Part shown: positions 1 to 64,000 of the stretch, in pieces
How the letters are laid out: the number at the start of each line of letters is the position of its first letter
Position numbering within the stretch: position 1 is the first letter of the stretch
DNA from: Azoarcus sp. DN11
GTDB lineage: Bacteria; Pseudomonadota; Gammaproteobacteria; Burkholderiales; Rhodocyclaceae
Length of the DNA stretch: 64,000 nucleotides
Assembly: GCF_003628555.1 (NCBI RefSeq)
Contig: NZ_CP021731.1
Location: 2,728,001-2,792,000, forward strand
Reading direction: 5' to 3'
Translations under genes and position numbers: made by a program
Notes under the pieces: model-generated
Database searches by the model: none
What the model saw: only the letters and a program-made list of their open reading frames with translations
What the model was told of the DNA's origin: nothing

Positions 1-678
1 AACCACCGCGTCGGCAGTGACGAACTGGTCAGCCGTTTCGATACCGTGCTTCTCGCGACCGGGATCACGCCGCGCACGCCGGACATCCCCGGCATCGACC
101 ACCCCAAGGTCGCGAGCTACATCGACGTGATCACCGGGCGCCAGCCGGTCGGCAGGAAAGTCGCGGTGATCGGCGCCGGCGGCATCGGCTTCGACGTCAG
201 CGAACTGCTCACACATGCCAACCTCGCCGAGGATCCGGTCGAACACTACCGCCGCGAATGGGGAATCGACGCCACCTACGCTGCGCGCGGCGGCCTGTGC
301 CCCCCGATGGAGGAAGCGCGCGAGCGCCAGCTGTGGCTGCTGCAGCGCAAGCCGACGAAGGTCGGCGAAGGTCTGGCAAAGACCACCGGCTGGATCCGGC
401 GCACGCTGCTCGGCCGACGCGGGGTGAAGATGCTGGCCGGGGTCAGCTACGAAAGGATCGACGACGCCGGCCTGCACCTGCGGCTCGGCGACGAACTGAA
501 GCTCCTGCCGGTCGACACGATCGTCGTGTGCGCCGGTCAGGATCCGCTGCGCGATCTGCACGCGCCGCTGCAGGCGGCCGGCATGGACGTGCGGCTGCTG
601 GGTGGGGCGGATGTGGCCGCGGAGCTCGATGCGAAGCGCGCCATCGATCAGGCAACGCGCGTCGCTGCGGCACTCTGA
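1..678 (+). CDS. fadH: 2,4-dienoyl-CoA reductase (NADPH), C-terminal part
   Basis: The frame is open at the left edge of the window, so this is the C-terminal ~225 residues of a protein whose family is about 670 residues long. FadH reduces 2,4-dienoyl-CoA in beta-oxidation of unsaturated fatty acids, using FMN, FAD and a 4Fe-4S cluster. Visible are the ATG motif of the FAD domain (LLATGITPR), the second Rossmann motif for NADPH (VIGAGGIGFDVSE) and the family's closing segment (LLGGADVAAELDAKRAI). The N-terminal TIM barrel and the cluster cysteines lie outside the window. A GTG at 46 is in frame but is internal to the protein and should not be taken as the start. Confidence 0.92.
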   Translation, partial: NHRVGSDELVSRFDTVLLATGITPRTPDIPGIDHPKVASYIDVITGRQPVGRKVAVIGAGGIGFDVSELLTHANLAEDPVEHYRREWGIDATYAARGGLCPPMEEARERQLWLLQRKPTKVGEGLAKTTGWIRRTLLGRRGVKMLAGVSYERIDDAGLHLRLGDELKLLPVDTIVVCAGQDPLRDLHAPLQAAGMDVRLLGGADVAAELDAKRAIDQATRVAAAL

Positions 679-755
679 CGACGCGAACGGCCGGGAGCGC
701 AGCTCGCAAGGGCTGCGCCGTCCGCCGCCTGCCGTGGGCCGTGCGTGCCGCGCGC

Positions 756-1139
756 TTACAACTGCAGCTCTACCCGATCGACGTCGATCACCAGGACACC
801 GCGCGCCCACGGGAATGCCGCCTTGGCACGATCGACCAGCCCCCCCTCGCTCAGGATCGAGGCGGTCCCGTGCAGCAGGCAACCCTGGCCCGGCCCGTGA
901 CTGCCATCCACGGCGCGAGATGCGGCCAGCACCTGTACCCGCGCGTTGCGGCGCAGATTTTCCTCGGTCTTGCGGTAGTACCCGGCAGGGAAAACCAGCC
1001 GATCGCCGTCGAAGCCCATGCGGCGGAGGTACTCCCCCCAGTTGCCGACGACATGCGGCCCGTCGGGCCCTTCCGTGACGATCGTCAGAAACTCCGTTTT
1101 TTCCAGAAGATCCCGGACCGCGCCTTCGATCACACTCAT
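756..1139 (-). CDS. Pyridoxamine 5'-phosphate oxidase-family flavin-binding protein
   Basis: A 127-residue protein with the sequence pattern of the FMN-binding split barrel seen in PNPOx-like proteins: an N-terminal strand TEFLTIVTEGPDGPHVVG, a central segment around residues 45-75 with RKTEENLRRNARVQVLAAS, and a conserved HGTA strand near residue 90. Members of this family bind FMN, F420 or heme; the substrate cannot be read from sequence. It lies 34 bp downstream of the EamA exporter on the same strand and may share its transcript, and it converges with fadH. I am fairly sure of the fold and unsure of the function. Confidence 0.75.
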   Translation of the reverse strand: MSVIEGAVRDLLEKTEFLTIVTEGPDGPHVVGNWGEYLRRMGFDGDRLVFPAGYYRKTEENLRRNARVQVLAASRAVDGSHGPGQGCLLHGTASILSEGGLVDRAKAAFPWARGVLVIDVDRVELQL

Positions 1140-1173
1140 TGCTCGCTTCTCCCGTCAGTCATGACCGTGCGCA

Positions 1174-2091
1174 TCAGCGCGCACGAAGGAATTTCAACGC
1201 AAGGCTGTTGCTGAACAGCGCCAGGATCACCAGCACCGCGCCCGTCAGCTCCGCAGCAACAAAATGCTGTCCCTGGTAAATCCCGATCACGAAGGCCGTG
1301 ATCGGTACCACGTTGATGAAAAGCATGCCGCTGAGCGGGTCGAGCGCACGAATCCCCGCATTCCAGGCAAGGACGGCGACGATGGACGCCAGCAGGACGA
1401 GATAGACCAGTTGCGGCGCAACCGGAGCAAGGCTCTGCAGGGACGGTGTGGTCGAGATGCCAGTGATGGTCGTGAACGCCGTCACGGCGATGATCGCCAC
1501 CTCGCCGGTCAGGCAGGTCAGCGCGGTGTAGCGGAGTGGCGACCAGCCCGGAAAGCTGCCCGCGGCCAAGGTGTAGACGACCCAGCTGAGCGCACCGAGC
1601 ACGATCAGCAGGTCACCCCACCCCGCGCCCGAATACAGGTTCTCGATCTGTCCGCGCGTCACCACGAGGAACACCCCGGCAAAGGCCGCCGTAATGCAGA
1701 TGAGCGTGATGCGGGGCGGCCGATGCCCCTGCCACAGCCAGCGGACCAGTGCGCCGATCATGGGCTGCATCGCCATGATGATCGCGCCGTGCGAGGCCTG
1801 GGTGTGAGCGAGCCCGACAAAGGCCAACAGGCTGAACCCCCCGAAGCCGATCGCGCCGAACAGGGAGGCGCGGATCAGATGCCCGTCGTATCGCAGGGCC
1901 TTGCGTCCCTCCGCGAGCCACAGGATGGCGATGAACACGACCGCCGTGACGCCATAGCGAAGCGTATTGAGGTAATACGCATCCACCGTGTGGAGCGCGT
2001 CCTTCGCTACCGGGAACATCCCGCCCCACAGCACGGTCGCGGTCAACAGCAGGGCACACCCCTGCAGGGCGACATTGGGCCTGGCCATCAA
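1174..2091 (-). CDS. EamA/DMT-family inner-membrane transporter
   Basis: A 305-residue hydrophobic protein with about ten predicted membrane segments in two similar halves, the arrangement of the drug/metabolite transporter (EamA, RhaT-like) superfamily. The N-terminal LLTATVLWGGMFPVAKDAL and the second-half GALSWVVYTLAAG are typical of the duplicated EamA domain. Such proteins export amino acids, metabolites or drugs; the cargo here is unknown. ATG codons at 2091 and 2088 are both possible starts, preceded on the coding strand by a GGGG-containing stretch. The upstream AT-rich TTATTATTTTC near 2112-2126 could carry a promoter. Confidence 0.8.
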   Translation of the reverse strand: MMARPNVALQGCALLLTATVLWGGMFPVAKDALHTVDAYYLNTLRYGVTAVVFIAILWLAEGRKALRYDGHLIRASLFGAIGFGGFSLLAFVGLAHTQASHGAIIMAMQPMIGALVRWLWQGHRPPRITLICITAAFAGVFLVVTRGQIENLYSGAGWGDLLIVLGALSWVVYTLAAGSFPGWSPLRYTALTCLTGEVAIIAVTAFTTITGISTTPSLQSLAPVAPQLVYLVLLASIVAVLAWNAGIRALDPLSGMLFINVVPITAFVIGIYQGQHFVAAELTGAVLVILALFSNSLALKFLRAR

Positions 2092-2174
2092 TTTCCCCGA
2101 ATTTGTTTTCTGGGAAAATAATAAGCGATGATTAGCATCCGCCGCAATCGGCGGGGCTTCGGGTGGCCACTGAC

Positions 2175-2204
2175 AAGAAAACGGCGGCTGCCGCCGCCGT
2201 TTCC
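2175..2204 (-). terminator. Rho-independent terminator downstream of ppsA
   Basis: A perfect 10-bp stem (AAACGGCGGC at 2179-2188 pairing with GCCGCCGTTT at 2193-2202) closes a four-base loop. Read on the minus strand it ends in GTTTTCTTG. It sits just past the ppsA stop codon at 2218. Confidence 0.8.
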
Positions 2205-2217
2205 CTTCTGCAGCGTG

Positions 2218-4584
2218 TTACTTGCTGGCGTGCGCGGAGAGCTTGAGCCAGGTGTCGACGACCGTATCCGGGTTGAGCGAGATCGTCTGGATGCCCTGGT
2301 CCATCAGCCACTCGGCGAAGTCGGCGTGATCCGACGGCCCCTGGCCGCAGATCCCGACGTACTTGCCAAGGCGGTTGGCCGAGCTGATCGCGAGCGACAG
2401 GAGCTGCTTGACCGCTGGATCGCGCTCGTCGAACGCATGCGCAACCAGGCCGGAATCGCGGTCGAGGCCCAGGGTGAGCTGGGTGAGGTCGTTCGAGCCG
2501 ATCGAGAAGCCGTCGAAGTGCTCGAGGAAGGCGTCCGCGAGCAGCGCATTCGACGGGATCTCGCACATCATGACGAGCTTGAGATCGTTCACGCCACGCT
2601 TGAGGCCGTGCGCCGCGAGGAGATCGACGACGCCCTTGGCCTCCTCCACGTTGCGCACGAAGGGCACCATGATCTGGACGTTGGTGAGTCCCAGGTCGTT
2701 GCGCACCTTCTTCATCGCGATGCACTCGAGTTCGAAGCAGTCGCGGAAGCTGTGCGCGATGTAGCGCGACGCGCCGCGGAAACCCAGCATCGGGTTCTCT
2801 TCTTCCGGCTCGTAGATCTCGCCGCCGAGGAGTTTGCGGTATTCGTTCGACTTGAAGTCGGACATGCGCACGATGACGGGCTTGGGATAGAAGGCCGCGG
2901 CGATCGTGGCGACGCCTTCGACCAGCTTCTCGATGAAGAACTGCTTCGGCGTCGCATAGCCGCGCGAACGGCGAGTGATCTCGTCGCGCAGGCTGGCGGG
3001 CACCTGGTTGAGCTCGAGAATCGCCTTCGGGTGGATGCCGATCATGTTGTTGATGACGAACTCGAGGCGCGCGAGGCCCACGCCGCCGTTCGGGATCTGC
3101 GCGAACTCGAAGGCGAGTTCGGGGTTGCCGACGTTCATCATGATCTTGACCGGGATCTCGGGCAGGTTGCCCATGTCCGTGGTCGTCACTTCGAAGTCGA
3201 GCTTGCCGCGATAGACGTAACCGGTGTCGCCTTCGGCGCAGGACACGGTCACCGAGTCGCCCTCGTTCAGCACGTCGGTCGCATTGCCGCAGCCCACGAT
3301 CGCCGGAATGCCCAGCTCGCGCGCGATGATCGCCGCGTGGCAGGTGCGACCGCCGCGGTTGGTCACGATCGCGCTGGCGCGCTTCATCACCGGTTCCCAG
3401 TTCGGATCGGTCATGTCGGTGACGAGGATGTCGCCCGCCTGCACGCGGCTCATCTCGGAAGCGTCGGCGACGACGCGCACGGTGCCCGCGCCGATCTTCT
3501 GGCCGATCGCGCGACCGTGCGTGAGCGCCTTGCCGTACTGCTTGAGGCGGTACTTCTCCATCACCAGGCCGTTCGCCTGGCTCTTCACGGTCTCCGGACG
3601 GGCCTGCAGGATGTAGAGCTTGCCGTCCTGGCCGTCCTTGCCCCACTCGATATCCATCGGGCGGCCGTAGTGCTTCTCGATCACCACCGCGTAGCGCGCG
3701 AGTTCCAGCACGTCATCGCTCGTCAGCGAGAATTTGACGCGATCGGCTTCAGGCACGTCGACCGTGCGCACCGATTTGCCGGCTTCCTTCTTGTCGGCGA
3801 AGACCATCTTGATGAGCTTGGAGCCGAGGTTGCGGCGGATCACCGCCGGCTTGCCCAGTTCGAGCGTGGGCTTGTGCACGTAGAACTCGTCCGGGTTCAC
3901 CGCGCCCTGCACGACCGTCTCGCCCAGACCGTACGAGGCCGTGATGAAGACGACCTGGTCGAAGCCCGATTCGGTGTCGATCGAGAACATCACCCCCGAG
4001 GCACCGGTATCCGAACGCACCATGCGCTGCACGCCCGCGGACAGTGCGACGTCGGCGTGGGCGAAGCCCTTGTGCACGCGGTAGGCGATGGCGCGGTCGT
4101 TGTACAGCGACGCGAACACTTCCTTCATCGCATGCAGGATGTTCTCGTAGCCGTGGATGTTCAGGAAGGTTTCCTGCTGGCCGGCGAACGAGGCATCCGG
4201 GAGGTCTTCCGCGGTCGCCGACGAGCGCACCGCGAAACTGCCCTCGCCTTCCGCGGTCAGTGCGTTGTAGGCTGCACGAATCTCGTCTTCCAGCTTGGCC
4301 GGGAAGGGAGTTTCGACGACCCACCGGCGGATCTGCGCACCGGTCTTCGCCAGCTTTTCGACATCATCCACGTCCAGTGCATCCAGCGCCGCGCGGATCC
4401 TGTCAGCGAGTCCCTGGTGGGCGATGAACTCGCGGAACGCGTACGCAGTGGTCGCGAAACCGCCAGGAACCCGCACGCTCGAGGGCAGCTGACTGATCAT
4501 CTCGCCGAGCGAGGCGTTCTTGCCACCGACCTGCTCTACGTCCGACATGCGCAGTTCAGTGAAGGGGATGACATAACGGGACAT
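2218..4584 (-). CDS. ppsA: Phosphoenolpyruvate synthase
   Basis: 788 residues, the usual length for the family. It converts pyruvate, ATP and water to phosphoenolpyruvate, AMP and phosphate, which is needed for gluconeogenesis on lactate, acetate or aromatic compounds. Domains in order: N-terminal ATP-grasp ([11 protein letters not shown], near residue 20), the swivelling phosphohistidine domain with the catalytic motif [18 protein letters not shown] (near residue 415), and the C-terminal PEP-binding TIM barrel ([37 protein letters not shown]). The frame extends upstream to 4692, but the start at 4584 gives the conserved [13 protein letters not shown] and has GGAAGG at good distance. It is divergent from ppsR, which encodes its likely regulator. 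Confidence 0.97.
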
Positions 4585-4694
4585 GAATGGCCTTCCGGTT
4601 TTGTTGGGGAGAAAGCAAAATGTAATTTTAACGAAATTTGCTGCTCTGCCGCACGGCAGGTTTTCCCGTATGTAACGATCTTCGGCCACCAATC
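4585..4694. promoter_or_regulatory. Divergent ppsA/ppsR promoter region with a 14-bp palindrome
   Basis: This 110-bp AT-rich region must promote both genes. For ppsR, TTGTTG (4601-4606) and TAATTT (4623-4628) with a 16-bp spacer form a candidate promoter. A perfect palindrome CTGCCGCACGGCAG lies at 4646-4659, where it could act as an operator. It does not resemble the Cra site known at E. coli ppsA. The promoter assignment is inference. Confidence 0.45.
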
Positions 4695-5528
4695 ATGAGC
4701 GATCATCCCTCCCGGACCGTATTCTTCATCTCCGACGGCACCGGCATCACGGCCGAAACGCTGGGCCACAGCCTGCTGGCACAGTTCCCGAAGTCGGGGC
4801 TGCGCCAGGTCCGCATCCCCTTCGTCGATGATCTCGACAAGGCACTCGATGTGGCGCGCCAGATCCGCGAAGCGCGCGCCAACGACGGCGTCCGCCCGAT
4901 TGTCTTCAGCACCCTCGTGAATCCGCACCCGGAAAGCGGATTGCGCGATTCGGACGCGCTGTTCGTCGACCTCTTCGAGCAGTTCATTGTGCCGCTGGAA
5001 GCCGAACTCGGCCAGCGCTCCACACATACCGTTGGACGTTTCCACGGCATTGCCGAGAGCCAGGACTACAAGGCGCGCATCGAGGCGATCAACTTCGCGA
5101 TGGCGCACGACGACGGCGTCTCGTCGGATGGCGAACTCGCCGACGCCGACGTGATCCTCGTCGGCGTATCCCGCTCGGGCAAGACACCCACGAGCCTTTA
5201 CCTCGCCATGCAGTTCGGCGTGAAGGCGGCCAACTACCCGCTGATTCCCGAGGATTTCGAGCGCAACAAGCTGCCGGGCGAACTGCATCGCCACCGCAGC
5301 AAGCTGTTCGGGCTTACCATCTCGCCGGAGCGGCTCGCGCAGATCCGCCAGGAGCGGCGTCCCAACAGCCGCTACGCGGCGATCGACAACTGCCGCTTCG
5401 AGATCGAGGCCGCGCAGAGACTGATGCGCCGAGAGAACATCCAGTGGCTCGATTCGACGACGAAATCGATCGAGGAGATTTCCGCTACCATCCTGCAGGC
5501 CGTAAGGCTCAACAAGCCCGCCTACTGA
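4695..5528 (+). CDS. ppsR: PEP synthase regulatory protein (kinase/pyrophosphorylase, DUF299)
   Basis: 277 residues. Proteins of this family control PEP synthase by ADP-dependent phosphorylation of a threonine beside the catalytic histidine, and reactivate it by phosphate-dependent pyrophosphorylysis. The N-terminal [20 protein letters not shown] is the family hallmark, and the P-loop-like GVSRSGKT lies at residues 157-164. The frame is open upstream to 4638, but ATG 4695 gives the conserved N-terminus [11 protein letters not shown]. Its position divergent from ppsA, with the target sequence GGRTCH present in that protein, fits this regulatory pair well. Confidence 0.95.
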
Positions 5529-5567
5529 GCTGTACGGGCGCAGCAACTTCCCCAAACAGGAAATTCC

Positions 5568-6737
5568 ATGAAGAGACCCCGTCAAAAACGCCGCGGTGGT
5601 TTGGGCCGTGACGCCGAAAACCTGATCTGGCTCGCAACGGGCCTAGCCGAATCCGGCAGCCGCGCGGAGGACCGTTACTGGGACCATCTCCTGTGCGACA
5701 ACCTCGACCGCATCCTCGATGAAGGCGGCGAGGACACACTGAACGCCGCGCTCGATCATCTCTATGCGGCGGACGCACGTGCCTACGACGAGCTGGCCGA
5801 CTACATCGAATCGCGCGCGGAAAGCGCCCCGGGCGTATCGCCCGATCACGACGTCGTGCTGATCGCGGCCCCGGTGCTGGCCTGGTCGCGCTACCGCATC
5901 CCCTCGAACACGATTCCGTCCGCGGTACTGGCCAACCTGCGCGTGCACCTGCAGGCGCATGTGCTTGCCGACAAGGTGAAAGTCGCTCTGTCCGACTTCC
6001 TCTTCAGCCCCGACCAGCTGCCGCAGGGCTACTGTGCCACCGCTGCGTTCGCGGTCGCCCTGGGGCGTGCCGCGGTTGCGGGGAAGGATCTGCACATCGA
6101 AACGGAGGGCATGCCGGAAACCGCCCAGTTCCTGTCCGACACCCGTTACCTGCTGGCGGCGGTCGCCGTCCCGAAGGGCGAGGCGCTGTTCGCATGGCAG
6201 GAACCCGAGCGCACGCGCGAACAATGCATGGCGCAATGGCGCATGCAGGGCGGGGCGTGCCTCGCACCCCTTCTGCCAGGCTGCGCGATGGAAGTGGTAC
6301 TGCCGGAAGCCTATTTCGCCGCGAGCCGCCAGGCCGACAAGGACAGCCGGCCGTACGCGATCCGCGCCTCGGTCGCTTTTCTCGGTGCCGAACTCGATAC
6401 GCCGGCCGCGAACGTGCGGGCCGTCATCGCGCCCTTCCACGAACGCGAGCTCGAGGAGTACCGCGTCGGCCTGACCTTGAAGGGCAAGGAAGAGGTGGTG
6501 CACGGCGTGGTGTGGCCGCTGCTTGGTGCGGAGGACGAGACGACGGACGCGAACGCCGAGATCGAAGCGGTACTGCGCGACTGCGGCGTGACGGAAATCG
6601 TGAACCTCGAGCACCGTTTTCCGCTCGAATACTGCGACGACTGCGGCGCGCCGCTCTACCCGTCCCCGGAGGGCGAGATCGTGCATGCCGAGATGCCCGA
6701 CGAGCACGGGGAACAGGCTCCTCGCCATCTGCATTGA
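5568..6737 (+). CDS. DUF2863 family protein
   Basis: A 389-residue soluble protein that I recognise as the betaproteobacterial DUF2863 family; its function is unknown. It opens with a basic tract (MKRPRQKRRGG). A CxxC pair near the C-terminus (EYCDDCGAPLYPSPEGE, about residue 365) looks like one half of a zinc ribbon. No membrane segments or signal peptide are evident. It starts 39 bp after ppsR and is followed after 34 bp by msrB, so the three genes probably form one transcription unit. An oxidative-stress link through msrB is only suggestive. Confidence 0.75.
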   Translation: MKRPRQKRRGGLGRDAENLIWLATGLAESGSRAEDRYWDHLLCDNLDRILDEGGEDTLNAALDHLYAADARAYDELADYIESRAESAPGVSPDHDVVLIAAPVLAWSRYRIPSNTIPSAVLANLRVHLQAHVLADKVKVALSDFLFSPDQLPQGYCATAAFAVALGRAAVAGKDLHIETEGMPETAQFLSDTRYLLAAVAVPKGEALFAWQEPERTREQCMAQWRMQGGACLAPLLPGCAMEVVLPEAYFAASRQADKDSRPYAIRASVAFLGAELDTPAANVRAVIAPFHERELEEYRVGLTLKGKEEVVHGVVWPLLGAEDETTDANAEIEAVLRDCGVTEIVNLEHRFPLEYCDDCGAPLYPSPEGEIVHAEMPDEHGEQAPRHLH

Positions 6738-6771
6738 CAATGGGGGCGCGCGGCCCGGATGGAGGTGACTC

Positions 6772-7188
6772 ATGAATCGCAAGATCGAAAAGACCGACGC
6801 CGAGTGGCACGCGCAGCTGACGCCAATGCAATACCAGGTCGCCCGCCAGAAAGGCACCGAGCGTGCCTTCACGGGCGAATACTGGAATTTCTGGGAGAAC
6901 GGCGAGTACCGTTGCGTGTGCTGCGGCGCGCCGCTGTTCGACTCGGAACACAAGTTCGACGCCGGCTGCGGCTGGCCGAGTTTCTGGACCGCGGCCACGC
7001 CCGAAAACGTGGAGCAGGCGGCAGACCACAGCCACTACATGCATCGCACCGAGGTGCTGTGCCATCAGTGTGGCGCGCATCTGGGGCATGTGTTCGAAGA
7101 CGGCCCCGCGCCGACGGGACTGCGCTACTGCATCAACTCCGCATCGATCCACTTCGACCCGCGGCGCCCCGCTGATGAAACCGTCTGA
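6772..7188 (+). CDS. msrB: Peptide-methionine (R)-S-oxide reductase MsrB
   Basis: 138 residues, full length for a stand-alone MsrB. It reduces the R-diastereomer of methionine sulfoxide in proteins. The zinc-binding cysteine pairs are C48/C51 (CVCCGAPLF) and C97/C100 ([11 protein letters not shown]). The catalytic cysteine is C120 in [10 protein letters not shown], and C66 in DAGCGWPSF is the likely resolving cysteine. A strong ribosome-binding site GGAGGTGA ends five bases before the ATG. It is co-oriented with the DUF2863 gene and converges with the DUF599 gene. Confidence 0.96.
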
Positions 7189-7203
7189 CCGGGCGTGGCC
7201 GCC

Positions 7204-7887
7204 TCAGGGTACGTGGTCGTCGAGCGCGTCGAGCGCCGACGAGGCGAAGTCACGCCGGTAGAGCACGACCACCACGATCGTCGTCAATGCCAGGAACAGC
7301 CACGGCTGGATGAACCAGGTGACCGCGGCGAGGCCGAAGTAGTACGCGCGGATGCCGCGGTTGAACTCGTCGCCGGCCAGCGAGTTCACCAGCGCAACCC
7401 GCTGCACCATGCGTTCGCTGACTTCGCTCGATGGTCCGGTCGGACTTGCTCCTATCAGTATCGAGAGCATGTTGAACTGGCGCAGCGACCACGTGAACTT
7501 GAAGTACGCGACCACGAAGACCGCGAACAGCAGGAGCAGCTTCATCTCCGCCAGTTCGCGCGAGGTCACGCGCGCGAACGGCAGTTCTGCGGCGAAACGT
7601 ATCGCCTGGTCCAGCGCGCCGAAAACGGCCAGCAGGCCGGCGATGATGTAGATCGTCGTGTTGGCATAAAACGACACGCTCTGCATCAGGTTCCCGACCA
7701 GGGCCGCGTCGCTCACCCGGGTCTCGCGTACCAGCATCTCGCGCGCCCAGTCGAGCCGATAGCGGTGGCTGACGACCATCAGTCCGCGCCGCGACCATCG
7801 GCTGTTCTCCGAGAACCAGCCGTAGCCGGCCCATGTGGCGAGAAACCAGCCGAGCGCGACCCAGTCGAGTGTCGATATGCCGCTCAT
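7204..7887 (-). CDS. DUF599 family membrane protein
   Basis: A 227-residue protein with about four predicted membrane segments: STLDWVALGWFLATWAGYGW near the N-terminus, a pair around ANTTIYIIAGLLAVFGAL and LLLLFAVFVVAYFKFTW, and ITWFIQPWLFLALTTIVVVV-like residues at the end. The DUF599 assignment comes from the pattern of membrane helices and the RETRVSDAALVGNLM segment. The function is unknown. It ends 15 bp from msrB (convergent) and lies 28 bp downstream of the hydrolase gene on the same strand. Confidence 0.72.
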   Translation of the reverse strand: MSGISTLDWVALGWFLATWAGYGWFSENSRWSRRGLMVVSHRYRLDWAREMLVRETRVSDAALVGNLMQSVSFYANTTIYIIAGLLAVFGALDQAIRFAAELPFARVTSRELAEMKLLLLFAVFVVAYFKFTWSLRQFNMLSILIGASPTGPSSEVSERMVQRVALVNSLAGDEFNRGIRAYYFGLAAVTWFIQPWLFLALTTIVVVVLYRRDFASSALDALDDHVP

Positions 7888-7915
7888 GAGCTCCCTATTC
7901 CCCGTGCCGGCCAGG

Positions 7916-8854
7916 TCATCGTCCGCTCAGGAAGTCGCGCACCAGTGCGATCTGCGCACTGTCCATCAGCACGGGGGCGTGACCGACGCCCGGGATCTCT
8001 TCGAGTCGCGCGCGCGGGCCGGTTTCGCCCATCTGGCGGAAGATCTCCGGTGCCAGCAGGTCGGATTCGGCGCCCCGGATGACCATCGTGGGGCAGCGGA
8101 TCGCCTTGTAGACATCCCACAGATCGACATCGACGGCCACGGGGGCTTCCCGGAAGACGTCCCCGAGTCCCGGGTCGTACACCATCGCGAAGCCGCCCTC
8201 CACCGGACGGACCGAGTAGCGGGTCAGGTGCAGCCACTGCTCGTCGGTGAGCGGCCCGAAGGGGGCGCTGACCACGCGGATCCAGGCCTCGGCGTCCGCC
8301 ATGCTGGAGAATTTGGGCGCCTTCCCGACATATTCCCCGATGCGCTTCAGTGAAACCGCGGTGATCACCGGACCGACGTCGTTAAGGACGAGCCGCGAAA
8401 TGGGTGTGTGGGGCTTGTTTGCAATCAGCATGCCGATGATCCCGCCCATCGACGTGCCGACCCAATGCACCGTCTCGACATCGAGGCGTGCCAGCAGCGT
8501 GACCATGTCGGCGACGTACACGGGAAACCCGTAGTCGGACTTCACGCCCAGCCAGTCGCTGCGCCCGCGCCCGACCACGTCCGGGCAGACGATCCGGTAG
8601 TCGTCGGCGAGTGCCTGCGCGAGAAAGTCGAAATCGCGCCCGTTGCGGGTCAGGCCGTGGGCGCACACGAGCACCTTCCGGCTCGCCGGATCGCCCCATT
8701 CCGTATAGGCCATGCGGTGGAAGCCGTGCGGGCCGACGCATTGCACGGATTTCTCGCGGACACCATGCCACGGACGCTCGAGTGCGACGTCGGCGGTCGG
8801 CGACGAATACGGTTCCGGTGGCAACAGACGGCGCAGGGAGTCGAGCAGGCTCAT
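7916..8854 (-). CDS. Alpha/beta-fold hydrolase
   Basis: 312 residues with a complete alpha/beta hydrolase core: the oxyanion segment CAHGLTRNGRDFD, the nucleophile elbow GTSMGG (serine), an acid in the VIRGAESDLLAPE strand and the late histidine in IPGVGHAPVLMD. The substrate is unknown. The frame runs upstream to 9421 through the antisense of comEC; ATG 8854 gives a normal N-terminus (MSLLDSLRRLLPPEP) 52 bp past the comEC stop. Similar proteins are often annotated generically, so only the fold is secure. Confidence 0.85.
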   Translation of the reverse strand: MSLLDSLRRLLPPEPYSSPTADVALERPWHGVREKSVQCVGPHGFHRMAYTEWGDPASRKVLVCAHGLTRNGRDFDFLAQALADDYRIVCPDVVGRGRSDWLGVKSDYGFPVYVADMVTLLARLDVETVHWVGTSMGGIIGMLIANKPHTPISRLVLNDVGPVITAVSLKRIGEYVGKAPKFSSMADAEAWIRVVSAPFGPLTDEQWLHLTRYSVRPVEGGFAMVYDPGLGDVFREAPVAVDVDLWDVYKAIRCPTMVIRGAESDLLAPEIFRQMGETGPRARLEEIPGVGHAPVLMDSAQIALVRDFLSGR

Positions 8855-8906
8855 GGCATGTAGGTCTGGCAGGCAGCGGATTGGCGAAGTGTAACAGGAC
8901 GACGGG

Positions 8907-11279
8907 CTAGTGCCCGTACCAGTACCGCGGTGCCAGCTCGCGCTGGCCGGCGATCTCGACATCGCGCGCGCCAACATCGACCCGGACCGCGCCCTGCCCG
9001 TCCGTGCGCCAGTTCGTCGCCCCGCTGTCGCTCCAGCGCTGCAGCACCGACGGATGCGGATGATGGAACTGGTTGAGATACCCCGCCGAATGGATGGCGG
9101 CGCGCGGCGACACGGCCGCGACGAAGGCCTCGCCCGACGACGACTTGCTGCCGTGGTGGGGAACAACGACCACGGTGCTGGCGAGCGCGGGGCCTTCGCG
9201 ATCGACCAGTTGCTGCTCTGCGGCACGCTCGATGTCGCCCGCGAGCAGCGCCGAACCACCCGGCGCCGCGACGCGCAGCACGCAGGAGGCGTCGTTGTCC
9301 GAGGTCCTGCCAAGCTCCTCGGAGCGCGGATGCAGGACACGGAACTCGACACCGTCCCACACCCACGCCCCGCCGGCCGTGCAAGGCCGCACGAGCGGCC
9401 TTTCCTTCCCGTCCTCCGCACCGCCTTCCAGTGCGAAATTGGCGGCGATGTCGCCCACGCCGGTGCCCGCGAGCACGGACGACAGGCCCCCCGAATGGTC
9501 GAGGTCGTTGTGCGACACGACCAGCCGGTCGAGGCGAGCGATGCCCGCCGCCTGCAGGTAGGGGACGACGACGCGCGCCCCCGCGTCGCTGCCCTGCCGG
9601 TAGGCCGGGCCGGTATCGTAGACCAGTTCGTGCCGGGCAGTCTGCACGTGCACGGCGGTGCCCTGCCCGACGTCGAGCACCGTCATCCGGAACGTGCCCG
9701 GAGCCGGACGTTCGGGCACCCACGCAAGCATCGGCAGGATCGCCAGCACGCCCGCGGAGCGGGCGGGCGTTCCCCGCGGCAACATCAGCCACACGACGCC
9801 CGCGATCGCGGCGCCGGCGAGCGTCGCCGGTGGCGCAGCCTGCGACCACATCGCGAAAGGCAAGGCGGCAAGCCACTCCAGGAACACCATGAGGAGGCCG
9901 AAAAGCCCGTGCGCCAGATCGAGCAGTCCGGTCAAGGGTAGGACGATGGCGAGCAGCGTCAGCGGCGTGATCACGAAGCTCACCAGCGGAATCGCCAGCG
10001 CATTGGCCAACGGCGACACCAGGGAGAAGCCGTTGAACAGCACGATCAGCGCCGGGATGGTCGCGAGCGTGATGCCGAGCTGACTACCCACCGCGGCGCG
10101 CCAGCCCTTGGCGGCAGCCACCCGCCCGCCGAGCAGGAACATCAGGATCGCGACCGCGCCGAAAGACAGCCAGAAACCGGCCGCCAGGACCGCCCACGGA
10201 TCGAACGCGAGCACGCACACCAGCGCAAGGCACAGGACCTGGCTCCCCGACGGCTGGCGCCCGCCGAGCAGCGCAAGCGCGACCACGGCAAGCATGATCA
10301 GCGAGCGCTGCGTCGGGATTCCCATGCCCGCCAGGATCGCATAGGCGGCCGCCGCAACCAGTCCGGCTGCGGCGGCCGCCTTCATCGCGGGAAGGCGCAG
10401 CATGCGCCGGGACGACCGCCGCCACGCCTTGCCGACCAGCCATGCGACGAGGATTCCGACCATCGAGACATGCAATCCGGAGATGCTTATAAGATGACTG
10501 ATCCCGGTATTGCGGAACACCGTCCATTGCGCGTCGGGAATCGCACGCTGGTCGCCTACCGCCAGCGCGATCAGGACGCCTGCGTACTCCTTGCCCGGCA
10601 GCGCAGCCGAGAAGCGGTCACGGATCGCGTCGCGAAGGCGATGGACGAGAATCATCGGCCGGGGAACGAAGCGCTCCAGCAGCGCCGGCGGCGGCCCGGT
10701 GCGGACGCTCCCGGTCGCACGCACCCCGCGCTCCAGCAAGGCGGCTTCGTAATCGTAGCCGTTCGGATTCACCAGTCCGTGCGGTTTCTTGAGCCGCACG
10801 GTGAAGCGCCACCGCTCACCCGGCCGTACAACGGGCGGTGATGCCGAACTCTTGCCACGCTCCTTGCCGTACCACGACAGCAGAACGCGCTGCGGCACGG
10901 GGCCTGCCGCCTCCTCCACCTGAAACACGAACCGGACGCCCTGCTCGGAGGGTTCGGGCAACTCCGCCACAAGTCCGGTGACTGCGATGTCGCGCCCCTC
11001 CCACTCCCGCGGAAGCTCGTCCGCGATCCGCCACGTCGCGCGCCACTCCGACCACGCAAACCCGACGCCTAGCGCCACCAGCAGCACGAGGGCACGAAAC
11101 AGGTTTTCGCGCTGCACACCCGATCTGTACCAGTGCAACAGTGCGGCACCGCCGATGACCAAACCGGCCGTAAGCAGGATCTGCGCCGTGCCGGAAAGTA
11201 ATCGAGGCTGGTATTGGGCGATCCAGATACCGGCGGCGAACGCGATAATTGCCATTTGCATAGACCGGATCATGCACAT
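8907..11279 (-). CDS. comEC: DNA internalization competence protein ComEC/Rec2
   Basis: 790 residues. ComEC forms the inner-membrane channel through which single-stranded DNA enters during natural transformation. An N-terminal membrane segment and a soluble OB-like region (about 80-230) precede the multi-spanning competence domain, with the marker GISHLISISGLHVSMVGI near residue 265. A C-terminal metallo-beta-lactamase domain (from about 530) carries VLDVGQGTAVHV, VVSHNDLDHSGG and VVVPHHGSKSSS. Four in-frame ATG codons lie within the first nine codons (11279 to 11255), none with a clear ribosome-binding site, so the exact start is uncertain. No other competence genes are nearby. Confidence 0.93.
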   Translation of the reverse strand: MCMIRSMQMAIIAFAAGIWIAQYQPRLLSGTAQILLTAGLVIGGAALLHWYRSGVQRENLFRALVLLVALGVGFAWSEWRATWRIADELPREWEGRDIAVTGLVAELPEPSEQGVRFVFQVEEAAGPVPQRVLLSWYGKERGKSSASPPVVRPGERWRFTVRLKKPHGLVNPNGYDYEAALLERGVRATGSVRTGPPPALLERFVPRPMILVHRLRDAIRDRFSAALPGKEYAGVLIALAVGDQRAIPDAQWTVFRNTGISHLISISGLHVSMVGILVAWLVGKAWRRSSRRMLRLPAMKAAAAAGLVAAAAYAILAGMGIPTQRSLIMLAVVALALLGGRQPSGSQVLCLALVCVLAFDPWAVLAAGFWLSFGAVAILMFLLGGRVAAAKGWRAAVGSQLGITLATIPALIVLFNGFSLVSPLANALAIPLVSFVITPLTLLAIVLPLTGLLDLAHGLFGLLMVFLEWLAALPFAMWSQAAPPATLAGAAIAGVVWLMLPRGTPARSAGVLAILPMLAWVPERPAPGTFRMTVLDVGQGTAVHVQTARHELVYDTGPAYRQGSDAGARVVVPYLQAAGIARLDRLVVSHNDLDHSGGLSSVLAGTGVGDIAANFALEGGAEDGKERPLVRPCTAGGAWVWDGVEFRVLHPRSEELGRTSDNDASCVLRVAAPGGSALLAGDIERAAEQQLVDREGPALASTVVVVPHHGSKSSSGEAFVAAVSPRAAIHSAGYLNQFHHPHPSVLQRWSDSGATNWRTDGQGAVRVDVGARDVEIAGQRELAPRYWYGH

Positions 11280-11370
11280 GGCACGCTACGCGGGCAAGTA
11301 CCACCTATGACGGCTGCACCTGGAAAGGCGGTCGCTTACGCCGCAGCGCCGACTCCCGGGTGCGCTCCGC

Positions 11371-12049
<679 letters not shown>

Positions 12050-12057
<8 letters not shown>

Positions 12058-13303
12058 AACGCAGCGCCTCGGCAGGGTTCACGCGGCTCGCCCGCCAGCT
12101 CGGATAAAGGGTCGCGACCAAGGTCAGCACGAAGGACACCGATACGATGGTGACGACGTCGGCGGCGAGCACCTTCGACGGCAATTCGCTGATGTAATAG
12201 ATTTCCTTGTTCCACAGGGTCGCGCCGGTCACGGCTTCGAGCGCGGGGATCACGACGTCGAGGTTGTTTGCCAGCAGCAACCCGCCGACCACGCCGGCGG
12301 CGAGCCCGACGAGGCCGATGATCGCCCCCTGCAGCACGAAGATGGTCATGATCGAGCGCGGGCTCGCGCCGAGCGTGCGCAGGATCGCGATGTCCGCGTA
12401 CTTTTCCTGTACCGCCATCACCAACGTCGAGACGATGTTGAAAGCGGCCACCGCGACGATGAGGAAAAGGATGATCGTCATCATCGTCTTCTCCAGCGCA
12501 ACGGCGCGGAAGAAGTTTGCATGGCTGCGCGTCCAGTCGCTCACGACCAGGTCCGCATCGAGCCGCCCGACGAGTTCGCGCGCCACGCGGGGCGCCGCGA
12601 AGAGATCGTCGAGCTTGAGCCGCACCCCGCTCACGCGGTCGCCCATGCGATAGAGCACCTGCGCATCCTGCAGGTGCACGAGCGCGAGGCCCGCGTCGTA
12701 CTCGTACATCCCCGCCTCGAAGATGCCGACCACCTCGAACTGCTTGACCCGCGGCAGCACCGCAGCGGGCGTCACGAGGCCCTGCGGCGCAATCAGCGTG
12801 ACCTTGTCGCCCACCTGCACGTGCAGCGCGAAAGCCAGATCGCGCCCTAGCACGATCCCGAACCGCCCCGGCTGCAGCGCGTCGAGGCTGCCCGCCCGCA
12901 TGTGGCGCGCAAAGTCCGCAACCTTGTCTTCGGAGCCCGGAAGCACGCCACGCACAAGCGTGCCGCGCACCGCCTGGTCGAACGACAGCATGCCCTGTTC
13001 CTGGACGTAAGGGGCCGCCGCGAGGACGTGCGGATTCTGGCTCGCCCGATCCGCCACCTGCTGCCATGATTCGAGTTCGCCGTCGGGGCCGGAAATCTGG
13101 ATATGCGACGCGACGCCGAGGATGCGCGTGCGCAATTCCTCCTGGAATCCGTTCATCACCGACAGCACGACGATCAGGGCCGCGACGCCCAGGCCCGTAC
13201 CGAGCATCGAGACGAGGGAAATGAAGGAGATGAAGCGATTGCGCCCCTGTGCGCGCTTCCGCGAGCGGGTGTAGCGCAGTCCAACCAGTATTTCGTATCG
13301 CAT
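12050..13303 (-). CDS. lolC: Lipoprotein-releasing system permease LolC/LolE
   Basis: 417 residues with one N-terminal membrane helix ([20 protein letters not shown]), a periplasmic MacB-PCD-like domain (about 50-250), and three C-terminal membrane helices ending in the FtsX-type tail [15 protein letters not shown]. It forms the membrane part of the Lol exporter with LolD. The frame continues upstream to 13531, but ATG 13303 gives the conserved [15 protein letters not shown] and is preceded by AAGG. A single permease gene with one ATPase suggests a homodimeric LolF-like exporter rather than separate LolC and LolE, unless a second permease lies elsewhere. Confidence 0.93.
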
Positions 13304-13466
13304 TTGCCTTGGGCGGAAGTTGCCGGCAAAACCGGAAAACCCGCCATTGTGCCCCTTGTGCAGCCGCTTGGGGAGTTCGCGCGCCACCCATCCCGCATTC
13401 GCTCGCACCCCGTTTGCGAGAGCATATTCAGTACGGGTTTTCCCGGACAGGGAATACCCCCGTAGC

Positions 13467-13477
13467 TTGTCTGACAA
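13467..13477. promoter_or_regulatory. Palindromic TTGTCTGACAA operator candidate before lctP
   Basis: A perfect 11-bp palindrome TTGTC-T-GACAA lies 73 bp before the lctP start in the lolC/lctP divergent region. It resembles operators of FadR-subfamily GntR regulators (LldR, PdhR and GlcC relatives), which often control lactate genes. No GntR gene is in the window. The assignment is inference from the motif and the neighbouring gene. Confidence 0.5.
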
Positions 13478-13549
13478 CATCTTCGTATCGTACGCAGCGC
13501 GCCGGAAATTCCGTGCACGGTCGACAAACAATCAAGGGGGCACACCACC

Positions 13550-15223
<1,674 letters not shown>

Positions 15224-15310
15224 CGCAATGGAACGGGCTGGCGCGTGCCCGGCGGGCGCGCCCGGCCCCACCGCGGGAAGCCATACATCCCGTATCAATC
15301 GGAGCATCAC

Positions 15311-15778
15311 ATGTACAAGAGAATCCTGGTAGCGATCGATGACAGCGCGACCTCCAGCGCCGCACTCGACGAAGCGATCACGCTCGCCAAGGCCATGGGC
15401 GGTGCCCTGCGCATCGTGCACGTCGCGGACGAAGCGCCGATCCGCAGCACGGTCGGACTCGAGGCATTGCTGGACGTTGCACAGGTCGAGGAGGCAATGC
15501 GCAAGGCGGGCATCGCGCTGCTCGACGCGGCAGCCAGGAAGGCTGCCGATGCCGGCGTGCAGGCTGACACGGCGCTGCTCGAAGGCGAGGAGAAGATCGA
15601 GCTCGCGCACAAGCGTGTGGCGGAGTGGATCGTCGAGGGCGCGACCGCGTGGCAGGCCGACGTCATCGTCGCCGGCACGCATGGGCGTCGCGGCTTCGCA
15701 CGTCTTTTTGTCGGCAACGTGGCGGAGGATCTCGTTCGCCTCGCGACAACCTCGCTGGTCCTCGTCCGCGGGCAGTAA
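15311..15778 (+). CDS. Universal stress protein UspA family
   Basis: 155 residues, a single Usp domain. The N-terminal MYKRILVAIDDSATS and C-terminal nucleotide-binding motif GTHGRRGFARLFVGN (the G-2x-G-9x-G pattern, with asparagine in place of the usual serine or threonine) place it in the ATP-binding Usp class. The ATG at 15311 has GGAG eight bases upstream; an in-frame start at 15245 would add an unlikely basic leader. It probably shares a transcript with lctP and is followed by tandem hairpins. Confidence 0.93.
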   Translation: MYKRILVAIDDSATSSAALDEAITLAKAMGGALRIVHVADEAPIRSTVGLEALLDVAQVEEAMRKAGIALLDAAARKAADAGVQADTALLEGEEKIELAHKRVAEWIVEGATAWQADVIVAGTHGRRGFARLFVGNVAEDLVRLATTSLVLVRGQ

Positions 15779-15787
15779 GCAACACTG

Positions 15788-15872
15788 CCGGACGCGCGCA
15801 AGCGTCCGGACTCCGAGCGCTCGGGCGCCCCGTGGCCATCGTCGATGGCTGCCGGGCGCCCGAATCGTTTTT
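15788..15872 (+). terminator. Tandem hairpins and terminator after the universal stress gene
   Basis: The first hairpin is CCGGACGC/GCGTCCGG (15788-15795 with 15802-15809, loop GCGCAA). The second is a long imperfect stem whose outer arms are CGGGCGCC (15822-15829) and GGCGCCCG (15855-15862), with an inner GCCATC/GATGGC pairing around GTC. It is followed by GTTTTT at 15867-15872. The second hairpin with its T-run is a convincing intrinsic terminator for lctP-usp. Confidence 0.82.
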
Positions 15873-15923
15873 GCGCCAGGCGCTCGCCTACGAAGAACCA
15901 TTCGGCGCTCGCCATCAATCCTA

Positions 15924-15952
15924 TTGTCATTTTGTAATGACAGTACAATAAT
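15924..15952 (+). promoter_or_regulatory. HiPIP promoter with an internal dyad operator
   Basis: TTGTCA (15924-15929) and AATAAT (15947-15952) are spaced by 17 bp and form a good sigma-70 promoter candidate. Overlapping the -35 box and spacer is a perfect inverted repeat TGTCATT-TTGT-AATGACA (15925-15942), which is where a repressor would bind. Neither the binding protein nor a published match is known to me. Confidence 0.55.
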
Positions 15953-15990
15953 GACGGCCGCTCGTATTGAGCGCAAAACAGGAGAGTCCG

Positions 15991-16254
15991 ATGAATCCGT
16001 CTCGCCGCAGCATGCTGAAACTGGGTGGTATGTCGCTCGCCATGATCCCGATCGTCGCCTTGGCCGCAAAAAACGACGGCATCCGCAGTTCGATGAAGTA
16101 CAAGGACGCACCCGACGGCGACAAGAAGTGCGCCAGCTGTAATCTCTTCGTCCCGGGCGCATCGCCGGCCGATCTCGGCGGCTGCAAGGTATTCCCCAAC
16201 GACACGGAGATCTCGCCGAACGGTTACTGCATGGCCTGGGCGAAGAAGGGCTGA
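15991..16254 (+). CDS. High-potential iron-sulfur protein, Tat-exported
   Basis: 87 residues as precursor. HiPIPs are small periplasmic electron carriers with one 4Fe-4S cluster, used in photosynthetic or respiratory and denitrifying electron transfer. The N-terminus has the twin-arginine signal SRRSMLKLGG with a hydrophobic stretch and cleavage near ALA-A. The four cluster cysteines are C47, C50, C65 and C80 (KKCASCNLF, GGCKVF, GYCMAW), the family spacing. ATG 15991 has AGGAGA upstream; an earlier ATG at 15967 would weaken the signal peptide. The gene stands alone between a terminator and a 170-bp gap. Confidence 0.93.
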   Translation: MNPSRRSMLKLGGMSLAMIPIVALAAKNDGIRSSMKYKDAPDGDKKCASCNLFVPGASPADLGGCKVFPNDTEISPNGYCMAWAKKG

Positions 16255-16424
16255 GCCCGAGCCGCCCGACGGATGCGACAGCCTGCCTCGTCATGTGGCG
16301 CCGGCCTTCCGGCGGCGCAGAAGGTCGCGGAGCTGCCGCATCCTCTCCCGCCCGGTCCGGGGTTGCCGCCGGCCGGGCAGCCCCGATATGCTAGACTCGC
16401 TGCCGGATTTTGAACCGGCGCCCC

Positions 16425-17513
16425 ATGCAGATTCATCTCGTCGTCCCCGGCCTCATCTGGCCGGGCATCTCGGCTCTCGGCCCTGCTTCCGGACTCGACC
16501 TGACCTCGCTCGCCTGGCTGCTCGGCCAGGGAAAGCGCCATCTCGCGCCTTTCGAGCCGCTCGATATCCAACTCGCGCGCCTCATGGGCTACCCGGACGA
16601 TGCGTGTGCCGAACCTCTCCCGCTCGCCACCCTCCGTCGGCTCGGCGAGCCGGCTTTGCCTGCACCGGCGCCGGGCACCGATTGGCTCTGTGCCGACCCC
16701 GTCAATCTGTCGTTCGCACGCGAGCATCTGCTGCTGAACGAATTTCCCGGGAACGAACCCGCGCCGGACGAGGTTGCGGCACTGATTTCCGCGCTGAACG
16801 ATACGTTCGGCGACCTCGGCAGCTTCGAAGCCGCGGCGCCGAACCGGTGGTATCTGCGCGCGGCCGCCCCGACCCGGGCGCGTTTCTTTCCGCTGCACGA
16901 CGTCGTCGGCCGGCCCGTGCGTGATTTCCTGCCCGAGGGGGAGGACGCGCGCCGGTGGCAGCGGATTTTGAACGAGCTGCAGATCGTGCTGCACAACCAT
17001 CCTGCGAACCAGGCGCGCGAAGCGGCCGGACACCGGCCGGTGAACAGCCTCTGGTTCTGGGGGGGCGGCACGCCTCCTTCGAATACCCCCCGCCCGCACG
17101 GTGCGATCCAGACGGACGATCCGCTGATGCGCGGCTTTGCCATCGCCGCGGGCTGTACGCCGGACACGCCGGATTGCGACAAGGCGCTGGGGCAGGACAC
17201 GCTCGTCGTGCTCGAGGATCTGCTTCTGCCCGCGCGGCATCTCGACATCGACAGCTGGAGAGGCCGCCTCGAGCAGCTCGAACACGCCTGGTTCGCCCCG
17301 CTTGCGACTGCGCTGCGAAGCAAGCGATTGAAAGAGCTTCGTATTACCGCAGCGGGCGACCGCGGGACCCTCGAACTGACCGTGCGCACGGCCGACGCCT
17401 GGAAATTCTGGCGCAAGCCGTTCTCCCTGGACCTTCTGCTGAAATCCTTCGCACTCACTGCCGCGGCCGACGGCGGCCAACGCCAGCCATTCTCCCAGGC
17501 AGCCCCCCGATGA
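16425..17513 (+). CDS. Phosphoglycerate-mutase-like/RpfE-type regulatory protein
   Basis: 362 residues. I recognise this as the protein commonly found just upstream of recJ in betaproteobacteria and annotated as phosphoglycerate mutase-like or RpfE-type regulatory protein. The start MQIHLVVPGLIWPG at 16425 is the conserved N-terminus; a TTG at 16410 is in frame but unlikely. Other conserved parts are PVNLSFAREHLLL, NELQIVLHNHPAN and NSLWFWGGGTPP. The last suggests a relation to cofactor-independent phosphoglycerate mutase, but no full catalytic set can be assigned. Its stop overlaps the recJ start (ATGA), so the two are translationally coupled. Confidence 0.78.
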   Translation: MQIHLVVPGLIWPGISALGPASGLDLTSLAWLLGQGKRHLAPFEPLDIQLARLMGYPDDACAEPLPLATLRRLGEPALPAPAPGTDWLCADPVNLSFAREHLLLNEFPGNEPAPDEVAALISALNDTFGDLGSFEAAAPNRWYLRAAAPTRARFFPLHDVVGRPVRDFLPEGEDARRWQRILNELQIVLHNHPANQAREAAGHRPVNSLWFWGGGTPPSNTPRPHGAIQTDDPLMRGFAIAAGCTPDTPDCDKALGQDTLVVLEDLLLPARHLDIDSWRGRLEQLEHAWFAPLATALRSKRLKELRITAAGDRGTLELTVRTADAWKFWRKPFSLDLLLKSFALTAAADGGQRQPFSQAAPR

Positions 17514-19201
17514 CCCGAATCCAGCCGCGGGCAGTCCCGCCCCGAGCCGTGCAGCGCCTGATCGACGCCGGCACGCATCCTCTTCTCGCCCGCATCTACG
17601 CCGCGCGCGGGATTGCCCGTCGCGACGAGCTCGACTACTCACTCAAGGCCCTCATCCCTCCCGCAGCGCTGAAGGGGGCGCGCGAAGCGGCCGAGCTGCT
17701 TGCGGATGCCATCGAAGCCGGCGCGCGCATGGTGATCGTCGCCGACTACGACTGCGACGGTGCAACTGCCTGCGCGGTCGGCGTGCGCGCGCTGCGGGCG
17801 TTCGGCGCGGACGTCGGCTACCTGGTGCCGAATCGGTTCGAATACGGTTACGGGCTGACACCCGCCATCGTCGAGCTCGCCGCGCGCATGGAGCCGGACG
17901 TCCTGATCACCGTCGACAACGGCATCGCGAGCGTCGAAGGGGTTGCGGCCGCCCGCAGCTACGGCATGGCAACGGTGATCACCGACCACCACCTGCCCGG
18001 CGATACGCTGCCGGAGGCCGACGTGATCGTGAACCCGAACCAACCCGGTTGCGATTTCCCGAGCAAATCCCTGGCCGGCGTCGGCGTGATGTTCTACACG
18101 ATGCTCGCCCTGCGGGCCGAGTTGCGTGATCGCGGCGCGTTTGCCGGCCGGCAGGAGCCGAACCTGGGTGAGCTGCTCGATCTCGTCGCGCTCGGCACGG
18201 TGGCCGATGTCGTGAAGCTCGATCACAACAACCGCATTCTCGTTTCGCAGGGGCTCGCACGGATGCGGGCGGACCGCATGCAACCGGGGGTCCGCGCGCT
18301 GTTTTCGGTTGCCGCCCGCGAGGCCGCCCGGGCGAGCACTTTCGACATGGGGTTCGGACTCGGTCCGCGGCTCAACGCCGCCGGCCGCCTGTCCGACATG
18401 AGCCTCGGTATCGAATGCCTCATCACCGACGACATGGGGCGCGCGCTCAACATCGCGCAGGAACTCGACCGGCTGAACCGCGAACGGCGCAGCATCGAGC
18501 AGGACATGCAGGAAGCCGCCCTCGCCCGCCTGGCGGGTTTCGAGCCGGGGAACACGGCAACGGCCAGCCTGTTCGAGCCCGACTGGCACCAGGGCGTGAT
18601 CGGCATCGTGGCCGGGCGGATCAAGGAAAAGCTGCACCGCCCGGTGATCGCGTTTGCGCGGGGGGACGAAGGACAGCTCAAGGGTTCGGGCCGCTCCATC
18701 CCGAACCTGCATCTTCGTGACGCGCTCGACCTCGTCAGCAAGCAGCATCCCGACCTGATCCTGCGCTTCGGGGGGCACGCCATGGCGGCAGGGTTGACGA
18801 TCCTGGAGGGCGACTACGATCGCTTCCAGTCCGTCTTCGAGGAAGTCGTGCAGTCGCTTGTCGATCCGTCGGACCTGACCCGCACCCTCGAAACCGACGG
18901 CCCGCTCGAATCCGGATACATGAGTCTCGAGGCGGCGCGCCTGATCGAGCAGGACATCTGGGGCCAGGGCTTCGCGGCGCCACTGTTCGACGATGTATTC
19001 CGGGTCGATAATCAGCGCCTCCTCAAGGACAAGCACCTGAAGCTCCAACTGTCAAAGAACAACGTCCGCTTCGACGGCATACGCTTCAATTGTGTCGATG
19101 GTGCGCCACCGCAAATCCGGGCAGCTTTCCGCCTTTCACCAAACGAATACAACGGTGTCACGAGCCTTCAGTTGATGCTGGAGCACTTCGAGACAGCCTG
19201 A
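17510..19201 (+). CDS. recJ: Single-stranded-DNA-specific exonuclease RecJ
   Basis: 563 residues, the normal RecJ length. RecJ degrades single-stranded DNA 5' to 3' in RecF-pathway recombination, base excision and mismatch repair. DHH-phosphoesterase motifs are visible: DYDCDG (79-84), ITVDNGIAS, TDHHLPGD (DHH at 159-161) and the DHHA1 motif FGGHAMAAGL near residue 425. The start ATG 17510 overlaps the preceding stop codon. The C-terminal OB-like region is complete and a terminator follows. Confidence 0.97.
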   Translation: MTRIQPRAVPPRAVQRLIDAGTHPLLARIYAARGIARRDELDYSLKALIPPAALKGAREAAELLADAIEAGARMVIVADYDCDGATACAVGVRALRAFGADVGYLVPNRFEYGYGLTPAIVELAARMEPDVLITVDNGIASVEGVAAARSYGMATVITDHHLPGDTLPEADVIVNPNQPGCDFPSKSLAGVGVMFYTMLALRAELRDRGAFAGRQEPNLGELLDLVALGTVADVVKLDHNNRILVSQGLARMRADRMQPGVRALFSVAAREAARASTFDMGFGLGPRLNAAGRLSDMSLGIECLITDDMGRALNIAQELDRLNRERRSIEQDMQEAALARLAGFEPGNTATASLFEPDWHQGVIGIVAGRIKEKLHRPVIAFARGDEGQLKGSGRSIPNLHLRDALDLVSKQHPDLILRFGGHAMAAGLTILEGDYDRFQSVFEEVVQSLVDPSDLTRTLETDGPLESGYMSLEAARLIEQDIWGQGFAAPLFDDVFRVDNQRLLKDKHLKLQLSKNNVRFDGIRFNCVDGAPPQIRAAFRLSPNEYNGVTSLQLMLEHFETA

Positions 19202-19225
19202 ATCCCGCGTCTTCCAATGCAATCT

Positions 19226-19269
19226 GGCCCCGGCCGACATCTCTGGATGTCGCCCGGGGCCTGTTTTTT
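19226..19269 (+). terminator. Rho-independent terminator after recJ
   Basis: The stem GCCCCGGCCGACAT (19227-19240) pairs with ATGTCGCCCGGGGC (19247-19260) with one mismatch around loop CTCTGG. It is followed by a run of six T at 19264-19269. The T-run overlaps the FNR-like box that precedes ompW. Confidence 0.9.
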
Positions 19270-19281
19270 GATCCTTGTCAA
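19268..19281 (+). promoter_or_regulatory. FNR-type box upstream of ompW
   Basis: TTGAT-CCTT-GTCAA matches the FNR/Anr consensus TTGAT-N4-ATCAA at nine of ten positions. A weak -10-like ACATAT lies near 19308-19313, which would place the box roughly at -45. OmpW is oxygen- and FNR-responsive in enterobacteria, which makes regulation plausible here. The exact promoter geometry is not confirmed. Confidence 0.55.
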
Positions 19282-19375
19282 ACATGAGTGATTTATTTGT
19301 GCGGCGCACATATCCACGAAAGAAAAGTGGGTAATATCGCCCACATTCAATCACGTCATGCAAAGGGAGTATGTT

Positions 19376-20053
19376 ATGAAGAAATCGCTTGTCATCGCCT
19401 CCATGCTCGCGCTGGGTGTCGCCAGTCCCGCTGCGCACGCCTACAAGGCAGGCGACTTCATCGTCCGCGCGGGTGCGGCCAAGGTCGATCCGGAAATCGG
19501 CGAGTCGCACGTGTCGTCGACCGCGACCGGCAGGATCCCGGGCTCCAAGGTGGACGTGAGCGACGATACGCAACTCGGCCTGACCTTTGGCTACATGCTG
19601 ACGGATCACGTCGGCGTCGAGCTTCTCGCCGCCACTCCGTTCAAGCACTCCGTCAGCGTCGGCGGGCTCCCGGCCGGCCTCAACGGCAAGCTCGCCACGA
19701 TCGAGCAACTGCCGCCGACGGTGACGGTGCAGTATTTCCCAATGGATGCCAGCTCGAAGTGGCAGCCATACATCGGTGCCGGCATCAACTACACGACGTT
19801 CTTCAATGAGAGCCTGACGAGCGCACGCAAGGCACAGGGATTCTCCGAGCTGGACCGCAAGCATTCCTTCGGCCTCGCGCTGCAGGCGGGCGTCGACTAC
19901 ATGCTGACCGATCGGATCGTGCTGAATGCGGCGGTCTGGCGGATCGACATCGACAGCGAGGCGACGGCCCGCCATGCTGCGCTGGGCAAGGTCAAGGTCA
20001 ATGTCGATATCGATCCGTGGGTCTACATGGTCGGCATCGGCTACAAATTCTGA
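19376..20053 (+). CDS. ompW: Outer membrane protein OmpW
   Basis: 225 residues. OmpW is an eight-stranded outer-membrane beta-barrel with a hydrophobic channel, linked to uptake of small hydrophobic molecules and to stress and anaerobic responses. A signal peptide ([22 protein letters not shown]) precedes a mature start [17 protein letters not shown], typical of the family. The [23 protein letters not shown] segment is an OmpW hallmark, and the last residue is phenylalanine (GIGYKF) as needed for BAM recognition. ATG 19376 follows an AAAGGGAG ribosome-binding site; the earlier in-frame start at 19358 is inferior. Confidence 0.95.
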
Positions 20054-20075
20054 CCAGGGCTCACACCGGCACACG

Positions 20076-20108
20076 GAACGGCGATCTGCGGGTCGCCGTT
20101 CTGCTTTC
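20076..20108 (+). terminator. Hairpin terminator after ompW
   Basis: GAACGGCGA (20076-20084) pairs perfectly with TCGCCGTTC (20093-20101) around an eight-base loop. The following TGCTTTC is only a weak T-tract, so termination may be partial. Confidence 0.55.
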
Positions 20109-20194
20109 AGTGCCGCGAAGATGACCTCGTCAGCGCGCGAAGCGACCCGAACCGGGTATACTTATTGGTTTTCCAGATTTGCCCGGAGCCTGCC

Positions 20195-21299
20195 ATGGAA
20201 GCCGAACGCCTCAACGCCATCGCCCAGAAACTCGACGACCTGCAGGCCCGCGGTCGCGAACTTCGGAGGTATCTTTGACTACGACGAGAAAGCGTCGAAG
20301 CTCGAAGAAGTAACCCGCGCACTGGAAGATCCGGCAGTCTGGAACAATGCCGAAAAGGCGCAGGAGCTAGGCAAGGAAAAGCGCCAGCTCGAGGACATCG
20401 TCGTCAATCTGCGCGACATCGAGCAGATGTCCATCGACCTGAAGGACCTGTTCGAACTGGCCCAGGCCGAGGATGACGAGGACACCCTCACTGCGGTCGA
20501 GGACGATCTCGCGCCGCTGGAGGCCAAGGTCCACACGCTCGAATTCCGCCGGATGTTCTCCAATCCGATGGACCCGAACCCCTGCTTCATCGAAATCCAG
20601 GCCGGCGCCGGCGGCACCGAGGCCCAGGACTGGGCCGGCATGCTCGAGCGCATGTACCTGCGCTACTGCGAGCGCAAGGGCTTCAACGTCGAGGTGATGG
20701 AAGAGTCCGAAGGCGAAGTGGCCGGCATCAAGGGCGCGACGATCAAGGTCAGCGGCGACTACGCCTATGGCTTCCTGCGCACCGAATCCGGCATCCATCG
20801 CCTCGTGCGCAAGAGTCCGTTCGACTCCAACGCGCGGCGCCACACCAGCTTTTCGTCGGTGTTCGTGTATCCCGAAGTGGACGACTCGATCGAGATCGAC
20901 ATCAACCCCGCCGATCTGCGCATCGACACCTACCGTGCGTCGGGTGCGGGCGGCCAGCACATCAACAAGACGGACTCCGCGGTGCGCATCACGCACGAGC
21001 CGACCGGCGTCGTCGTGCAGTGCCAGAACGACCGCTCGCAGCACAAGAACAAGGCCGAGGCCATGTCGATGCTGAAGGCCCGCCTGTATGAACTGGAACT
21101 GCGCAAGCGCCAGGCCGAACAGCAGAAGCTCGAGGACTCGAAGAGCGACATCGGCTGGGGTCACCAGATCCGCTCGTACGTGCTGGACCAGTCGCGCATC
21201 AAGGACCTGCGCACCAATCACGAAGTCGGCAACACGCAGGCCGTGCTCGACGGCGACCTCGACGACTTCATCGCGGCGAGCCTCAAGCAGGGCGTGTAA
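20195..21299 (+). CDS. prfB: Peptide chain release factor 2 (programmed +1 frameshift)
   Basis: RF2 recognises UAA and UGA stop codons. Translation begins at ATG 20195 ([18 protein letters not shown]) and reaches an in-frame UGA at 20276 after 27 codons. A +1 shift at CTT-T then continues as [12 protein letters not shown] to 21299, giving 367 residues. The downstream part has the stop-recognition tripeptide SPF (VRKSPFDSN) and the peptidyl-tRNA hydrolysis motif GGQ ([15 protein letters not shown]). A -10-like TATACT lies at 20157-20162 and GGAG at 20184-20187. The coordinates span both frames; it is not a pseudogene. The stop codon lies 22 bp before the condensin operon. Confidence 0.96.
20265..20279 (+). 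other. RF2 programmed frameshift site
   Basis: The internal Shine-Dalgarno GGAGG (20265-20269) is followed by TAT CTT TGA C, which is the canonical autoregulatory slip site. The TGA at 20276-20278 is read by RF2 itself: low RF2 favours the +1 shift at CTT. Confidence 0.95.
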
Positions 21300-21321
21300 G
21301 CGTCATTCCCGCACGACCTGA

Positions 21322-22629
21322 ATGACGCCCGACCTCGCCGATTTCCTCGCACCCGGCGTCGCCGCGGACGACGTGCCCGAACTGGGCGCGCTCGCCGCGG
21401 CACGCCCGCTGATCGACGCCTTCATCACGCTGTTCCGCGGCTCCGAGGCGGAAGTGCTGCTGCGCCTGCTGGTGCTGCGCGAGATCGGCCAGGAATCGGA
21501 GGCGCCGCGCTGGTCCCCGGACGCGCTGCGTGCGCGCTTCACGTTCCTGGATCCGGTGAAGCTGGAGACGGTGCTCAAGCGCCTGCGCGACAACGCCCTC
21601 CTCGCCTACGCGGACGACGGCCAGTACCACCTTTCCGACCTCGGCCGCAACGCCGTCGCCGCGATCGCGATGCTGCTGCGCTTCTCGGCCGAGGAGGACG
21701 CCGAACTGGGATTCCTTACTGCGCAGCTCGCGGGCCTGCAGGCAGTCGGCGGCGTTACGCCGGATGCGCTGGGACACCTGCTGTCCAAGCTCAACGACCT
21801 CACCTGGCACTTCGAAGAGGCCATCGCGTCCGGCTCCGAGTTCCGGATCCTCGGCGCACGCCGGCGGCTTTCCGCGAACGGGCGCTGGCTCGCGCGCGGT
21901 ACCGAGATCCTGAAGAGCCTGCTGGCCGATCCGGAGGTCGACTTCGACATCGCCCGCATTGCACAGCGCATCGGCCTCGCACAATCCAAGCTGGCACGCG
22001 TGGATGCGGGCTTCCAACGCGCGCTGAACAAGATCGAGGCCCAGCGCGTCACGCTGGGAGCGTCGGGGATCTCTTCCTCGGACGTCGCGGCCTGGCTGCG
22101 CGGGCTCGATGCCACCTCCTTCGCGGCTTTCGCCGAAGGCGCCCTTTTCATGGTGCCCGAGCTGCCGCTTCTCGCCGGCGGGCACGAGCTCATCGACCGT
22201 GCGGAAGGCGTGCTTTCCGACGAAGTCCGTGCCCGCGAAACCGATACCGAACTGCCGCCTCCCGATGCGGCGGAGGTAAACGCCGCGCCTGAGCAGGACG
22301 ATCTCGCCCTGCTCGAGCACTTTGCCCGGCGCCTGGACACCCTGCCTGGCTCCGCTCCCCTGCACACGGTGGTGGCCGGCGGCGGCTTTGCCCCTGCCTC
22401 TTACCGGCTGTCGCTGCTGGCACTGCTTGCCGACGGCGGGTCGGCCGGCCCGGCCGACGGTCCGATAGGCGAATTCATGCGCCTGCCCGTCGATATCCAC
22501 TTCGGCGACGCGCTCGTACCGGTCGGCGAAGACGAGATCGCCGCCATGTCCGAGGGCAGGGTGATCCCCCGCCCGACCTCCTCCGCATCGGCGGGACCCA
22601 TGAACGCGCGCCCCCTCATCGACGCCTGA
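21322..22629 (+). CDS. Condensin kleisin-like subunit (MksF/JetA-type)
   Basis: 435 residues, first of a three-gene coupled operon. The N-terminal ~100 residues look like a winged-helix domain (LLRLLVLREIGQE, then a segment LETVLKRLRDNALLAY followed by DDGQYHLSDLGRNAV), and the centre is strongly helical (about 105-250). This layout and its place before a MukE-like and an SMC-like gene fit MksF/JetA, the kleisin-type bridge that binds the ATPase heads. Sequence similarity alone is weak by eye, so the call rests mainly on gene order. The start ATG is 22 bp after prfB with no obvious ribosome-binding site. The stop overlaps the next start (TGATG). Confidence 0.65.
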   Translation: MTPDLADFLAPGVAADDVPELGALAAARPLIDAFITLFRGSEAEVLLRLLVLREIGQESEAPRWSPDALRARFTFLDPVKLETVLKRLRDNALLAYADDGQYHLSDLGRNAVAAIAMLLRFSAEEDAELGFLTAQLAGLQAVGGVTPDALGHLLSKLNDLTWHFEEAIASGSEFRILGARRRLSANGRWLARGTEILKSLLADPEVDFDIARIAQRIGLAQSKLARVDAGFQRALNKIEAQRVTLGASGISSSDVAAWLRGLDATSFAAFAEGALFMVPELPLLAGGHELIDRAEGVLSDEVRARETDTELPPPDAAEVNAAPEQDDLALLEHFARRLDTLPGSAPLHTVVAGGGFAPASYRLSLLALLADGGSAGPADGPIGEFMRLPVDIHFGDALVPVGEDEIAAMSEGRVIPRPTSSASAGPMNARPLIDA

Positions 22630-23336
22630 TGGAACACGAACTCAAGACCCTCACCGCGCGCCTGCTCGCCCATCGCTGGCTGCCGCGCAACGACCGGCAG
22701 GTGCGCCGCGCACTGGTCGACGAGACCTTCCGCGTGGAACTCGATCACCGCCTCGCCGCCATCGGCCTGCAACTCCAGGACAACCCCTACGCGGACCACG
22801 TCGCGGCCGTCCTCACGCCCGAGATGTTCGAGCCGGTGTTCGGCGCCCGGCGCGAATACGCGGCGAGCAACGTGGGCCTCACGCGCGACGAGATCGCACT
22901 GCTGATCGTCATCTGGTCGCTCATCATCCTGCCCAAGCGCGAGCGTCAAGTGACCCGGCGCGAACTGGCTGACGACGGCCAGGGCGACATGTTCGGCGCG
23001 GACAAGCCGGTCGCGCACGGCGCGGCGGTTTCCGGGGGACTTTCCGAAGCCTCCCTCATCGCCGACTTCGGCCCGCTGCTGGGGGGCAAGACCAAGGTCA
23101 AGAACTTCATGCTCGGCAAGCTCGCCCGCCTGGGCTTCATCGAACGGCGCAGTGGCGTGCTCCACGAAGGGCCCCTGCTCGACGTCGCGCTCGACTATCG
23201 CGTGCTTGCCGACCGCATCATCCACGGGACGCTCGCAGACGTGCTCAAGAACGCGGGGCATGCCGTTCCCGACACCAACGCCTTCGAGGACGCCGAGGTC
23301 CTGTCCGACGCGGGCGACGGGGAGGAGGACGCCTGA
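22629..23336 (+). CDS. Condensin accessory subunit (MksE/JetB-like, DUF4194-type)
   Basis: 235 residues, with one-base TGATG overlaps at both ends, so its translation is coupled to both partners. It opens with a helical part (about 1-60) and then a probable tandem winged-helix region, including GLTRDEIALLIVIWSLIILP and FMLGKLARLGFIERRSG. The tail is acidic (DAEVLSDAGDGEEDA). MukE/MksE/JetB proteins of about this size bind the kleisin and help form the DNA clamp. The assignment is from size, fold pattern and position between the kleisin-like and SMC-like genes. Confidence 0.68.
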   Translation: MEHELKTLTARLLAHRWLPRNDRQVRRALVDETFRVELDHRLAAIGLQLQDNPYADHVAAVLTPEMFEPVFGARREYAASNVGLTRDEIALLIVIWSLIILPKRERQVTRRELADDGQGDMFGADKPVAHGAAVSGGLSEASLIADFGPLLGGKTKVKNFMLGKLARLGFIERRSGVLHEGPLLDVALDYRVLADRIIHGTLADVLKNAGHAVPDTNAFEDAEVLSDAGDGEEDA

Positions 23337-26128
23337 TGTTCCACATCAAGCAATTGGAACTCGTCCATTGGGACTACTGGCGCCGGTTCACGCTGCCGCT
23401 GGATGCGCAGATCATCACCATCGTCGGCCCCAACGGTTCGGGCAAGACGACGCTGCTCGACGCCCTGCGCACGCTTTTCGCGCTGCGCTGCTCGGGCAAG
23501 CGTGATTTCCGCCGTTACGTGCGCCGTGCCGAACGCAGCTTCGCGTGGATCCGGGCCGTCGTCGCCAACCAGCCGGGTTCGACCGGCCGCCGCCCCTTCT
23601 TCCCTTGCCTGCACGACGAGGTCACGCTGGCTTGCCGCATCCGCCGTGCCGGCGGCGAATGGACGCGCGACTACACCATCATCGACGGCGATCAGCCGAT
23701 CGAGGTGCTGGAACAGTCGGAGGACTGGGTCGGCCTGCGCGACTACCAGAACCGGCTTGCGTGGGGCGGGCTCACCCCCGCGATCGCCAAGGTGCTTGCG
23801 CTCGAGCAGGGCGACACCGACAAGCTGTGCGAATATTCGCCGCGCGCGCTGCTCGAGCTCGTGTTCGACGTCTTCGGCGACAAGGAAGTGCTCGACAACT
23901 ACCAGGCCGCGCGCGAGGAACAGAAAAGCGCGGAGCGCGAGCTCGCCGATCTCGGCCTGGATCTCGACCGCCTGCGCACGCAGGCCGAGGGGCGGCGCCT
24001 CGAAGCCGACAACTACCTGCAGTGGAAGCAGCTCGCCGACGAGACTCACGCGCTCGAAGCCGAGATCGTCCCGCGCCTGGAGGCGGCGGAACTCGCGCGC
24101 GAGGTCGCTACCGAGCGCAACGAGTTCGTCCGCCAGCGCGGCGAATACACGCTCAGGCAGGCTGAGCGCCGCGCCGCCCGCCAGCGTCTGGACGAAGTCC
24201 AGGCCGAAAAGTCCGAGGCGGAAGCCCGCCGCAACGCGCTTCGCGCCGAACACGACGCCGCCGGGGCGATCCACCTGCAAGCGCACGATACGGTGCGCGA
24301 TTTCGAGAAGCTCGTCGCCGAACGTGACAACCTGCGCACCCAGCTCGCCGCCGAGCACGGAGCAGACGCAGTCGCGCTGGAGGCGGAGCACGAAGCGGCC
24401 GAAGCGCGCCTGCGCGACCTGAAAGCGCGGGAGCGCGCCCTCGTCGCCGAATTCGAGGACAAGACCACTTCGCTGCGCAACGCCAGGAGCCGCTCGGGGC
24501 CGCCGTCCGATCCGGAAGTCGCCCGCTTCCGCGCACTGCTCGACGCCGACGGCATCGGCCACTGTGGTCTTGCCGAAATCGTCGAGGTCACGGACGCCGC
24601 GTGGCAGGCCGCGCTCGAAGCGGTGCTGCGCCCCTATCGCCACGTGATCCTGCTCGACCGCGAATCGGACCGCCATGCCGCGTGGGCGCTCGGCGAGCGC
24701 GAGCACTTCCGCCACTTCGTGGTACCCGAGCGCGAGGAGGCCCCGCCGGCGGTCGCCCGGAGCCTGGCCGAAGTCGTGCGCTTCTCGGCGCCGGTCCCGC
24801 GCTGGCTCACAGACCTGCTCAACCGCATCCGGCGCGTCGACAGCGTCGCCGCCGCTCGCGACCTACCACGCGAGATCGAATGGATCACGCGCGACGGCTA
24901 CCACCGCGAGCGCCGCGGCGCCCGCCACCTGGGCCGGCCCGCCGAATTCCATTTCGGCGAACTCGCCCGCCAGGCACGCATTGCGCAACTCGACGGCGAC
25001 ATCGCCGGGCTCGATCGGCAGCTCCAGCACTTGCGCCCTCAAGTCGCCCGGGCAGGCGACGAACTCACCACGCTGCGCCAGCGCCTGCTGGGCCTGCAAT
25101 CCGCACAGCTGCTGGCAGCACGGGCCGAAAGCTACGCCGAGGCCGAGACCGCGCTGCCCGCTGCCCGTGCCGCGCTCACCGCGGCGATCTCCCGATGTGC
25201 CGAGGCGCAGGGGGCGCTCGACGAACTCGCAGGCCGCATCAATGGTGTCGTGATCGAAATCGACCGCCGAAACCGCGAACTGCGCGCCTGCGACGCCCGC
25301 ATCACCGAACTCGAAACCGGCGCCGCGCCACGCCGTCACGTCCAGGCACAGCGCATGCAGCGCCTGCGAGCCCTGCGTCGCGGCATGCCGGCACACTGGC
25401 GCGATCCGGCCGAGATCGCGCTGCTCACCGACCGCTACGAAAACGCCGCGGCGGCCAGGCGTGAGCGCGACCGCCTGCGTGCGCGACTCGACGAAGGCGA
25501 CTGGGTAAAGGATCCCACCGTCATCACCCTGTCGGAACGCCTCAAGGCCGATGTTACCCAGCGCGAACGCGACTACGTCGAGCGACAGGGCTACTGCGCG
25601 ACCGCGCGCCGACTCACCGAGGAGGCGCGCAGCGCCTATATCGCCAAGCTCCGCGCCACGGTCCGGCAGTACGCCAGGAATCTCAAGGCACTCGGCGAAC
25701 TCGCCGGCGTCGGCGTGGACTGCCCCACCCCGGCGTTGGGCGACGACGATCTCTCGCTCAGCCAGGCCGGGCTCGAAGTCCGTTTCGACTTCGACCGCAA
25801 GGGCGCCGTCGGCCTCAACGATGGCGAAGCATCCGGCGGCCAGCAGGTCATGAAATCGCTGATCCTGCTCATCGCGCTGCTGATGGACGACGCGCGCCCC
25901 GGAGGCTTCGTCTTCATCGACGAACCCTTCGCCCACCTCGACGTCGCCAACATCGACCGCGTCGGCACCTTCCTGCGCGCCACCCGCGCGCAGTATCTCA
26001 TCACCACGCCCGTCACCCACAACGCGAACGTCTTCGCACCGGCCCAGCTGACACTCGTCACGCGCAAGAAGAAGCCGGGCGAAGAGTGGGCGCCAACCAT
26101 TGGCGTGCTGGCGCGCGCGATTGGCTAA
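23336..26128 (+). CDS. SMC-like condensin ATPase (MksB/JetC-type)
   Basis: 930 residues, shorter than canonical SMC (about 1,150-1,200) and MukB (about 1,490), as expected of MksB/JetC. The N-terminal head has Walker A GPNGSGKTT (31-39). Two long Arg/Glu/Ala-rich coiled coils (about 190-385 and 535-760) flank a hinge-like region (about 395-535, with CGLAEIVEVTDAAWQAALE and RHVILLDRESDRHAAW). The C-terminal head has the signature ASGGQQ (near 832-837) and Walker B FVFIDEPFAHLD (from about 858). It would extrude or clamp DNA loops using ATP. No nuclease gene follows: the next gene is on the other strand and encodes a secreted protein. Confidence 0.85.
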   Translation: MFHIKQLELVHWDYWRRFTLPLDAQIITIVGPNGSGKTTLLDALRTLFALRCSGKRDFRRYVRRAERSFAWIRAVVANQPGSTGRRPFFPCLHDEVTLACRIRRAGGEWTRDYTIIDGDQPIEVLEQSEDWVGLRDYQNRLAWGGLTPAIAKVLALEQGDTDKLCEYSPRALLELVFDVFGDKEVLDNYQAAREEQKSAERELADLGLDLDRLRTQAEGRRLEADNYLQWKQLADETHALEAEIVPRLEAAELAREVATERNEFVRQRGEYTLRQAERRAARQRLDEVQAEKSEAEARRNALRAEHDAAGAIHLQAHDTVRDFEKLVAERDNLRTQLAAEHGADAVALEAEHEAAEARLRDLKARERALVAEFEDKTTSLRNARSRSGPPSDPEVARFRALLDADGIGHCGLAEIVEVTDAAWQAALEAVLRPYRHVILLDRESDRHAAWALGEREHFRHFVVPEREEAPPAVARSLAEVVRFSAPVPRWLTDLLNRIRRVDSVAAARDLPREIEWITRDGYHRERRGARHLGRPAEFHFGELARQARIAQLDGDIAGLDRQLQHLRPQVARAGDELTTLRQRLLGLQSAQLLAARAESYAEAETALPAARAALTAAISRCAEAQGALDELAGRINGVVIEIDRRNRELRACDARITELETGAAPRRHVQAQRMQRLRALRRGMPAHWRDPAEIALLTDRYENAAAARRERDRLRARLDEGDWVKDPTVITLSERLKADVTQRERDYVERQGYCATARRLTEEARSAYIAKLRATVRQYARNLKALGELAGVGVDCPTPALGDDDLSLSQAGLEVRFDFDRKGAVGLNDGEASGGQQVMKSLILLIALLMDDARPGGFVFIDEPFAHLDVANIDRVGTFLRATRAQYLITTPVTHNANVFAPAQLTLVTRKKKPGEEWAPTIGVLARAIG

Positions 26129-26167
26129 AAACCCGGAATGAACACCGTCATGGAGTGAATGCAGCGT

Positions 26168-26602
26168 TCAGTTGCGCGCAGGATCATCCAACGCGTCCAT
26201 GGTCAGGGCAACCTCTGACGGTGCGTCGAGGAACAGGACGCTGCACATCTGTTTCGCGCCGCACATCACGGCTTCCGCCAGCTCGCGCACAAAGCTGCGG
26301 TCGCTCGATTCGGTGAAGAGCGGAATCGCGATTGTTTGTCCGGCAAGCTTTTCCGGCTCCGCCAGGATGGCATGCACGATTTCCGGCAAGGGACGACGAC
26401 CGCGCGGGACGACGCCGGGCTCGACGGCGGCAGAAGACGACGCAGCGCCGGCCGGGCTCGTTGCGATGTCGCTCGCGAGGCGACAGTGCATCTGCGTACC
26501 CCGGAGATACCAACAGATCCAGGTAGGCTCTTCCGGGGATGCCGTTTGCGCGCTCGCGCCGGTCCCGGTGAATGCCAGGAGCAAGCTGCAGATCAGCCGC
26601 AT
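26168..26602 (-). CDS. Secreted hypothetical protein
   Basis: I do not recognise this protein. From ATG 26602 it has a clean signal peptide (MRLICSLLLAFTGTGASAQ), giving 144 residues; the frame also allows a start at 26653 with 17 extra residues. The mature part has four cysteines (two in WICWYLRGTQMHCRL, two in VMCGAKQMCSV), which suggests periplasmic disulfides. Its end is hydrophilic and there is no second membrane segment. It converges with the condensin operon and is probably unrelated to it. No clear ribosome-binding site precedes either start. Confidence 0.55.
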   Translation of the reverse strand: MRLICSLLLAFTGTGASAQTASPEEPTWICWYLRGTQMHCRLASDIATSPAGAASSSAAVEPGVVPRGRRPLPEIVHAILAEPEKLAGQTIAIPLFTESSDRSFVRELAEAVMCGAKQMCSVLFLDAPSEVALTMDALDDPARN

Positions 26603-26653
26603 TGCCGACCAGGAGCGGATTTTCGCGGATAGCAGCAGGAATTCGGGTTTCAT

Positions 26654-27049
26654 GGAGGCACCGTTTTGAGCGACGCCTCGAGTCTATTCAGAATGCGTAG
26701 TGGGGAAAATTCGCAATTCACCCGCTGGCGCTTGGTAGAACTACGTACACAGACGTTCTGCTTTCGGGGTTGCAGCCGAAGCCCGCAACAGACCCTGCCT
26801 TCGACGCAGGGCGCGCCGGGTTCGAGCACGTCTTCATCCCCGGCCGTCCTATGGCTCGTACCCGCCACGGCGCCCCTTTGACATCCGTCAACACTTGCTC
26901 ATAACTAGTTGCATTGAGCAACTAGTAAGTTTATTTTTGCAACTGTTGAAGTTTGCAACTTACGGCTTCGACGTCAGAGCACCGACTGCACCTCCGCGTC
27001 ACGCGCGTCGGCAGCGAATCGAGTCAGCAAAAAACTATAGGTGAGCAAC
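26654..27049. other. Non-coding region before the MFS transporter gene
   Basis: About 400 bp without a credible gene. The left two thirds (26654-26870) hold nothing I can name. The right third is AT-rich and repeat-rich: three copies of GCAACT (26918, 26939, 26955), a palindrome AAGTT-TGC-AACTT (26949-26961), and the promoter and dyads described for 26878-26926. Confidence 0.6.
26878..26926 (+). promoter_or_regulatory. MFS gene promoter with a 23-bp operator dyad
   Basis: TTGACA (26878-26883) is a consensus -35 hexamer; the expected -10 position (26901-26906, ATAACT) is poor, which suggests a regulated promoter. A perfect inverted repeat ACTAGTTGC-ATTGA-GCAACTAGT (26904-26926) covers the -10 and start area, the usual place for a MarR-type repressor. 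The -35 also lies in a second dyad TTGAC-ATCC-GTCAA (26878-26891), which resembles FNR/DNR-family sites. Confidence 0.55.
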
Positions 27050-28474
27050 ATGTCCAATGCACTAGCCACAACCCAGGCATCGGTAGATGCACTGGCATCC
27101 GGTTACCGCGGTACCAATCGCCTGATCCTGAGCATGTGTCTCGGTGTATCGACGTACTGGCTCTTCGCTCTCGCCATGACGGCCCTGGTGCCGACCATCA
27201 GCGCCGCCTTCGGCATCACCGCCGACGAGTTGGGCCTGCCGATCAGCATCACCGCGCTGATGTCCGGCGTCTTCATCGTCCCGGCAGGCAGCATCGCCGA
27301 CAAGATCGGACGCGTTAAGATGGCCCGCGCCGGCCTGGTGGTGGCGATGATCGGCGCCGCAGTGTGCGGCCTTGCTGAAAACACCACGATCCTGACCGTC
27401 GGCCGCGCCCTGCAGGGCATCGCCGCGGCGATGATCATGCCCTCCACGCTGGCGCTGGTGAATGCCTATTACACCGGCCCGGAGCGCCTGCGCGCGCTGA
27501 GCTTCTGGTCGATCTCGTCGTGGGGCGGCGGCGGCCTGTGCAACCTCTTCGGCGGCGCGGTGGCCTCGTACCTCGGCTGGCGCTGGGCCTTCTGGCTCGT
27601 GATCCCGGTCGCGCTGATCGCGCTGTACGGCATGGCTGAAACGCCGGAAAGCCGGAACGAGCACGGACCGCGCGACCAGCGCTTCGACTTCATCGGCCTC
27701 GTCCTGCTGGTCGTGGGCCTCCTGACGCTGAACCTGAGCATCACCAAGGGCCGTTCGCTCGGCTGGACCGACATCCTGATCGTCAGCGGCTTCGTCATCG
27801 CCTTCGCGCTGCTGCTCGCCTTCACCTTGTATGAGAAGCGCTGCAAGTCGCCGCTGGTCGACCTCTCGATGCTCAAGCGCCGCTCGTACAACGGTGCTGT
27901 GATCTCCAACTTCATGCTGAACTCGACGCTCGGTAGCCTGATGATCCTGATGACCTACCTGCAACAGGGTCGCGGGCTCACCCCCTTCGATGCCGGCATG
28001 CTCACCCTCGGCTACACCGCCGCCACGCTCGTGATGATCCGCGTCGGCGAGAAGATCGGCCGCAAGTTCGGGGCACGCAGCCCGATGCTCGTCGGCTGCA
28101 CGTTCGCCGCAGTCGGCATCGCGATGCAGGCCCTGACCTTCATCGACGGCACTTCATATCTTGTGCTGGTGGCGGTCGGTCTCGCGCTGATGGGCCTCGG
28201 GTTCGGCATCTCGGCCACCCCTTCGACCAACATCGCGGTCGGCGAAGCGCCCCCGGAAAAGGCCGGTTCGGCTTCGGGCATCTACAAGATGGCGAGCTCG
28301 CTCGGCGGCAGCTTCGGCCTGGCGATCGCGACCGTGGTGTACGGCACGATGATCTCGGCCAACCCCGTGGGACTCGCAAGCGCGGCCTTCGGCGGAATCA
28401 TGACCGGTGTCGTCGCCTGCGTGATCGCGCTCCTCGCCGTCCTGATCTGCGTCCCGACTGCAAAGAAGAACTGA
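27050..28474 (+). CDS. MFS transporter, DHA2-like
   Basis: 474 residues with about 14 hydrophobic segments, matching the 14-helix drug:proton antiporter (DHA2) group of the major facilitator superfamily. The loop motif GSIADKIGRVKMARAG after helix 2 and the antiporter-type GRALQGIAAAMIMPSTLAL are present. It may export a toxic compound or import a substrate for the amidohydrolase that follows. ATG 27050 has AGGTGAG directly upstream; a GTG at 27041 is also in frame. It heads a probable MFS-amidohydrolase-MarR cluster. Confidence 0.88.
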   Translation: MSNALATTQASVDALASGYRGTNRLILSMCLGVSTYWLFALAMTALVPTISAAFGITADELGLPISITALMSGVFIVPAGSIADKIGRVKMARAGLVVAMIGAAVCGLAENTTILTVGRALQGIAAAMIMPSTLALVNAYYTGPERLRALSFWSISSWGGGGLCNLFGGAVASYLGWRWAFWLVIPVALIALYGMAETPESRNEHGPRDQRFDFIGLVLLVVGLLTLNLSITKGRSLGWTDILIVSGFVIAFALLLAFTLYEKRCKSPLVDLSMLKRRSYNGAVISNFMLNSTLGSLMILMTYLQQGRGLTPFDAGMLTLGYTAATLVMIRVGEKIGRKFGARSPMLVGCTFAAVGIAMQALTFIDGTSYLVLVAVGLALMGLGFGISATPSTNIAVGEAPPEKAGSASGIYKMASSLGGSFGLAIATVVYGTMISANPVGLASAAFGGIMTGVVACVIALLAVLICVPTAKKN

Positions 28475-28594
28475 GCTCGGCACCGGCTTCGTGCGGGCGG
28501 GGACACCCCTTCCCCGACCCCTCCCGGTCCCCGCCTCGCACGACCCCATGCGCCGGAAGCCAGGCCACCCCCTTCGTCCAACAGAGGTGAAGAC

Positions 28595-29752
28595 ATGAAC
28601 ATGCTGCTGCAAGAACTCGCGAACGACGAGAAACAGATCACCGGCTGGCGCCATCACATGCACCGCCACCCCGAACTGGCCTTCGAGGAGCGCCACACCG
28701 CCGAATACATCACCGGCCTGTTGCGCTCCTGGGGCTACGAGGTCGCCACCGGCGTCGGCAAGACCGGCATCGTCGCCTCGCTCAGCGCCGGCGACGGCAA
28801 GAAGGCGATCGGCCTGCGCGCCGACATCGACGCGCTGCCCGTGACCGAAACGGCGGCCGGCGACCACCGCAGCACCGTCGAGGGCCGCTCGCACACCTGC
28901 GGCCATGACGGCCACAGCGCCATGCTGCTCGGCGCAGCGCAGCACCTGGCGCGCACGCGGAACTTCAACGGCACCGTGCGGCTGATCTTCCAGCCGGCCG
29001 AGGAAGTAATGGGCGGCGCGCTGGCGATGATCAACGACGGCCTGTTCGAGCGCTTCCCGATGGACGCCGTGTTCGGCATGCACAACATGCCCGGGCTCGA
29101 GCAGGGCAAGATCCACTTCACGACCGGCCCGGTGATGGCGGCGGTCGACAACTGGGAAATCGAACTCGGTGGCAAGGGCAGCCACGGCTCGATGCCCGAG
29201 CGCAGCATCGATCCGGTCGTTGCCGGCGCCGCGCTGGTGATGGCCTTGCAGACGATCACTTCGCGCAACGTCGCGCCGCTCGATTCCGCCGTGGTGTCGG
29301 TCGGCGCGTTCCTTGCCGGCGACGCCGGCAACGTCATCCCGCAGTCGGCCCTGTTGCGCCTGAGCATCCGCACGAGCCGGCCGGAAACCCGCGAACTCGT
29401 GCTCGGCAAGGTGCGCTCGATCACCGCGGCGCAGGCGGAGTGTTACGGCGTGACCTGGGAAATCCGCGAAGGCACGCCCGGCGCCGTGCTGGTGAACGAT
29501 GCCGAACAGACCGCGTTCGCGGCCAGCGTGGCGAAGGACCTGCTCGGTGCCGACAGGGTGGTCACCGACGGCCCGCGCTTCATGGGCAGCGAGGATTTCG
29601 CCTTCTTCGCGCAGCGCAGGCCGGGTACCTACTGCTTCATCGGCAACGGCGACACGCCGATGGTGCACCATCCGCAGTACGACTTCGACGACCGTAACCT
29701 GCCGGTCGGCGCGGCATATTGGGTCGCGCTCGCGGAATCCTTCCTGCGCTGA
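28595..29752 (+). CDS. M20 family amidohydrolase (hippurate hydrolase-like)
   Basis: 385 residues, standard for peptidase family M20D, whose members cleave N-acyl amino acids such as hippurate or indole-3-acetyl conjugates. Metal-site motifs are complete: RHPELAFEE, RADIDALPVTE, HTCGHDGHSAML, QPAEEVMGG, MHNMPG and a late HHPQYDFDD. The AGAGGTGA ribosome-binding site ends five bases before the ATG. The gene follows the MFS gene after 120 bp and precedes a MarR regulator, so an inducible uptake-and-hydrolysis module for an acylated or aromatic amide is a reasonable inference. The true substrate is unknown. Confidence 0.88.
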   Translation: MNMLLQELANDEKQITGWRHHMHRHPELAFEERHTAEYITGLLRSWGYEVATGVGKTGIVASLSAGDGKKAIGLRADIDALPVTETAAGDHRSTVEGRSHTCGHDGHSAMLLGAAQHLARTRNFNGTVRLIFQPAEEVMGGALAMINDGLFERFPMDAVFGMHNMPGLEQGKIHFTTGPVMAAVDNWEIELGGKGSHGSMPERSIDPVVAGAALVMALQTITSRNVAPLDSAVVSVGAFLAGDAGNVIPQSALLRLSIRTSRPETRELVLGKVRSITAAQAECYGVTWEIREGTPGAVLVNDAEQTAFAASVAKDLLGADRVVTDGPRFMGSEDFAFFAQRRPGTYCFIGNGDTPMVHHPQYDFDDRNLPVGAAYWVALAESFLR

Positions 29753-29776
29753 GCGCGCCAATTATCAGCTTTCGCT

Positions 29777-29804
29777 GTTGCGCGGGGGGCAACTCCGTCA
29801 TAAT
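29777..29804 (+). promoter_or_regulatory. marR promoter with GTTGC/GCAAC dyad
   Basis: GTTGC (29777-29781) and GCAAC (29789-29793) form an inverted repeat with a 7-bp spacer, just upstream of a -10-like CATAAT (29799-29804). The same half-sites occur, with a 5-bp spacer, at the MFS gene operator. This suggests autoregulation by the MarR protein, but the spacing difference weakens the case. Confidence 0.4.
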
Positions 29805-29870
29805 CGGGGCGCCCCCTTTCACGCGCCGACGGAGTTTTCCGCGCGACATGGTCGCCGGCAACGCATTCTG

Positions 29871-30323
29871 ATGAACGACACCAACGCGCCCTACCTCACC
29901 TACAAGCTCGACCTGATCAAGACCATCTCGATCAAGGCGGGCAACACGTATTACAAGAAGGCCTTCGGACTGGGCGTGCGCGAGCTGCGCGTGCTGCGCC
30001 TCGTGCATGACCACCCCGGCATCACGGCGAAGGATCTCGGCAACATGCTGGTCCTCGACAAGACGCTGCTGTCGAAGAACATCGCGTTTCTCGAGGATCG
30101 CGGCCTCATCACGCGCAGCCCGAACGCGAACGACAACCGTCAGCAGTTCCTCGCCCTCACCGAGGTCGGCATGCGGGTGTGGCGCGAAGGCGAAGAGATC
30201 GGCCGCGGGCTGGAACGCGAGATGTTCGCGGACCTGAGCAGCGAGGACTGGAACCACCTGCACACCCTGCTGGACAGGGTGCTGGTTTCGCTCGACAAAT
30301 GGCAGGAGTCGCACCGCAAGTAA
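29871..30323 (+). CDS. MarR family transcriptional regulator
   Basis: 150 residues, the usual length of MarR regulators, which bind palindromic operators as dimers and release them on binding small, often aromatic, ligands. The winged helix is clear: GVRELRVLRLVHDHPG, then ITAKDLGNMLVLDKTLLSKN as the HTH and the wing RSPNANDNRQQFLALTEVG. A coiled C-terminal helix follows. The frame is open far upstream, but ATG 29871 gives a normal N-terminus. No strong ribosome-binding site is seen. It is the likely regulator of the upstream MFS/amidohydrolase genes. Confidence 0.88.
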   Translation: MNDTNAPYLTYKLDLIKTISIKAGNTYYKKAFGLGVRELRVLRLVHDHPGITAKDLGNMLVLDKTLLSKNIAFLEDRGLITRSPNANDNRQQFLALTEVGMRVWREGEEIGRGLEREMFADLSSEDWNHLHTLLDRVLVSLDKWQESHRK

Positions 30324-30333
30324 TGCGCGGTCC

Positions 30334-31236
30334 TCAATACGCCGCGGTCGCGCCGGCTGCCCAGAGGTGGGCGGCCACCAGCGCACGCCACGGCGCGTAA
30401 CGGGCAAGCCACGCCTTCGCCTCGGCTTCGCCCACCCTGCCCTCCGTCCCGAGCAGCGCCTGCAGCCCCCTGCGCACGGCGACATCGCCGTGCAGCGAGC
30501 CGTCGAGCCAGCCAAACCCCCGCAGCAGTACGTAGTCGACGGTCCACGGCCCCACCCCGCGCACCGCGAGCAGGCTCGAGCGGATCTGCTCGACGGGGGC
30601 AGCCTCCGCCCACGCATCGAGCGGCAGTTCCCCCTCGGCCACCAGCCGGGCCAGCGCCCGCAGCGTGCGCGCCTTCGCGGACGAAAAACCCGCCGCGCGC
30701 AGGTCCTCCTCCTCAAGCAACGCGAGCCGCGCCGCATCCGGGTAGCACAACAGCCCCGAGACATGGCGCACGCCGGCAGCGACGATCAGCCGCCGCCGCA
30801 GCGACACGGCGGCCTTGAGGCTGATCTGCTGCCCGGTCACCGCCCAGGTGAGCGCCTCGAACGGCGTCGCGGTGAGCGGCACGCGCAGGCCCGAGCGGAC
30901 CGCGATCATCCGACCGATGGCCGGATCACCGCGAAAACGTTCCTCGAAGGCCTCGACCGTCTGCTCCAGCCCCAGCATGCGCCGCACCATCGGTTCAAAC
31001 CGGGCCTCGAGGTCGCGCCCCGCGTCAGCATCGAGCGTGATTGCGGCAGTGGCGACAGCCGTATCGAAATGCACGCTCAGGCACGCGGGCGTTCCGTCCC
31101 AGAGCATGCCCTTGCACAGCGAATGGTCGGTCACGCGCTCGGCGACCTCTTCCGCATCACGACGATGGAAGGCGAGGATGTCGGCCGGACGAAAACCGGC
31201 GGGCAGAGGAATCGAGACGGCGGCCTGCTGCGTCAT
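30334..31236 (-). CDS. alkA: DNA-3-methyladenine glycosylase II (AlkA type)
   Basis: 300 residues. The enzyme excises 3-methyladenine and related alkylated bases. The N-terminal AlkA-like beta domain (about 1-105) is followed by the HhH-GPD fold: FEALTWAVTGQQISLKAA, then the helix-hairpin-helix AVRGVGPWTVDYVLLRG and the catalytic aspartate in LHGDVAVRRG. Its start ATG (31236) overlaps the ada stop codon (ATGA), so ada and alkA form an operon, as expected for an adaptive-response pair. The frame extends upstream into ada and should not be used. Confidence 0.93.
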   Translation of the reverse strand: MTQQAAVSIPLPAGFRPADILAFHRRDAEEVAERVTDHSLCKGMLWDGTPACLSVHFDTAVATAAITLDADAGRDLEARFEPMVRRMLGLEQTVEAFEERFRGDPAIGRMIAVRSGLRVPLTATPFEALTWAVTGQQISLKAAVSLRRRLIVAAGVRHVSGLLCYPDAARLALLEEEDLRAAGFSSAKARTLRALARLVAEGELPLDAWAEAAPVEQIRSSLLAVRGVGPWTVDYVLLRGFGWLDGSLHGDVAVRRGLQALLGTEGRVGEAEAKAWLARYAPWRALVAAHLWAAGATAAY

Positions 31237-32312
31237 TTCGCCGCTTCGCGCGCCAGCAGGAGCCGCTTGCGCTCGACGCCCCACCGGTACCCCGACAAGC
31301 CGCCGTCGCTGCGGACCACCCGGTGGCAGGGAATCGCCACGGCGAGGCGGTTCGCCGCGCAGGCTCCGGCCACCGCACGCACGGCCTTCGGCGCGCCGAT
31401 GCGCTCGGCGATGGCCGTGTACGTCACCGTCTCGCCGGCCGGAATCGCCTGCAAGGCCTGCCACACGCGCATCTGGAACGCGGTGCCGCGCACGTCGAGC
31501 GGCAAATCCAGCCCGAGTCCGGGCGCTTCGACGAAGCCGACCACCGTCGCCACGACCCGCTCGTAATCGGCATCGCCGCCGATCAGGTCGGCGCGGGGGA
31601 ACCGATCCTGGAGATCACGCACCAGCACGTCCGGATCGTCGTCGATGAGAATCGCGCACACGCCGCGTTCGGTGCTCGCGACGAGGATCGCGCCGAGCGA
31701 ACATTGGCCGACGGCGAAGCGGATCTGCTGCCGCGCACCGCCCGCGCGGTAGCTGCCGGCGCTCATCCCCAGAGTCCGGCCGGCCTCCTCGTAGAAGCGC
31801 CCGCTCGATCCATAGCCCGCCGCGTAGATCGCCCCGGTCACGGTTTCCTCTGCATTCAGCGTCGCCTTCATCCGCGCCGCCCGGCACGCCCTGGCGTAGG
31901 CACGCGGCGTGGTGCCGGTCACGGCCTTGAACACCCGATGCACATGGAAGGGGCTCAGGTTCGCCGCACGCGCAAGCTCCTCCAGCGTCGGCGGACGCTC
32001 CGCCAGCGCGATCTGCCGGCACAGGCCCGCCACCATCTCCGCCTGCTGTTGCGACGGTGCCCGCCCCGAAGGCGAGCAACGCCGGCACGGCCGGTACCCG
32101 GCTCCGACCGCTTCTGCGGCCGTGGCAAAGAATTCGACGTTCTCGGGCCGCGGCAGGCGTGCCGCACAGGAGGGCCGGCAATACACGCCGGTCGTCCTCA
32201 CCGCGTAGCAGAACTGCCCGTCCGCCCGCGCATCGCGCGTCTGCACCGCCGCCCAGCGCGGATCGGCCGTCGTTGTCGCCGCGCGCATCTCGATCTGCCT
32301 CGACATCTTCAT
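31233..32312 (-). CDS. ada: Bifunctional Ada: regulator and O6-methylguanine-DNA methyltransferase
   Basis: 359 residues with the full three-part Ada layout. The N-terminal zinc domain has C45, C49, C76 and C79 (TTGVYCRPSCAAR, YRPCRRC); C45 is the expected methylphosphotriester acceptor that activates the protein. An AraC-type HTH follows (about 95-190, LEELARAANLSPFHVHRVF). The C-terminal methyltransferase carries the acceptor C329 in AIPCHRVVRSDG. Ada repairs alkylated DNA and, once methylated, switches on its own operon, here ada-alkA. No alkB is present in the window. Confidence 0.96.
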   Translation of the reverse strand: MKMSRQIEMRAATTTADPRWAAVQTRDARADGQFCYAVRTTGVYCRPSCAARLPRPENVEFFATAAEAVGAGYRPCRRCSPSGRAPSQQQAEMVAGLCRQIALAERPPTLEELARAANLSPFHVHRVFKAVTGTTPRAYARACRAARMKATLNAEETVTGAIYAAGYGSSGRFYEEAGRTLGMSAGSYRAGGARQQIRFAVGQCSLGAILVASTERGVCAILIDDDPDVLVRDLQDRFPRADLIGGDADYERVVATVVGFVEAPGLGLDLPLDVRGTAFQMRVWQALQAIPAGETVTYTAIAERIGAPKAVRAVAGACAANRLAVAIPCHRVVRSDGGLSGYRWGVERKRLLLAREAAK

Positions 32313-32402
32313 CGCCTTGTCCGATTCCGATGCATCACACTCTAGGCGTACGCCGCGCCGGGCGCACTCCGCTCCTTGCTGTCGAATTCGACCGCGCGGC
32401 GG

Positions 32403-32612
32403 TCACTTTCTCAGCGGCTTCAGCAGGTCGGACAAGCCGTTGTGGTCGAGTTCGTGCATCAACGCGAGCAACTGCCCCAGCCTGCCCGGCGGGAAACCTT
32501 CGCGCGCGAACCAGTTCAGGTAATTCCCGGGCAGGTCGGCGATCAGGCGCCCCTTGTACTTGCCGAAGGGCATCGCGGTCGTCACGAGAGCTTCGAGGTG
32601 CTCGGAATTCAT
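32403..32612 (-). CDS. DUF3820 family protein
   Basis: A 69-residue protein with the DUF3820 pattern: MPFGKYKGRLIADLPGNYLNWF followed by a helical part to LSDLLKPLRK. The FGKYKG core is the family signature, and the function is unknown. The start ATG 32612 overlaps the pepD stop codon (ATGA), with GGGAAAAG upstream, so it is cotranslated with pepD. The longer frame to 33119 is only antisense or internal sequence of pepD. Confidence 0.85.
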   Translation of the reverse strand: MNSEHLEALVTTAMPFGKYKGRLIADLPGNYLNWFAREGFPPGRLGQLLALMHELDHNGLSDLLKPLRK

Positions 32613-34090
32613 GCCGCGCTTTTCCCGGCAGTCGCGGCGAGGATCGCGCCCAGCAGATGCCACACGCGCCCCACCGAGGCGATCTCGACGCGCTCGCCCG
32701 GCGCATGGGCGCCGCGTATCGTCGGGCCGAAGGACACGATCTGCATGTCCGGGTACTTCGCCGCGATCAGGCCGCATTCGAGCCCCGCGTGGATCACCTG
32801 GACCTGCGACTCGGCCCCGAACTCGTGCCGATACACGTCCCGGCACAGCGCGAGCAGCGGCGAATCGGCCTGTGGCGCCCAGCCGGGGTAGTGGCCTGAA
32901 GTCACCGCGGACGTCCCCGAGAGCCCGAACAGGCTCACGATTTCCTCGCCGAGCGCGATCGCGGCGCCATCGAGCAGCGATCGCACCATGAAGCTGCACG
33001 AGCCGCCATCCGGCCGAAGCACGACGATCCCGAGATTGTTCGAAGTCTCGACCACGCCCGGCACGCTCAGGCTCCGACGCCGTACCCCGTGCGGCGCGGC
33101 GTGCAGCGATCCGAGCCACATCGCCTGTTCCGGCGCGGCCATCACCGGCCTAGTCTCCGCCACCGGGACGACGCGCACGCTCACGCCCTCGTCCACACCG
33201 TGCAGCTCCTCGCGCAGCCGCGCCTGCCACGCCGTCAGCACCGCTTCCAGTTCGCCTCGACGTCCGGCCGGCAGCGCGACCCTCGCCCACGCGTCGCGCG
33301 GCAAGGCATTGCGCGCGGAGCCCCCTTCGAGCTCCGCGAGGCGCATGCCGAATCGCCGCTCCAGGTCACGCAGCACGCGCACGAGCAGCTTGATCGCATT
33401 GCCGCGTTCCTCGTGAACATCGACGCCCGAATGCCCGCCACGCAGGCCATGCACCGCGACCCGCCACTGCTCCATCCCGGCCGGGCACGCCTCCGCCCGC
33501 CCCGCGCGCTGCACGTTCACGTCCAGCCCGCCGGCGCAGCCGATGAAGAACTCGCCCCACTCCTCCGTGTCGAGATTCAGCATCAGCCGCCCCTGCAGCA
33601 CGCCCGCCGCGAGCCCCTGCGCGCCACCCATGCCGGCTTCCTCGTCCACGGTCAGCAAGGCCTCGATCGGGCCGTGCACGAGCGTATCGTCTTCCAGCAC
33701 CGCGAGGATCAGCGCCACGCCGATGCCGTTGTCGGCACCGAGCGTCGTCTCGACTGCGGTGAGCCAGTCGCCGTCCCGCAGCACCCGGATCGGATCGCGA
33801 GAGAAGTCGTGCGGCGAATCCGCCGTCTTCTGGCACACCATGTCCAGATGCGCCTGCAGCACGACGCCCGGCGCCGCCTCGCAGCCACGGCTCGCCGGCT
33901 TGCGGATCAGCAGGTTCCCCGCGGCATCGACCGACACCGCCAGCCCCCTCGAGCTGGCTCGCTCGCTGAGCCGGTCGCGCAGCGCGTCCTCCGCCTTGGA
34001 CTGGCGCGGCGTGCCGCACAGCGTGGAAAAATGGGCCCATACGGCGGCAGGTTCGAGGGCGGAGAGCACGGACGGGAGAGATTCGGACAT
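32609..34090 (-). CDS. pepD: Aminoacyl-histidine dipeptidase (peptidase D, M20C)
   Basis: 493 residues, close to E. coli PepD (485). It hydrolyses Xaa-His dipeptides such as carnosine in the cytoplasm using two zinc ions. Metal-ligand motifs are complete: VLQAHLDMVCQK, TTLGADNGIGVAL, LTVDEEAGMGGA, LNLDTEEWGEF, and the late HAGLECGLIAAKYPDM. The inserted lid domain (about 185-385) has HGLRGGHSGVDVHEERGNA. ATG 34090 gives MSESLPSVLSALEP; the frame is open to 34153 but adds no conserved sequence. Confidence 0.95.
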   Translation of the reverse strand: MSESLPSVLSALEPAAVWAHFSTLCGTPRQSKAEDALRDRLSERASSRGLAVSVDAAGNLLIRKPASRGCEAAPGVVLQAHLDMVCQKTADSPHDFSRDPIRVLRDGDWLTAVETTLGADNGIGVALILAVLEDDTLVHGPIEALLTVDEEAGMGGAQGLAAGVLQGRLMLNLDTEEWGEFFIGCAGGLDVNVQRAGRAEACPAGMEQWRVAVHGLRGGHSGVDVHEERGNAIKLLVRVLRDLERRFGMRLAELEGGSARNALPRDAWARVALPAGRRGELEAVLTAWQARLREELHGVDEGVSVRVVPVAETRPVMAAPEQAMWLGSLHAAPHGVRRRSLSVPGVVETSNNLGIVVLRPDGGSCSFMVRSLLDGAAIALGEEIVSLFGLSGTSAVTSGHYPGWAPQADSPLLALCRDVYRHEFGAESQVQVIHAGLECGLIAAKYPDMQIVSFGPTIRGAHAPGERVEIASVGRVWHLLGAILAATAGKSAA

Positions 34091-34294
34091 GGCAGGGTGA
34101 TCGGGGACAAGGGGCGGCAACCAGGGCGCCATGGTAAGCCACGCCGGCCGCACGGTGTCCGCGCCGCACGCAACGTCGCCATCGAATCAACGTTCGCCGA
34201 AAATTCCATCGCCATTCACCTTTCCAAAGGCCATACTTGAATCGTGTGGAAACCGTATCGGCGCCCTGCCGGGCGCGCGAACAAGGGGACTGTC

Positions 34295-34969
34295 ATGAGC
34301 GAAGAGTTCGAAAAGGTTGAACGCGACGTGGAAGCGGCGGTCGACGGCGACCCCGCTTCGGTCGCCGAGAGGGTGCGGACGATCACACTGGGCGCGCTGT
34401 CGCACGGCAAGCTGGACGCCGACGCGCTGAAACAGGTCACCAACGCCGTCCTGAAAGGCGCGCAGCAAGGTATCGAGCGGCCGGACCGCGAGCGCATGGA
34501 AGCGATCCGCGAAGCCGTGCGCGGGCTGGACGAAGCGCTCGCCACAGCGGCCCAGGCGACGCTGCTCGCAGTCAAGGAGGCCATCGGCCGCGGCAGCGAA
34601 TACTCGCGCCAGGAAATTCGCGGCACGCTCGATCAGCTCGACGCGATGGAGTCCGACTTCCTGCGCACGCTGGCCGATGCCGGGCGCGGCGCCACGGGCC
34701 TCGCGCGCACGACCCTGCATGAGCTCGCCGAGCACGCCCGCAACAGCGGCACCGCGATCGGCGGACGCGTGGCGAGCGCCGGGGCCGACCTCGCCCGTGC
34801 GGTCGCGGATCTCACGCGCGAGCAGGTGCAGAGCGGCGCGCAGACCCTGCGCAACGAAGCGGGGCTGCTTGCCGCACTCGCCTCCGGCATGCTCAGGGGT
34901 GTCGCCGACCGCCTGCACCCGGCGGCCACCGACGAGGCCAAGGGCCAACCGCGCGATCCGCAGGCCTGA
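34295..34969 (+). CDS. Helical hypothetical protein upstream of a UbiB-like kinase
   Basis: 224 residues, no family I can name with confidence (it may be the DUF6781 type). It is almost wholly alpha-helical, rich in Ala, Glu and Arg, and has no signal peptide. An amphipathic repeat-like stretch around residues 120-205 (TGLARTTLHELAEHARNSG, RVASAGADLARAVADLTRE) resembles phasin- or apolipoprotein-like proteins that coat surfaces. ATG 34295 has AAGGGG upstream. Its stop overlaps the start of the kinase gene (TGATG), so the two are coupled and may act together at the membrane. Confidence 0.6.
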   Translation: MSEEFEKVERDVEAAVDGDPASVAERVRTITLGALSHGKLDADALKQVTNAVLKGAQQGIERPDRERMEAIREAVRGLDEALATAAQATLLAVKEAIGRGSEYSRQEIRGTLDQLDAMESDFLRTLADAGRGATGLARTTLHELAEHARNSGTAIGGRVASAGADLARAVADLTREQVQSGAQTLRNEAGLLAALASGMLRGVADRLHPAATDEAKGQPRDPQA

Positions 34970-36657
34970 TGCTGTGGAAAGCGATCGGCGCCGCGCGTGA
35001 GCTGACACGCGCCCACGACATCGCCGCAATCCTCGTCCGTTACGGCTTCGGCGACCTCGTACGCCGCATAGGCATGGCCGACGCGCTCGAGCGCGCCGGA
35101 CGGGCCCTGCACTGGCACGAACCCGAGGAACTCGCGCGCCTGGAGCCGCCGGCCCGGGTGCGCCGCGCGTTCGAGGAATTGGGTCCGACCTTCATCAAGC
35201 TCGGCCAGATCCTCGCCACGCGGGTCGACCTGTTCCCGCCCGAATGGATCGTCGAGTTCGGCCGCCTGCAGGATGCCGCACCGGCGGTCCCGTTCGAACA
35301 GGTGCGCGAACAGCTCACCGAGGATCTCGGCGAAGCGCCGGAAACCGCGTTCGCCGAAATCGACACGCAGCCCCTCGCCGCCGCCTCGCTCGCCCAGGTT
35401 TATCGCGCACGCCTGCACGACGGCCGCGCGGTCATCTTGAAGGTTCGCCGACCGGGCATTCGCCCGACCGTGGAAGCCGACCTGCAGCTGCTCACGCGCG
35501 TCTCGGAAATCATCGAAGCCGAGGCCCCGGACCTGCGCCGCTATCGGCCCCGCGAGATCGTGCACGAATTCACCCTGTCCTTGCGCCGCGAAATGGACTT
35601 CGCCGCCGAATGCCGCTATGCGGAACGCGTCGCGGCGAGCTTCGTCGAGCGGTCGGACATCGTCATTCCGCGCGTGCACTGGCAGTGGTGCGGCGAACGC
35701 CTGAACGTCCAGGATTACATCGACGGCATCCCCGGACGCGATCTCGCGGCCGTCGATGCCGCGGGGCTGGAACGCAAGCTCCTCGCGCGCCGTGGCGCAT
35801 CGGCGGTCCTGAAGATGATGCTGGAGGACGGCTTTTTCCATGCCGACCCGCACCCCGGCAATGTCTTCTACCTGCACGGAAACCGCATCGCCTTCATCGA
35901 TTTCGGCATGGTCGGCCGGCTCTCCGAAGCGCGTCGCTACGAGCTCGCGGTCCTCCTCAACGGCCTCGTCTCGAACGACGCCGCCGCGGTTGCCGACGTA
36001 CTGCTCGAGTGGCGCGACGCGGAAGCCCCCGAAACCGAGCCGGAGCGCCTGCGCCACGAGATCGACACCTTCGTCGACCAGTACAAGGGCGTGCCGCTGA
36101 AGCAGCTCGATATCGGCGCAATGCTGTCCGATCTCGTCATGATCCTGCGCGAACACGGTCTGTCGCTGCCGCCCGACCTGTCCCTGCTCATCAAGGCCTT
36201 CATCACCCTGGAAGGCATGGGCCGGCAGCTCGATCCCGATTTCGACATGGGCGCCGAGGCCGCGCCTTTCCTGCGACGCGTGCTGCTCGCACACCATGCG
36301 CCCGATGCGATCGCCCGCCGCAGCTGGCGCACGCTTGGCGACGCGGTCAACCTCGTCACCGGCCTGCCGCACGACCTCAGCCAGCTCCTGCGCTCGGCCC
36401 GGCGCGGGAAACTGCAGGTGCAGGTCGACATCGTCTCGCTCAAGCGTCTCGGCGAGCAGCTCGACCGCGCCGCCACGCGCATGACCATCGGCATCGTCAC
36501 CGCCGCACTGATCATCGGCTCGGCGATCGTCATGACCGTGGTGGGCGATCCGGGCTTTGCCGGCCTGAATACGCTCGGCCTGCTGGGCTTCTTCGGCGCG
36601 GTGGCCGGCGGCGTTGCCGTGCTCCTGTCCATCTGGCGCGGCGGGCGTCGCGATTGA
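34969..36657 (+). CDS. UbiB/ABC1/AarF-family atypical kinase
   Basis: 562 residues, typical for UbiB-family proteins. These ADCK-like ATPases support ubiquinone synthesis or lipid handling at the inner membrane. The family's KxGQ motif is in FIKLGQILATR (near residue 76), the alanine-rich loop is AAASLAQVYRA, catalytic residues are in DGFFHADPHPGNVF and the metal-binding DFG is in AFIDFGMVGRL. Two C-terminal membrane helices (MTIGIVTAALIIGSAIVMTV and TLGLLGFFGAVAGGVAVLL) anchor it. It is not in a ubi operon, so it may be a UbiB paralogue rather than UbiB itself. Confidence 0.85.
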   Translation: MLWKAIGAARELTRAHDIAAILVRYGFGDLVRRIGMADALERAGRALHWHEPEELARLEPPARVRRAFEELGPTFIKLGQILATRVDLFPPEWIVEFGRLQDAAPAVPFEQVREQLTEDLGEAPETAFAEIDTQPLAAASLAQVYRARLHDGRAVILKVRRPGIRPTVEADLQLLTRVSEIIEAEAPDLRRYRPREIVHEFTLSLRREMDFAAECRYAERVAASFVERSDIVIPRVHWQWCGERLNVQDYIDGIPGRDLAAVDAAGLERKLLARRGASAVLKMMLEDGFFHADPHPGNVFYLHGNRIAFIDFGMVGRLSEARRYELAVLLNGLVSNDAAAVADVLLEWRDAEAPETEPERLRHEIDTFVDQYKGVPLKQLDIGAMLSDLVMILREHGLSLPPDLSLLIKAFITLEGMGRQLDPDFDMGAEAAPFLRRVLLAHHAPDAIARRSWRTLGDAVNLVTGLPHDLSQLLRSARRGKLQVQVDIVSLKRLGEQLDRAATRMTIGIVTAALIIGSAIVMTVVGDPGFAGLNTLGLLGFFGAVAGGVAVLLSIWRGGRRD

Positions 36658-36690
36658 TTCTGCCGCGCCGCGGCCTGCCGGACGGAAGAC

Positions 36691-37398
36691 TCACGCAGCG
36701 CGGCCCTCGCCCGCCTCCTCGTAGGTCCGCCCGTCGCGGATGCGATAGATCCGTCGGAACGTCGGAATGATCTTCTCGTCGTGCGTGACGACGATGATCG
36801 CCGTGCGGTACTGCTCGGCCATCCGGTTCAGGATGCGCACGACGTTCAGCGCGCGTTCGCTGTCGAGCGGCGCGGTCGGCTCGTCGGCGAGCACGACCGG
36901 CGGGCGGTTGATGAGCGCCCGCGCGATCGCGACCCGCTGCTGCTCGCCGCCGGACAGCTCCGCGGGTGACGCCTTCGCGCGGTGGCCGACGTCGAGCGCC
37001 TCGAGCAGCTCGACCGCCATCCGCCGCGCCTCGCGGTTGGGTTTCCCCGCGAGCATCGGCAGCAGCGCGATGTTGTCCGTGACGTCGAGAAACGGAATCA
37101 GGTAAGGCGCCTGGAACACGAAACCGATGCTGTCGCGCCGCAGGCCGCGCAGATCGCGGATCTTCCAGCCGCCATCGAACACCGGCACGCCGCCGAGCGC
37201 CATGAACCCCTTCGTCGGCTCGATCACCGCGCCGAGACACTTCAACAACGTGCTCTTGCCCGAACCGCTCGGCCCGATCAGCCCCACCACCTCGCCCGGA
37301 GCGATCGTCATGTCGACGCCCTTCAGCGCATCGACCGCGGCATCGCCCTCGCCGTAACGCTTGCCCAGCCCCCTGACCTCGATCGCCGGCGCATTCAT
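36691..37398 (-). CDS. ABC transporter ATP-binding protein (MacB/DevA-like)
   Basis: 235 residues. Walker A GPSGSGKST (42-50), Q-loop FVFQAPYLIPFLDV, signature LSGGEQQR, Walker B VVLADEPTAPLD and H-loop VVTHDEKI are all present. It belongs with the FtsX-type permease and HlyD-type adaptor encoded immediately upstream, forming a tripartite exporter like MacAB or DevBCA. It is the last gene of a TetR-adaptor-permease-ATPase operon and converges with the UbiB-like gene. Confidence 0.93.
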   Translation of the reverse strand: MNAPAIEVRGLGKRYGEGDAAVDALKGVDMTIAPGEVVGLIGPSGSGKSTLLKCLGAVIEPTKGFMALGGVPVFDGGWKIRDLRGLRRDSIGFVFQAPYLIPFLDVTDNIALLPMLAGKPNREARRMAVELLEALDVGHRAKASPAELSGGEQQRVAIARALINRPPVVLADEPTAPLDSERALNVVRILNRMAEQYRTAIIVVTHDEKIIPTFRRIYRIRDGRTYEEAGEGRAA

Positions 37399-37399
37399 C

Positions 37400-38593
37400 T
37401 CAGCCCCCGATCGCGGTCGCCGGATCGACCTTCAGCGCCACCCGGATCGCCACCAGGCTCGCGATCGCGCACACCACCATCGTCGCCGCCAGTCCACGCA
37501 CCGCGTCGTCCGGCAGCAGCAGGACGTACTTCGGGAAATACGGCGCCCACAGCGTCGCAACGGTCTTGCCGATCACGAAACCGATCAGGCCGAGGCCCAG
37601 CGATTGCTGCAGGATCATCGCCGCAATGGTGCGATTGCGCGTGCCGATCAGCTTCAACACCGCCAGCTCGCGCACCTTGCCCAGCGTCATCGTGTAAATG
37701 ATGAAGGACACGATCGCGGCGCTCACGATCGCGAGGATCACGAGGAAGGTCGCGATCTGCCGCGCCGACGTCTCGATCAGCTTCGACACGAGGATGTCCT
37801 CCATCTGCCGCCAAGTGTAGGCCTCCAGATGCTTCCAGCGGCGGATGTTCTCGGCCACGCGCTCCGCGTCGTGACCGCTCGCGACCTTGACCAGCACCGC
37901 GTTCACGCTGCGGCTCGACGTCTGCGACGCGAGGAGCGCGTCGAGCAGCCCCGGCACCCCCGGCCGGTTCAGCCCCGGATTCGCCGCCGTGCGCGCGCGC
38001 TCATTGACGATCGCATCGTTGTCCTTCAGGAATTGCGCCTCCTGCGCATCCTTCAGCGGCAGGAACACCATCGGATCGCTGCTCGACGACACCATCCGCC
38101 GCGTCAGGCCCACGACCTCGTACTCCTGCCGCCGGATGCGGATGCGCTCGCCGAGGCGGAAGCCGGTCCGTAAGTCGGCGACCACTTCGTAATGGCTGCG
38201 CACCACGCCGCGACCGGCGACGAGGAAAGGCGGCTCGCCTGAACGCCCCGGCTCGAAGCCCACCGCCATCACGCGCACGTCGCGCTCGCCCTGACGGATC
38301 TGCATCGTCAGATACGTCACGTTGGCCGCATCCGCGACACCCGGCATGCCGCGCAGCGCCCGGTACGCGTCGTCACGCACGCTCGACGGCTCCGCATAGG
38401 GTCCGAGCGTCTCCTGCTGCACCACCCAGATGTCCGCCGCGCTGCTGCGCAGGAGCACCTGCGCGTCATCGACCATGCCGCGGTAGATTCCCGCCATCGA
38501 CAGCGTCACGCCGATCAGCAGTCCCAGACCCACACCGGTAAAGACGTACTTCGTCCAGTGATGGAGGATGTCGCGGCCGGCGAGACTGATCAT
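37400..38593 (-). CDS. ABC transporter permease, FtsX/DevC-like
   Basis: 397 residues: an N-terminal membrane helix (YVFTGVGLGLLIGVTLSMAG), a large periplasmic domain (about 40-260) and three C-terminal helices (FLVILAIVSAAIVSFIIYTM and two following), ending in an FtsX-type tail LKVDPATAIGG. This is the DevC/MacB permease layout without a fused ATPase. The start ATG 38593 overlaps the stop of the adaptor gene (ATGA), and only one base separates its stop from the start of the ATPase gene, so the genes are tightly coupled. The cargo is unknown. Confidence 0.9.
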   Translation of the reverse strand: MISLAGRDILHHWTKYVFTGVGLGLLIGVTLSMAGIYRGMVDDAQVLLRSSAADIWVVQQETLGPYAEPSSVRDDAYRALRGMPGVADAANVTYLTMQIRQGERDVRVMAVGFEPGRSGEPPFLVAGRGVVRSHYEVVADLRTGFRLGERIRIRRQEYEVVGLTRRMVSSSSDPMVFLPLKDAQEAQFLKDNDAIVNERARTAANPGLNRPGVPGLLDALLASQTSSRSVNAVLVKVASGHDAERVAENIRRWKHLEAYTWRQMEDILVSKLIETSARQIATFLVILAIVSAAIVSFIIYTMTLGKVRELAVLKLIGTRNRTIAAMILQQSLGLGLIGFVIGKTVATLWAPYFPKYVLLLPDDAVRGLAATMVVCAIASLVAIRVALKVDPATAIGG

Positions 38594-39774
38594 CGGCGCG
38601 TCCCTTCGAGCGATTCGACCACCGCCACCCGCTCGCCAGCGCGCAACTCGCGCTCGCTGTGCACGATGATGCGATCGCCCGCCTGCAGTCCCTCCAGCAC
38701 CACGGTCCGCCCGTCGAGCGAGGCTTCGCCCGTGCGCACCGGCACGAAGGCCGTGGCCCCGTCCGAGACGGTCCACACGCCGCGCCGGCCGCCGTGCTCG
38801 TGCACCGCGGCGCCCGGCACGGCGAGCACGTCAGCGCCCCGGCTCGTCGCGATCGTCACCTCGGCCAGCTCCCCGAACGCGAAGTCCTTCGGCGGCTCGT
38901 CGAACACGACCTGCACGATGCGCTCCTCGGTCACCGCGTCGCCATTGAGTTCGACGCGCGAGACCTTGCCCGGCACGGTGAGTCCCGGTCGCGAGCGCAG
39001 CACGATCGAAGCCGCCTGCCCCGCACGCACGCCCCCCGACCGCCCCTGGTCGATCCGCGTGCGGACCCGCACGCTGGCGGGATCGACCATGCGCAGCACG
39101 CTCTGCCCGGCGACCAGCGTCGTTCCCGGCTCCGCGTCGCGCGCGGTCACGACGCCCGCGACCGGCGCCACCAACCGCACGTTCGCCCGCTGCCGCTCCA
39201 CCGCCACGCGCTCCGCATCCAGCCGCTGCAGATCCATCCGCGCCGCATCGAACTGCGCGCGGACAGCCTGCAACTGCGCGCCGGCGGAATCCGCCTCCTG
39301 CCGCTTCGCCTCGACCGCCGCGTCGCTGAAGAAGGCCCGCTCGCCCAGCGACGCATAGCGCCGCGCGTTACGCCCCGCGAGCTCCTGGCGGACCTCCGCA
39401 TCGCGCACCTGCGCACCGGCCGATTCCAGCGCATGCACGGCGCGCGCCGAAGCCGCCCGCGACGCCGCCAGCCGCGCATCGAGCTCCACCGGATCCATCT
39501 CGGCCAGCAACTGCCCCGCACGCACTTCGCTGCCGACATCGACATGCACCGCCAGGATCCGCCCCGGACTCGTCGGGCCGATCGCGTAAGCCCGCTCCGC
39601 TTCGACCGTGCCGATGCCGAAGACGGCATTCTCGAACGCCCCGCGCTCGAGCACCGCCGTCGTCACGCGCACCGGTGCCAGCGGGCCGCTTCGCACCATC
39701 AGCAGGACGAAACCCGCCAGCAGCATCAGCCCGAACACCGACAGGCCGACTGCACGAATCACGCGCCGATTCAT
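38590..39774 (-). CDS. Periplasmic adaptor (HlyD/DevB-like membrane fusion protein)
   Basis: 394 residues. An N-terminal membrane anchor (AVGLSVFGLMLLAGFVLLMV) is followed by the biotinyl-lipoyl half-motif GRILAVHVDVGSEVRAGQLL, a long coiled-coil hairpin (about 105-195, Ala/Arg/Glu-rich), the second lipoyl half (RLVAPVAGVVTARDAEPG) and beta-barrel domains. It would link the inner-membrane ABC permease to an outer-membrane TolC-type channel. No outer-membrane partner is encoded here. The start overlaps the tetR stop (ATGA). Confidence 0.9.
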   Translation of the reverse strand: MNRRVIRAVGLSVFGLMLLAGFVLLMVRSGPLAPVRVTTAVLERGAFENAVFGIGTVEAERAYAIGPTSPGRILAVHVDVGSEVRAGQLLAEMDPVELDARLAASRAASARAVHALESAGAQVRDAEVRQELAGRNARRYASLGERAFFSDAAVEAKRQEADSAGAQLQAVRAQFDAARMDLQRLDAERVAVERQRANVRLVAPVAGVVTARDAEPGTTLVAGQSVLRMVDPASVRVRTRIDQGRSGGVRAGQAASIVLRSRPGLTVPGKVSRVELNGDAVTEERIVQVVFDEPPKDFAFGELAEVTIATSRGADVLAVPGAAVHEHGGRRGVWTVSDGATAFVPVRTGEASLDGRTVVLEGLQAGDRIIVHSERELRAGERVAVVESLEGTRR

Positions 39775-40397
39775 CGCCGCCTCCCCGTGATGCCCGACAG
39801 AAAGACCCCGAACACGCCTTCCGCGGACTCCTCCACGCCGCGCATCCCGCCTGCAAGCATCGACTGCATCACCAGCCCCTGGACGGCGCCGATGAAGAGC
39901 GTCGCGGCGTGCTCTGCATCGACTTCGCGCGCAACCGCCCCACACTCCCGGGCGCCTTTCAGGATCTGCAGCAAAGTCCCCCGGTAAGTCCCAAGCAGCC
40001 CGCGGATGCGCCGCTTCACCGCGCTGTCGCCCGGTTGCTGCAGCTCATGGAAGATCAGCCGCGGCGCCCCGGGGTAAGTGACGGCGAACCCGACGTGCGC
40101 GCGAAACATCGCCCGCAGTTGCTCCAGCGGCTCGCCGCTCGTGAGCGACGCCTCCTCGATCGCGCCGAGCAGCGTCTCCTCGATCCATCCCGCCACCGCC
40201 AGCCAGATCGCCTCCTTGGTCGGGAAATGGCGAAAGATCGCCCCCTGCGTCAGCTTCATCGCGCTGGCGATGCGCGCGGTCGTGATGTCCGCCGGGCTGC
40301 ACTCGGCCGCCAGCGCGACGACGGCCTGAACGATCTCGGCCTGCCTGAATTCCGACGAGCGCCGGACGCGCGCGGTTTCCATCGCGATGCCTCGCAT
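39771..40397 (-). CDS. TetR family regulator of the efflux operon
   Basis: 208 residues. The N-terminal HTH is clear (IVQAVVALAAECSPADITTA, then IASAMKLTQGAIFRHFPTKE); the C-terminal ligand domain has HELQQPGDSAVKRRIRG and a helix ending in GAVQGLVMQSMLAGG. It is the first gene of the operon with the HlyD adaptor, permease and ATPase, and its start lies directly against a palindrome, so autorepression with induction by a transported compound is the natural model. ATG 40397 or 40382 may be the start. Confidence 0.9.
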   Translation of the reverse strand: MRGIAMETARVRRSSEFRQAEIVQAVVALAAECSPADITTARIASAMKLTQGAIFRHFPTKEAIWLAVAGWIEETLLGAIEEASLTSGEPLEQLRAMFRAHVGFAVTYPGAPRLIFHELQQPGDSAVKRRIRGLLGTYRGTLLQILKGARECGAVAREVDAEHAATLFIGAVQGLVMQSMLAGGMRGVEESAEGVFGVFLSGITGRRR

Positions 40398-40425
40398 GTA
40401 AGTAATTGCTTACTATCTTAGTATA
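40398..40425 (-). promoter_or_regulatory. TetR operator and promoter for the efflux operon
   Basis: GTAAGTAATTGCTTAC (40398-40413) is a near-perfect 16-bp palindrome beginning at the base next to the tetR start codon. A second dyad TACTA-TCT-TAGTA (40411-40423) follows. On the minus strand TATACT (40425-40420) is a good -10 hexamer with a poor -35. The dyads therefore cover the likely transcription start, consistent with TetR autorepression. Confidence 0.6.
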
Positions 40426-40488
40426 AGCAAAAAACGATGTACACCTGAAACCGCATTCACTACCTCAGCGGTCCGGCGGCTTGCAGCC

Positions 40489-41862
40489 TCAGGCTTCCAG
40501 CTCGCGCGCCTGCTCGATCGCTTCCTCGATCCGATCCACCGCGATCACCCGCATTCCCGCAATCGCCTGCTTGGGCGCGTTGGCCTTCGGAATGATCGCG
40601 ACCGTGAAGCCGAGCTTCGCTGCTTCCTTCAGGCGCTCCTGCCCGCGCGGCGCCGGACGGATCTCGCCCGCGAGCCCCACTTCCCCGAACACCACCAGCT
40701 CGCGCGGCAAGGGCCGGCTGCGCAGCGAGGACACGATCGCCAGCAGCACCGCAAGGTCCGCTGCCGGCTCGGCGATCTTCACGCCCCCCACCGCGTTCAC
40801 GAACACATCCTGGTCGAAGCACACCACGCCCGCGTGGCGGTGCAGCACCGCGAGCAGCATCGCCAGCCGGTTCTGTTCCAGGCCGACCGAGAGGCGGCGC
40901 GGATTCGGGCTGTGCGCGCCATCGACCAGCGCCTGGATCTCCACCAGCAACGGCCGCGTGCCCTCCTGCGTCACCAGCACGCAGCTGCCCGCCACCTGCT
41001 GGCTGTGCTGCGACAGGAAGATCGCCGACGGATTGCTCACGCCGCGCAGGCCGCGCTCGGTCATCGCGAACACGCCCAGCTCGTTCACGGCGCCGAAACG
41101 GTTCTTGAACGCCCGCACCAGGCGGAAACTCGAATGCGTATCGCCTTCGAAGTACAGCACGGTGTCGACGATATGCTCCAGCACCCGCGGCCCCGCCAGC
41201 GTGCCATCCTTCGTCACGTGACCGACCATGATCAGGCTCGTGCCGCTCTGCTTCGCAAAGCGCGTGAGTTGCGCCGCGCACTCGCGCACCTGCGCCACCG
41301 AACCGGGCGCCGACTGCAGCGCTTCCGAATACACCGTCTGGATCGAGTCGATCACCGCGATGCGCGGTTTTGCTTCCTTCAGCGTCGCGAGGATGCGCTC
41401 GAGGTTGATCTCCGGCAGCAGCTTCACCCCCGCCGGGTCGAGCTGCAGGCGCTGCGCCCGCAGGGCCACCTGCTCGCCCGACTCCTCGCCGCTCACGTAG
41501 ACCGCCGCCTGCCGCGCCGCAAGCGCCGACAGCGCCTGCAACAGCAGCGTCGACTTGCCGATGCCCGGATCGCCTCCGATCAGCACCACGCCGCCCGCCA
41601 CCAGCCCGCCGCCGAGCACCCGGTCGAACTCCTCGATCCCGGTCGGCGTCCTCGGCTCCTCGCGCGGCTCCAGTTCCGCCAGCGACTGCAGCTTGCCGGT
41701 CGTGCCGGCGAGCGCCGCGAACCGGCTGCTCCCCGGCCCCGGCGCCTCGATCACCGTCTCGACCAGCGTGTTCCAGCCCTTGCACTGCGGGCACTGCCCC
41801 TGCCAGCGCGGCGCCTGGCCGCCGCATTCGCTGCAGACGAAGCTCGTCTTCGCTTTCGCCAT
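40489..41862 (-). CDS. radA: DNA repair protein RadA
   Basis: 457 residues, full length. RadA is a RecA-like DnaB-type helicase that helps branch migration during recombination. It has the N-terminal zinc finger C10, C13, C24, C27 (FVCSECGG, GQCPQCKGW), Walker A GGDPGIGKST (96-105), the RadA-specific KNRFG motif (AFKNRFGAVNELG) and a C-terminal Lon-protease-like domain (from about 285, FVNAVGGVKIAEPAADLAV). ATG 41862 gives MAKAKTSFVCSECGG; the frame is open to 42120 but overlaps the lysR gene. It shares one base with the lysR stop codon. Confidence 0.96.
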   Translation of the reverse strand: MAKAKTSFVCSECGGQAPRWQGQCPQCKGWNTLVETVIEAPGPGSSRFAALAGTTGKLQSLAELEPREEPRTPTGIEEFDRVLGGGLVAGGVVLIGGDPGIGKSTLLLQALSALAARQAAVYVSGEESGEQVALRAQRLQLDPAGVKLLPEINLERILATLKEAKPRIAVIDSIQTVYSEALQSAPGSVAQVRECAAQLTRFAKQSGTSLIMVGHVTKDGTLAGPRVLEHIVDTVLYFEGDTHSSFRLVRAFKNRFGAVNELGVFAMTERGLRGVSNPSAIFLSQHSQQVAGSCVLVTQEGTRPLLVEIQALVDGAHSPNPRRLSVGLEQNRLAMLLAVLHRHAGVVCFDQDVFVNAVGGVKIAEPAADLAVLLAIVSSLRSRPLPRELVVFGEVGLAGEIRPAPRGQERLKEAAKLGFTVAIIPKANAPKQAIAGMRVIAVDRIEEAIEQARELEA

Positions 41863-42779
41863 CACGCGTTCGCGTCGGCCGTGGCCATCTGCTTGAACCC
41901 GGAAACCGCGTATTCCGCGAAAGTCGTGATGAGGCGCGAACGGAACTTGTCGCGCGGCACGATCACTTCCAGGGGCGTGAATTGGCGCGGCTCGAGCGGG
42001 ATGCCGACGAGGCGGCCGTCGCGCAGGTCGCGCTGGATCGCCGCCCGCGACGCGATCGCGAAGCCCATCCCCTGGGCCGCGAGATGCTTCACGGTCGCCA
42101 GGCTGCCCAGCTCGGCACACACCGTCAGTTCGTCGATCCCGATGCCGTCCGCGGCGAAGAACTCCTCGGCCAGCACGCGGATCGCGTTGCCCGGGTCGCG
42201 CGTGATCAGCGGGTGATCCTTCAGGATCTTCGCGCTGACGCTCTTGTGCTTCGCCAGTGCATGCCCGGGGGCGCAGATCACGTAGAGTTCGTCGCGCGTC
42301 GCCGTCATGCGCTCGATCGCCGGCTGTTCGGACACGATCTCGATCAGGCCGAGATCCAGTTCGCGCGACGCGACACGATCCTCGGTCAGCTGCGAATTGC
42401 CCACCACGACGCGCGGCACCACGCGCGGATACTTGCGCTTGAATCCTTCGAGCAACTGCGGCAGCCAGTACGCCGCGATGGTCGTGCTCGCGCCGATGTT
42501 GAGTGCGCCGCCGAGCTCGTCGGTGAGCTCGGACACGCGCGATTCCAGCTCATCCGAGAGGTCGAGGATCCGCTCGGCGTAGGCCAGCACCACCTCGCCC
42601 GCCGGTGTCAGGCCCACCCGCCCGTGCCCGCGTTCGAGCAGGCGCGTGTTGAAATGCTCCTCCAGCTGCTTGATCTGGAAGGTGACGGCGGGTTGAGTCA
42701 TGAACAGATGTTCCGCGGCCCGCGTGAACGAACCGTACTTGGCCACGGCGCTGAATACCTGAAGTCTGCGATCAGCCAC
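41862..42779 (-). CDS. LysR family transcriptional regulator
   Basis: 305 residues. The N-terminal winged helix is typical of LysR proteins (LQVFSAVAKYGSFTRAAEHL, MTQPAVTFQIKQLEEHFNTRLLERG), followed by the periplasmic-binding-protein-like effector domain (about 90-295). The effector half resembles CysL/CbbR-type members, but the ligand cannot be told. It is divergent from lplT across 178 bp and lies directly upstream of radA with a TGATG overlap, so it may be read together with radA. A role in controlling lplT is possible by position only. Confidence 0.85.
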   Translation of the reverse strand: MADRRLQVFSAVAKYGSFTRAAEHLFMTQPAVTFQIKQLEEHFNTRLLERGHGRVGLTPAGEVVLAYAERILDLSDELESRVSELTDELGGALNIGASTTIAAYWLPQLLEGFKRKYPRVVPRVVVGNSQLTEDRVASRELDLGLIEIVSEQPAIERMTATRDELYVICAPGHALAKHKSVSAKILKDHPLITRDPGNAIRVLAEEFFAADGIGIDELTVCAELGSLATVKHLAAQGMGFAIASRAAIQRDLRDGRLVGIPLEPRQFTPLEVIVPRDKFRSRLITTFAEYAVSGFKQMATADANA

Positions 42780-42839
42780 GGCTGCTCCATAAGTCTGGTT
42801 TATAACAGCAATTAAATCACAGCCGGACCGATACGCGAA

Positions 42840-42862
42840 ATGTCTGACAACTTACTGACAAC
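42840..42862. promoter_or_regulatory. Repeat-containing regulatory region between lysR and lplT
   Basis: ATGTCTGACAA (42840-42850) differs by one base from the palindrome TTGTCTGACAA found before lctP. It overlaps a direct repeat CTGACAAC-TTA-CTGACAAC (42844-42862) with an 11-bp period. A TATAAA (42917-42922) nearer lplT is a plausible -10. Confidence 0.4.
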
Positions 42863-42957
42863 ACCGCGCGCGCACCGGCAATGAGCCAAATCACAACAAA
42901 CACACAGTTGTCGTGATATAAACCGCGCTTCACCTTTCAGACGGCCGTCTCCCACCG

Positions 42958-44211
42958 ATGCCGCTCGGCTTCTACATCATCATGGCGGCGCAGTTCTTTT
43001 CTGCGCTGGCCGACAATGCGCTGCTGATCATTGCCATCGCGCTGCTGCGCGAGATGTCCGCCCCGGCAACGTACGAACCACTCCTGAAACTGTTCTTCAC
43101 CGTTTCCTACGTCGCGCTGGCCGCCTTCGTCGGCGCGTTCGCCGACTCGATGCCCAAGTGGCGCGTGATGTTCATCAGCAACACCATCAAGATCGGCGGC
43201 TGCCTCATGCTGCTGCTCGGCGCGCACCCGCTTTTCGCCTACGCGGTCATCGGCCTCGGTGCCGCGGCCTATTCGCCCGCCAAATACGGCATCCTCACCG
43301 AGTACCTGCCCCACCGCCAGCTGGTGGTCGCCAACGGCTGGATCGAAGGCCTCACGGTCGGAGCCATCATCCTCGGGACGGTCATCGGCGGCGTCCTGAT
43401 CCGCCCCGACGTCGGCAACTGGATCGTCGGCCTCGGCCTGCCGATGGTGCATTCCAACCCGCTCCACGCCACCATCGCCATCGTCAGCCTCCTCTATCTC
43501 GCCGCCGCAGCGTTCAACCTGCGCATTCCCGACACCGGCGTCGACCACAAGCCGCTCAGGAGCAACCCGATCTACCTGATCCACGACTTCACGCACTGCA
43601 TGAAGCTGCTGTGGCGGGACAGGCTCGGCCAGATCTCGCTCGCCGTCACGACGCTCTTCTGGGGGGCTGGCGCAACCCTCCAGTTCATCGTGATCAAGTG
43701 GGCGGAGCACAACCTGGGATTCGACCTCTCGAAAGCATCGATGATGCAAGGCGTGGTCGCGCTCGGCGTCGCGCTCGGCGCGGTCCTTGCAGCGCGCCTG
43801 ATCAGCCTGCGCCGCTCCGTTCAGGTGATTCCGCTGGGCATCGCGATGGGGCTCGTCGTCATGGTGATGGTCGTCGTCACCCAGCCGTCGCTGGCGATGG
43901 TGCTGATGGTGGTGGTGGGCGGGCTGGCCGGCTTCTTCGTCGTCCCGATGAACGCCCTGCTGCAGCACCGCGGCCACATCCTCATGGGAGCGGGCCACTC
44001 GATCGCCGTGCAGAACTTCAACGAGAACCTGTCGATCCTGATCATGACCGGCCTCTACGCGCTGCTGATCATGTCCAACCTGTCGATCAGCGCCGTCATC
44101 GTCATGTTCGGCCTGTTCGTGGCCGGCGCGATGTACCTCGTGCTGCGCCGGCATAACACGAACCAGCGCGAAGTGGACTCCATCGCGCTGCTCGACGACC
44201 ACCCGCACTGA
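42958..44211 (+). CDS. lplT: Lysophospholipid transporter LplT
   Basis: 417 residues with about 12 membrane helices, an MFS-fold member. LplT flips lysophospholipids across the inner membrane for re-acylation. The N-terminus FYIIMAAQFFSALADNALLI and GAAAYSPAKYGILTEYLPHR are hallmark segments of LplT and of the N-terminal domain of LplT-Aas fusions. In E. coli it is paired with aas (acyltransferase); no aas is adjacent here. No strong ribosome-binding site precedes the ATG. Confidence 0.92.
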   Translation: MPLGFYIIMAAQFFSALADNALLIIAIALLREMSAPATYEPLLKLFFTVSYVALAAFVGAFADSMPKWRVMFISNTIKIGGCLMLLLGAHPLFAYAVIGLGAAAYSPAKYGILTEYLPHRQLVVANGWIEGLTVGAIILGTVIGGVLIRPDVGNWIVGLGLPMVHSNPLHATIAIVSLLYLAAAAFNLRIPDTGVDHKPLRSNPIYLIHDFTHCMKLLWRDRLGQISLAVTTLFWGAGATLQFIVIKWAEHNLGFDLSKASMMQGVVALGVALGAVLAARLISLRRSVQVIPLGIAMGLVVMVMVVVTQPSLAMVLMVVVGGLAGFFVVPMNALLQHRGHILMGAGHSIAVQNFNENLSILIMTGLYALLIMSNLSISAVIVMFGLFVAGAMYLVLRRHNTNQREVDSIALLDDHPH

Positions 44212-44265
44212 ACGCCGGCGGTCGCACGCACTGCCCCGGCATCCCGCGCCCCGCCCAAATCCCGC

Positions 44266-45162
44266 CTAAACCATTCCGCCTGCGTCGCGCATCACGCGAC
44301 GCGCAAAGCACAGATCCTCCCAGGCCTTGGCCTTGTCGGCCTGATTCCTGAGCAGGTAGGCGGGATGATAAGTCACCACCACCGGCGTCTCACCGCGCTG
44401 GAAGATGCGCCCGCGCGACGCCCCGATGCTGATTTCGGCATCCAGCAGTGCAAGCGCAGCCGGGCGGCCGAGCGCGATCAGCACTCGCGGCTGCACCAGC
44501 GCGATCTGGCGTGCAAGATACGGATGGCAGGTCGCGATCTCGTCCGCCTGCGGCGTGCGGTTGTGCGGCGGCCGGCATTTCACCGCGTTCGCGATATACA
44601 CGTTCTCGCCCCGCTTCAGGCCGATCGCGGCCAGCATCGCATCGAGCAGCCTGCCCGCCGCGCCGACGAAGGGCTCCCCGCGCAGATCCTCCTCGGAGCC
44701 CGGCCCCTCCCCGACAAACATCCAGTCCGCGTGCCGATCGCCGACGCCCGGAACAGCCTGCCTGCGCTTCTCGCACAAGCGGCACGCCCCGCACGCGCGG
44801 ATATCGGCTTCCAGCGCGTCCCAGTCCATCCGCGCGATGCGCCCGGCCCGCCCCGCATCGCCTCCTGAAAGGGGGGCAGCAACCACGGGCGGATTCGTCG
44901 GCGTCCTGGCAACAGGAACCCGATCGGCACCAGGCACAACCGGGCGCGCAGCACGCGATTCGGGAGCGGTAGATGGCGCCATCGCCGACATCGGCGGCGG
45001 AACATCGATCGCCCCGGATGTGTCCGCGGCGACACTCACTGCCTCCCCGCCCGGCGCCGTGCCGGCAGAGTCTTCGACAGCGTCGGCCGCAGCCGTGCGC
45101 AGGCGCCAGATGGGGGCCAGCCCCATCTCGCGCAGCACGGCATCCCGCCGTACCCGGCTCAC
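44266..45162 (-). CDS. Family 4 uracil-DNA glycosylase with N-terminal linker
   Basis: 298 residues. The C-terminal ~200 residues are a family-4 UDG that removes uracil from DNA and carries a 4Fe-4S cluster. Visible are the cluster cysteines (two in RACGACRLCEKR, one in NAVKCRPPHNR, one in IATCHPYLAR), the active-site motif VGEGPGSEEDLRGEPFVGAA and the late TYHPAYLLRN. The first ~95 residues are a Pro/Ala-rich linker after a short conserved head (RDAVLREMGLAPIW). The start is GTG 45162, overlapping the rimI stop (GTGA). Many family-4 enzymes lack the linker. Confidence 0.92.
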   Translation of the reverse strand: MSRVRRDAVLREMGLAPIWRLRTAAADAVEDSAGTAPGGEAVSVAADTSGAIDVPPPMSAMAPSTAPESRAARPVVPGADRVPVARTPTNPPVVAAPLSGGDAGRAGRIARMDWDALEADIRACGACRLCEKRRQAVPGVGDRHADWMFVGEGPGSEEDLRGEPFVGAAGRLLDAMLAAIGLKRGENVYIANAVKCRPPHNRTPQADEIATCHPYLARQIALVQPRVLIALGRPAALALLDAEISIGASRGRIFQRGETPVVVTYHPAYLLRNQADKAKAWEDLCFARRVMRDAGGMV

Positions 45163-45611
45163 AACTCGCGCCTCATCACGATCGCATCCTCGCGTTGTCC
45201 TTCCGGCGCAGGATAGTAGTTCTTCCGCCGCCCCACAGCCGCGAAGCCATGCCGCTCGTACAAGGCCAGCGCCGGAGCGTTCGTCGGCCGCACTTCGAGG
45301 AAGAACTGCGTCGCCCCCACGCGGCGGGCCTCCGAAAACAGGTATTCCAGCAGCGCTCCGCCGATGCCGCGGCGCTGCTCCGTCCGCGCGACGCTGATGT
45401 TGAGAAGATGGGCCTCGTCTATCACCGTCAGCATCACGGCATAGGCTACGGGTCCTGCACCATTTCGCATGACCCAGCAGTTGTAGCCGGCGCACAGCGA
45501 ATCGGCGAAGTTTCCCGCGCTCCACGGGAACGCGTGCAGCTCGCGTTCGTTCTCGACGACCCAGGGCAGGTCAGTCTCCGACATGGGCACGAAACTGAAT
45601 CCGCCCGTCAC
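45159..45611 (-). CDS. rimI: Ribosomal protein S18-alanine N-acetyltransferase RimI
   Basis: 150 residues, matching RimI (148 in E. coli). GNAT motifs are present: the acetyl-CoA loop RTEQRRGIGGALLEYLF and the late LEVRPTNAPALALYERHGFA. HAFPWSAGNFADSL is the RimI N-terminal signature. The start is taken as GTG 45611 (VTGGFSFVPMSE), which overlaps the tsaB stop (GTGA); an ATG at 45584 is possible but shortens the first strand. The order tsaB-rimI-UDG is a known gene neighbourhood. Confidence 0.93.
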   Translation of the reverse strand: MTGGFSFVPMSETDLPWVVENERELHAFPWSAGNFADSLCAGYNCWVMRNGAGPVAYAVMLTVIDEAHLLNISVARTEQRRGIGGALLEYLFSEARRVGATQFFLEVRPTNAPALALYERHGFAAVGRRKNYYPAPEGQREDAIVMRREL

Positions 45612-46300
45612 GCCCGCCCTCCGCGCGCCAGGCGTTCCGCAGTCGTGAGCGCCACCTTGTCCCGCACATACAGCGGGGCGGCTAGCTCCGCAGCAACCAG
45701 CCCGCCGTCGAGCGCGAGACGCGCCCCCAGGCGCGCGATGTCCGCCGCGCGCGCTACCGCATCGCGTTCCACGGCGCCAAGCGCCTCCAGCACGGCAGGC
45801 GGAATGCGGTCTCCATAGGCGGCGAACGCCGAACCGATCCCGAACCACTCGCCATCCCCGGGCAGCGTCATCAGTTCCGGCGCACAGCAGCACGGTGGCG
45901 CCACTTCCACCGGAAAGCCGTCCCGCATCCGATACGCGGCGGAATACACTTCCCCCATGCGCGCATCGGTCGCGACATGGATCGAATCCCCGACTCCCTG
46001 CATCGCCAGCGCTTCCAGACTGCACACCGGCGCCACGCCCAGATCCGCGCCCATCGCCAGCCCCTGCGCCACGCCACATGCAAGGCGCAGGCCGGTGAAC
46101 GCCCCGGGACCCGCGCCGAACGCGATCGCGTCCAGCGCAACGAGCGCAAGGCCGGCATCCGCTAGCAGGATCTTCAGGGTGGGCAGCAGACGCTCGGAGT
46201 GGTTCGAATGCCCTTCAAGACGACGTTCGACGGTCTCGCCGTCAATCAACAGGGCCACACTCGCGTGCTCGCACGAGGTTTCGATCGAGAGAATTTTCAT
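45608..46300 (-). CDS. tsaB: tRNA t6A biosynthesis protein TsaB (YeaZ)
   Basis: 230 residues. TsaB is a partner of TsaD in the threonylcarbamoyl transfer to A37 of ANN-decoding tRNAs. It has the ASKHA-fold opening MKILSIETSCEHASVAL and the conserved AFGAGPGAFTGLRLACGVAQ near residue 60. It is the first gene of tsaB-rimI-UDG. The upstream 72 bp (46301-46372) hold no gene. Confidence 0.95.
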   Translation of the reverse strand: MKILSIETSCEHASVALLIDGETVERRLEGHSNHSERLLPTLKILLADAGLALVALDAIAFGAGPGAFTGLRLACGVAQGLAMGADLGVAPVCSLEALAMQGVGDSIHVATDARMGEVYSAAYRMRDGFPVEVAPPCCCAPELMTLPGDGEWFGIGSAFAAYGDRIPPAVLEALGAVERDAVARAADIARLGARLALDGGLVAAELAAPLYVRDKVALTTAERLARGGRA

Positions 46301-46372
46301 AGGCCGCCCATTTTACCGGCAGCGGCCCGCGATTCGCAGCGAATCGGGAATTCGCCCGCGGGTGGCGCGCCT

Positions 46373-46807
46373 TCAACGCTCCGTCACGCTGCGGGGCCGT
46401 TCCGCATCGCGCATCGCTTCGCGCAACTCGCGGTTCAGCGTCTCACGCTGCTCGCGCGACAGCCGCCGGCGCTCCTGCGTCGCCGGATGCGAAACTTCCG
46501 AACCGTTCATGAGCGCACGGCGGAGCTCGGCCCGGCGCTGCTCCCTGGCGTTCGGGTACATCGGTGCCGTCACGCTTTCATCGGCCGAGGGAGCAGACAA
46601 TGCGCCCTCGCGCGCGAACCCGCTCTCGCGCGCGTACCCTGTGCCGGCTGCAAGTGTCGACGCAAACGCAAACAGCATCGCCACGAGGGTGCCTGCCGGC
46701 CGCCACCTGGACTGTCCGCGCTCCCGCCTCCCGGAGTGCGGACAGGATGCTATGAAGAAGAATGAATTGCGATTTGCCATGTTCGCTGCGGGATGGAATT
46801 CGCTCAC
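46373..46807 (-). CDS. Hypothetical secreted basic protein
   Basis: 144 residues from ATG 46807 (an ATG at 46780 is also possible); I do not recognise the family. A hydrophobic segment GTLVAMLFAFASTLAAGTGYA (about 39-59) looks like a signal peptide that follows a long N-terminal extension, so the true start may be further in. The C-terminal half is highly charged and helical (REQRRAELRRALMN, RRLSREQRETLNRELREAM). This resembles small periplasmic Arg/Glu-rich proteins, but no function can be named. Confidence 0.5.
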   Translation of the reverse strand: MSEFHPAANMANRNSFFFIASCPHSGRRERGQSRWRPAGTLVAMLFAFASTLAAGTGYARESGFAREGALSAPSADESVTAPMYPNAREQRRAELRRALMNGSEVSHPATQERRRLSREQRETLNRELREAMRDAERPRSVTER

Positions 46808-46880
46808 GGTTCGGACGATGAGAACATACCTTCATATTGGGAATTTCGGCACTGACAGGTGAAGATTTAGCAGGCAACGT

Positions 46881-46914
46881 GTAAGGGCGTGTTGCGTATA
46901 TCCCAAGCCCTTAC
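46881..46914. repeat. Inverted repeat before ompR
   Basis: GTAAGGGC (46881-46888) and GCCCTTAC (46907-46914) form perfect 8-bp arms with an 18-base loop. It is followed by TTAC-GAAACG-TTAC (46911-46924), a spaced TTAC pair resembling OmpR half-sites. It could serve as an operator or as an upstream-gene hairpin; no T-run follows. Confidence 0.4.
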
Positions 46915-46990
46915 GAAACGTTACCCGTAGCGCGCGAATGAACGAATGCGGTGCTGGCACGCCAAAATGTAACCGGATAGGATTCGCCCC

Positions 46991-47728
46991 ATGAACACAA
47001 AGATCCGATATCGAGTATTGCTGGTCGACGACGATGCGCGCCTGCGCGAGTTGTTGTCGCGTTACCTGCAGGAGCAGGGGTTCACCGTCAAGGCGGTCGT
47101 GGATGCTCCGTCCATGGATCGCGCGCTCCACCGCGAACATTACGACGTGATGGTGCTCGACCTGATGCTGCCGGGTGAAGACGGCCTTGCCATCTGCCGC
47201 CGCCTGCGGGCCGACCAGAATGCCATCCCAATCATCATGCTCACCGCCAAGGGCGACGACGTCGACCGCATCATCGGCCTCGAGATGGGTGCCGACGACT
47301 ACCTCGCCAAACCCTTCAACCCGCGCGAACTGGTTGCCCGCATCCACGCCGTGATGCGCCGCCAGCCGCCCACCCTGCCCGGCGCCCCGACCATCGAGGA
47401 CGAGGTCGTCAAGTTCGGCAACGTGCAGGTGAATCTCGGCGTGCGGTCGCTCACCCGCGACGGCGAAGAGATCTCGCTCACCACCGGCGAGTTTTCCCTG
47501 CTGAAGGTCCTCCTTCAGCATCCGCGCCAACCCTTGTCACGCGACAAGCTGATGGAACTGGCACGGGGGCGCGAGTACGGGGTCTTCGATCGCGCCATCG
47601 ACGTGCAGGTGAGCCGGCTGCGCAAGCTGGTCGAAGAGGATCCCGCGAAGCCGCGCTACATCCAGACCGTGTGGGGCTTCGGCTACGTGTTCGTACCGGA
47701 TGAGTCGAAGCCCGCCAGTGAAGGCTGA
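46991..47728 (+). CDS. ompR: OmpR-type response regulator
   Basis: 245 residues. The receiver domain has the acidic pocket (LLVDDDARLRE), phospho-acceptor D57 (VMVLDLMLPGEDG), the conserved threonine and lysine (MLTAKGDDVD, YLAKPFNP), and a C-terminal winged helix (FSLLKVLLQHPRQPLSRDKL, RAIDVQVSRLRKLVE). It matches OmpR more closely than other family members. The sensor-kinase gene overlaps its 3' end, as in ompR-envZ. It would control outer-membrane porins in response to osmolarity or pH. Confidence 0.94.
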   Translation: MNTKIRYRVLLVDDDARLRELLSRYLQEQGFTVKAVVDAPSMDRALHREHYDVMVLDLMLPGEDGLAICRRLRADQNAIPIIMLTAKGDDVDRIIGLEMGADDYLAKPFNPRELVARIHAVMRRQPPTLPGAPTIEDEVVKFGNVQVNLGVRSLTRDGEEISLTTGEFSLLKVLLQHPRQPLSRDKLMELARGREYGVFDRAIDVQVSRLRKLVEEDPAKPRYIQTVWGFGYVFVPDESKPASEG

Positions 47729-49160
47729 TTTGCCCGCGGCGCTCGCCGAGGAGTCGGCGCCACGCCCCTCGGCGTGGCGCGTACCGAGCCTGTCGCACTT
47801 CCTGCCACGGACGCTGCTGTGGCAGACCTTCTTTCTCATTGCGCTGCTCCTCACGCTCGCCCTCGCGACGTGGTCACAGATCTTCCGTCACTTCGAAGAG
47901 CCGGCTCGCGCCCGCAACCTCGCCCAGATGGTCGCAAGCGTCGTGAACCTCACGCGCACCGCCCTTATCAACTCGGAAACGGAACGCCGCACCGAACTGC
48001 TGATCGAACTGGCGGCGCTCGAGGGCATGCGCATCTATCCGGCCGAGGCCAGCGACGAGCTGAAACCGCTGCCGGATACGCGGGCGATGAAGCTGCTGAC
48101 GGAGGAAGTGCGCCGCCAGCTCGGAACGCACACGCGCTTTGCCTCACGCTGGAAAACCCTCGACGGTTTCTGGGTGAGCTTCCGGCTCGATCCCGACGAC
48201 GAGCAGGATTTCTGGCTCATGCTGCCGTCCGAACGCATCGAACAGACGGGCGCACTGGAATGGCTCATCTGGGGAGGCGGCGCGCTGCTTGCCGCACTGA
48301 TCGGCGCCTACATGATCGTGTCGCGGATCGGCGTACCGTTGCGCAACCTCGCGCGCGCGGCGCGCGTCGTCGGCAGCGGACGCACCCCGCCGCATCTGCC
48401 GGAAAAGGGACCGCTGGAGATCGCCACCGTCGCCAAGGCCTTCAACCAGATGGCCGGCGACCTCGCGCGCACCGACGCCGACCGCGCGCTCATTCTCGCC
48501 GGCGTATCCCACGACCTGCGCACACCGCTCGCACGACTGCGGCTCGGGATAGAGATGTCTGGCGCCCCCGACACCGACGTCCGTGCAATGGTTGCCGACG
48601 TGGAGGAGATGGACCGCATCATTGGCCAGTTCCTCGATTTCGGCCGCGGCGAGCCGCAGGAACCCCTCAAGGTGGAAGACCTGCCGGCCCTCGTCGCCGA
48701 CATCGCGGAGCCCTACCGCCTGCGCGGAATCAAGGTGCGCATGGACGCCCCGAAGAGCCTCGAGGTACCGGTCCGCACCCTGCCTCTGCGCCGTGCGATC
48801 CGCAATCTCATGGACAATGCCGTGCGCTACGCCGGCGAGGACAACCCGATCAGCCTGAGCGTGTCGGCCCGCAACGACGAAGCGCTGATCGAAGTCGCCG
48901 ACCGAGGTCCCGGCATTCCCGAAGCCGACATGGACCGCATGCGCCACCCCTTCACCCGCCTCGAAGAGGCGCGCTCCAACACGAAGGGGGCCGGTCTCGG
49001 CCTCGCGATCGTCGAACGCATCGTCACCTCGCACAAGGGGCGGCTCGAACTGCGCTCCCGCAGCGGCGGCGGCCTGCGCGCAATCATCCACCTGCCGATC
49101 CACGACGCGAGGCGCGGACGCGCGCGCCTGTTGGCGCCGGACGATACCGCCAGCGAGTAG
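47700..49160 (+). CDS. envZ: EnvZ-type sensor histidine kinase
   Basis: 486 residues from ATG 47700, which overlaps ompR by 29 bases; an in-frame GTG at 47718 is an alternative start. Two membrane helices (LLWQTFFLIALLLTLALATW at about 40-59 and WLIWGGGALLAALIGAYMIV near 190) flank a periplasmic domain. HAMP, then the H-box VSHDLRTPLARLRLGIEMS, N-box NLMDNAVRYAGED, and G-boxes DRGPGIPE and KGAGLGLAIVE follow. It is the cognate kinase/phosphatase of OmpR. Confidence 0.94.
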   Translation: MSRSPPVKADLPAALAEESAPRPSAWRVPSLSHFLPRTLLWQTFFLIALLLTLALATWSQIFRHFEEPARARNLAQMVASVVNLTRTALINSETERRTELLIELAALEGMRIYPAEASDELKPLPDTRAMKLLTEEVRRQLGTHTRFASRWKTLDGFWVSFRLDPDDEQDFWLMLPSERIEQTGALEWLIWGGGALLAALIGAYMIVSRIGVPLRNLARAARVVGSGRTPPHLPEKGPLEIATVAKAFNQMAGDLARTDADRALILAGVSHDLRTPLARLRLGIEMSGAPDTDVRAMVADVEEMDRIIGQFLDFGRGEPQEPLKVEDLPALVADIAEPYRLRGIKVRMDAPKSLEVPVRTLPLRRAIRNLMDNAVRYAGEDNPISLSVSARNDEALIEVADRGPGIPEADMDRMRHPFTRLEEARSNTKGAGLGLAIVERIVTSHKGRLELRSRSGGGLRAIIHLPIHDARRGRARLLAPDDTASE

Positions 49161-49202
49161 CACAGGACCGATCGCCGCGCCGAATGGCTATAATCCCCAC
49201 GC

Positions 49203-49811
49203 ATGAAGATTCTTTTCGACCTGCTTCCCGTCTTCCTTTTCTTCGTCGCCTACAAATTCGCCGGCCACGACCCTGCCGTGGCCCATGAACTTGCTACCCG
49301 GGTTCTCGGCGGCGGAATCGAAGCCACCCAAGCCCCCATCCTCATCGCCACCGCGGTCGCAATCGTTGCCACAGCCGGCCAGATCGCCTGGGTCTGGCTG
49401 CGGCACCGCAAGGTCGACACGATGCTGTGGATCAGCCTCGGAATCATCGCCGTATTCGGAGGCGCGACCCTCTTCTTCCACAACCCCACTTTCATCAAGT
49501 GGAAGCCGACCGCGCTGTACTGGCTATTCGGCACCACCCTCGCCGGCTCGGAACTGCTCTTCCGCCGCAACCTGATCCGCAGGATGCTCGAAGCCCAGGT
49601 CCGGCTCCCCGAGCCCGTGTGGGGACGCCTCAACCACGCGTGGACCGCATTCTTCCTGGGCATGGGCGTGCTCAATCTGTACGTGGCCTACAACTTTTCC
49701 GAGGAAGCCTGGGTCAACTTCAAGCTCTTCGGCGGCATGGGCCTGATGCTGCTGTTCGCGCTGGCCCAGGGCCTCTACCTCTCCAAACACATCCAGGAGG
49801 AAACCAGCTGA
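49203..49811 (+). CDS. yciB: Inner membrane septation protein YciB (IspA/IspZ)
   Basis: 202 residues with five predicted membrane helices. YciB-family proteins affect cell-envelope synthesis and septation. The N-terminus [20 protein letters not shown] and [18 protein letters not shown] are family signatures. The stop overlaps the next ATG (TGATG); yciB-yciI-bolA-PPIase is a compact operon. The gene starts 42 bp after envZ. Confidence 0.95.
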
Positions 49812-50110
49812 TGCTATACGTGCTGATGGGCGAAGACGCCCCCGGCAAACTCGAGGTGCGCATGGCCGTCCGCCCTGCGCACCTCGCACGCCTCGAAGCG
49901 CTGCGTGACGAGGGACGACTGCTCATGGCGGGGCCGATGCCCGCGATCGATTCGCCCGACCCAGGCCCGGCCGGCTTCTTCGGCAGCCTCGTCGTCGCCG
50001 AATTCGCATCCCTGGCAGACGCGGAAGCCTGGCTCGCGGCCGACCCTTATGTCATCAAGGGCGTGTTCGCCCGCACGAGCGCGCGTCCGTACAAGAAGGT
50101 CCTGCCGTGA
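49811..50110 (+). CDS. YciI family protein
   Basis: 99 residues, a small dimeric ferredoxin-like fold related to muconolactone isomerases. It has the N-terminal strand [20 protein letters not shown], the conserved histidine in [22 protein letters not shown] (H in the helix) and the family segment [17 protein letters not shown]. Function is unknown; it is regularly found beside yciB. Its stop overlaps the GTG start of the bolA-family gene (GTGA). Confidence 0.93.
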
Positions 50111-50394
50111 CGGTGATCGACGAAATCAGGGAGCGCCTCGCGGGGCTCAATCCGCTTTCGCTCGAGATCGCGGACGACAGCGCCCTGCATGCCGGTCATG
50201 CCGGCGCGAAGAGCGGCGGGCACTATCGCATGACGATGGTGTCGGACGCATTTATCGGCAAAAATACGGTGGCACGCCACCGACTCGTATATGGCGCACT
50301 GGGCGAGCTGATGCGGACCCGCATTCATGCTCTCGCCATTCTCGCCCTGACGGCCGAAGAGGCCAAAACTCAACCCACCAGGAAGGAACCTTGA
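50107..50394 (+). CDS. BolA family protein
   Basis: 95 residues from GTG 50107, overlapping the yciI stop. The family core is [19 protein letters not shown] (histidines that can help bind a shared 2Fe-2S cluster with monothiol glutaredoxins) and the closing [20 protein letters not shown]. BolA proteins take part in iron homeostasis and cell morphology. Its last codon overlaps the PPIase start (TGATG). Confidence 0.95.
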
Positions 50395-51182
50395 TGATCC
50401 GTTTTCCCAGCCGTCTTGCCCTTTGTCTCATGGCCGGCCTGATCGGCCAGGCGGCTTATGCCGCTGGTGCCGCGCCGACCGCCACCGTGAACGGCACCGC
50501 GATCCCGGCTGCGCGTGCCGAGGTCATGTTCAACGAGCAGCGAGCCCAGGGTGCGCCCGACAGCCAGCAGTTGCGTGACGCAGTCCGCGAGGAGCTGATC
50601 CGCCGCGAAGTTCTCGCCCAGGAAGCCACCAAGAAGGGCCTCGACAAGAAGAGCGAGGTCCAGGCTCAAATGGATCTCGCCCGCCAGGCCGTGCTGCTGC
50701 GCGCCTATATCCAGGACTTCGTGAAGGCGAACCCGATCAGCGAGGCGGATCTCAAGAAGGAATACGACAGCGTCAAGAGCAAGATGGGCTCGAAGGAATA
50801 CAAGCCCCGTCACGTGCTGGTCGAAACCGAGGACGAAGCCAAGGCGATCATCGCCAAGCTGAAGGCCGGCGAGAAGTTCGACGTGCTCGCCAAGCAGTCC
50901 AAGGATCCGGGCTCGAAGGACAATGGCGGCGACCTCGGCTGGAGCAATCCGGGCATGTTCGTGAAGCCGTTCTCCGAAGCGATGGTGAAGCTCGAGAAGG
51001 GCAAATTCAGCGAGACGCCGGTCAAGAGCGATTTCGGCTACCACGTCATCCAGCTCGACGACGTGCGCGACCTGAAGGCGCCGGACTTCGCCGAAGTGAA
51101 GCCGCAACTCGAGCAGCGCCTGCAGCAGCAGAAGATCGAGAAGCACATCGCAGACCTGCGCGCGAAGGCGAACGTCAAGTAA
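50394..51182 (+). CDS. Periplasmic parvulin-type peptidyl-prolyl isomerase
   Basis: 262 residues. A signal peptide (cleavage near AYA-AGAAP, residue 23) is followed by an N-terminal chaperone-like helical region (about 25-125) and one PpiC/parvulin domain (about 130-225, with YKPRHVLVETEDEAKAII and GGDLGWSNPGMFVKPFSEAM). It resembles the SurA/PrsA/CBF2 class that helps fold exported proteins. ATG 50394 has AGGAAGGA upstream. It is the last gene of the operon and is followed by a strong terminator. Confidence 0.94.
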   Translation: MIRFPSRLALCLMAGLIGQAAYAAGAAPTATVNGTAIPAARAEVMFNEQRAQGAPDSQQLRDAVREELIRREVLAQEATKKGLDKKSEVQAQMDLARQAVLLRAYIQDFVKANPISEADLKKEYDSVKSKMGSKEYKPRHVLVETEDEAKAIIAKLKAGEKFDVLAKQSKDPGSKDNGGDLGWSNPGMFVKPFSEAMVKLEKGKFSETPVKSDFGYHVIQLDDVRDLKAPDFAEVKPQLEQRLQQQKIEKHIADLRAKANVK

Positions 51183-51204
51183 GCGCTTCGGACCGCGCAA
51201 AACG

Positions 51205-51238
51205 AAAAGGGCCGCCCCGGATCGGGGCGGCCCTTTTT
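51205..51238. terminator. Strong bidirectional terminator
   Basis: GGGCCGCCCCG (51209-51219) pairs perfectly with CGGGGCGGCCC (51223-51233) around a three-base loop. It is flanked by AAAA on the left and TTTTT on the right. It lies between the convergent PPIase and acyl-CoA dehydrogenase genes and can stop transcription from either side. Confidence 0.93.
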
Positions 51239-51256
51239 CTTTTTCTTTTTCTTTTC
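51234..51256 (+). repeat. Short TTTTTC tandem repeat
   Basis: Three TTTTTC units (51234-51251) plus one TTTTC (51252-51256) directly extend the terminator's T-run. It is a simple-sequence tract that may vary in length between strains. Confidence 0.8.
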
Positions 51257-51300
51257 GGATCGCCGGCGAGACGGGGCAGCAAGCCGCCCCGTCGCGGTGG

Positions 51301-53094
51301 TCAGAACTGCGCTTCGTCCAACTCCAGCGCGCCGGCGGCACCGTTCACGACTGCGTAGGACAGCCCCGAAGCCTGCGACAGGACGTGGTCGGCATAGAAG
51401 CGCGCCGTGACGAGCTTCGCCTTGTAGAAATCGTCATCGGAACCCTCGGCGAGCCGCCTGGCCGACACCAGCGCCGCGCGTGCCATGAGCCAGCCGCCCG
51501 AGACGATGCCCAGCAGCTTCAGGAAGGGCACCGAGCCGACGGAAGCCGCCTTGATGTCCTTGCCGTAGGTCGCAACGATGTACTCGACCGCGGATTCGAG
51601 CGCGGCGATGCCGGACTCGAGGGACTTGCCGATCGCCACGAAGGCGTCGCCCTGCTGCTCCGCCAGCTGCGCCAGGAGGCCGCGCATCTCGGCGGCCAGT
51701 GCCTTGACCGTGACACCGCCCTCGCGGGCGATCTTGCGCCCGATCAGGTCGTTGGCCTGGATCGCCGTCGTGCCCTCGTAGATCGTCGTGATGCGTGCGT
51801 CGCGCAGATGCTGGGCAGCGCCGGTTTCCTCGATGAAGCCCATGCCGCCATGCACCTGCACGCCGGTGGAGGCGACATCGATCGAGTTCTCGGTCGACCA
51901 GCCCTTGACCACCGGAATCATGAGGTCGACGAACGCCTGATTCTCGGCGCGTACCGCGGCATCCGCGGAGCGGTGGGCAGCGTCGTTCGCGGCCGCCACG
52001 ACGTAGGCCAGCGCACGCATCGCCTCGGTCTGCAACTTCATCGACATCAGCATGCGGCGCACGTCCGGGTGACGGATGATCGAGACCTTCGGGCCGCCCC
52101 GCACCCCCATCTCGGTGCCCTGGATGCGGTCCTTCGCGTAGGCCAGCGCGTGCTGGTAGGCACGCTCGGCCAGCGCCACGCCTTCCATGCCGACAGCGAA
52201 GCGGGCCTCGTTCATCATGATGAACATGTACTCGAGGCCGCGGTTTTCCTCGCCCACGAGGGTGCCGATCGCGCCACCGTGGTCACCGAACGCGAGCACG
52301 CAGGTCGGGCTCGCGTGGATGCCGAGCTTGTGCTCGATCGACACGCAGTGGACGTCGTTGCGCGCCCCCGGGGTACCGTCGGCATTCAGCAGGAACTTGG
52401 GCACGACGAAGAGCGAGATGCCCTTCACGCCTTCCGGTGCATCCGGCAGGCGCGCCAGCACGAGGTGGACGATGTTGTCCGTCATGTCGTGCTCGCCGTA
52501 GGTGATGAAGATCTTCTGGCCGAAAATCCTGTACGTGCCGTCGCCCTGCGGTTCGGCACGCGTGCGCACGGCGGCCAGATCGGAACCGGCCTGCGGCTCG
52601 GTCAGGTTCATGGTGCCGGTCCATTCACCGCTCACCATCTTGGGCAGGTAGGCCGCCTTCTGTTCGTCGGTGCCGCTCAGCGTGATCGCCTCGATCGCCC
52701 CGTTCGTCAGCATCGGGCACAGGGAGAAGGCCATGTTGGCCGACTTCCACATTTCCATCACGGCAGTCGCGACCAGCTTCGGCAGACCCTGACCGCCGAA
52801 CTCGGGTTCGCAGGCGACCGCGGTCCAGCCGGCTTCGGCGAACTGCGTGTAGGCATCCTTCCAGCCCGGAGCAGTCGTGACCTTGCCGTTGTCCCATTTG
52901 GCGCCTTCCTGATCGCCCGTCCGGTTCAGCGGAGCGAGGACCTCGCTCGCGAACTTGTTCGCCTCGTCGAGGATCGCGTCGACCAGATCCGGAGAAACTT
53001 CCTCGCATCCGGGCAGCTTCGCGACTTCGTCCAGTCCCGCCAGTTCGCGCATGACGAACTGCATGTCCCGGATCGGCGCAGTGTAATGGCTCAT
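51301..53094 (-). CDS. Acyl-CoA dehydrogenase, large (~600-residue) type
   Basis: 597 residues, the size of the acyl-CoA dehydrogenases that have an extra C-terminal domain (DmdC/FadE-like). It oxidises acyl-CoA to enoyl-CoA, passing electrons to ETF. Visible are MNLTEPQAGSDLAAVRTRAE (FAD and substrate), IFITYGEHDMTDNIVHLVLA, the central helices from GLEYMFIMMNEAR, and the HGGMGFIEETGAAQHLRDAR and TTIYEGTTAIQANDL motifs. The additional C-terminal domain runs from about 445. ATG 53094 has GGGAGAAG upstream. It lies downstream of etfBA, separated by a hairpin. Confidence 0.95.
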   Translation of the reverse strand: MSHYTAPIRDMQFVMRELAGLDEVAKLPGCEEVSPDLVDAILDEANKFASEVLAPLNRTGDQEGAKWDNGKVTTAPGWKDAYTQFAEAGWTAVACEPEFGGQGLPKLVATAVMEMWKSANMAFSLCPMLTNGAIEAITLSGTDEQKAAYLPKMVSGEWTGTMNLTEPQAGSDLAAVRTRAEPQGDGTYRIFGQKIFITYGEHDMTDNIVHLVLARLPDAPEGVKGISLFVVPKFLLNADGTPGARNDVHCVSIEHKLGIHASPTCVLAFGDHGGAIGTLVGEENRGLEYMFIMMNEARFAVGMEGVALAERAYQHALAYAKDRIQGTEMGVRGGPKVSIIRHPDVRRMLMSMKLQTEAMRALAYVVAAANDAAHRSADAAVRAENQAFVDLMIPVVKGWSTENSIDVASTGVQVHGGMGFIEETGAAQHLRDARITTIYEGTTAIQANDLIGRKIAREGGVTVKALAAEMRGLLAQLAEQQGDAFVAIGKSLESGIAALESAVEYIVATYGKDIKAASVGSVPFLKLLGIVSGGWLMARAALVSARRLAEGSDDDFYKAKLVTARFYADHVLSQASGLSYAVVNGAAGALELDEAQF

Positions 53095-53126
53095 GTGTTC
53101 TTCTCCCGATACCTGTTCATATTGTG

Positions 53127-53152
53127 AAACTGCGCCCGGGTGGGCGCAGTTT
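53127..53152 (-). terminator. Hairpin between etfA and the acyl-CoA dehydrogenase gene
   Basis: AAACTGCGCCC (53127-53137) pairs perfectly with GGGCGCAGTTT (53142-53152) around loop GGGT. On the minus strand it ends AGTTTC, a short T-run, so it probably gives partial termination and separates etfBA expression from that of the dehydrogenase gene. Confidence 0.7.
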
Positions 53153-53183
53153 TCCGTACAGCTTTTTATAGTTTTTACGGCAT

Positions 53184-54116
53184 TCAACCGACCGCTTTGG
53201 CCAACTCCGGCACGACCTCGAAGAGGTCACCGACCAGGCCGTAATCCGCCACCTGGAAGATCGGCGCTTCGGGATCCTTGTTGATCGCGACGATCACCTT
53301 GGAGTCCTTCATGCCGGCCAGGTGCTGGATCGCGCCCGAGATGCCGACCGCGATGTAGAGCTGCGGCGCGACGATCTTGCCGGTCTGGCCGACCTGGTAG
53401 TCGTTCGGCACGTAGCCCGCATCGACCGCGGCGCGCGACGCGCCCAGCGCCGCACCGAGGGCATCGGCGAGCGGCTCGAGGAGCTTGTGGTAGTTCTCGC
53501 TGTTGCCCAGACCGCGGCCGCCCGAGACGATGATCTTCGCGGCACCGAGTTCCGGACGCGCGCTCTTGGTGAGCTCGCGACCCTTGACGCTGGTCAGGCC
53601 CAGGTCCGCAGCGGCGGCCACGGCTTCGACCGCAGCCGACCCGCCCTGCCCGGCCGCCTCGAAGGCGGTCGTGCGCACGGTCATCACCTTCACGGCGTCG
53701 GCCGACTTCACGGTCGCCATCGCGTTGCCGGCGTAGATCGGGCGCACGAAGGTATCGGCCGATTCCACCGCGACGATGTCGGAGATCTGCGCAACGTCCA
53801 GCAGCGCAGCGACGCGCGGGGCGACGTTCTTGCCGATGGCGGTGCTGGGAGCGAGGATGTGCGTGTAGCCCGCGGCGTTTGCGACGACCAGCGCGGCGAC
53901 GTTCTCGGCGGTCTGCGACTCGTAGTGGGCGGCATCGGCCACGCGCACCTTGGCGACACCCGCGACCTTCGCGGCTTCCGCGGCGGCTGCGCCGCAGTTG
54001 GCGCCGGCGACCAGCACGTGGATCTCACCACCGAGCTTGGCGGCGGCCGAGACGGTGTTGAGGGTGGCGGCCTTCAGGCTCGCGTTGTCGTGTTCTGCAA
54101 TAACCAGGATCGCCAT
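53184..54116 (-). CDS. etfA: Electron transfer flavoprotein alpha subunit
   Basis: 310 residues. EtfA binds FAD and forms the heterodimer that carries electrons from acyl-CoA dehydrogenases to ETF-quinone oxidoreductase. The FAD-binding C-terminal domain is clear: [59 protein letters not shown] and [20 protein letters not shown]. The start ATG 54116 is two bases after the etfB stop, so the pair is coupled. The frame is open to 54557 through etfB and is not used. Confidence 0.97.
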
Positions 54117-54118
54117 GT

Positions 54119-54868
54119 TCAGATCACCTTCGCTTCGTTCTTGAGCTTGTCGACGAGTTGCGCAACGTCCGCGACGCGCACGCCGGCGCTGCGCTTGGGC
54201 GGCTCGGCGACTTTCAGCGTCGCCAGGCGCGGCGCGACATCGACGCCGAGGTCCGCGGGCTTCACGGTGTCGAGCGGCTTCTTCTTCGCCTTCATGATGT
54301 TCGGGAGCGTCGCGTAGCGCGGCTCGTTGAGGCGCAGGTCGGTGGTCACGACCGCGGGCAGCTTCATCTCGACGGTCTCGAGGCCGCCGTCGATCTCGCG
54401 CGTGACGGTCGCGACGCCGGCACCCAGCTGGACCTTCGACGCGAAGGTGGCCTGCGGCCAGCCCATCAGCGCCGCCAGCATCTGGCCGGTCTGGTTCGAA
54501 TCGTCGTCGATCGCCTGCTTGCCGCAGATCACGACGGTCGGCTGTTCCTTGTCGCACAGCGCCTTGAGGAGCTTGGCGACGGCGAGCGGCTGCAGGTCCG
54601 CGTCCGACTCGACGAGGATGCCGCGGTCGGCGCCAATCGCCATCGCGGCGCGGATCGTCTCCTGGCAGGCTGCGACACCGCAGCTCACCGCAACGACTTC
54701 GCTCGCCACGCCCGCTTCCTTCAGGCGCACGGCCTCTTCCACTGCAATCTCGTCGAAGGGGTTCATCGACATCTTCACGTTCGCAATATCAACGCCCGTG
54801 CCGTCTGCCTTCACTCGCACCTTGACGTTGTAATCGACTACGCGTTTGACGGGTACCAGGATCTTCAA
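54119..54868 (-). CDS. etfB: Electron transfer flavoprotein beta subunit
   Basis: 249 residues. EtfB binds AMP and contacts the dehydrogenases. The N-terminus [20 protein letters not shown] and the recognition-loop region [20 protein letters not shown] (residues ~185-205) are diagnostic. The start codon is TTG at 54868: the minus strand reads TTG AAG ATC CTG, with AAGGAG eight bases upstream. A rare start may lower its translation. The gene is divergent from the TetR regulator and its promoter region holds three operator-like palindromes. Confidence 0.97.
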
Positions 54869-54987
54869 TGCCGCGCTCCTTTGCGTGTTTGGGTCGGTCG
54901 AATTGTGGAAAGGGAATTATCGCACCGCCGCACCGCGAAAAACACGCTGATACGATGGACACTTGACCGCCGACCAAAAAAATCGTT

Positions 54988-55055
54988 CCATACGCATAAG
55001 TATGGATTGCATACGGTACCGTATGGTCATCCTTTAGTCAATACTAGGTCGTATG
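54988..55055. promoter_or_regulatory. Three TetR-type operators between etfB and tetR
   Basis: Three 16-bp sites share the pattern CATAC-N6-GTATG: CATACGCATAAGTATG (54989-55004), the perfect palindrome CATACGGTACCGTATG (55010-55025), and AATACTAGGTCGTATG (55040-55055, one arm base off). Their centres are 21 and 30 bp apart, close to whole turns of the helix, and the last overlaps the tetR start codon. They are in the right place for control of both etfBA and tetR. Confidence 0.72.
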
Positions 55056-55664
55056 GAAAACAAGCTCTCAAAACCGCGCGTCCAGCTCGATCGCAATGCC
55101 TGGGTGAGTGCCGCCACGGAGGTCCTCGCCGAGGAAGGGATCGCCGGGCTGCGGGTCGAAGTGCTCGCAAAACGCCTGAAAGTCACCAAGGGCAGTTTCT
55201 ATTGGCATTTTCAGGATCGCCGCGACCTGCTGCTCGCCGTCCTCCAGGTGTGGAAGGACGGGCGCATCCGCGACATCGTCAAGCAGACGCGCGCCCAGCC
55301 GGGCCGCGAGCTGGAGCAGATATATCACGTCATCGACGTCTACAGCACCAGCCGCAGCCGGCGCGGTGCGCTGATCGAACTCGCGGTGCGCGACTGGGCG
55401 CGGCGCGACCCGGATGCTGCGGCGATCGTCGCCGAAGTGGACGACATCCGCCTGCGCTGCGCACGCGATCTCTTCCTCGCCTGCGGCGTGCCGATGGAGG
55501 AAGCGTCGAGCCGCTGCATGCTGCTCTACGCTTACGTGTTCGGGATCTCGCTGATGATCTACGACAAGTTCGACAGCGACGTCGCGCGCCTGAAGCGGGA
55601 TATCGCAGATCTCATCGCGCAGTCGGCCAGCATGAAGCTGAAAGCGGCAACGGCAGCCTCCTGA
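55053..55664 (+). CDS. TetR family regulator divergent from etfBA
   Basis: 203 residues. The N-terminal HTH is typical (AATEVLAEEGIAGLRVEVLA, KRLKVTKGSFYWHFQDRRDL), with a helical C-terminal ligand domain. TetR regulators next to etfBA or acyl-CoA dehydrogenase genes usually sense acyl-CoA, so control of the adjacent ETF and acyl-CoA dehydrogenase genes is likely. The ATG lies inside the third operator-like site, implying autorepression. ATG 55053 is the first start in frame. Confidence 0.92.
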   Translation: MENKLSKPRVQLDRNAWVSAATEVLAEEGIAGLRVEVLAKRLKVTKGSFYWHFQDRRDLLLAVLQVWKDGRIRDIVKQTRAQPGRELEQIYHVIDVYSTSRSRRGALIELAVRDWARRDPDAAAIVAEVDDIRLRCARDLFLACGVPMEEASSRCMLLYAYVFGISLMIYDKFDSDVARLKRDIADLIAQSASMKLKAATAAS

Positions 55665-55686
55665 GACGGGTCGCGCGACGCGCCGG

Positions 55687-56457
55687 TCATCCCGGCGGCA
55701 GCGCGGGAAAGATCGCGCGGGCGTTCCGGCTGGTCGCGGCGACGATCTCCGGATAAGGCACGGCACGGAGGTCGGCCAGGACTTGCGCAAAGCGCGCGAT
55801 GTTCGCCGGCTCGTTGCGCCCGCCCTGCGCCCAGGCCGGTGGAATGTCCGGCGCGTCCGTTTCAAGCACGATCGACTCCAGCGGCAGGGTGGCCGCGAGC
55901 GAGCGGATGCGGCGGGAGCCGTCGAACGTCATCGCCCCGCCGAACCCCAGCTTGAACCCCAGCGCGGCGAAGACGTCGGCCTGCTGACGGCTGCCATTGA
56001 AGGCATGCGCGATGCCGCCCGGAACTTCGATGCGGCGCAAGTGCTTGAGGATGTCGTCCACGGCGCGGCGGACGTGCAGGATCACGGGCAGCCCGAATCG
56101 GCGGGCAAGCTTCAGTTGCGCGACGAAGAACAGCTCCTGCCGGGCTCGGTCCAGATCGTGCACGAAAAAGTCGAGGCCGATCTCCCCCACGGCAATCGCA
56201 CGCCCGTTTGCGAGGCGCTCTTCGAGGATGCCGAGATCGTCCAGTTCGGCATGGTCGACGTACAGCGGATGGATCCCGAAGGCATGGGCGATGTCCAGGT
56301 TGGCAGCCGACAGCGCGGCCACCCGGTCGAAACCGGCCGCGTCGACGGCCGGCACGACGAAGCCGCCAACACCCGCCGCACGCGCGGCCGCCAGGACCGC
56401 GGCGCGGTCGCCACCGAACTCGGCGGCATCCAGGTGGATGTGCGTATCGACGAGCAT
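55687..56457 (-). CDS. TatD family deoxyribonuclease
   Basis: 256 residues, a TIM-barrel metal-dependent hydrolase. Family motifs are present: the metal-binding DTHIHLD (4-10), the barrel glutamate in VGEIGLDFFVHD, PVILHVRRAVDD, GIAHAFNGSRQQ and the late VLETDAPDIPPAW. TatD-like enzymes degrade DNA 3' to 5' or act on D-aminoacyl-tRNA. Whether this is TatD or a YcfH/YjjV-type paralogue cannot be told by eye. It converges with the TetR gene across 22 bp. Confidence 0.9.
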   Translation of the reverse strand: MLVDTHIHLDAAEFGGDRAAVLAAARAAGVGGFVVPAVDAAGFDRVAALSAANLDIAHAFGIHPLYVDHAELDDLGILEERLANGRAIAVGEIGLDFFVHDLDRARQELFFVAQLKLARRFGLPVILHVRRAVDDILKHLRRIEVPGGIAHAFNGSRQQADVFAALGFKLGFGGAMTFDGSRRIRSLAATLPLESIVLETDAPDIPPAWAQGGRNEPANIARFAQVLADLRAVPYPEIVAATSRNARAIFPALPPG

Positions 56458-56509
56458 CGTCCGGGCACCGGCTTGTCAGGCAGGGCTCGCCGGCCCCGCC
56501 CCGATGCGC

Positions 56510-57313
56510 TCAGCGGCCGCGCCACTCCGGCTTGCGCTTGGCGATGAAGGCGTCGATGCCCTCGGCGGCGTCCTCGCTCATCATGTTGCACGCCATCGTC
56601 TCCGCGGCCATCTGGTACGCGGCCTCCATGCCCATCTCGAGCTGGCGGTAGAACATCTGCTTGCCCATGCGGATCGCGAGTGGCGACTTGGCGCAGATGG
56701 CGGCGGCGAGCTTCGCGATTTCGGCGTCGAGCGCATCGAGCGGCACGACCCGATTCACGAGCCCGCGGCGCTGCGCTTCCGCGGCGTCGATGAAATCGCC
56801 GGTGACGAGCATCTCGAACGCTTCCTTGCGTCCCATGTTGCGCGACAGTCCCACGCTCGGGGTCGCGCAGAAGAGGCCGACATTGATGCCGGAAACCGCA
56901 AAACGCGCCACGTCCGCGGCGACGGCGAGGTCGCACATCGACACCAGCTGGCAGCCGGCCGCAGTCGCGATGCCGTGGACACGGGCGATGACGGGCTGCG
57001 GCAGCTCGGTGAGCTTGACCATGAACTTGCCGCAGAGGCGGAAGAGGTCCTGCTGGAACTGCAGGGTGTGGTTGCCGCGCATTTCCTTCAGATCGTGCCC
57101 GGCGCAGAAGGCCTTGCCCTCGCCTGCCAGCACCAGGACGCGCACGCTGCCGTCGCGGGCGATCGTGTCGACCTCGGCGATCAGTGCTTCGAGCATCGCG
57201 CGCGAGAGGGAGTTGAACTGTCCGGGACGGTTGAGGGTGAGCCAGGCCACGCCCCCTTCGTCGCGGCGCAGCAGGAGCGGTGCGTTGTCTGACTGCCGAG
57301 GCAATGCGCTCAT
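56510..57313 (-). CDS. Crotonase-fold protein, ECHDC3-like enoyl-CoA hydratase
   Basis: 267 residues. The crotonase fold is clear: the oxyanion hole FCAGHDLKEMRGN and the second one in GIATAAGCQLVSMCDL, then GINVGLFCATPSVGLSRNMG and MLVTGDFIDAAEAQRRGLV. The pattern matches ECHDC3-type proteins. In standard enoyl-CoA hydratases two catalytic glutamates lie in the GGGCEL and FxxPE positions; here they read CQL and VSG, so both look replaced. It may be a hydratase of altered chemistry or not a hydratase. ATG 57313 with GGGAGA upstream is preferred over 57367. Confidence 0.88.
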   Translation of the reverse strand: MSALPRQSDNAPLLLRRDEGGVAWLTLNRPGQFNSLSRAMLEALIAEVDTIARDGSVRVLVLAGEGKAFCAGHDLKEMRGNHTLQFQQDLFRLCGKFMVKLTELPQPVIARVHGIATAAGCQLVSMCDLAVAADVARFAVSGINVGLFCATPSVGLSRNMGRKEAFEMLVTGDFIDAAEAQRRGLVNRVVPLDALDAEIAKLAAAICAKSPLAIRMGKQMFYRQLEMGMEAAYQMAAETMACNMMSEDAAEGIDAFIAKRKPEWRGR

Positions 57314-57405
57314 GGTCTTGTCTCCCGGGATCGTTCTGTAAGTGCTGGAAATCCGATTTTGCCCCATCCGCGCGGCGAGCGGATTTCGGCAAGCAGCCCG
57401 ACGGC

Positions 57406-58053
57406 CTAGCGACGGCAGCCCGAGCGCACCTCGGCCGCGCCCGAATCGACGCTGGCGAGCCAGGCCGCAATTTCCCGCGCCAGCTCATCGCCCGCCTTGC
57501 GGAAGGCAACGACGCCGCCCCTCGCGTCCCGCGTGGACGCGGGCTCGCGCAGGTCGAACGCCCGCCGCGCCAGCACATTCTCCCCGCGCGGCGACAGGAG
57601 CTCGGCGCGTGCGACGATGACGGCCCTGCTCCCTTCTGCCGAGTCGAACACCTGCGCAAACTCGTCGAGATCCAGGCGCAGGCGGCATCCGGCTGCGGCT
57701 GACGGTGGCACGGAAAAAGCCTGCAGCAGGCGCCGCTCCAGCAGCTCCGCAGGCGCCGCCGCCCAGCGGCTTTCGGCATAAACCTGGCGCTGGGCCGGCT
57801 GGCGATAGTCCAGTCGATACTGCATCGCCGGGGTCGCGAGCCAGGACGGCGCACGAACTTCCAGCTTCGCCGGCGCAACCGCCGGACTCGCCCCAACCGC
57901 TTCGGCCAGCCCGAGATCGTACAAGGCGGGGGCTTCCGGCCGCGCCGGAAAATTACCGCATCCATACAGGGAAAGGCCGAGTCCGAGGATGAAAACGGCT
58001 CCTGCTGCCCGCCTCCAGGCGCGAAGTTTCATGTGGCTCTCGTGAAGATTCAT
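57406..58053 (-). CDS. ABC transport auxiliary lipoprotein (PqiC/LetAB-type)
   Basis: 215 residues from ATG 58053, which overlaps the MCE gene stop (ATGA); ATG 58032 is a second possible start. A lipobox LSLYGCG (cysteine near residue 32) makes it a lipoprotein. The remainder matches the ABC-type transport auxiliary domain (PAMQYRLDYRQPAQRQVYAESRWAAAP shortened here to key parts PAMQYRLDY, RQVYAESRWA, LERRLLQAF). These lipoproteins sit at the outer membrane and work with MCE lipid-transport systems. It ends the ppx-Mla-like operon. Confidence 0.85.
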   Translation of the reverse strand: MNLHESHMKLRAWRRAAGAVFILGLGLSLYGCGNFPARPEAPALYDLGLAEAVGASPAVAPAKLEVRAPSWLATPAMQYRLDYRQPAQRQVYAESRWAAAPAELLERRLLQAFSVPPSAAAGCRLRLDLDEFAQVFDSAEGSRAVIVARAELLSPRGENVLARRAFDLREPASTRDARGGVVAFRKAGDELAREIAAWLASVDSGAAEVRSGCRR

Positions 58054-59003
58054 TTTGCCGGATGCGCTGTTTCCTCGAACCCCGGTTCGCCCGGACCAGG
58101 CGGTGCAGGCGGGCGTCCGAGGAGCAGCATTTGCGGGGAGGCATCGACTTCCGCAGCAAGGAGCCCGATGCGCTGCGACGTTCCCTTCAGTTCCTTGAGT
58201 AGCGCTTCGAGTTGCGGCAGGGTCTCGTCGGTGAGCCGTTCGCCGGTCGCCCCCGTGGCGGCATCGACACGCTCGGCCAGTCCCTGCAGCCTCGCCATCA
58301 GGGCCTTGAGTTCGCCGATGGCCGGCCCGGCATCGGCACTCGCGCGTTCGAGGTTCTGCACGGTGTTCGAAAGCCGGGCGAGGTTTTCGCGGTTCAGCGC
58401 CGCCCGGATGGACGCCAGCGTCCTCGGCGCGTCGGCAAAGGTCCGGTCGGCGCCTGCCGCCACCGACTCCAGCCGCTGCAGCGTGCTGCCGATCCGCCGG
58501 ATGTTCTCGTCGGTGGCCAGCTCGCCGAGCTTGTCCGCCACGTGCTTGAGCTGACGCGCGGCATCGAGGGCCGTATCGGTGAGGCGTTCCATGGTCCCCG
58601 GATCGAGCTTCAGCCTTGGCGGCTCCTCGCCCTCGCCGACCAGCGGCGCCGGATCCTCGCCGCGATCATTGAGCTGAACGTAAGCCAGTCCCGTAACCCC
58701 CTGGTAGGCGAGCGTGGCCCGGGTTCCCCGCGTCAGCGGGATGTCGTTCCGCAACCGGATCACGACCAGGATCTTGCGCGGGTCGTCGGGGTCGATCGTG
58801 ATATCGGACACTTTTCCCGCCGGGATGCCCCGGTAGCGCACCCTGGCCTCGAGGTTGAGGCCGGTGACATTGCCCGAAGATTCCAGGATGTAAGTGCGCT
58901 GGGAATCGCTGTCGTCCGAGAACCACCACAGGGACGCGATCAGCGCGGTCCCGAGGACGATGGCAAAGAGTCCGGCCGCGAGGGCGTGCGAACGATTCTC
59001 CAT
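58050..59003 (-). CDS. MCE-domain lipid transport protein (MlaD-like)
   Basis: 317 residues. One N-terminal membrane helix (LAAGLFAIVLGTALIASLWW) is followed by a single MCE domain (about 38-115, with GNVTGLNLEARVRYRGIPAG and the family ITIDPDDPRKILVVIRL) and a long helical tail (about 130-290) that likely builds the hexameric channel. It presents lipids across the periplasm. It is longer than E. coli MlaD (about 183 residues) because of the tail. It shares one base with the ATPase gene upstream. Confidence 0.93.
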   Translation of the reverse strand: MENRSHALAAGLFAIVLGTALIASLWWFSDDSDSQRTYILESSGNVTGLNLEARVRYRGIPAGKVSDITIDPDDPRKILVVIRLRNDIPLTRGTRATLAYQGVTGLAYVQLNDRGEDPAPLVGEGEEPPRLKLDPGTMERLTDTALDAARQLKHVADKLGELATDENIRRIGSTLQRLESVAAGADRTFADAPRTLASIRAALNRENLARLSNTVQNLERASADAGPAIGELKALMARLQGLAERVDAATGATGERLTDETLPQLEALLKELKGTSQRIGLLAAEVDASPQMLLLGRPPAPPGPGEPGFEETAHPAK

Positions 59004-59782
59004 CAGCGCGCGCTTCCGGTCCGGGCGATCGACCGCAGCCCCAATGGCTTGCGGAAGAAACTCTCGACAAAGGGGTGGTCCAGTTCCATCGTTTCCTCGA
59101 GCGCGGCACAGCTGACGATCCGTCGATCGGAAAGTATGGCGATTTTCGTCGCCAGCGCGGCGAGCGTGTCGACATCATGACTCACGAGCACCACGGTCAA
59201 TCCCAGTTGCCGCTGCAGGCTGCGGACGAGTTCCACGAACGCCAGGCTGCGATCCGGGTCGAGCCCCGCCGTGGGTTCGTCGAGCAGCAGCAGTTCGGGC
59301 TCCAGCGCGAGGGCACGCGCCAGGGCAACCCGCTTCACCATGCCGCCGGAGAGTTCCGCCGGCATCAGCAGGGCTGTCGAGGGCTCGAGTTCGACCATGG
59401 CGAGCTTGAGTGCGACCAGGTTGGCGATTTCGGCGTGAGTCGCGAGGCGCAGTTCCCGCAGCGGGAAGCCGATATTCTCGGCGACATTCAGCGCCGAGAA
59501 GAGCGCGCCGTGCTGGAACAGGACGCCGAAGCGGCGGCGGCGCGTGCGTTGTTCCTTGATACTGCCGGAAAACAGCGGAGCGCCGAAGACCGACACTTCC
59601 CCCGCGGCCGGACGCGTGAGGCCGATGATGTGGCGCAGGAGCGTCGTTTTGCCGCTGCCCGAGCCGCCCACCAGCGCGACGACCTCGCCCCGCGCCACGG
59701 TGAGATCGACGCCCTCGTGCACCACCTTCGTACCGAAACGCGTGACGATGCCGCGCAGTTCGATCACCGGTCTGGCGTTCAC
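59003..59782 (-). CDS. ABC transporter ATP-binding protein (MlaF-like)
   Basis: 259 residues from GTG 59782 (GTGAACGCC), which overlaps the permease stop (GTGA). Walker A is GGSGSGKTT (39-47), Q-loop FGVLFQHGALFSALNVAENI, signature ELSGGMVKRVALARAL, Walker B LLLLDEPTAGLDPD, and H-loop VSHDVDTL. The MVKRVALAR signature and the GALFSALNV Q-loop are typical of MlaF rather than other ABC families. It drives the lipid transporter with the MlaE-like permease. Confidence 0.93.
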   Translation of the reverse strand: MNARPVIELRGIVTRFGTKVVHEGVDLTVARGEVVALVGGSGSGKTTLLRHIIGLTRPAAGEVSVFGAPLFSGSIKEQRTRRRRFGVLFQHGALFSALNVAENIGFPLRELRLATHAEIANLVALKLAMVELEPSTALLMPAELSGGMVKRVALARALALEPELLLLDEPTAGLDPDRSLAFVELVRSLQRQLGLTVVLVSHDVDTLAALATKIAILSDRRIVSCAALEETMELDHPFVESFFRKPLGLRSIARTGSAR

Positions 59783-60888
59783 CGCGGCACCCCGATCGAG
59801 CGCGTGGCGATCGCGAACAAGGCATCGACAAGGATCACGACGGTGATCGAGGAGACGACCGAGGCGGTCGTATTCGCCGACAGGCTCTCCGTGTTCGGAC
59901 TGGTGCGCAGCCCGAAATGGCAGGCAACGAGCGCGATCATCAGCCCGAACGCGGCGCCCTTGCCGAAGCCGATGAAGAGGTTGGCGAGCGGCACCACCTG
60001 CGGCAGGCGCTCGATGAAGAAAGTCATGCCGAGATCGAGCTGGAGCCACGCCGACAGCATGCCGCCGAGGAGCGCGACCCCCGACGTCCACAACACCAGC
60101 AGCGGCATGGCCAGGGTCAGCGCGATCACCTTCGGCAGCACGAGCCGGATCGTGCGCGAGATGCCCATCGCCGACAGCGCGTCGATTTCCTCTGTCACCC
60201 GCATCACGCCCAGTTGCGCCGTCATGGCCGACCCGGAGCGCCCGGCGACCAGCACCGATACGAGCACCGGCCCCAACTCGCGGATGATGCCCAGCCCAAG
60301 GATGTTGACGATGTAGAGATCCGCCCCGAAGGCGCGCAGCTGAAGGGCCGACAGGTAGGACAGCACGACGCCGATGAGGAAGCCCACCAGCGCCGCGACC
60401 GGCATCGCCTTCAGGCCGACTTTGTAGACGTTGGCCGAGATCTCGCGCAGTGGCCACTCGCGCGGGTGGCGCGTCAGATAGGCGAGATCGAGGAAGAGCT
60501 GTCCGAACAGACGGATGAAGCCGAGCGCATGCCCCCCGAATGCCAGCAGGGCGCTGCCGAGCGCGATGATCGCGCCGAGCGCGCTGAATCCCGGCCGCCG
60601 CGGCAGGCTTGCATGCGCGTTTTCGGCGATTCGCGCGATGATCGCGCGCAGTTCGTCGCCGATCTCGACAGACGCCGGCCAGCGCTTTCCCCACGCATGC
60701 CACAGCAGCGCCGCCCCGAAGCTATCGAGCCGCGAGATGTCCTGCAGCGACCACGTGACTTCGTCGCGTCTGGCCGCCAGTTCCGCGCGGAAGGCGTCGA
60801 GGTGCGGCGCGAGGGCCCGCAGGGTCCAGTCTCCCTGTAGCCGCACCACCCGCATTGCCGGATCGGCGACGATGCCGGGGCTGCGCAT
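59779..60888 (-). CDS. MlaE-family permease fused to a STAS (MlaB-like) domain
   Basis: 369 residues. The C-terminal ~260 residues are an MlaE permease with five to six helices and the motifs VYKVGLKAMPVAALVGFLIG, GLGIIRELGPVLVSVLVAGR, GSAMTAQLGVMRVTEEIDAL and ATRSIGVPR at the end. The first ~95 residues (VVRLQGDWTLRALAPHLDAF, VTWSLQDISRLDSFGAALLW) look like a STAS domain, the fold of MlaB. The fusion explains why no separate mlaB gene is present. It starts 7 bp after ppx. Confidence 0.93.
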   Translation of the reverse strand: MRSPGIVADPAMRVVRLQGDWTLRALAPHLDAFRAELAARRDEVTWSLQDISRLDSFGAALLWHAWGKRWPASVEIGDELRAIIARIAENAHASLPRRPGFSALGAIIALGSALLAFGGHALGFIRLFGQLFLDLAYLTRHPREWPLREISANVYKVGLKAMPVAALVGFLIGVVLSYLSALQLRAFGADLYIVNILGLGIIRELGPVLVSVLVAGRSGSAMTAQLGVMRVTEEIDALSAMGISRTIRLVLPKVIALTLAMPLLVLWTSGVALLGGMLSAWLQLDLGMTFFIERLPQVVPLANLFIGFGKGAAFGLMIALVACHFGLRTSPNTESLSANTTASVVSSITVVILVDALFAIATRSIGVPR

Positions 60889-60895
60889 CGCGTCC

Positions 60896-62416
60896 TCAGG
60901 CCGCGAGCGTACGACCGGGATGCATGTGCAGGACGAGGCTGCGGCCGACCGAGAACCATTGCCGCTGTTCTTCGTCGATCGCAGCCGCCGTAAGCGGCAA
61001 TTGCTTGAGCCAGCCTTCGCGGGCGGTCACGACAAAACCGCGGCCATCGCACCGGATCTCGACCGGGGGGACGCCGCGGCCGTCGCGCGCGCGATGCAGG
61101 ACGGCGGCCAGCCGCAAGCACAGGATCAGCTGCCAGTCGGGGCTGTCCGGATCGAGTGCCGCGACCCGCTCGAGCTTGCCGCGATGAGCGAGCACGAGGC
61201 GCGCGAGCCGCCCCTGGTCCATGCGCGAGAAACCCGGCATGTCGGCGTTCGCGAGAATGTAGGCGCTGTGCTTGTGGTAGCTGGAGTGGGCGACGGAAAT
61301 GCCGATCTCGTGCAGCATGGCGGCCCAGCGCAGGAAGCGCAGGTCGGGATGCTGGCCGTTGCCGTTGCCGCTGTTGTTCGCACTTTCGGGAACGAGGCCC
61401 GCGAACAGGTGCGCCGCGGTGTTCGCGACTTCGTCGGCCTGCCGGCGATCGACACTGTAACGCGCGACGAATGCCGATACGGTCGCATCGCGCAGGTCGT
61501 GGTGATGGTACCGCCCCAGGAGGTCGTACAGCACGCCCAGCCGCAACGCACCCTCCGAAAACACCATGCGCTCGATGCCGAATTCCTTGAATACGGCGGA
61601 CATGATCGCAAATCCGCCCAGAAGAACGGGCAGGCGGTCCGCCCTGAGCCCGGCGAGCTGGAGGCGGTCGAGACTCCCGGCACGCAACAGCACGGCCTTG
61701 AGGCGCTCCAGACCCTCGCGGGTGATGCCGCCCTCCGACAGGCCGTTCTGCTCCAGGATCTCGATCAGCGCCTTGGCCGAGCCGCTGGAGCCCACCGCCA
61801 CTTCCCAGCCGGCCTCGCGGTAGGCGTGCGCAATCGTCTGCAGTTCCCGGCTGGCTGCCATCTCGGCATCCTTGAGGGCGCGCTTGTCGACCCGCCCGTC
61901 GGGAAAGTGCTGGAGGCTGTAGCTGACGCAACCCATGTACAGCGATTCGAGGAGGATGGGTTCGAAGCTCTTGCCAATAATGAATTCGGTCGAACCGCCG
62001 CCGATGTCGACCACCAGCTGTTGGCGGTGCGGATCCGGCAAGGTGTGCGCGACGCCGACGTAGATGAGTCGTGCCTCCTCGCGCCCGGCAATGACTTCGA
62101 TCGGAACGCCGAGCGCGGCCTCGGCCTGTACCAGGAACTCGGGCGCATTCTTTGCGACCCGCAGGGTGTTCGTCGCCACGGCACGCACGGAATCGTTGTC
62201 GAACCCGCGCAGGCGCTCGTTAAAACGCAGCAGCGCCGCGAGGCCGCGCTGCTGCGATGCAACATCCAACACCTTGGCGGGGGACAAGCCCGCTGCCAGG
62301 CGCACCGCCTCCTTCAGCCCGTCGAGCGGATAGATCTGGTCGTTCACGATCCTGCCGACCTGCAGCCGGAAACTGTTGGAACCGAGATCGATCGCGGCGA
62401 TCAGCTCTTGCATCAT
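60896..62416 (-). CDS. ppx: Exopolyphosphatase / guanosine pentaphosphatase
   Basis: 506 residues, full length for Ppx/GppA (E. coli Ppx 513). It removes phosphate from the ends of polyphosphate and may cleave pppGpp. Actin-like ATPase motifs are AAIDLGSNSFRLQVGRI (residues 6-22) and VVDIGGGSTEFIIGKS (near 145). The C-terminal HD-like domain has MLHEIGISVAHSSYHKHSAY near residue 380. Two adjacent ATGs (62416, 62413) are possible starts. It is divergent from ppk, the opposing enzyme, and leads the Mla-like operon. Confidence 0.95.
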   Translation of the reverse strand: MMQELIAAIDLGSNSFRLQVGRIVNDQIYPLDGLKEAVRLAAGLSPAKVLDVASQQRGLAALLRFNERLRGFDNDSVRAVATNTLRVAKNAPEFLVQAEAALGVPIEVIAGREEARLIYVGVAHTLPDPHRQQLVVDIGGGSTEFIIGKSFEPILLESLYMGCVSYSLQHFPDGRVDKRALKDAEMAASRELQTIAHAYREAGWEVAVGSSGSAKALIEILEQNGLSEGGITREGLERLKAVLLRAGSLDRLQLAGLRADRLPVLLGGFAIMSAVFKEFGIERMVFSEGALRLGVLYDLLGRYHHHDLRDATVSAFVARYSVDRRQADEVANTAAHLFAGLVPESANNSGNGNGQHPDLRFLRWAAMLHEIGISVAHSSYHKHSAYILANADMPGFSRMDQGRLARLVLAHRGKLERVAALDPDSPDWQLILCLRLAAVLHRARDGRGVPPVEIRCDGRGFVVTAREGWLKQLPLTAAAIDEEQRQWFSVGRSLVLHMHPGRTLAA

Positions 62417-62612
62417 GGTTTTGGGTTCGGGGCGACGGCGGGGGTGCAATGCGCGGGATTCTATCATCCCGCCGGAGGATGGTTTTCGGCGGCGACGGCT
62501 TTTACGTCGATGCTGCGGCGCACACGGACACCGGGAACACTTCACGCCGTCATGTTTTCGCAACACGAATGTCACATAATCGCATGAACGATCCCCTCCC
62601 CGCGCCCTTCCC
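62417..62612. promoter_or_regulatory. Divergent ppx/ppk promoter region
   Basis: This 196-bp region separates ppx and ppk. CCGTCAT (62547-62553) and ATGTCAC (62569-62575) carry GTCA 22 bp apart, two turns of an 11-bp Pho-box period, with a poor middle unit (GCAA at 62560-62563). A PhoB site is conceivable but weak. I see no clear -10/-35 pair for either gene. Confidence 0.3.
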
Positions 62613-64000
62613 ATGCACAGGCCAGCCCGTCAGCAGCAGTTTCCGACCGACCACTTCATCAATCGCGAGTTGTCCCTGCTGCAATTCCAGCGCAGGGTAT
62701 TGGCACAGGCCGCCGACAAATCAGTCCCGCTGCTCGAGCGGCTGCGTTTCCTGTGCATCGTGTCCAGCAACCTCGACGAGTTCTTCGAGATCCGCGTGTC
62801 CGGGATCAAGGAGCAGATCCGGCTCGGCAGCGGCAGCCCGGGCACCGATGGGCTGACGCCGGGCGACCTCCTCGACCGGGTCAGCCTGGAAGTCCATGCG
62901 CTGATCGCCGAGCAGTACGCGCTGTTGAACGAGGATATCCTGCCGGCGCTGGAAGCCGAAGGCATCGTCTTCCTGCGCCGCAGCGTGTGGAGCGAGGCCC
63001 AGCGCGCCTGGGTGCGCGACTATTTCCTGCGCGAGGTGATGCCCGTGCTGACGCCGATCGGGCTGGACCAGGCGCATCCGTTTCCGCGCGTGCTCAACAA
63101 GAGCCTGAACTTCGCCGTCGAACTCGAAGGCCTGGATGCCTTCGGGCGCGACTCCGGGGCCGCCATCGTGCAGGCCCCGCGCGCCCTGCCCCGCGTGATC
63201 CGCCTGCCGCGGGAAATCTGCGAGCACGAGTACAGCTTCGTGTTCCTGTCCTCGGTCCTGCGCTGCCACGTCGGCGAACTCTTCTCGGGCATGCACGTCC
63301 ACGGCTGCTACCAGTTTCGCGTGACCCGCAATTCCGACCTGTTCGTGGACGAGGAAGAGGTGAAGGATCTGCGCGCGTCGTTGAAGGGTGAATTGCAGCA
63401 ACGGCATTTCGGCGATGCCGTGCGGCTCGAGATCGCCGACAACTGCTCGGAGGAAATGGCCGCCTTCCTCGTGCAGCATTTCCGCCTGACGCCGAAGGAC
63501 GTGTACCGCACACCGGGTATCGTGAATCTGGTTCGCCTGATGCAGGTGACGGACTGGGTGAATCGGCCCGAGCTGAACTACCCGCCCTTCCAGCCGCGCC
63601 TGCCGAGAACGTTCGACCAGCGCCTGGAGATCTTCGATGCCATCCGGCGCCAGGACATCCTGCTGCACCACCCGTTCCAGAGTTTCAGTCCGGTGATCGA
63701 ACTGCTGCGCGCGGCGGCCGACGACCCGCAAGTGCTGGCGATCAAGATGACCGTGTATCGGACGGGGACCGACTCCGTGCTCATGGAGCACCTCGTGCGG
63801 GCAGCGCAAAAAGGCACGGAAGTGACGGTCGTGCTGGAACTGCGCGCGCGCTTCGACGAAGAAGCCAACATCAACTGGGCGAACAAGCTCGAAGAGGTCG
63901 GCGCCCACGTGGTGTACGGCGTCTTCGGTTACAAGACCCATGCGAAGCTGCTGATGCTGGTACGGCGCGAGGACGGGGGGTTGCGCCGCTACGTGCATAT
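62613..64000 (+). CDS. ppk1: Polyphosphate kinase 1, N-terminal part (cut by window end)
   Basis: The first 462 codons of a protein whose family is about 690 residues. Ppk1 makes polyphosphate from ATP. The N-domain opens with FINRELSLLQFQRRVLAQA, followed by SNLDEFFEIRVSGIKEQI, and the linker to the catalytic region by LLHHPFQSFSPVIELLRAA and VLAIKMTVYRTGTDS. The phospho-acceptor histidine is in GYKTHAKLLMLVRRE, just before the window end. ATG 62613 gives MHRPARQQQFPTDH; an ATG at 62584 is out of frame. The C-terminal phospholipase-D-like part lies beyond the window. Confidence 0.96.
   Translation, partial: MHRPARQQQFPTDHFINRELSLLQFQRRVLAQAADKSVPLLERLRFLCIVSSNLDEFFEIRVSGIKEQIRLGSGSPGTDGLTPGDLLDRVSLEVHALIAEQYALLNEDILPALEAEGIVFLRRSVWSEAQRAWVRDYFLREVMPVLTPIGLDQAHPFPRVLNKSLNFAVELEGLDAFGRDSGAAIVQAPRALPRVIRLPREICEHEYSFVFLSSVLRCHVGELFSGMHVHGCYQFRVTRNSDLFVDEEEVKDLRASLKGELQQRHFGDAVRLEIADNCSEEMAAFLVQHFRLTPKDVYRTPGIVNLVRLMQVTDWVNRPELNYPPFQPRLPRTFDQRLEIFDAIRRQDILLHHPFQSFSPVIELLRAAADDPQVLAIKMTVYRTGTDSVLMEHLVRAAQKGTEVTVVLELRARFDEEANINWANKLEEVGAHVVYGVFGYKTHAKLLMLVRREDGGLRRYVH

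Follow-up and report, generated by a model that had tools for sequence, protein, structure and literature searches.

A nuclease-less MksFEB-type operon of Azoarcus sp. DN11 as the likely motor core of a divergent Wadjet-group system

Background

Downstream of prfB, Azoarcus sp. DN11 carries three coupled genes which a sequence-only reading took for a condensin operon of MksFEB/JetABC type without a nuclease. Is this set a chromosome-organising condensin, a Wadjet (JetABCD, MksFEBG or EptABCD) that lost its nuclease, or a variant served by a nuclease encoded elsewhere? Passages of PMC7485682 describe Pseudomonas aeruginosa MksBEF as three subunits, without nuclease, that coexist with SMC. Type I Wadjet structures derive from P. 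aeruginosa PA14 according to passages of PMC10586767, so MksBEF and Wadjet would coexist in this species too. In the same passages an origin from Wadjet-like defence systems is proposed for MksBEF and considered likely for MukBEF; for P. aeruginosa MksBEF the step would have been loss of JetD. That several members of the Wadjet group have no nuclease is stated in PMC7617805. Nuclease-less members as such are therefore already published, and the newer part of our analysis is the apparent repeated loss at one locus.

Organization of the operon

The window, i.e. the whole stretch of 64,000 nucleotides that was analysed, contains the following features at this locus:

20196..21299, + strand, prfB (release factor 2; Pfam PCRF E 6e-60, RF-1 E 2e-44)
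21322..22629, + strand, mksF-like gene, 435 aa, tentative kleisin (ORF call)
22629..23336, + strand, mksE-like gene, 235 aa, predicted KITE subunit (ORF call)
23336..26128, + strand, mksB-like gene, 930 aa, SMC ATPase (ORF call)
26129..26170, no strand, nuclease site, empty in the window; some relatives carry a JetD-like gene there
26168..26653, - strand, convergent ORF after mksB, 161 aa, start hydrophobic and signal-like by eye

The operon spans positions 21322-26128, with co-directional genes in the order mksF-mksE-mksB, and ORF coordinates agree with the gene lengths and the two TGATG overlaps read earlier. The Pfam matches bear out prfB as the upstream gene; it lies on the same strand, 22 bp from mksF. 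In Rhodocyclaceae prfB is a recurrent neighbour of mksF, and precedes it in relatives whether or not these carry the nuclease gene. The downstream gene, read as coding for a secreted protein, is indeed convergent with a signal-like start, and Pfam search gave it no match at E 0.001.

Three complete genes in F-E-B order are present in 71 of 80 fetched loci of relatives, in four cases with 0.7-1.1 kb inserted between mksE and mksB. Eight of the remaining nine loci are interrupted by contig ends and one (L017) contains mksB only. Since the set is conserved in 71/80 relatives, its existence as an operon is far beyond chance.

Similarity of the three proteins to known SMC complexes

MksB displays the Walker A (GPNGSGKTT, residues 31-39), signature (EASGGQQ, 831-837) and Walker B (FVFIDEP, 858-864) motifs noticed in the sequence-only reading, and all their columns except P32 are invariant in a 35-row MksB alignment. 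(Alignments A1-A3 hold 34-35 rows including the window, taken from 73-77 loci.) The protein matches Pfam SMC_N (E 3e-16) and PADLOC JetC1 (E 3e-27, chiefly coiled coil and hinge); JetC 8dk2 is the top PDB match of its profile (E 3e-7), and HHalign to type I JetC gives 98.3% across the hinge region. The match to Pfam MukB is below cut-off (E 0.003), and with the SMC_prok_B equivalog the protein reaches 114 bits where the cut-off is 567, so MksB does not classify as canonical Smc. Two features of the Wadjet group, an SMC-type ABC ATPase with intact motifs and the co-directional kleisin-KITE-SMC gene order, are found in the window.

MksF and MksE are far less recognizable. No Pfam or NCBIfam family was matched by MksE, or by MksF at E 1. 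The JetA/JetB models (DUF3375, DUF4194) recognize neither protein, except for MksE against PADLOC JetB1 (E 0.018), which is the best match of either protein to a Muk, Mks or Jet sequence model. Pfam MksE (PF21980) does not match the window MksE, PDB profile searches with both proteins matched no MukE or MukF sequence, and HHalign to type I JetA and JetB (0.1% for MksF, 3% for MksE) gives no profile-level link.

Predicted structures offer somewhat more. In Foldseek searches with the AlphaFold2 model of MksE (mean pLDDT 70.0, pTM 0.57), nothing reached E 0.001, and the top six matches were all KITE-type complexes (best E 4.8e-3, prob 1.00), among them JetABC 8as8 and 8dk1, MAGE-G1/NSE1 5hvq, Nse1-Nse3-Nse4 7dg2 and MukE-MukF 3rpu. 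This suggests that MksE is a JetB-like KITE subunit. The MksF model (mean pLDDT 77.6, pTM 0.45) consists of an N-terminal winged-helix-like part, a helical bundle, a 40-residue helix and a C-terminal beta-containing part. Its best Foldseek match is the MukF chain of 9gm7 (E 3.4e-3, prob 0.95, TM 0.20), closely followed by many helix-turn-helix regulators, with no PDB match at E 0.001; this fold match weakly suggests a MukF-like kleisin. The MksFEB/JetABC label thus finds backing in gene order, in the predicted MksE fold and in the similarity of MksB to JetC1, while profile searches left MksF and MksE without a good match to any Muk, Mks or Jet model.

Other SMC and Wadjet systems in the genome

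The statement that JetD is missing holds for the operon, where JetD/MksG would be expected in Wadjet types I-III, but does not hold for the genome. On the same chromosome, 83 kb away and outside the window, there is a full type I Wadjet (JetABCD), near Zorya- and AbiE-like genes. The whole-genome search proposed in the sequence-only reading thus did find JetD, in the type I operon only and not tied to mksFEB. A canonical full SMC (1037 bits) is encoded on the same chromosome as well.

Comparison with described systems gives a mixed picture. The window set resembles Wadjet in gene order, in an SMC nearest to JetC (PDB, PADLOC), in the predicted JetB-like fold of MksE and in the linked JetD-like nuclease of some relatives. 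It differs in having no nuclease of its own, in the poor recognition of MksF and MksE by DUF3375, DUF4194, JetA and JetB models, in the failure of Pfam JetD_C on the relatives' nuclease and in the length of its SMC (930 aa, as compared with 1149 aa for the type I JetC of the same genome). With P. aeruginosa MksBEF it shares the features of an MksBEF-type system, i.e. three genes, no operon nuclease and a separate SMC in the genome, but not the PF21980 match. Among 198 genomes from a family regarded as Pseudomonas-like because of one RsmY match, in which P. aeruginosa is perhaps unsampled, no full-length MksB match was found, and 18 gave partial hinge or coil matches, the open frames concerned being 1056-1304 aa long; membership of P. 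aeruginosa MksBEF in the same subfamily found no support there. MukBEF has the same SMC/kleisin/KITE design without nuclease, and MukF is the best, albeit weak, fold match of MksF; the sequence comparisons set it apart. As regards Smc-ScpAB, mksFEB is a further SMC system beside the full SMC and, by its SMC_prok_B score, a different one. Plasmid carriage was dismissed, as just two partial matches (about 40%) were seen on Variovorax megaplasmids.

A JetD-like gene behind mksB in relatives

A minority of relatives, Rhodocyclaceae at the same prfB locus among them, carry a divergent JetD-like gene (D) behind mksB. Full-length D stands beside the operon in Zoogloea, Nitrosospira, Pseudothauera rhizosphaerae and others. 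An earlier result of ours, that a nuclease is never adjacent, came from empty searches beside mksB with type I JetD (tblastn) and PF09983; it was overturned by the ORF table of locus L111.

The D motifs ENRxxFE and CDPDPAG align with ENETNF and DIDTHG of type I JetD (alignment A4 contains 14 D proteins, several with starts chosen by us inside the ORF). PADLOC JetD1 models match all four D proteins tested, with best E-values between 1e-10 and 1e-12, and Pfam JetD_C fails to detect D. HHalign to type I JetD is weak (1.8%, E 0.027), so it is by its motifs, the PADLOC matches and its linkage to mksB that D is identified as a putative JetD-like Toprim nuclease.

The D profile was applied to whole genomes for the window's genome and a family sample, and to mksB flanks for the genus set. 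In the family sample D was found in 9 of 150 genomes, in all nine within 1 kb of mksB, which itself occurs in 42. The order sample of 200 genomes has D in eight, seven times beside mksB, and mksB in 31. In the window's genome the whole-genome search did not find D (12 of 29 first-look candidates were scored, and a very divergent D could escape). No nuclease profile matched in the 4 kb downstream of the operon or in any frame of the window.

Presence and absence of D within genera

D presence varies within genera. On a tree of 84 MksB sequences its state changes 12 times, nine changes being forced by the starred branches. Ten changes result if two broken D copies are scored absent, and eight are left without four doubtful rows (L020 and L015, broken; L019, cut; L134, divergent); L019 and L041, cut by contig ends, and L015 and L020 had first been scored as D-present. 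Of 117 full-length MksB the tree comprises 84, after removal of 8 duplicates and of 25 among the 35 Oxalobacteraceae rows; 22 partial MksB had been excluded beforehand. One row is unlabelled because of too little flank, and some of the rows kept may represent a single species under two handles. The tree is midpoint-rooted on the Oxalobacteraceae branch, and parsimony counts carry no direction of change.

Direction is indicated by other evidence. The divergence of D follows that of MksB (Mantel r 0.83, n=18, 0 of 2000 permutations as high). In Zoogloea L018 and L021 the sequence that follows D in L022 and L025 stands directly behind mksB, leaving clean empty sites. In a genus-mate of DN11 (L020) the D remnant spans, in two frames, only positions 43-116 and 376-404 of the profile, and the catalytic part is gone. 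On account of co-divergence, empty sites and remnant, the change looks like loss. In L015 a TAG lies inside D. The D protein of L134 shares 32-37% identity with other D proteins, and a gain is possible in this case.

The motor genes appear constrained without the nuclease. Between the window and seven relatives (L003-L006, L008, L009, L020), dN/dS is 0.08-0.16 for mksF, 0.10-0.15 for mksE and 0.07-0.15 for mksB, values which indicate purifying selection on all three. Four Zoogloea pairs gave dN/dS of 0.08-0.26, with the top value in L031/L032, so constraint looks looser in those pairs.

Proposed explanation and its rivals

We consider it likely that the operon encodes the motor core (SMC, kleisin and KITE) left after loss of the fourth, nuclease gene from a divergent Wadjet-group system in this lineage. 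Of the possibilities raised by the sequence-only reading, a Wadjet that lost its nuclease is supported by the JetD homologue adjacent in relatives, full-length in several genera and decayed in the genus-mate; such a neighbour was the sign by which that reading would have recognized a degraded Wadjet. That the nuclease is encoded elsewhere is weakened: the genome search did not find D, and type I JetD is unassociated with the operon. An MksFEB that is still anti-plasmid and borrows a nuclease in trans, JetD of the type I Wadjet or some other, is unlikely in our view. The complete JetABCD on the same chromosome speaks in its favour, as does the finding of type I JetD (PF09983) in 9 of the 33 genomes with nuclease-less mksB and in none of the nine with D; this difference, however, falls short of significance (Fisher p 0.17), a strong full match occurs in just five of the 33 (the other four being short and weak), mksB and JetD occur independently overall (p 0.34), and MksF and MksE show no sequence similarity to the proteins that accompany JetD in type I systems.

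A condensin of MksBEF kind might instead be ancestral, with a linked nuclease gained several times to give Wadjet-like systems. Most copies are nuclease-less (33 of 42 mksB genomes in the family sample), and the Oxalobacteraceae branch, on which the midpoint root falls, is nuclease-less in 11 of 11 tree rows. Yet D co-diverges with MksB across 18 taxa, its position after mksB is shared between families, and damaged copies are seen. Several independent insertions of related nucleases into a single site, with every one fitting the MksB of its host, would be a less simple account, and we rate this course as rather unlikely. It is very improbable that mksFEB is a non-functional relic heading out. 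True, mksB is patchy (present in 12 and absent from 5 of 17 genomes of the genus, and in this unlike an essential condensin), MksB is split in one genome (G049) and L017 has mksB without mksF and mksE nearby, but the three window frames are intact, with conserved ATPase motifs and the low dN/dS given above.

Under the preferred reading, nuclease loss, the MksFEB complex would load onto DNA and extrude loops driven by ATP, by analogy with JetABC and MukBEF; with the nuclease missing, circular DNA would no longer be cut. That the machine was kept intact after nuclease loss suggests DNA handling without cutting, and a non-cutting, condensin-like present role is a good guess. Most likely this would be that of an accessory chromosome condensin beside canonical SMC, or else non-cutting compaction or silencing of plasmids; the former is preferred because the locus lies beside prfB and not in the defence island of the genome. 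For the wider claim, that at this one locus Wadjet was repeatedly and recently disarmed with its motor kept, so that parallel conversion to a non-cutting condensin or plasmid silencer is visible within genera, we see roughly even chances.

The locus supplies closely related armed and disarmed versions, in Zoogloea and other genera, for direct comparison. JetD-like nucleases can escape the current Pfam JetD model, and their kleisin and KITE partners escape Pfam, NCBIfam and PADLOC; surveys of "nuclease-less" operons therefore need a wider profile.

A replacement effector behind mksB was also considered and, on the evidence of ten nuclease-less loci, rejected. The first 400 residues of co-directional genes at these loci were read by eye; the genes differ between genera and the D profile matches none. 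Judged by eye, examples among them are MutS-like, transporter and surface proteins, and the one in L018 matches Pfam GGDEF.

Operon layout and subunit identity

The mks operon of the window lies directly behind prfB, with its genes joined by short overlaps:

ends 22 bp before the operon, + strand: prfB (Pfam PCRF and RF-1)
21322-22629, + strand: mksF, ORF
22629-23336, + strand: mksE, ORF; TGATG overlap with mksF
23336-26128, + strand: mksB, ORF; TGATG overlap with mksE

The sequence-only reading had described this operon accurately as regards coordinates, overlaps, ATPase and the lack of a co-directional fourth gene directly behind; the next ORF is convergent and encodes 161 aa.

Pfam and alignment show the ABC/SMC ATPase of MksB to be intact. 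The protein matches Pfam SMC_N (E 3e-16) and PADLOC JetC1 (E 3e-27, mostly over coiled coil and hinge). Used as profile, it finds JetC 8dk2 as best solved structure (E 3e-7), and HHalign relates its hinge region to the type I JetC family of its own genome (98.3%). Neither MksF nor MksE belongs to any Pfam or NCBIfam family at E 1, and sequence comparison with solved structures gave chance-level matches only. Fold searches with their AlphaFold2 models (mean pLDDT 77.6 and 70.0, respectively) yielded no match at E 0.001. The MksE model retrieved KITE-type complexes (JetB, Nse1, Nse3, MukE; best E 4.8e-3, probability 1.00), and by predicted fold MksE can reasonably be regarded as a KITE-type subunit. 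For MksF, MukF is nearest (E 3.4e-3, probability 0.95) at a TM-score of only 0.20, and numerous helix-turn-helix regulators score nearly as well; its modelled fold is tentatively MukF-like.

Genomic context

The window's chromosome is a single contig of 4.96 Mb whose nearest named relatives are Aromatoleum species (84-93% for MksB). Of 80 relatives, 71 carry the complete set of three genes in this order, and prfB precedes the operon in most Rhodocyclaceae loci that have upstream DNA to examine. Within the window's genus, mksB occurs in 12 of 17 genomes. The same chromosome encodes a canonical SMC (1037 bits) and, about 83 kb downstream, a type I Wadjet with all four components (DUF3375, DUF4194, SMC, JetD). 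The latter is located near defence genes, unlike the mksFEB operon behind prfB. The earlier description "without a nuclease" thus holds for the operon but not for the genome. The defence island (L002:2609-18145, chromosomal position about 2828.6-2844.1 kb, outside the window) contains ZorA3/ZorB3-like genes, an AbiEi/AbiEii-like pair and complete type I JetABCD, with an SNF2 helicase gene adjoining jetD.

A JetD-like nuclease behind mksB in relatives

First JetD searches suggested that JetD is never adjacent in relatives. This was overturned by the ORFs of L111, a locus from another order of the same class, where a JetD-like gene overlaps the mksB end. The same nuclease family lies behind mksB, whole or nearly whole, in 14 of 77 loci (the L015 copy has an in-frame stop), and three further loci (L019, L020, L041) hold cut or broken copies. 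The alignment of these proteins (A4) displays ENRxxFE and CDPDPAG, which we take to be Toprim motifs on the grounds that JetD is a Toprim protein. JetD is so described in the consulted sections of PMC10586767. Among four nucleases tested, PADLOC JetD1 models match all (best E 1e-10 to 1e-12), DUF2399 matches two (one just above, one just below cut-off) and Pfam JetD_C none. Alignment with type I JetD spans both motifs at low HHalign probability.

In the family sample, the nuclease was detected in 9 of 150 genomes, always less than 1 kb from mksB, itself present in 42 (Fisher p 5e-6); three of the six genera with nuclease also hold an mksB genome without it. The order sample gave eight nuclease genomes out of 200, seven with the gene adjoining mksB (mksB in 31). 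All eight genomes of the L111 genus carry mksB, two showing the nuclease behind it (for most others, the search covered 1.5 kb downstream of mksB). Whole-genome search of the window's genome found no match to this nuclease family (12 of 29 first-look candidates scored), and mksB flanks in its genus contain no intact nuclease and one remnant. The sequence-only reading had taken an adjacent JetD homologue in close relatives as the mark of a degraded Wadjet: a JetD-like gene does occur behind mksB in a minority of loci, and none of this family was found in the window's genome.

In L134/L162 (genome G701), a JetD-like gene 0.2 kb behind mksB is 32-37% identical to the other nucleases, possibly owing to independent acquisition or fast evolution.

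Loss or gain of the nuclease

A tree of 84 MksB sequences (83 labelled, 21 with nuclease) requires at least 12 changes of nuclease state, nine of them forced by starred branches alone; the number is 10 if two broken copies are scored absent and 8 after leaving out L020, L015, L134 and L019, and none of these counts carries direction. Gain of the nuclease would agree with the majority of copies lacking it and with the midpoint root, which falls on a branch entirely without nuclease. Loss is indicated by three other observations. Nuclease and MksB distances are correlated (Mantel r 0.83, 0 of 2000 permutations as high, n=18), as expected if both genes travelled together. Two Zoogloea loci, L018 and L021, have directly after mksB the sequence that L022 and L025 carry downstream of their nuclease genes. 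Decay is visible in L020, from the window's genus, which retains nuclease profile positions 43-116 and 376-404 only, in two frames and with the catalytic part gone, and in L015, with its in-frame TAG. Up to 4 kb behind mksB in 59 nuclease-less sequences, including the window, no other remnants were found (one match, E 0.44). We favour loss; gain is possible for L134, given how divergent its nuclease is.

Pairwise dN/dS between window genes and those of L003-L006, L008, L009 and L020 is 0.08-0.16 for mksF, 0.10-0.15 for mksE and 0.07-0.15 for mksB; four Zoogloea pairs gave 0.08-0.26, L031/L032 being highest. Such low values in nuclease-less operons imply that the motor is maintained. Type I JetD was present in 9 of 42 genomes with mksB and 16 of 108 without (p 0.34), and in 9 of 33 nuclease-less versus 0 of 9 nuclease-bearing mksB genomes (p 0.17). 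This lack of association speaks against mksFEB relying generally on type I JetD in trans, which we consider improbable.

Relation to known systems and possible function

The window's operon differs from Wadjet in that MksF and MksE escape present models and the nuclease is missing in this lineage. We favour a divergent Wadjet-group SMC motor whose nuclease was lost in this lineage. According to the portions of PMC7617805 consulted, several Wadjet-group members lack MksG/JetD, their operons being given in supplementary data; the present family may be among them. For P. aeruginosa MksBEF, an origin from Wadjet-like defence systems through loss of JetD has been proposed, and MukBEF likely arose from such systems too (PMC10586767). 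MksBEF occurs beside SMC in P. aeruginosa (PMC7485682, consulted in part). Since no full-length MksB relative was found in 198 genomes of a family considered Pseudomonas-like (one RsmY match), the operon is not classed as Pseudomonas-type MksBEF. Title and abstract-start searches of one open-access library listed no paper on repeated nuclease loss at one locus. The operon family provides a natural series in which armed and disarmed versions stand side by side, and this series is of more interest than the operon on its own.

Judging from homology to JetABC and MukBEF, as presented in excerpts of PMC10586767, PMC10512200 and PMC7617805, the complex would bind DNA, and ATP would drive head engagement and then loop extrusion. 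In the Wadjet model, JetD is triggered once a small circle has been fully extruded. Lacking a JetD-like partner, the same motor might compact or tether DNA with no cutting. The most likely role would be that of an accessory chromosome condensin, followed by plasmid silencing without cutting.

Several loci display unusual arrangements. Between mksE and mksB, PIN-domain genes are found in L010 (3794-4422) and L015 (7399-7803), and an Asp/Glu racemase gene in L023 (2198-2932). The gap between mksB and nuclease holds nucleotidyltransferase and HepT-like genes in L015 (10857-11494) and a nucleotidyltransferase gene in L020 (10909-11157). The mksB of Pseudothauera nasutitermitis (L017:8001-10790) has no mksF or mksE match within 8 kb on either side. 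On the Variovorax megaplasmids NZ_LR594690.1 and NZ_LR594663.1, MksB-like matches are partial, spanning roughly half the query at 40-41% identity.
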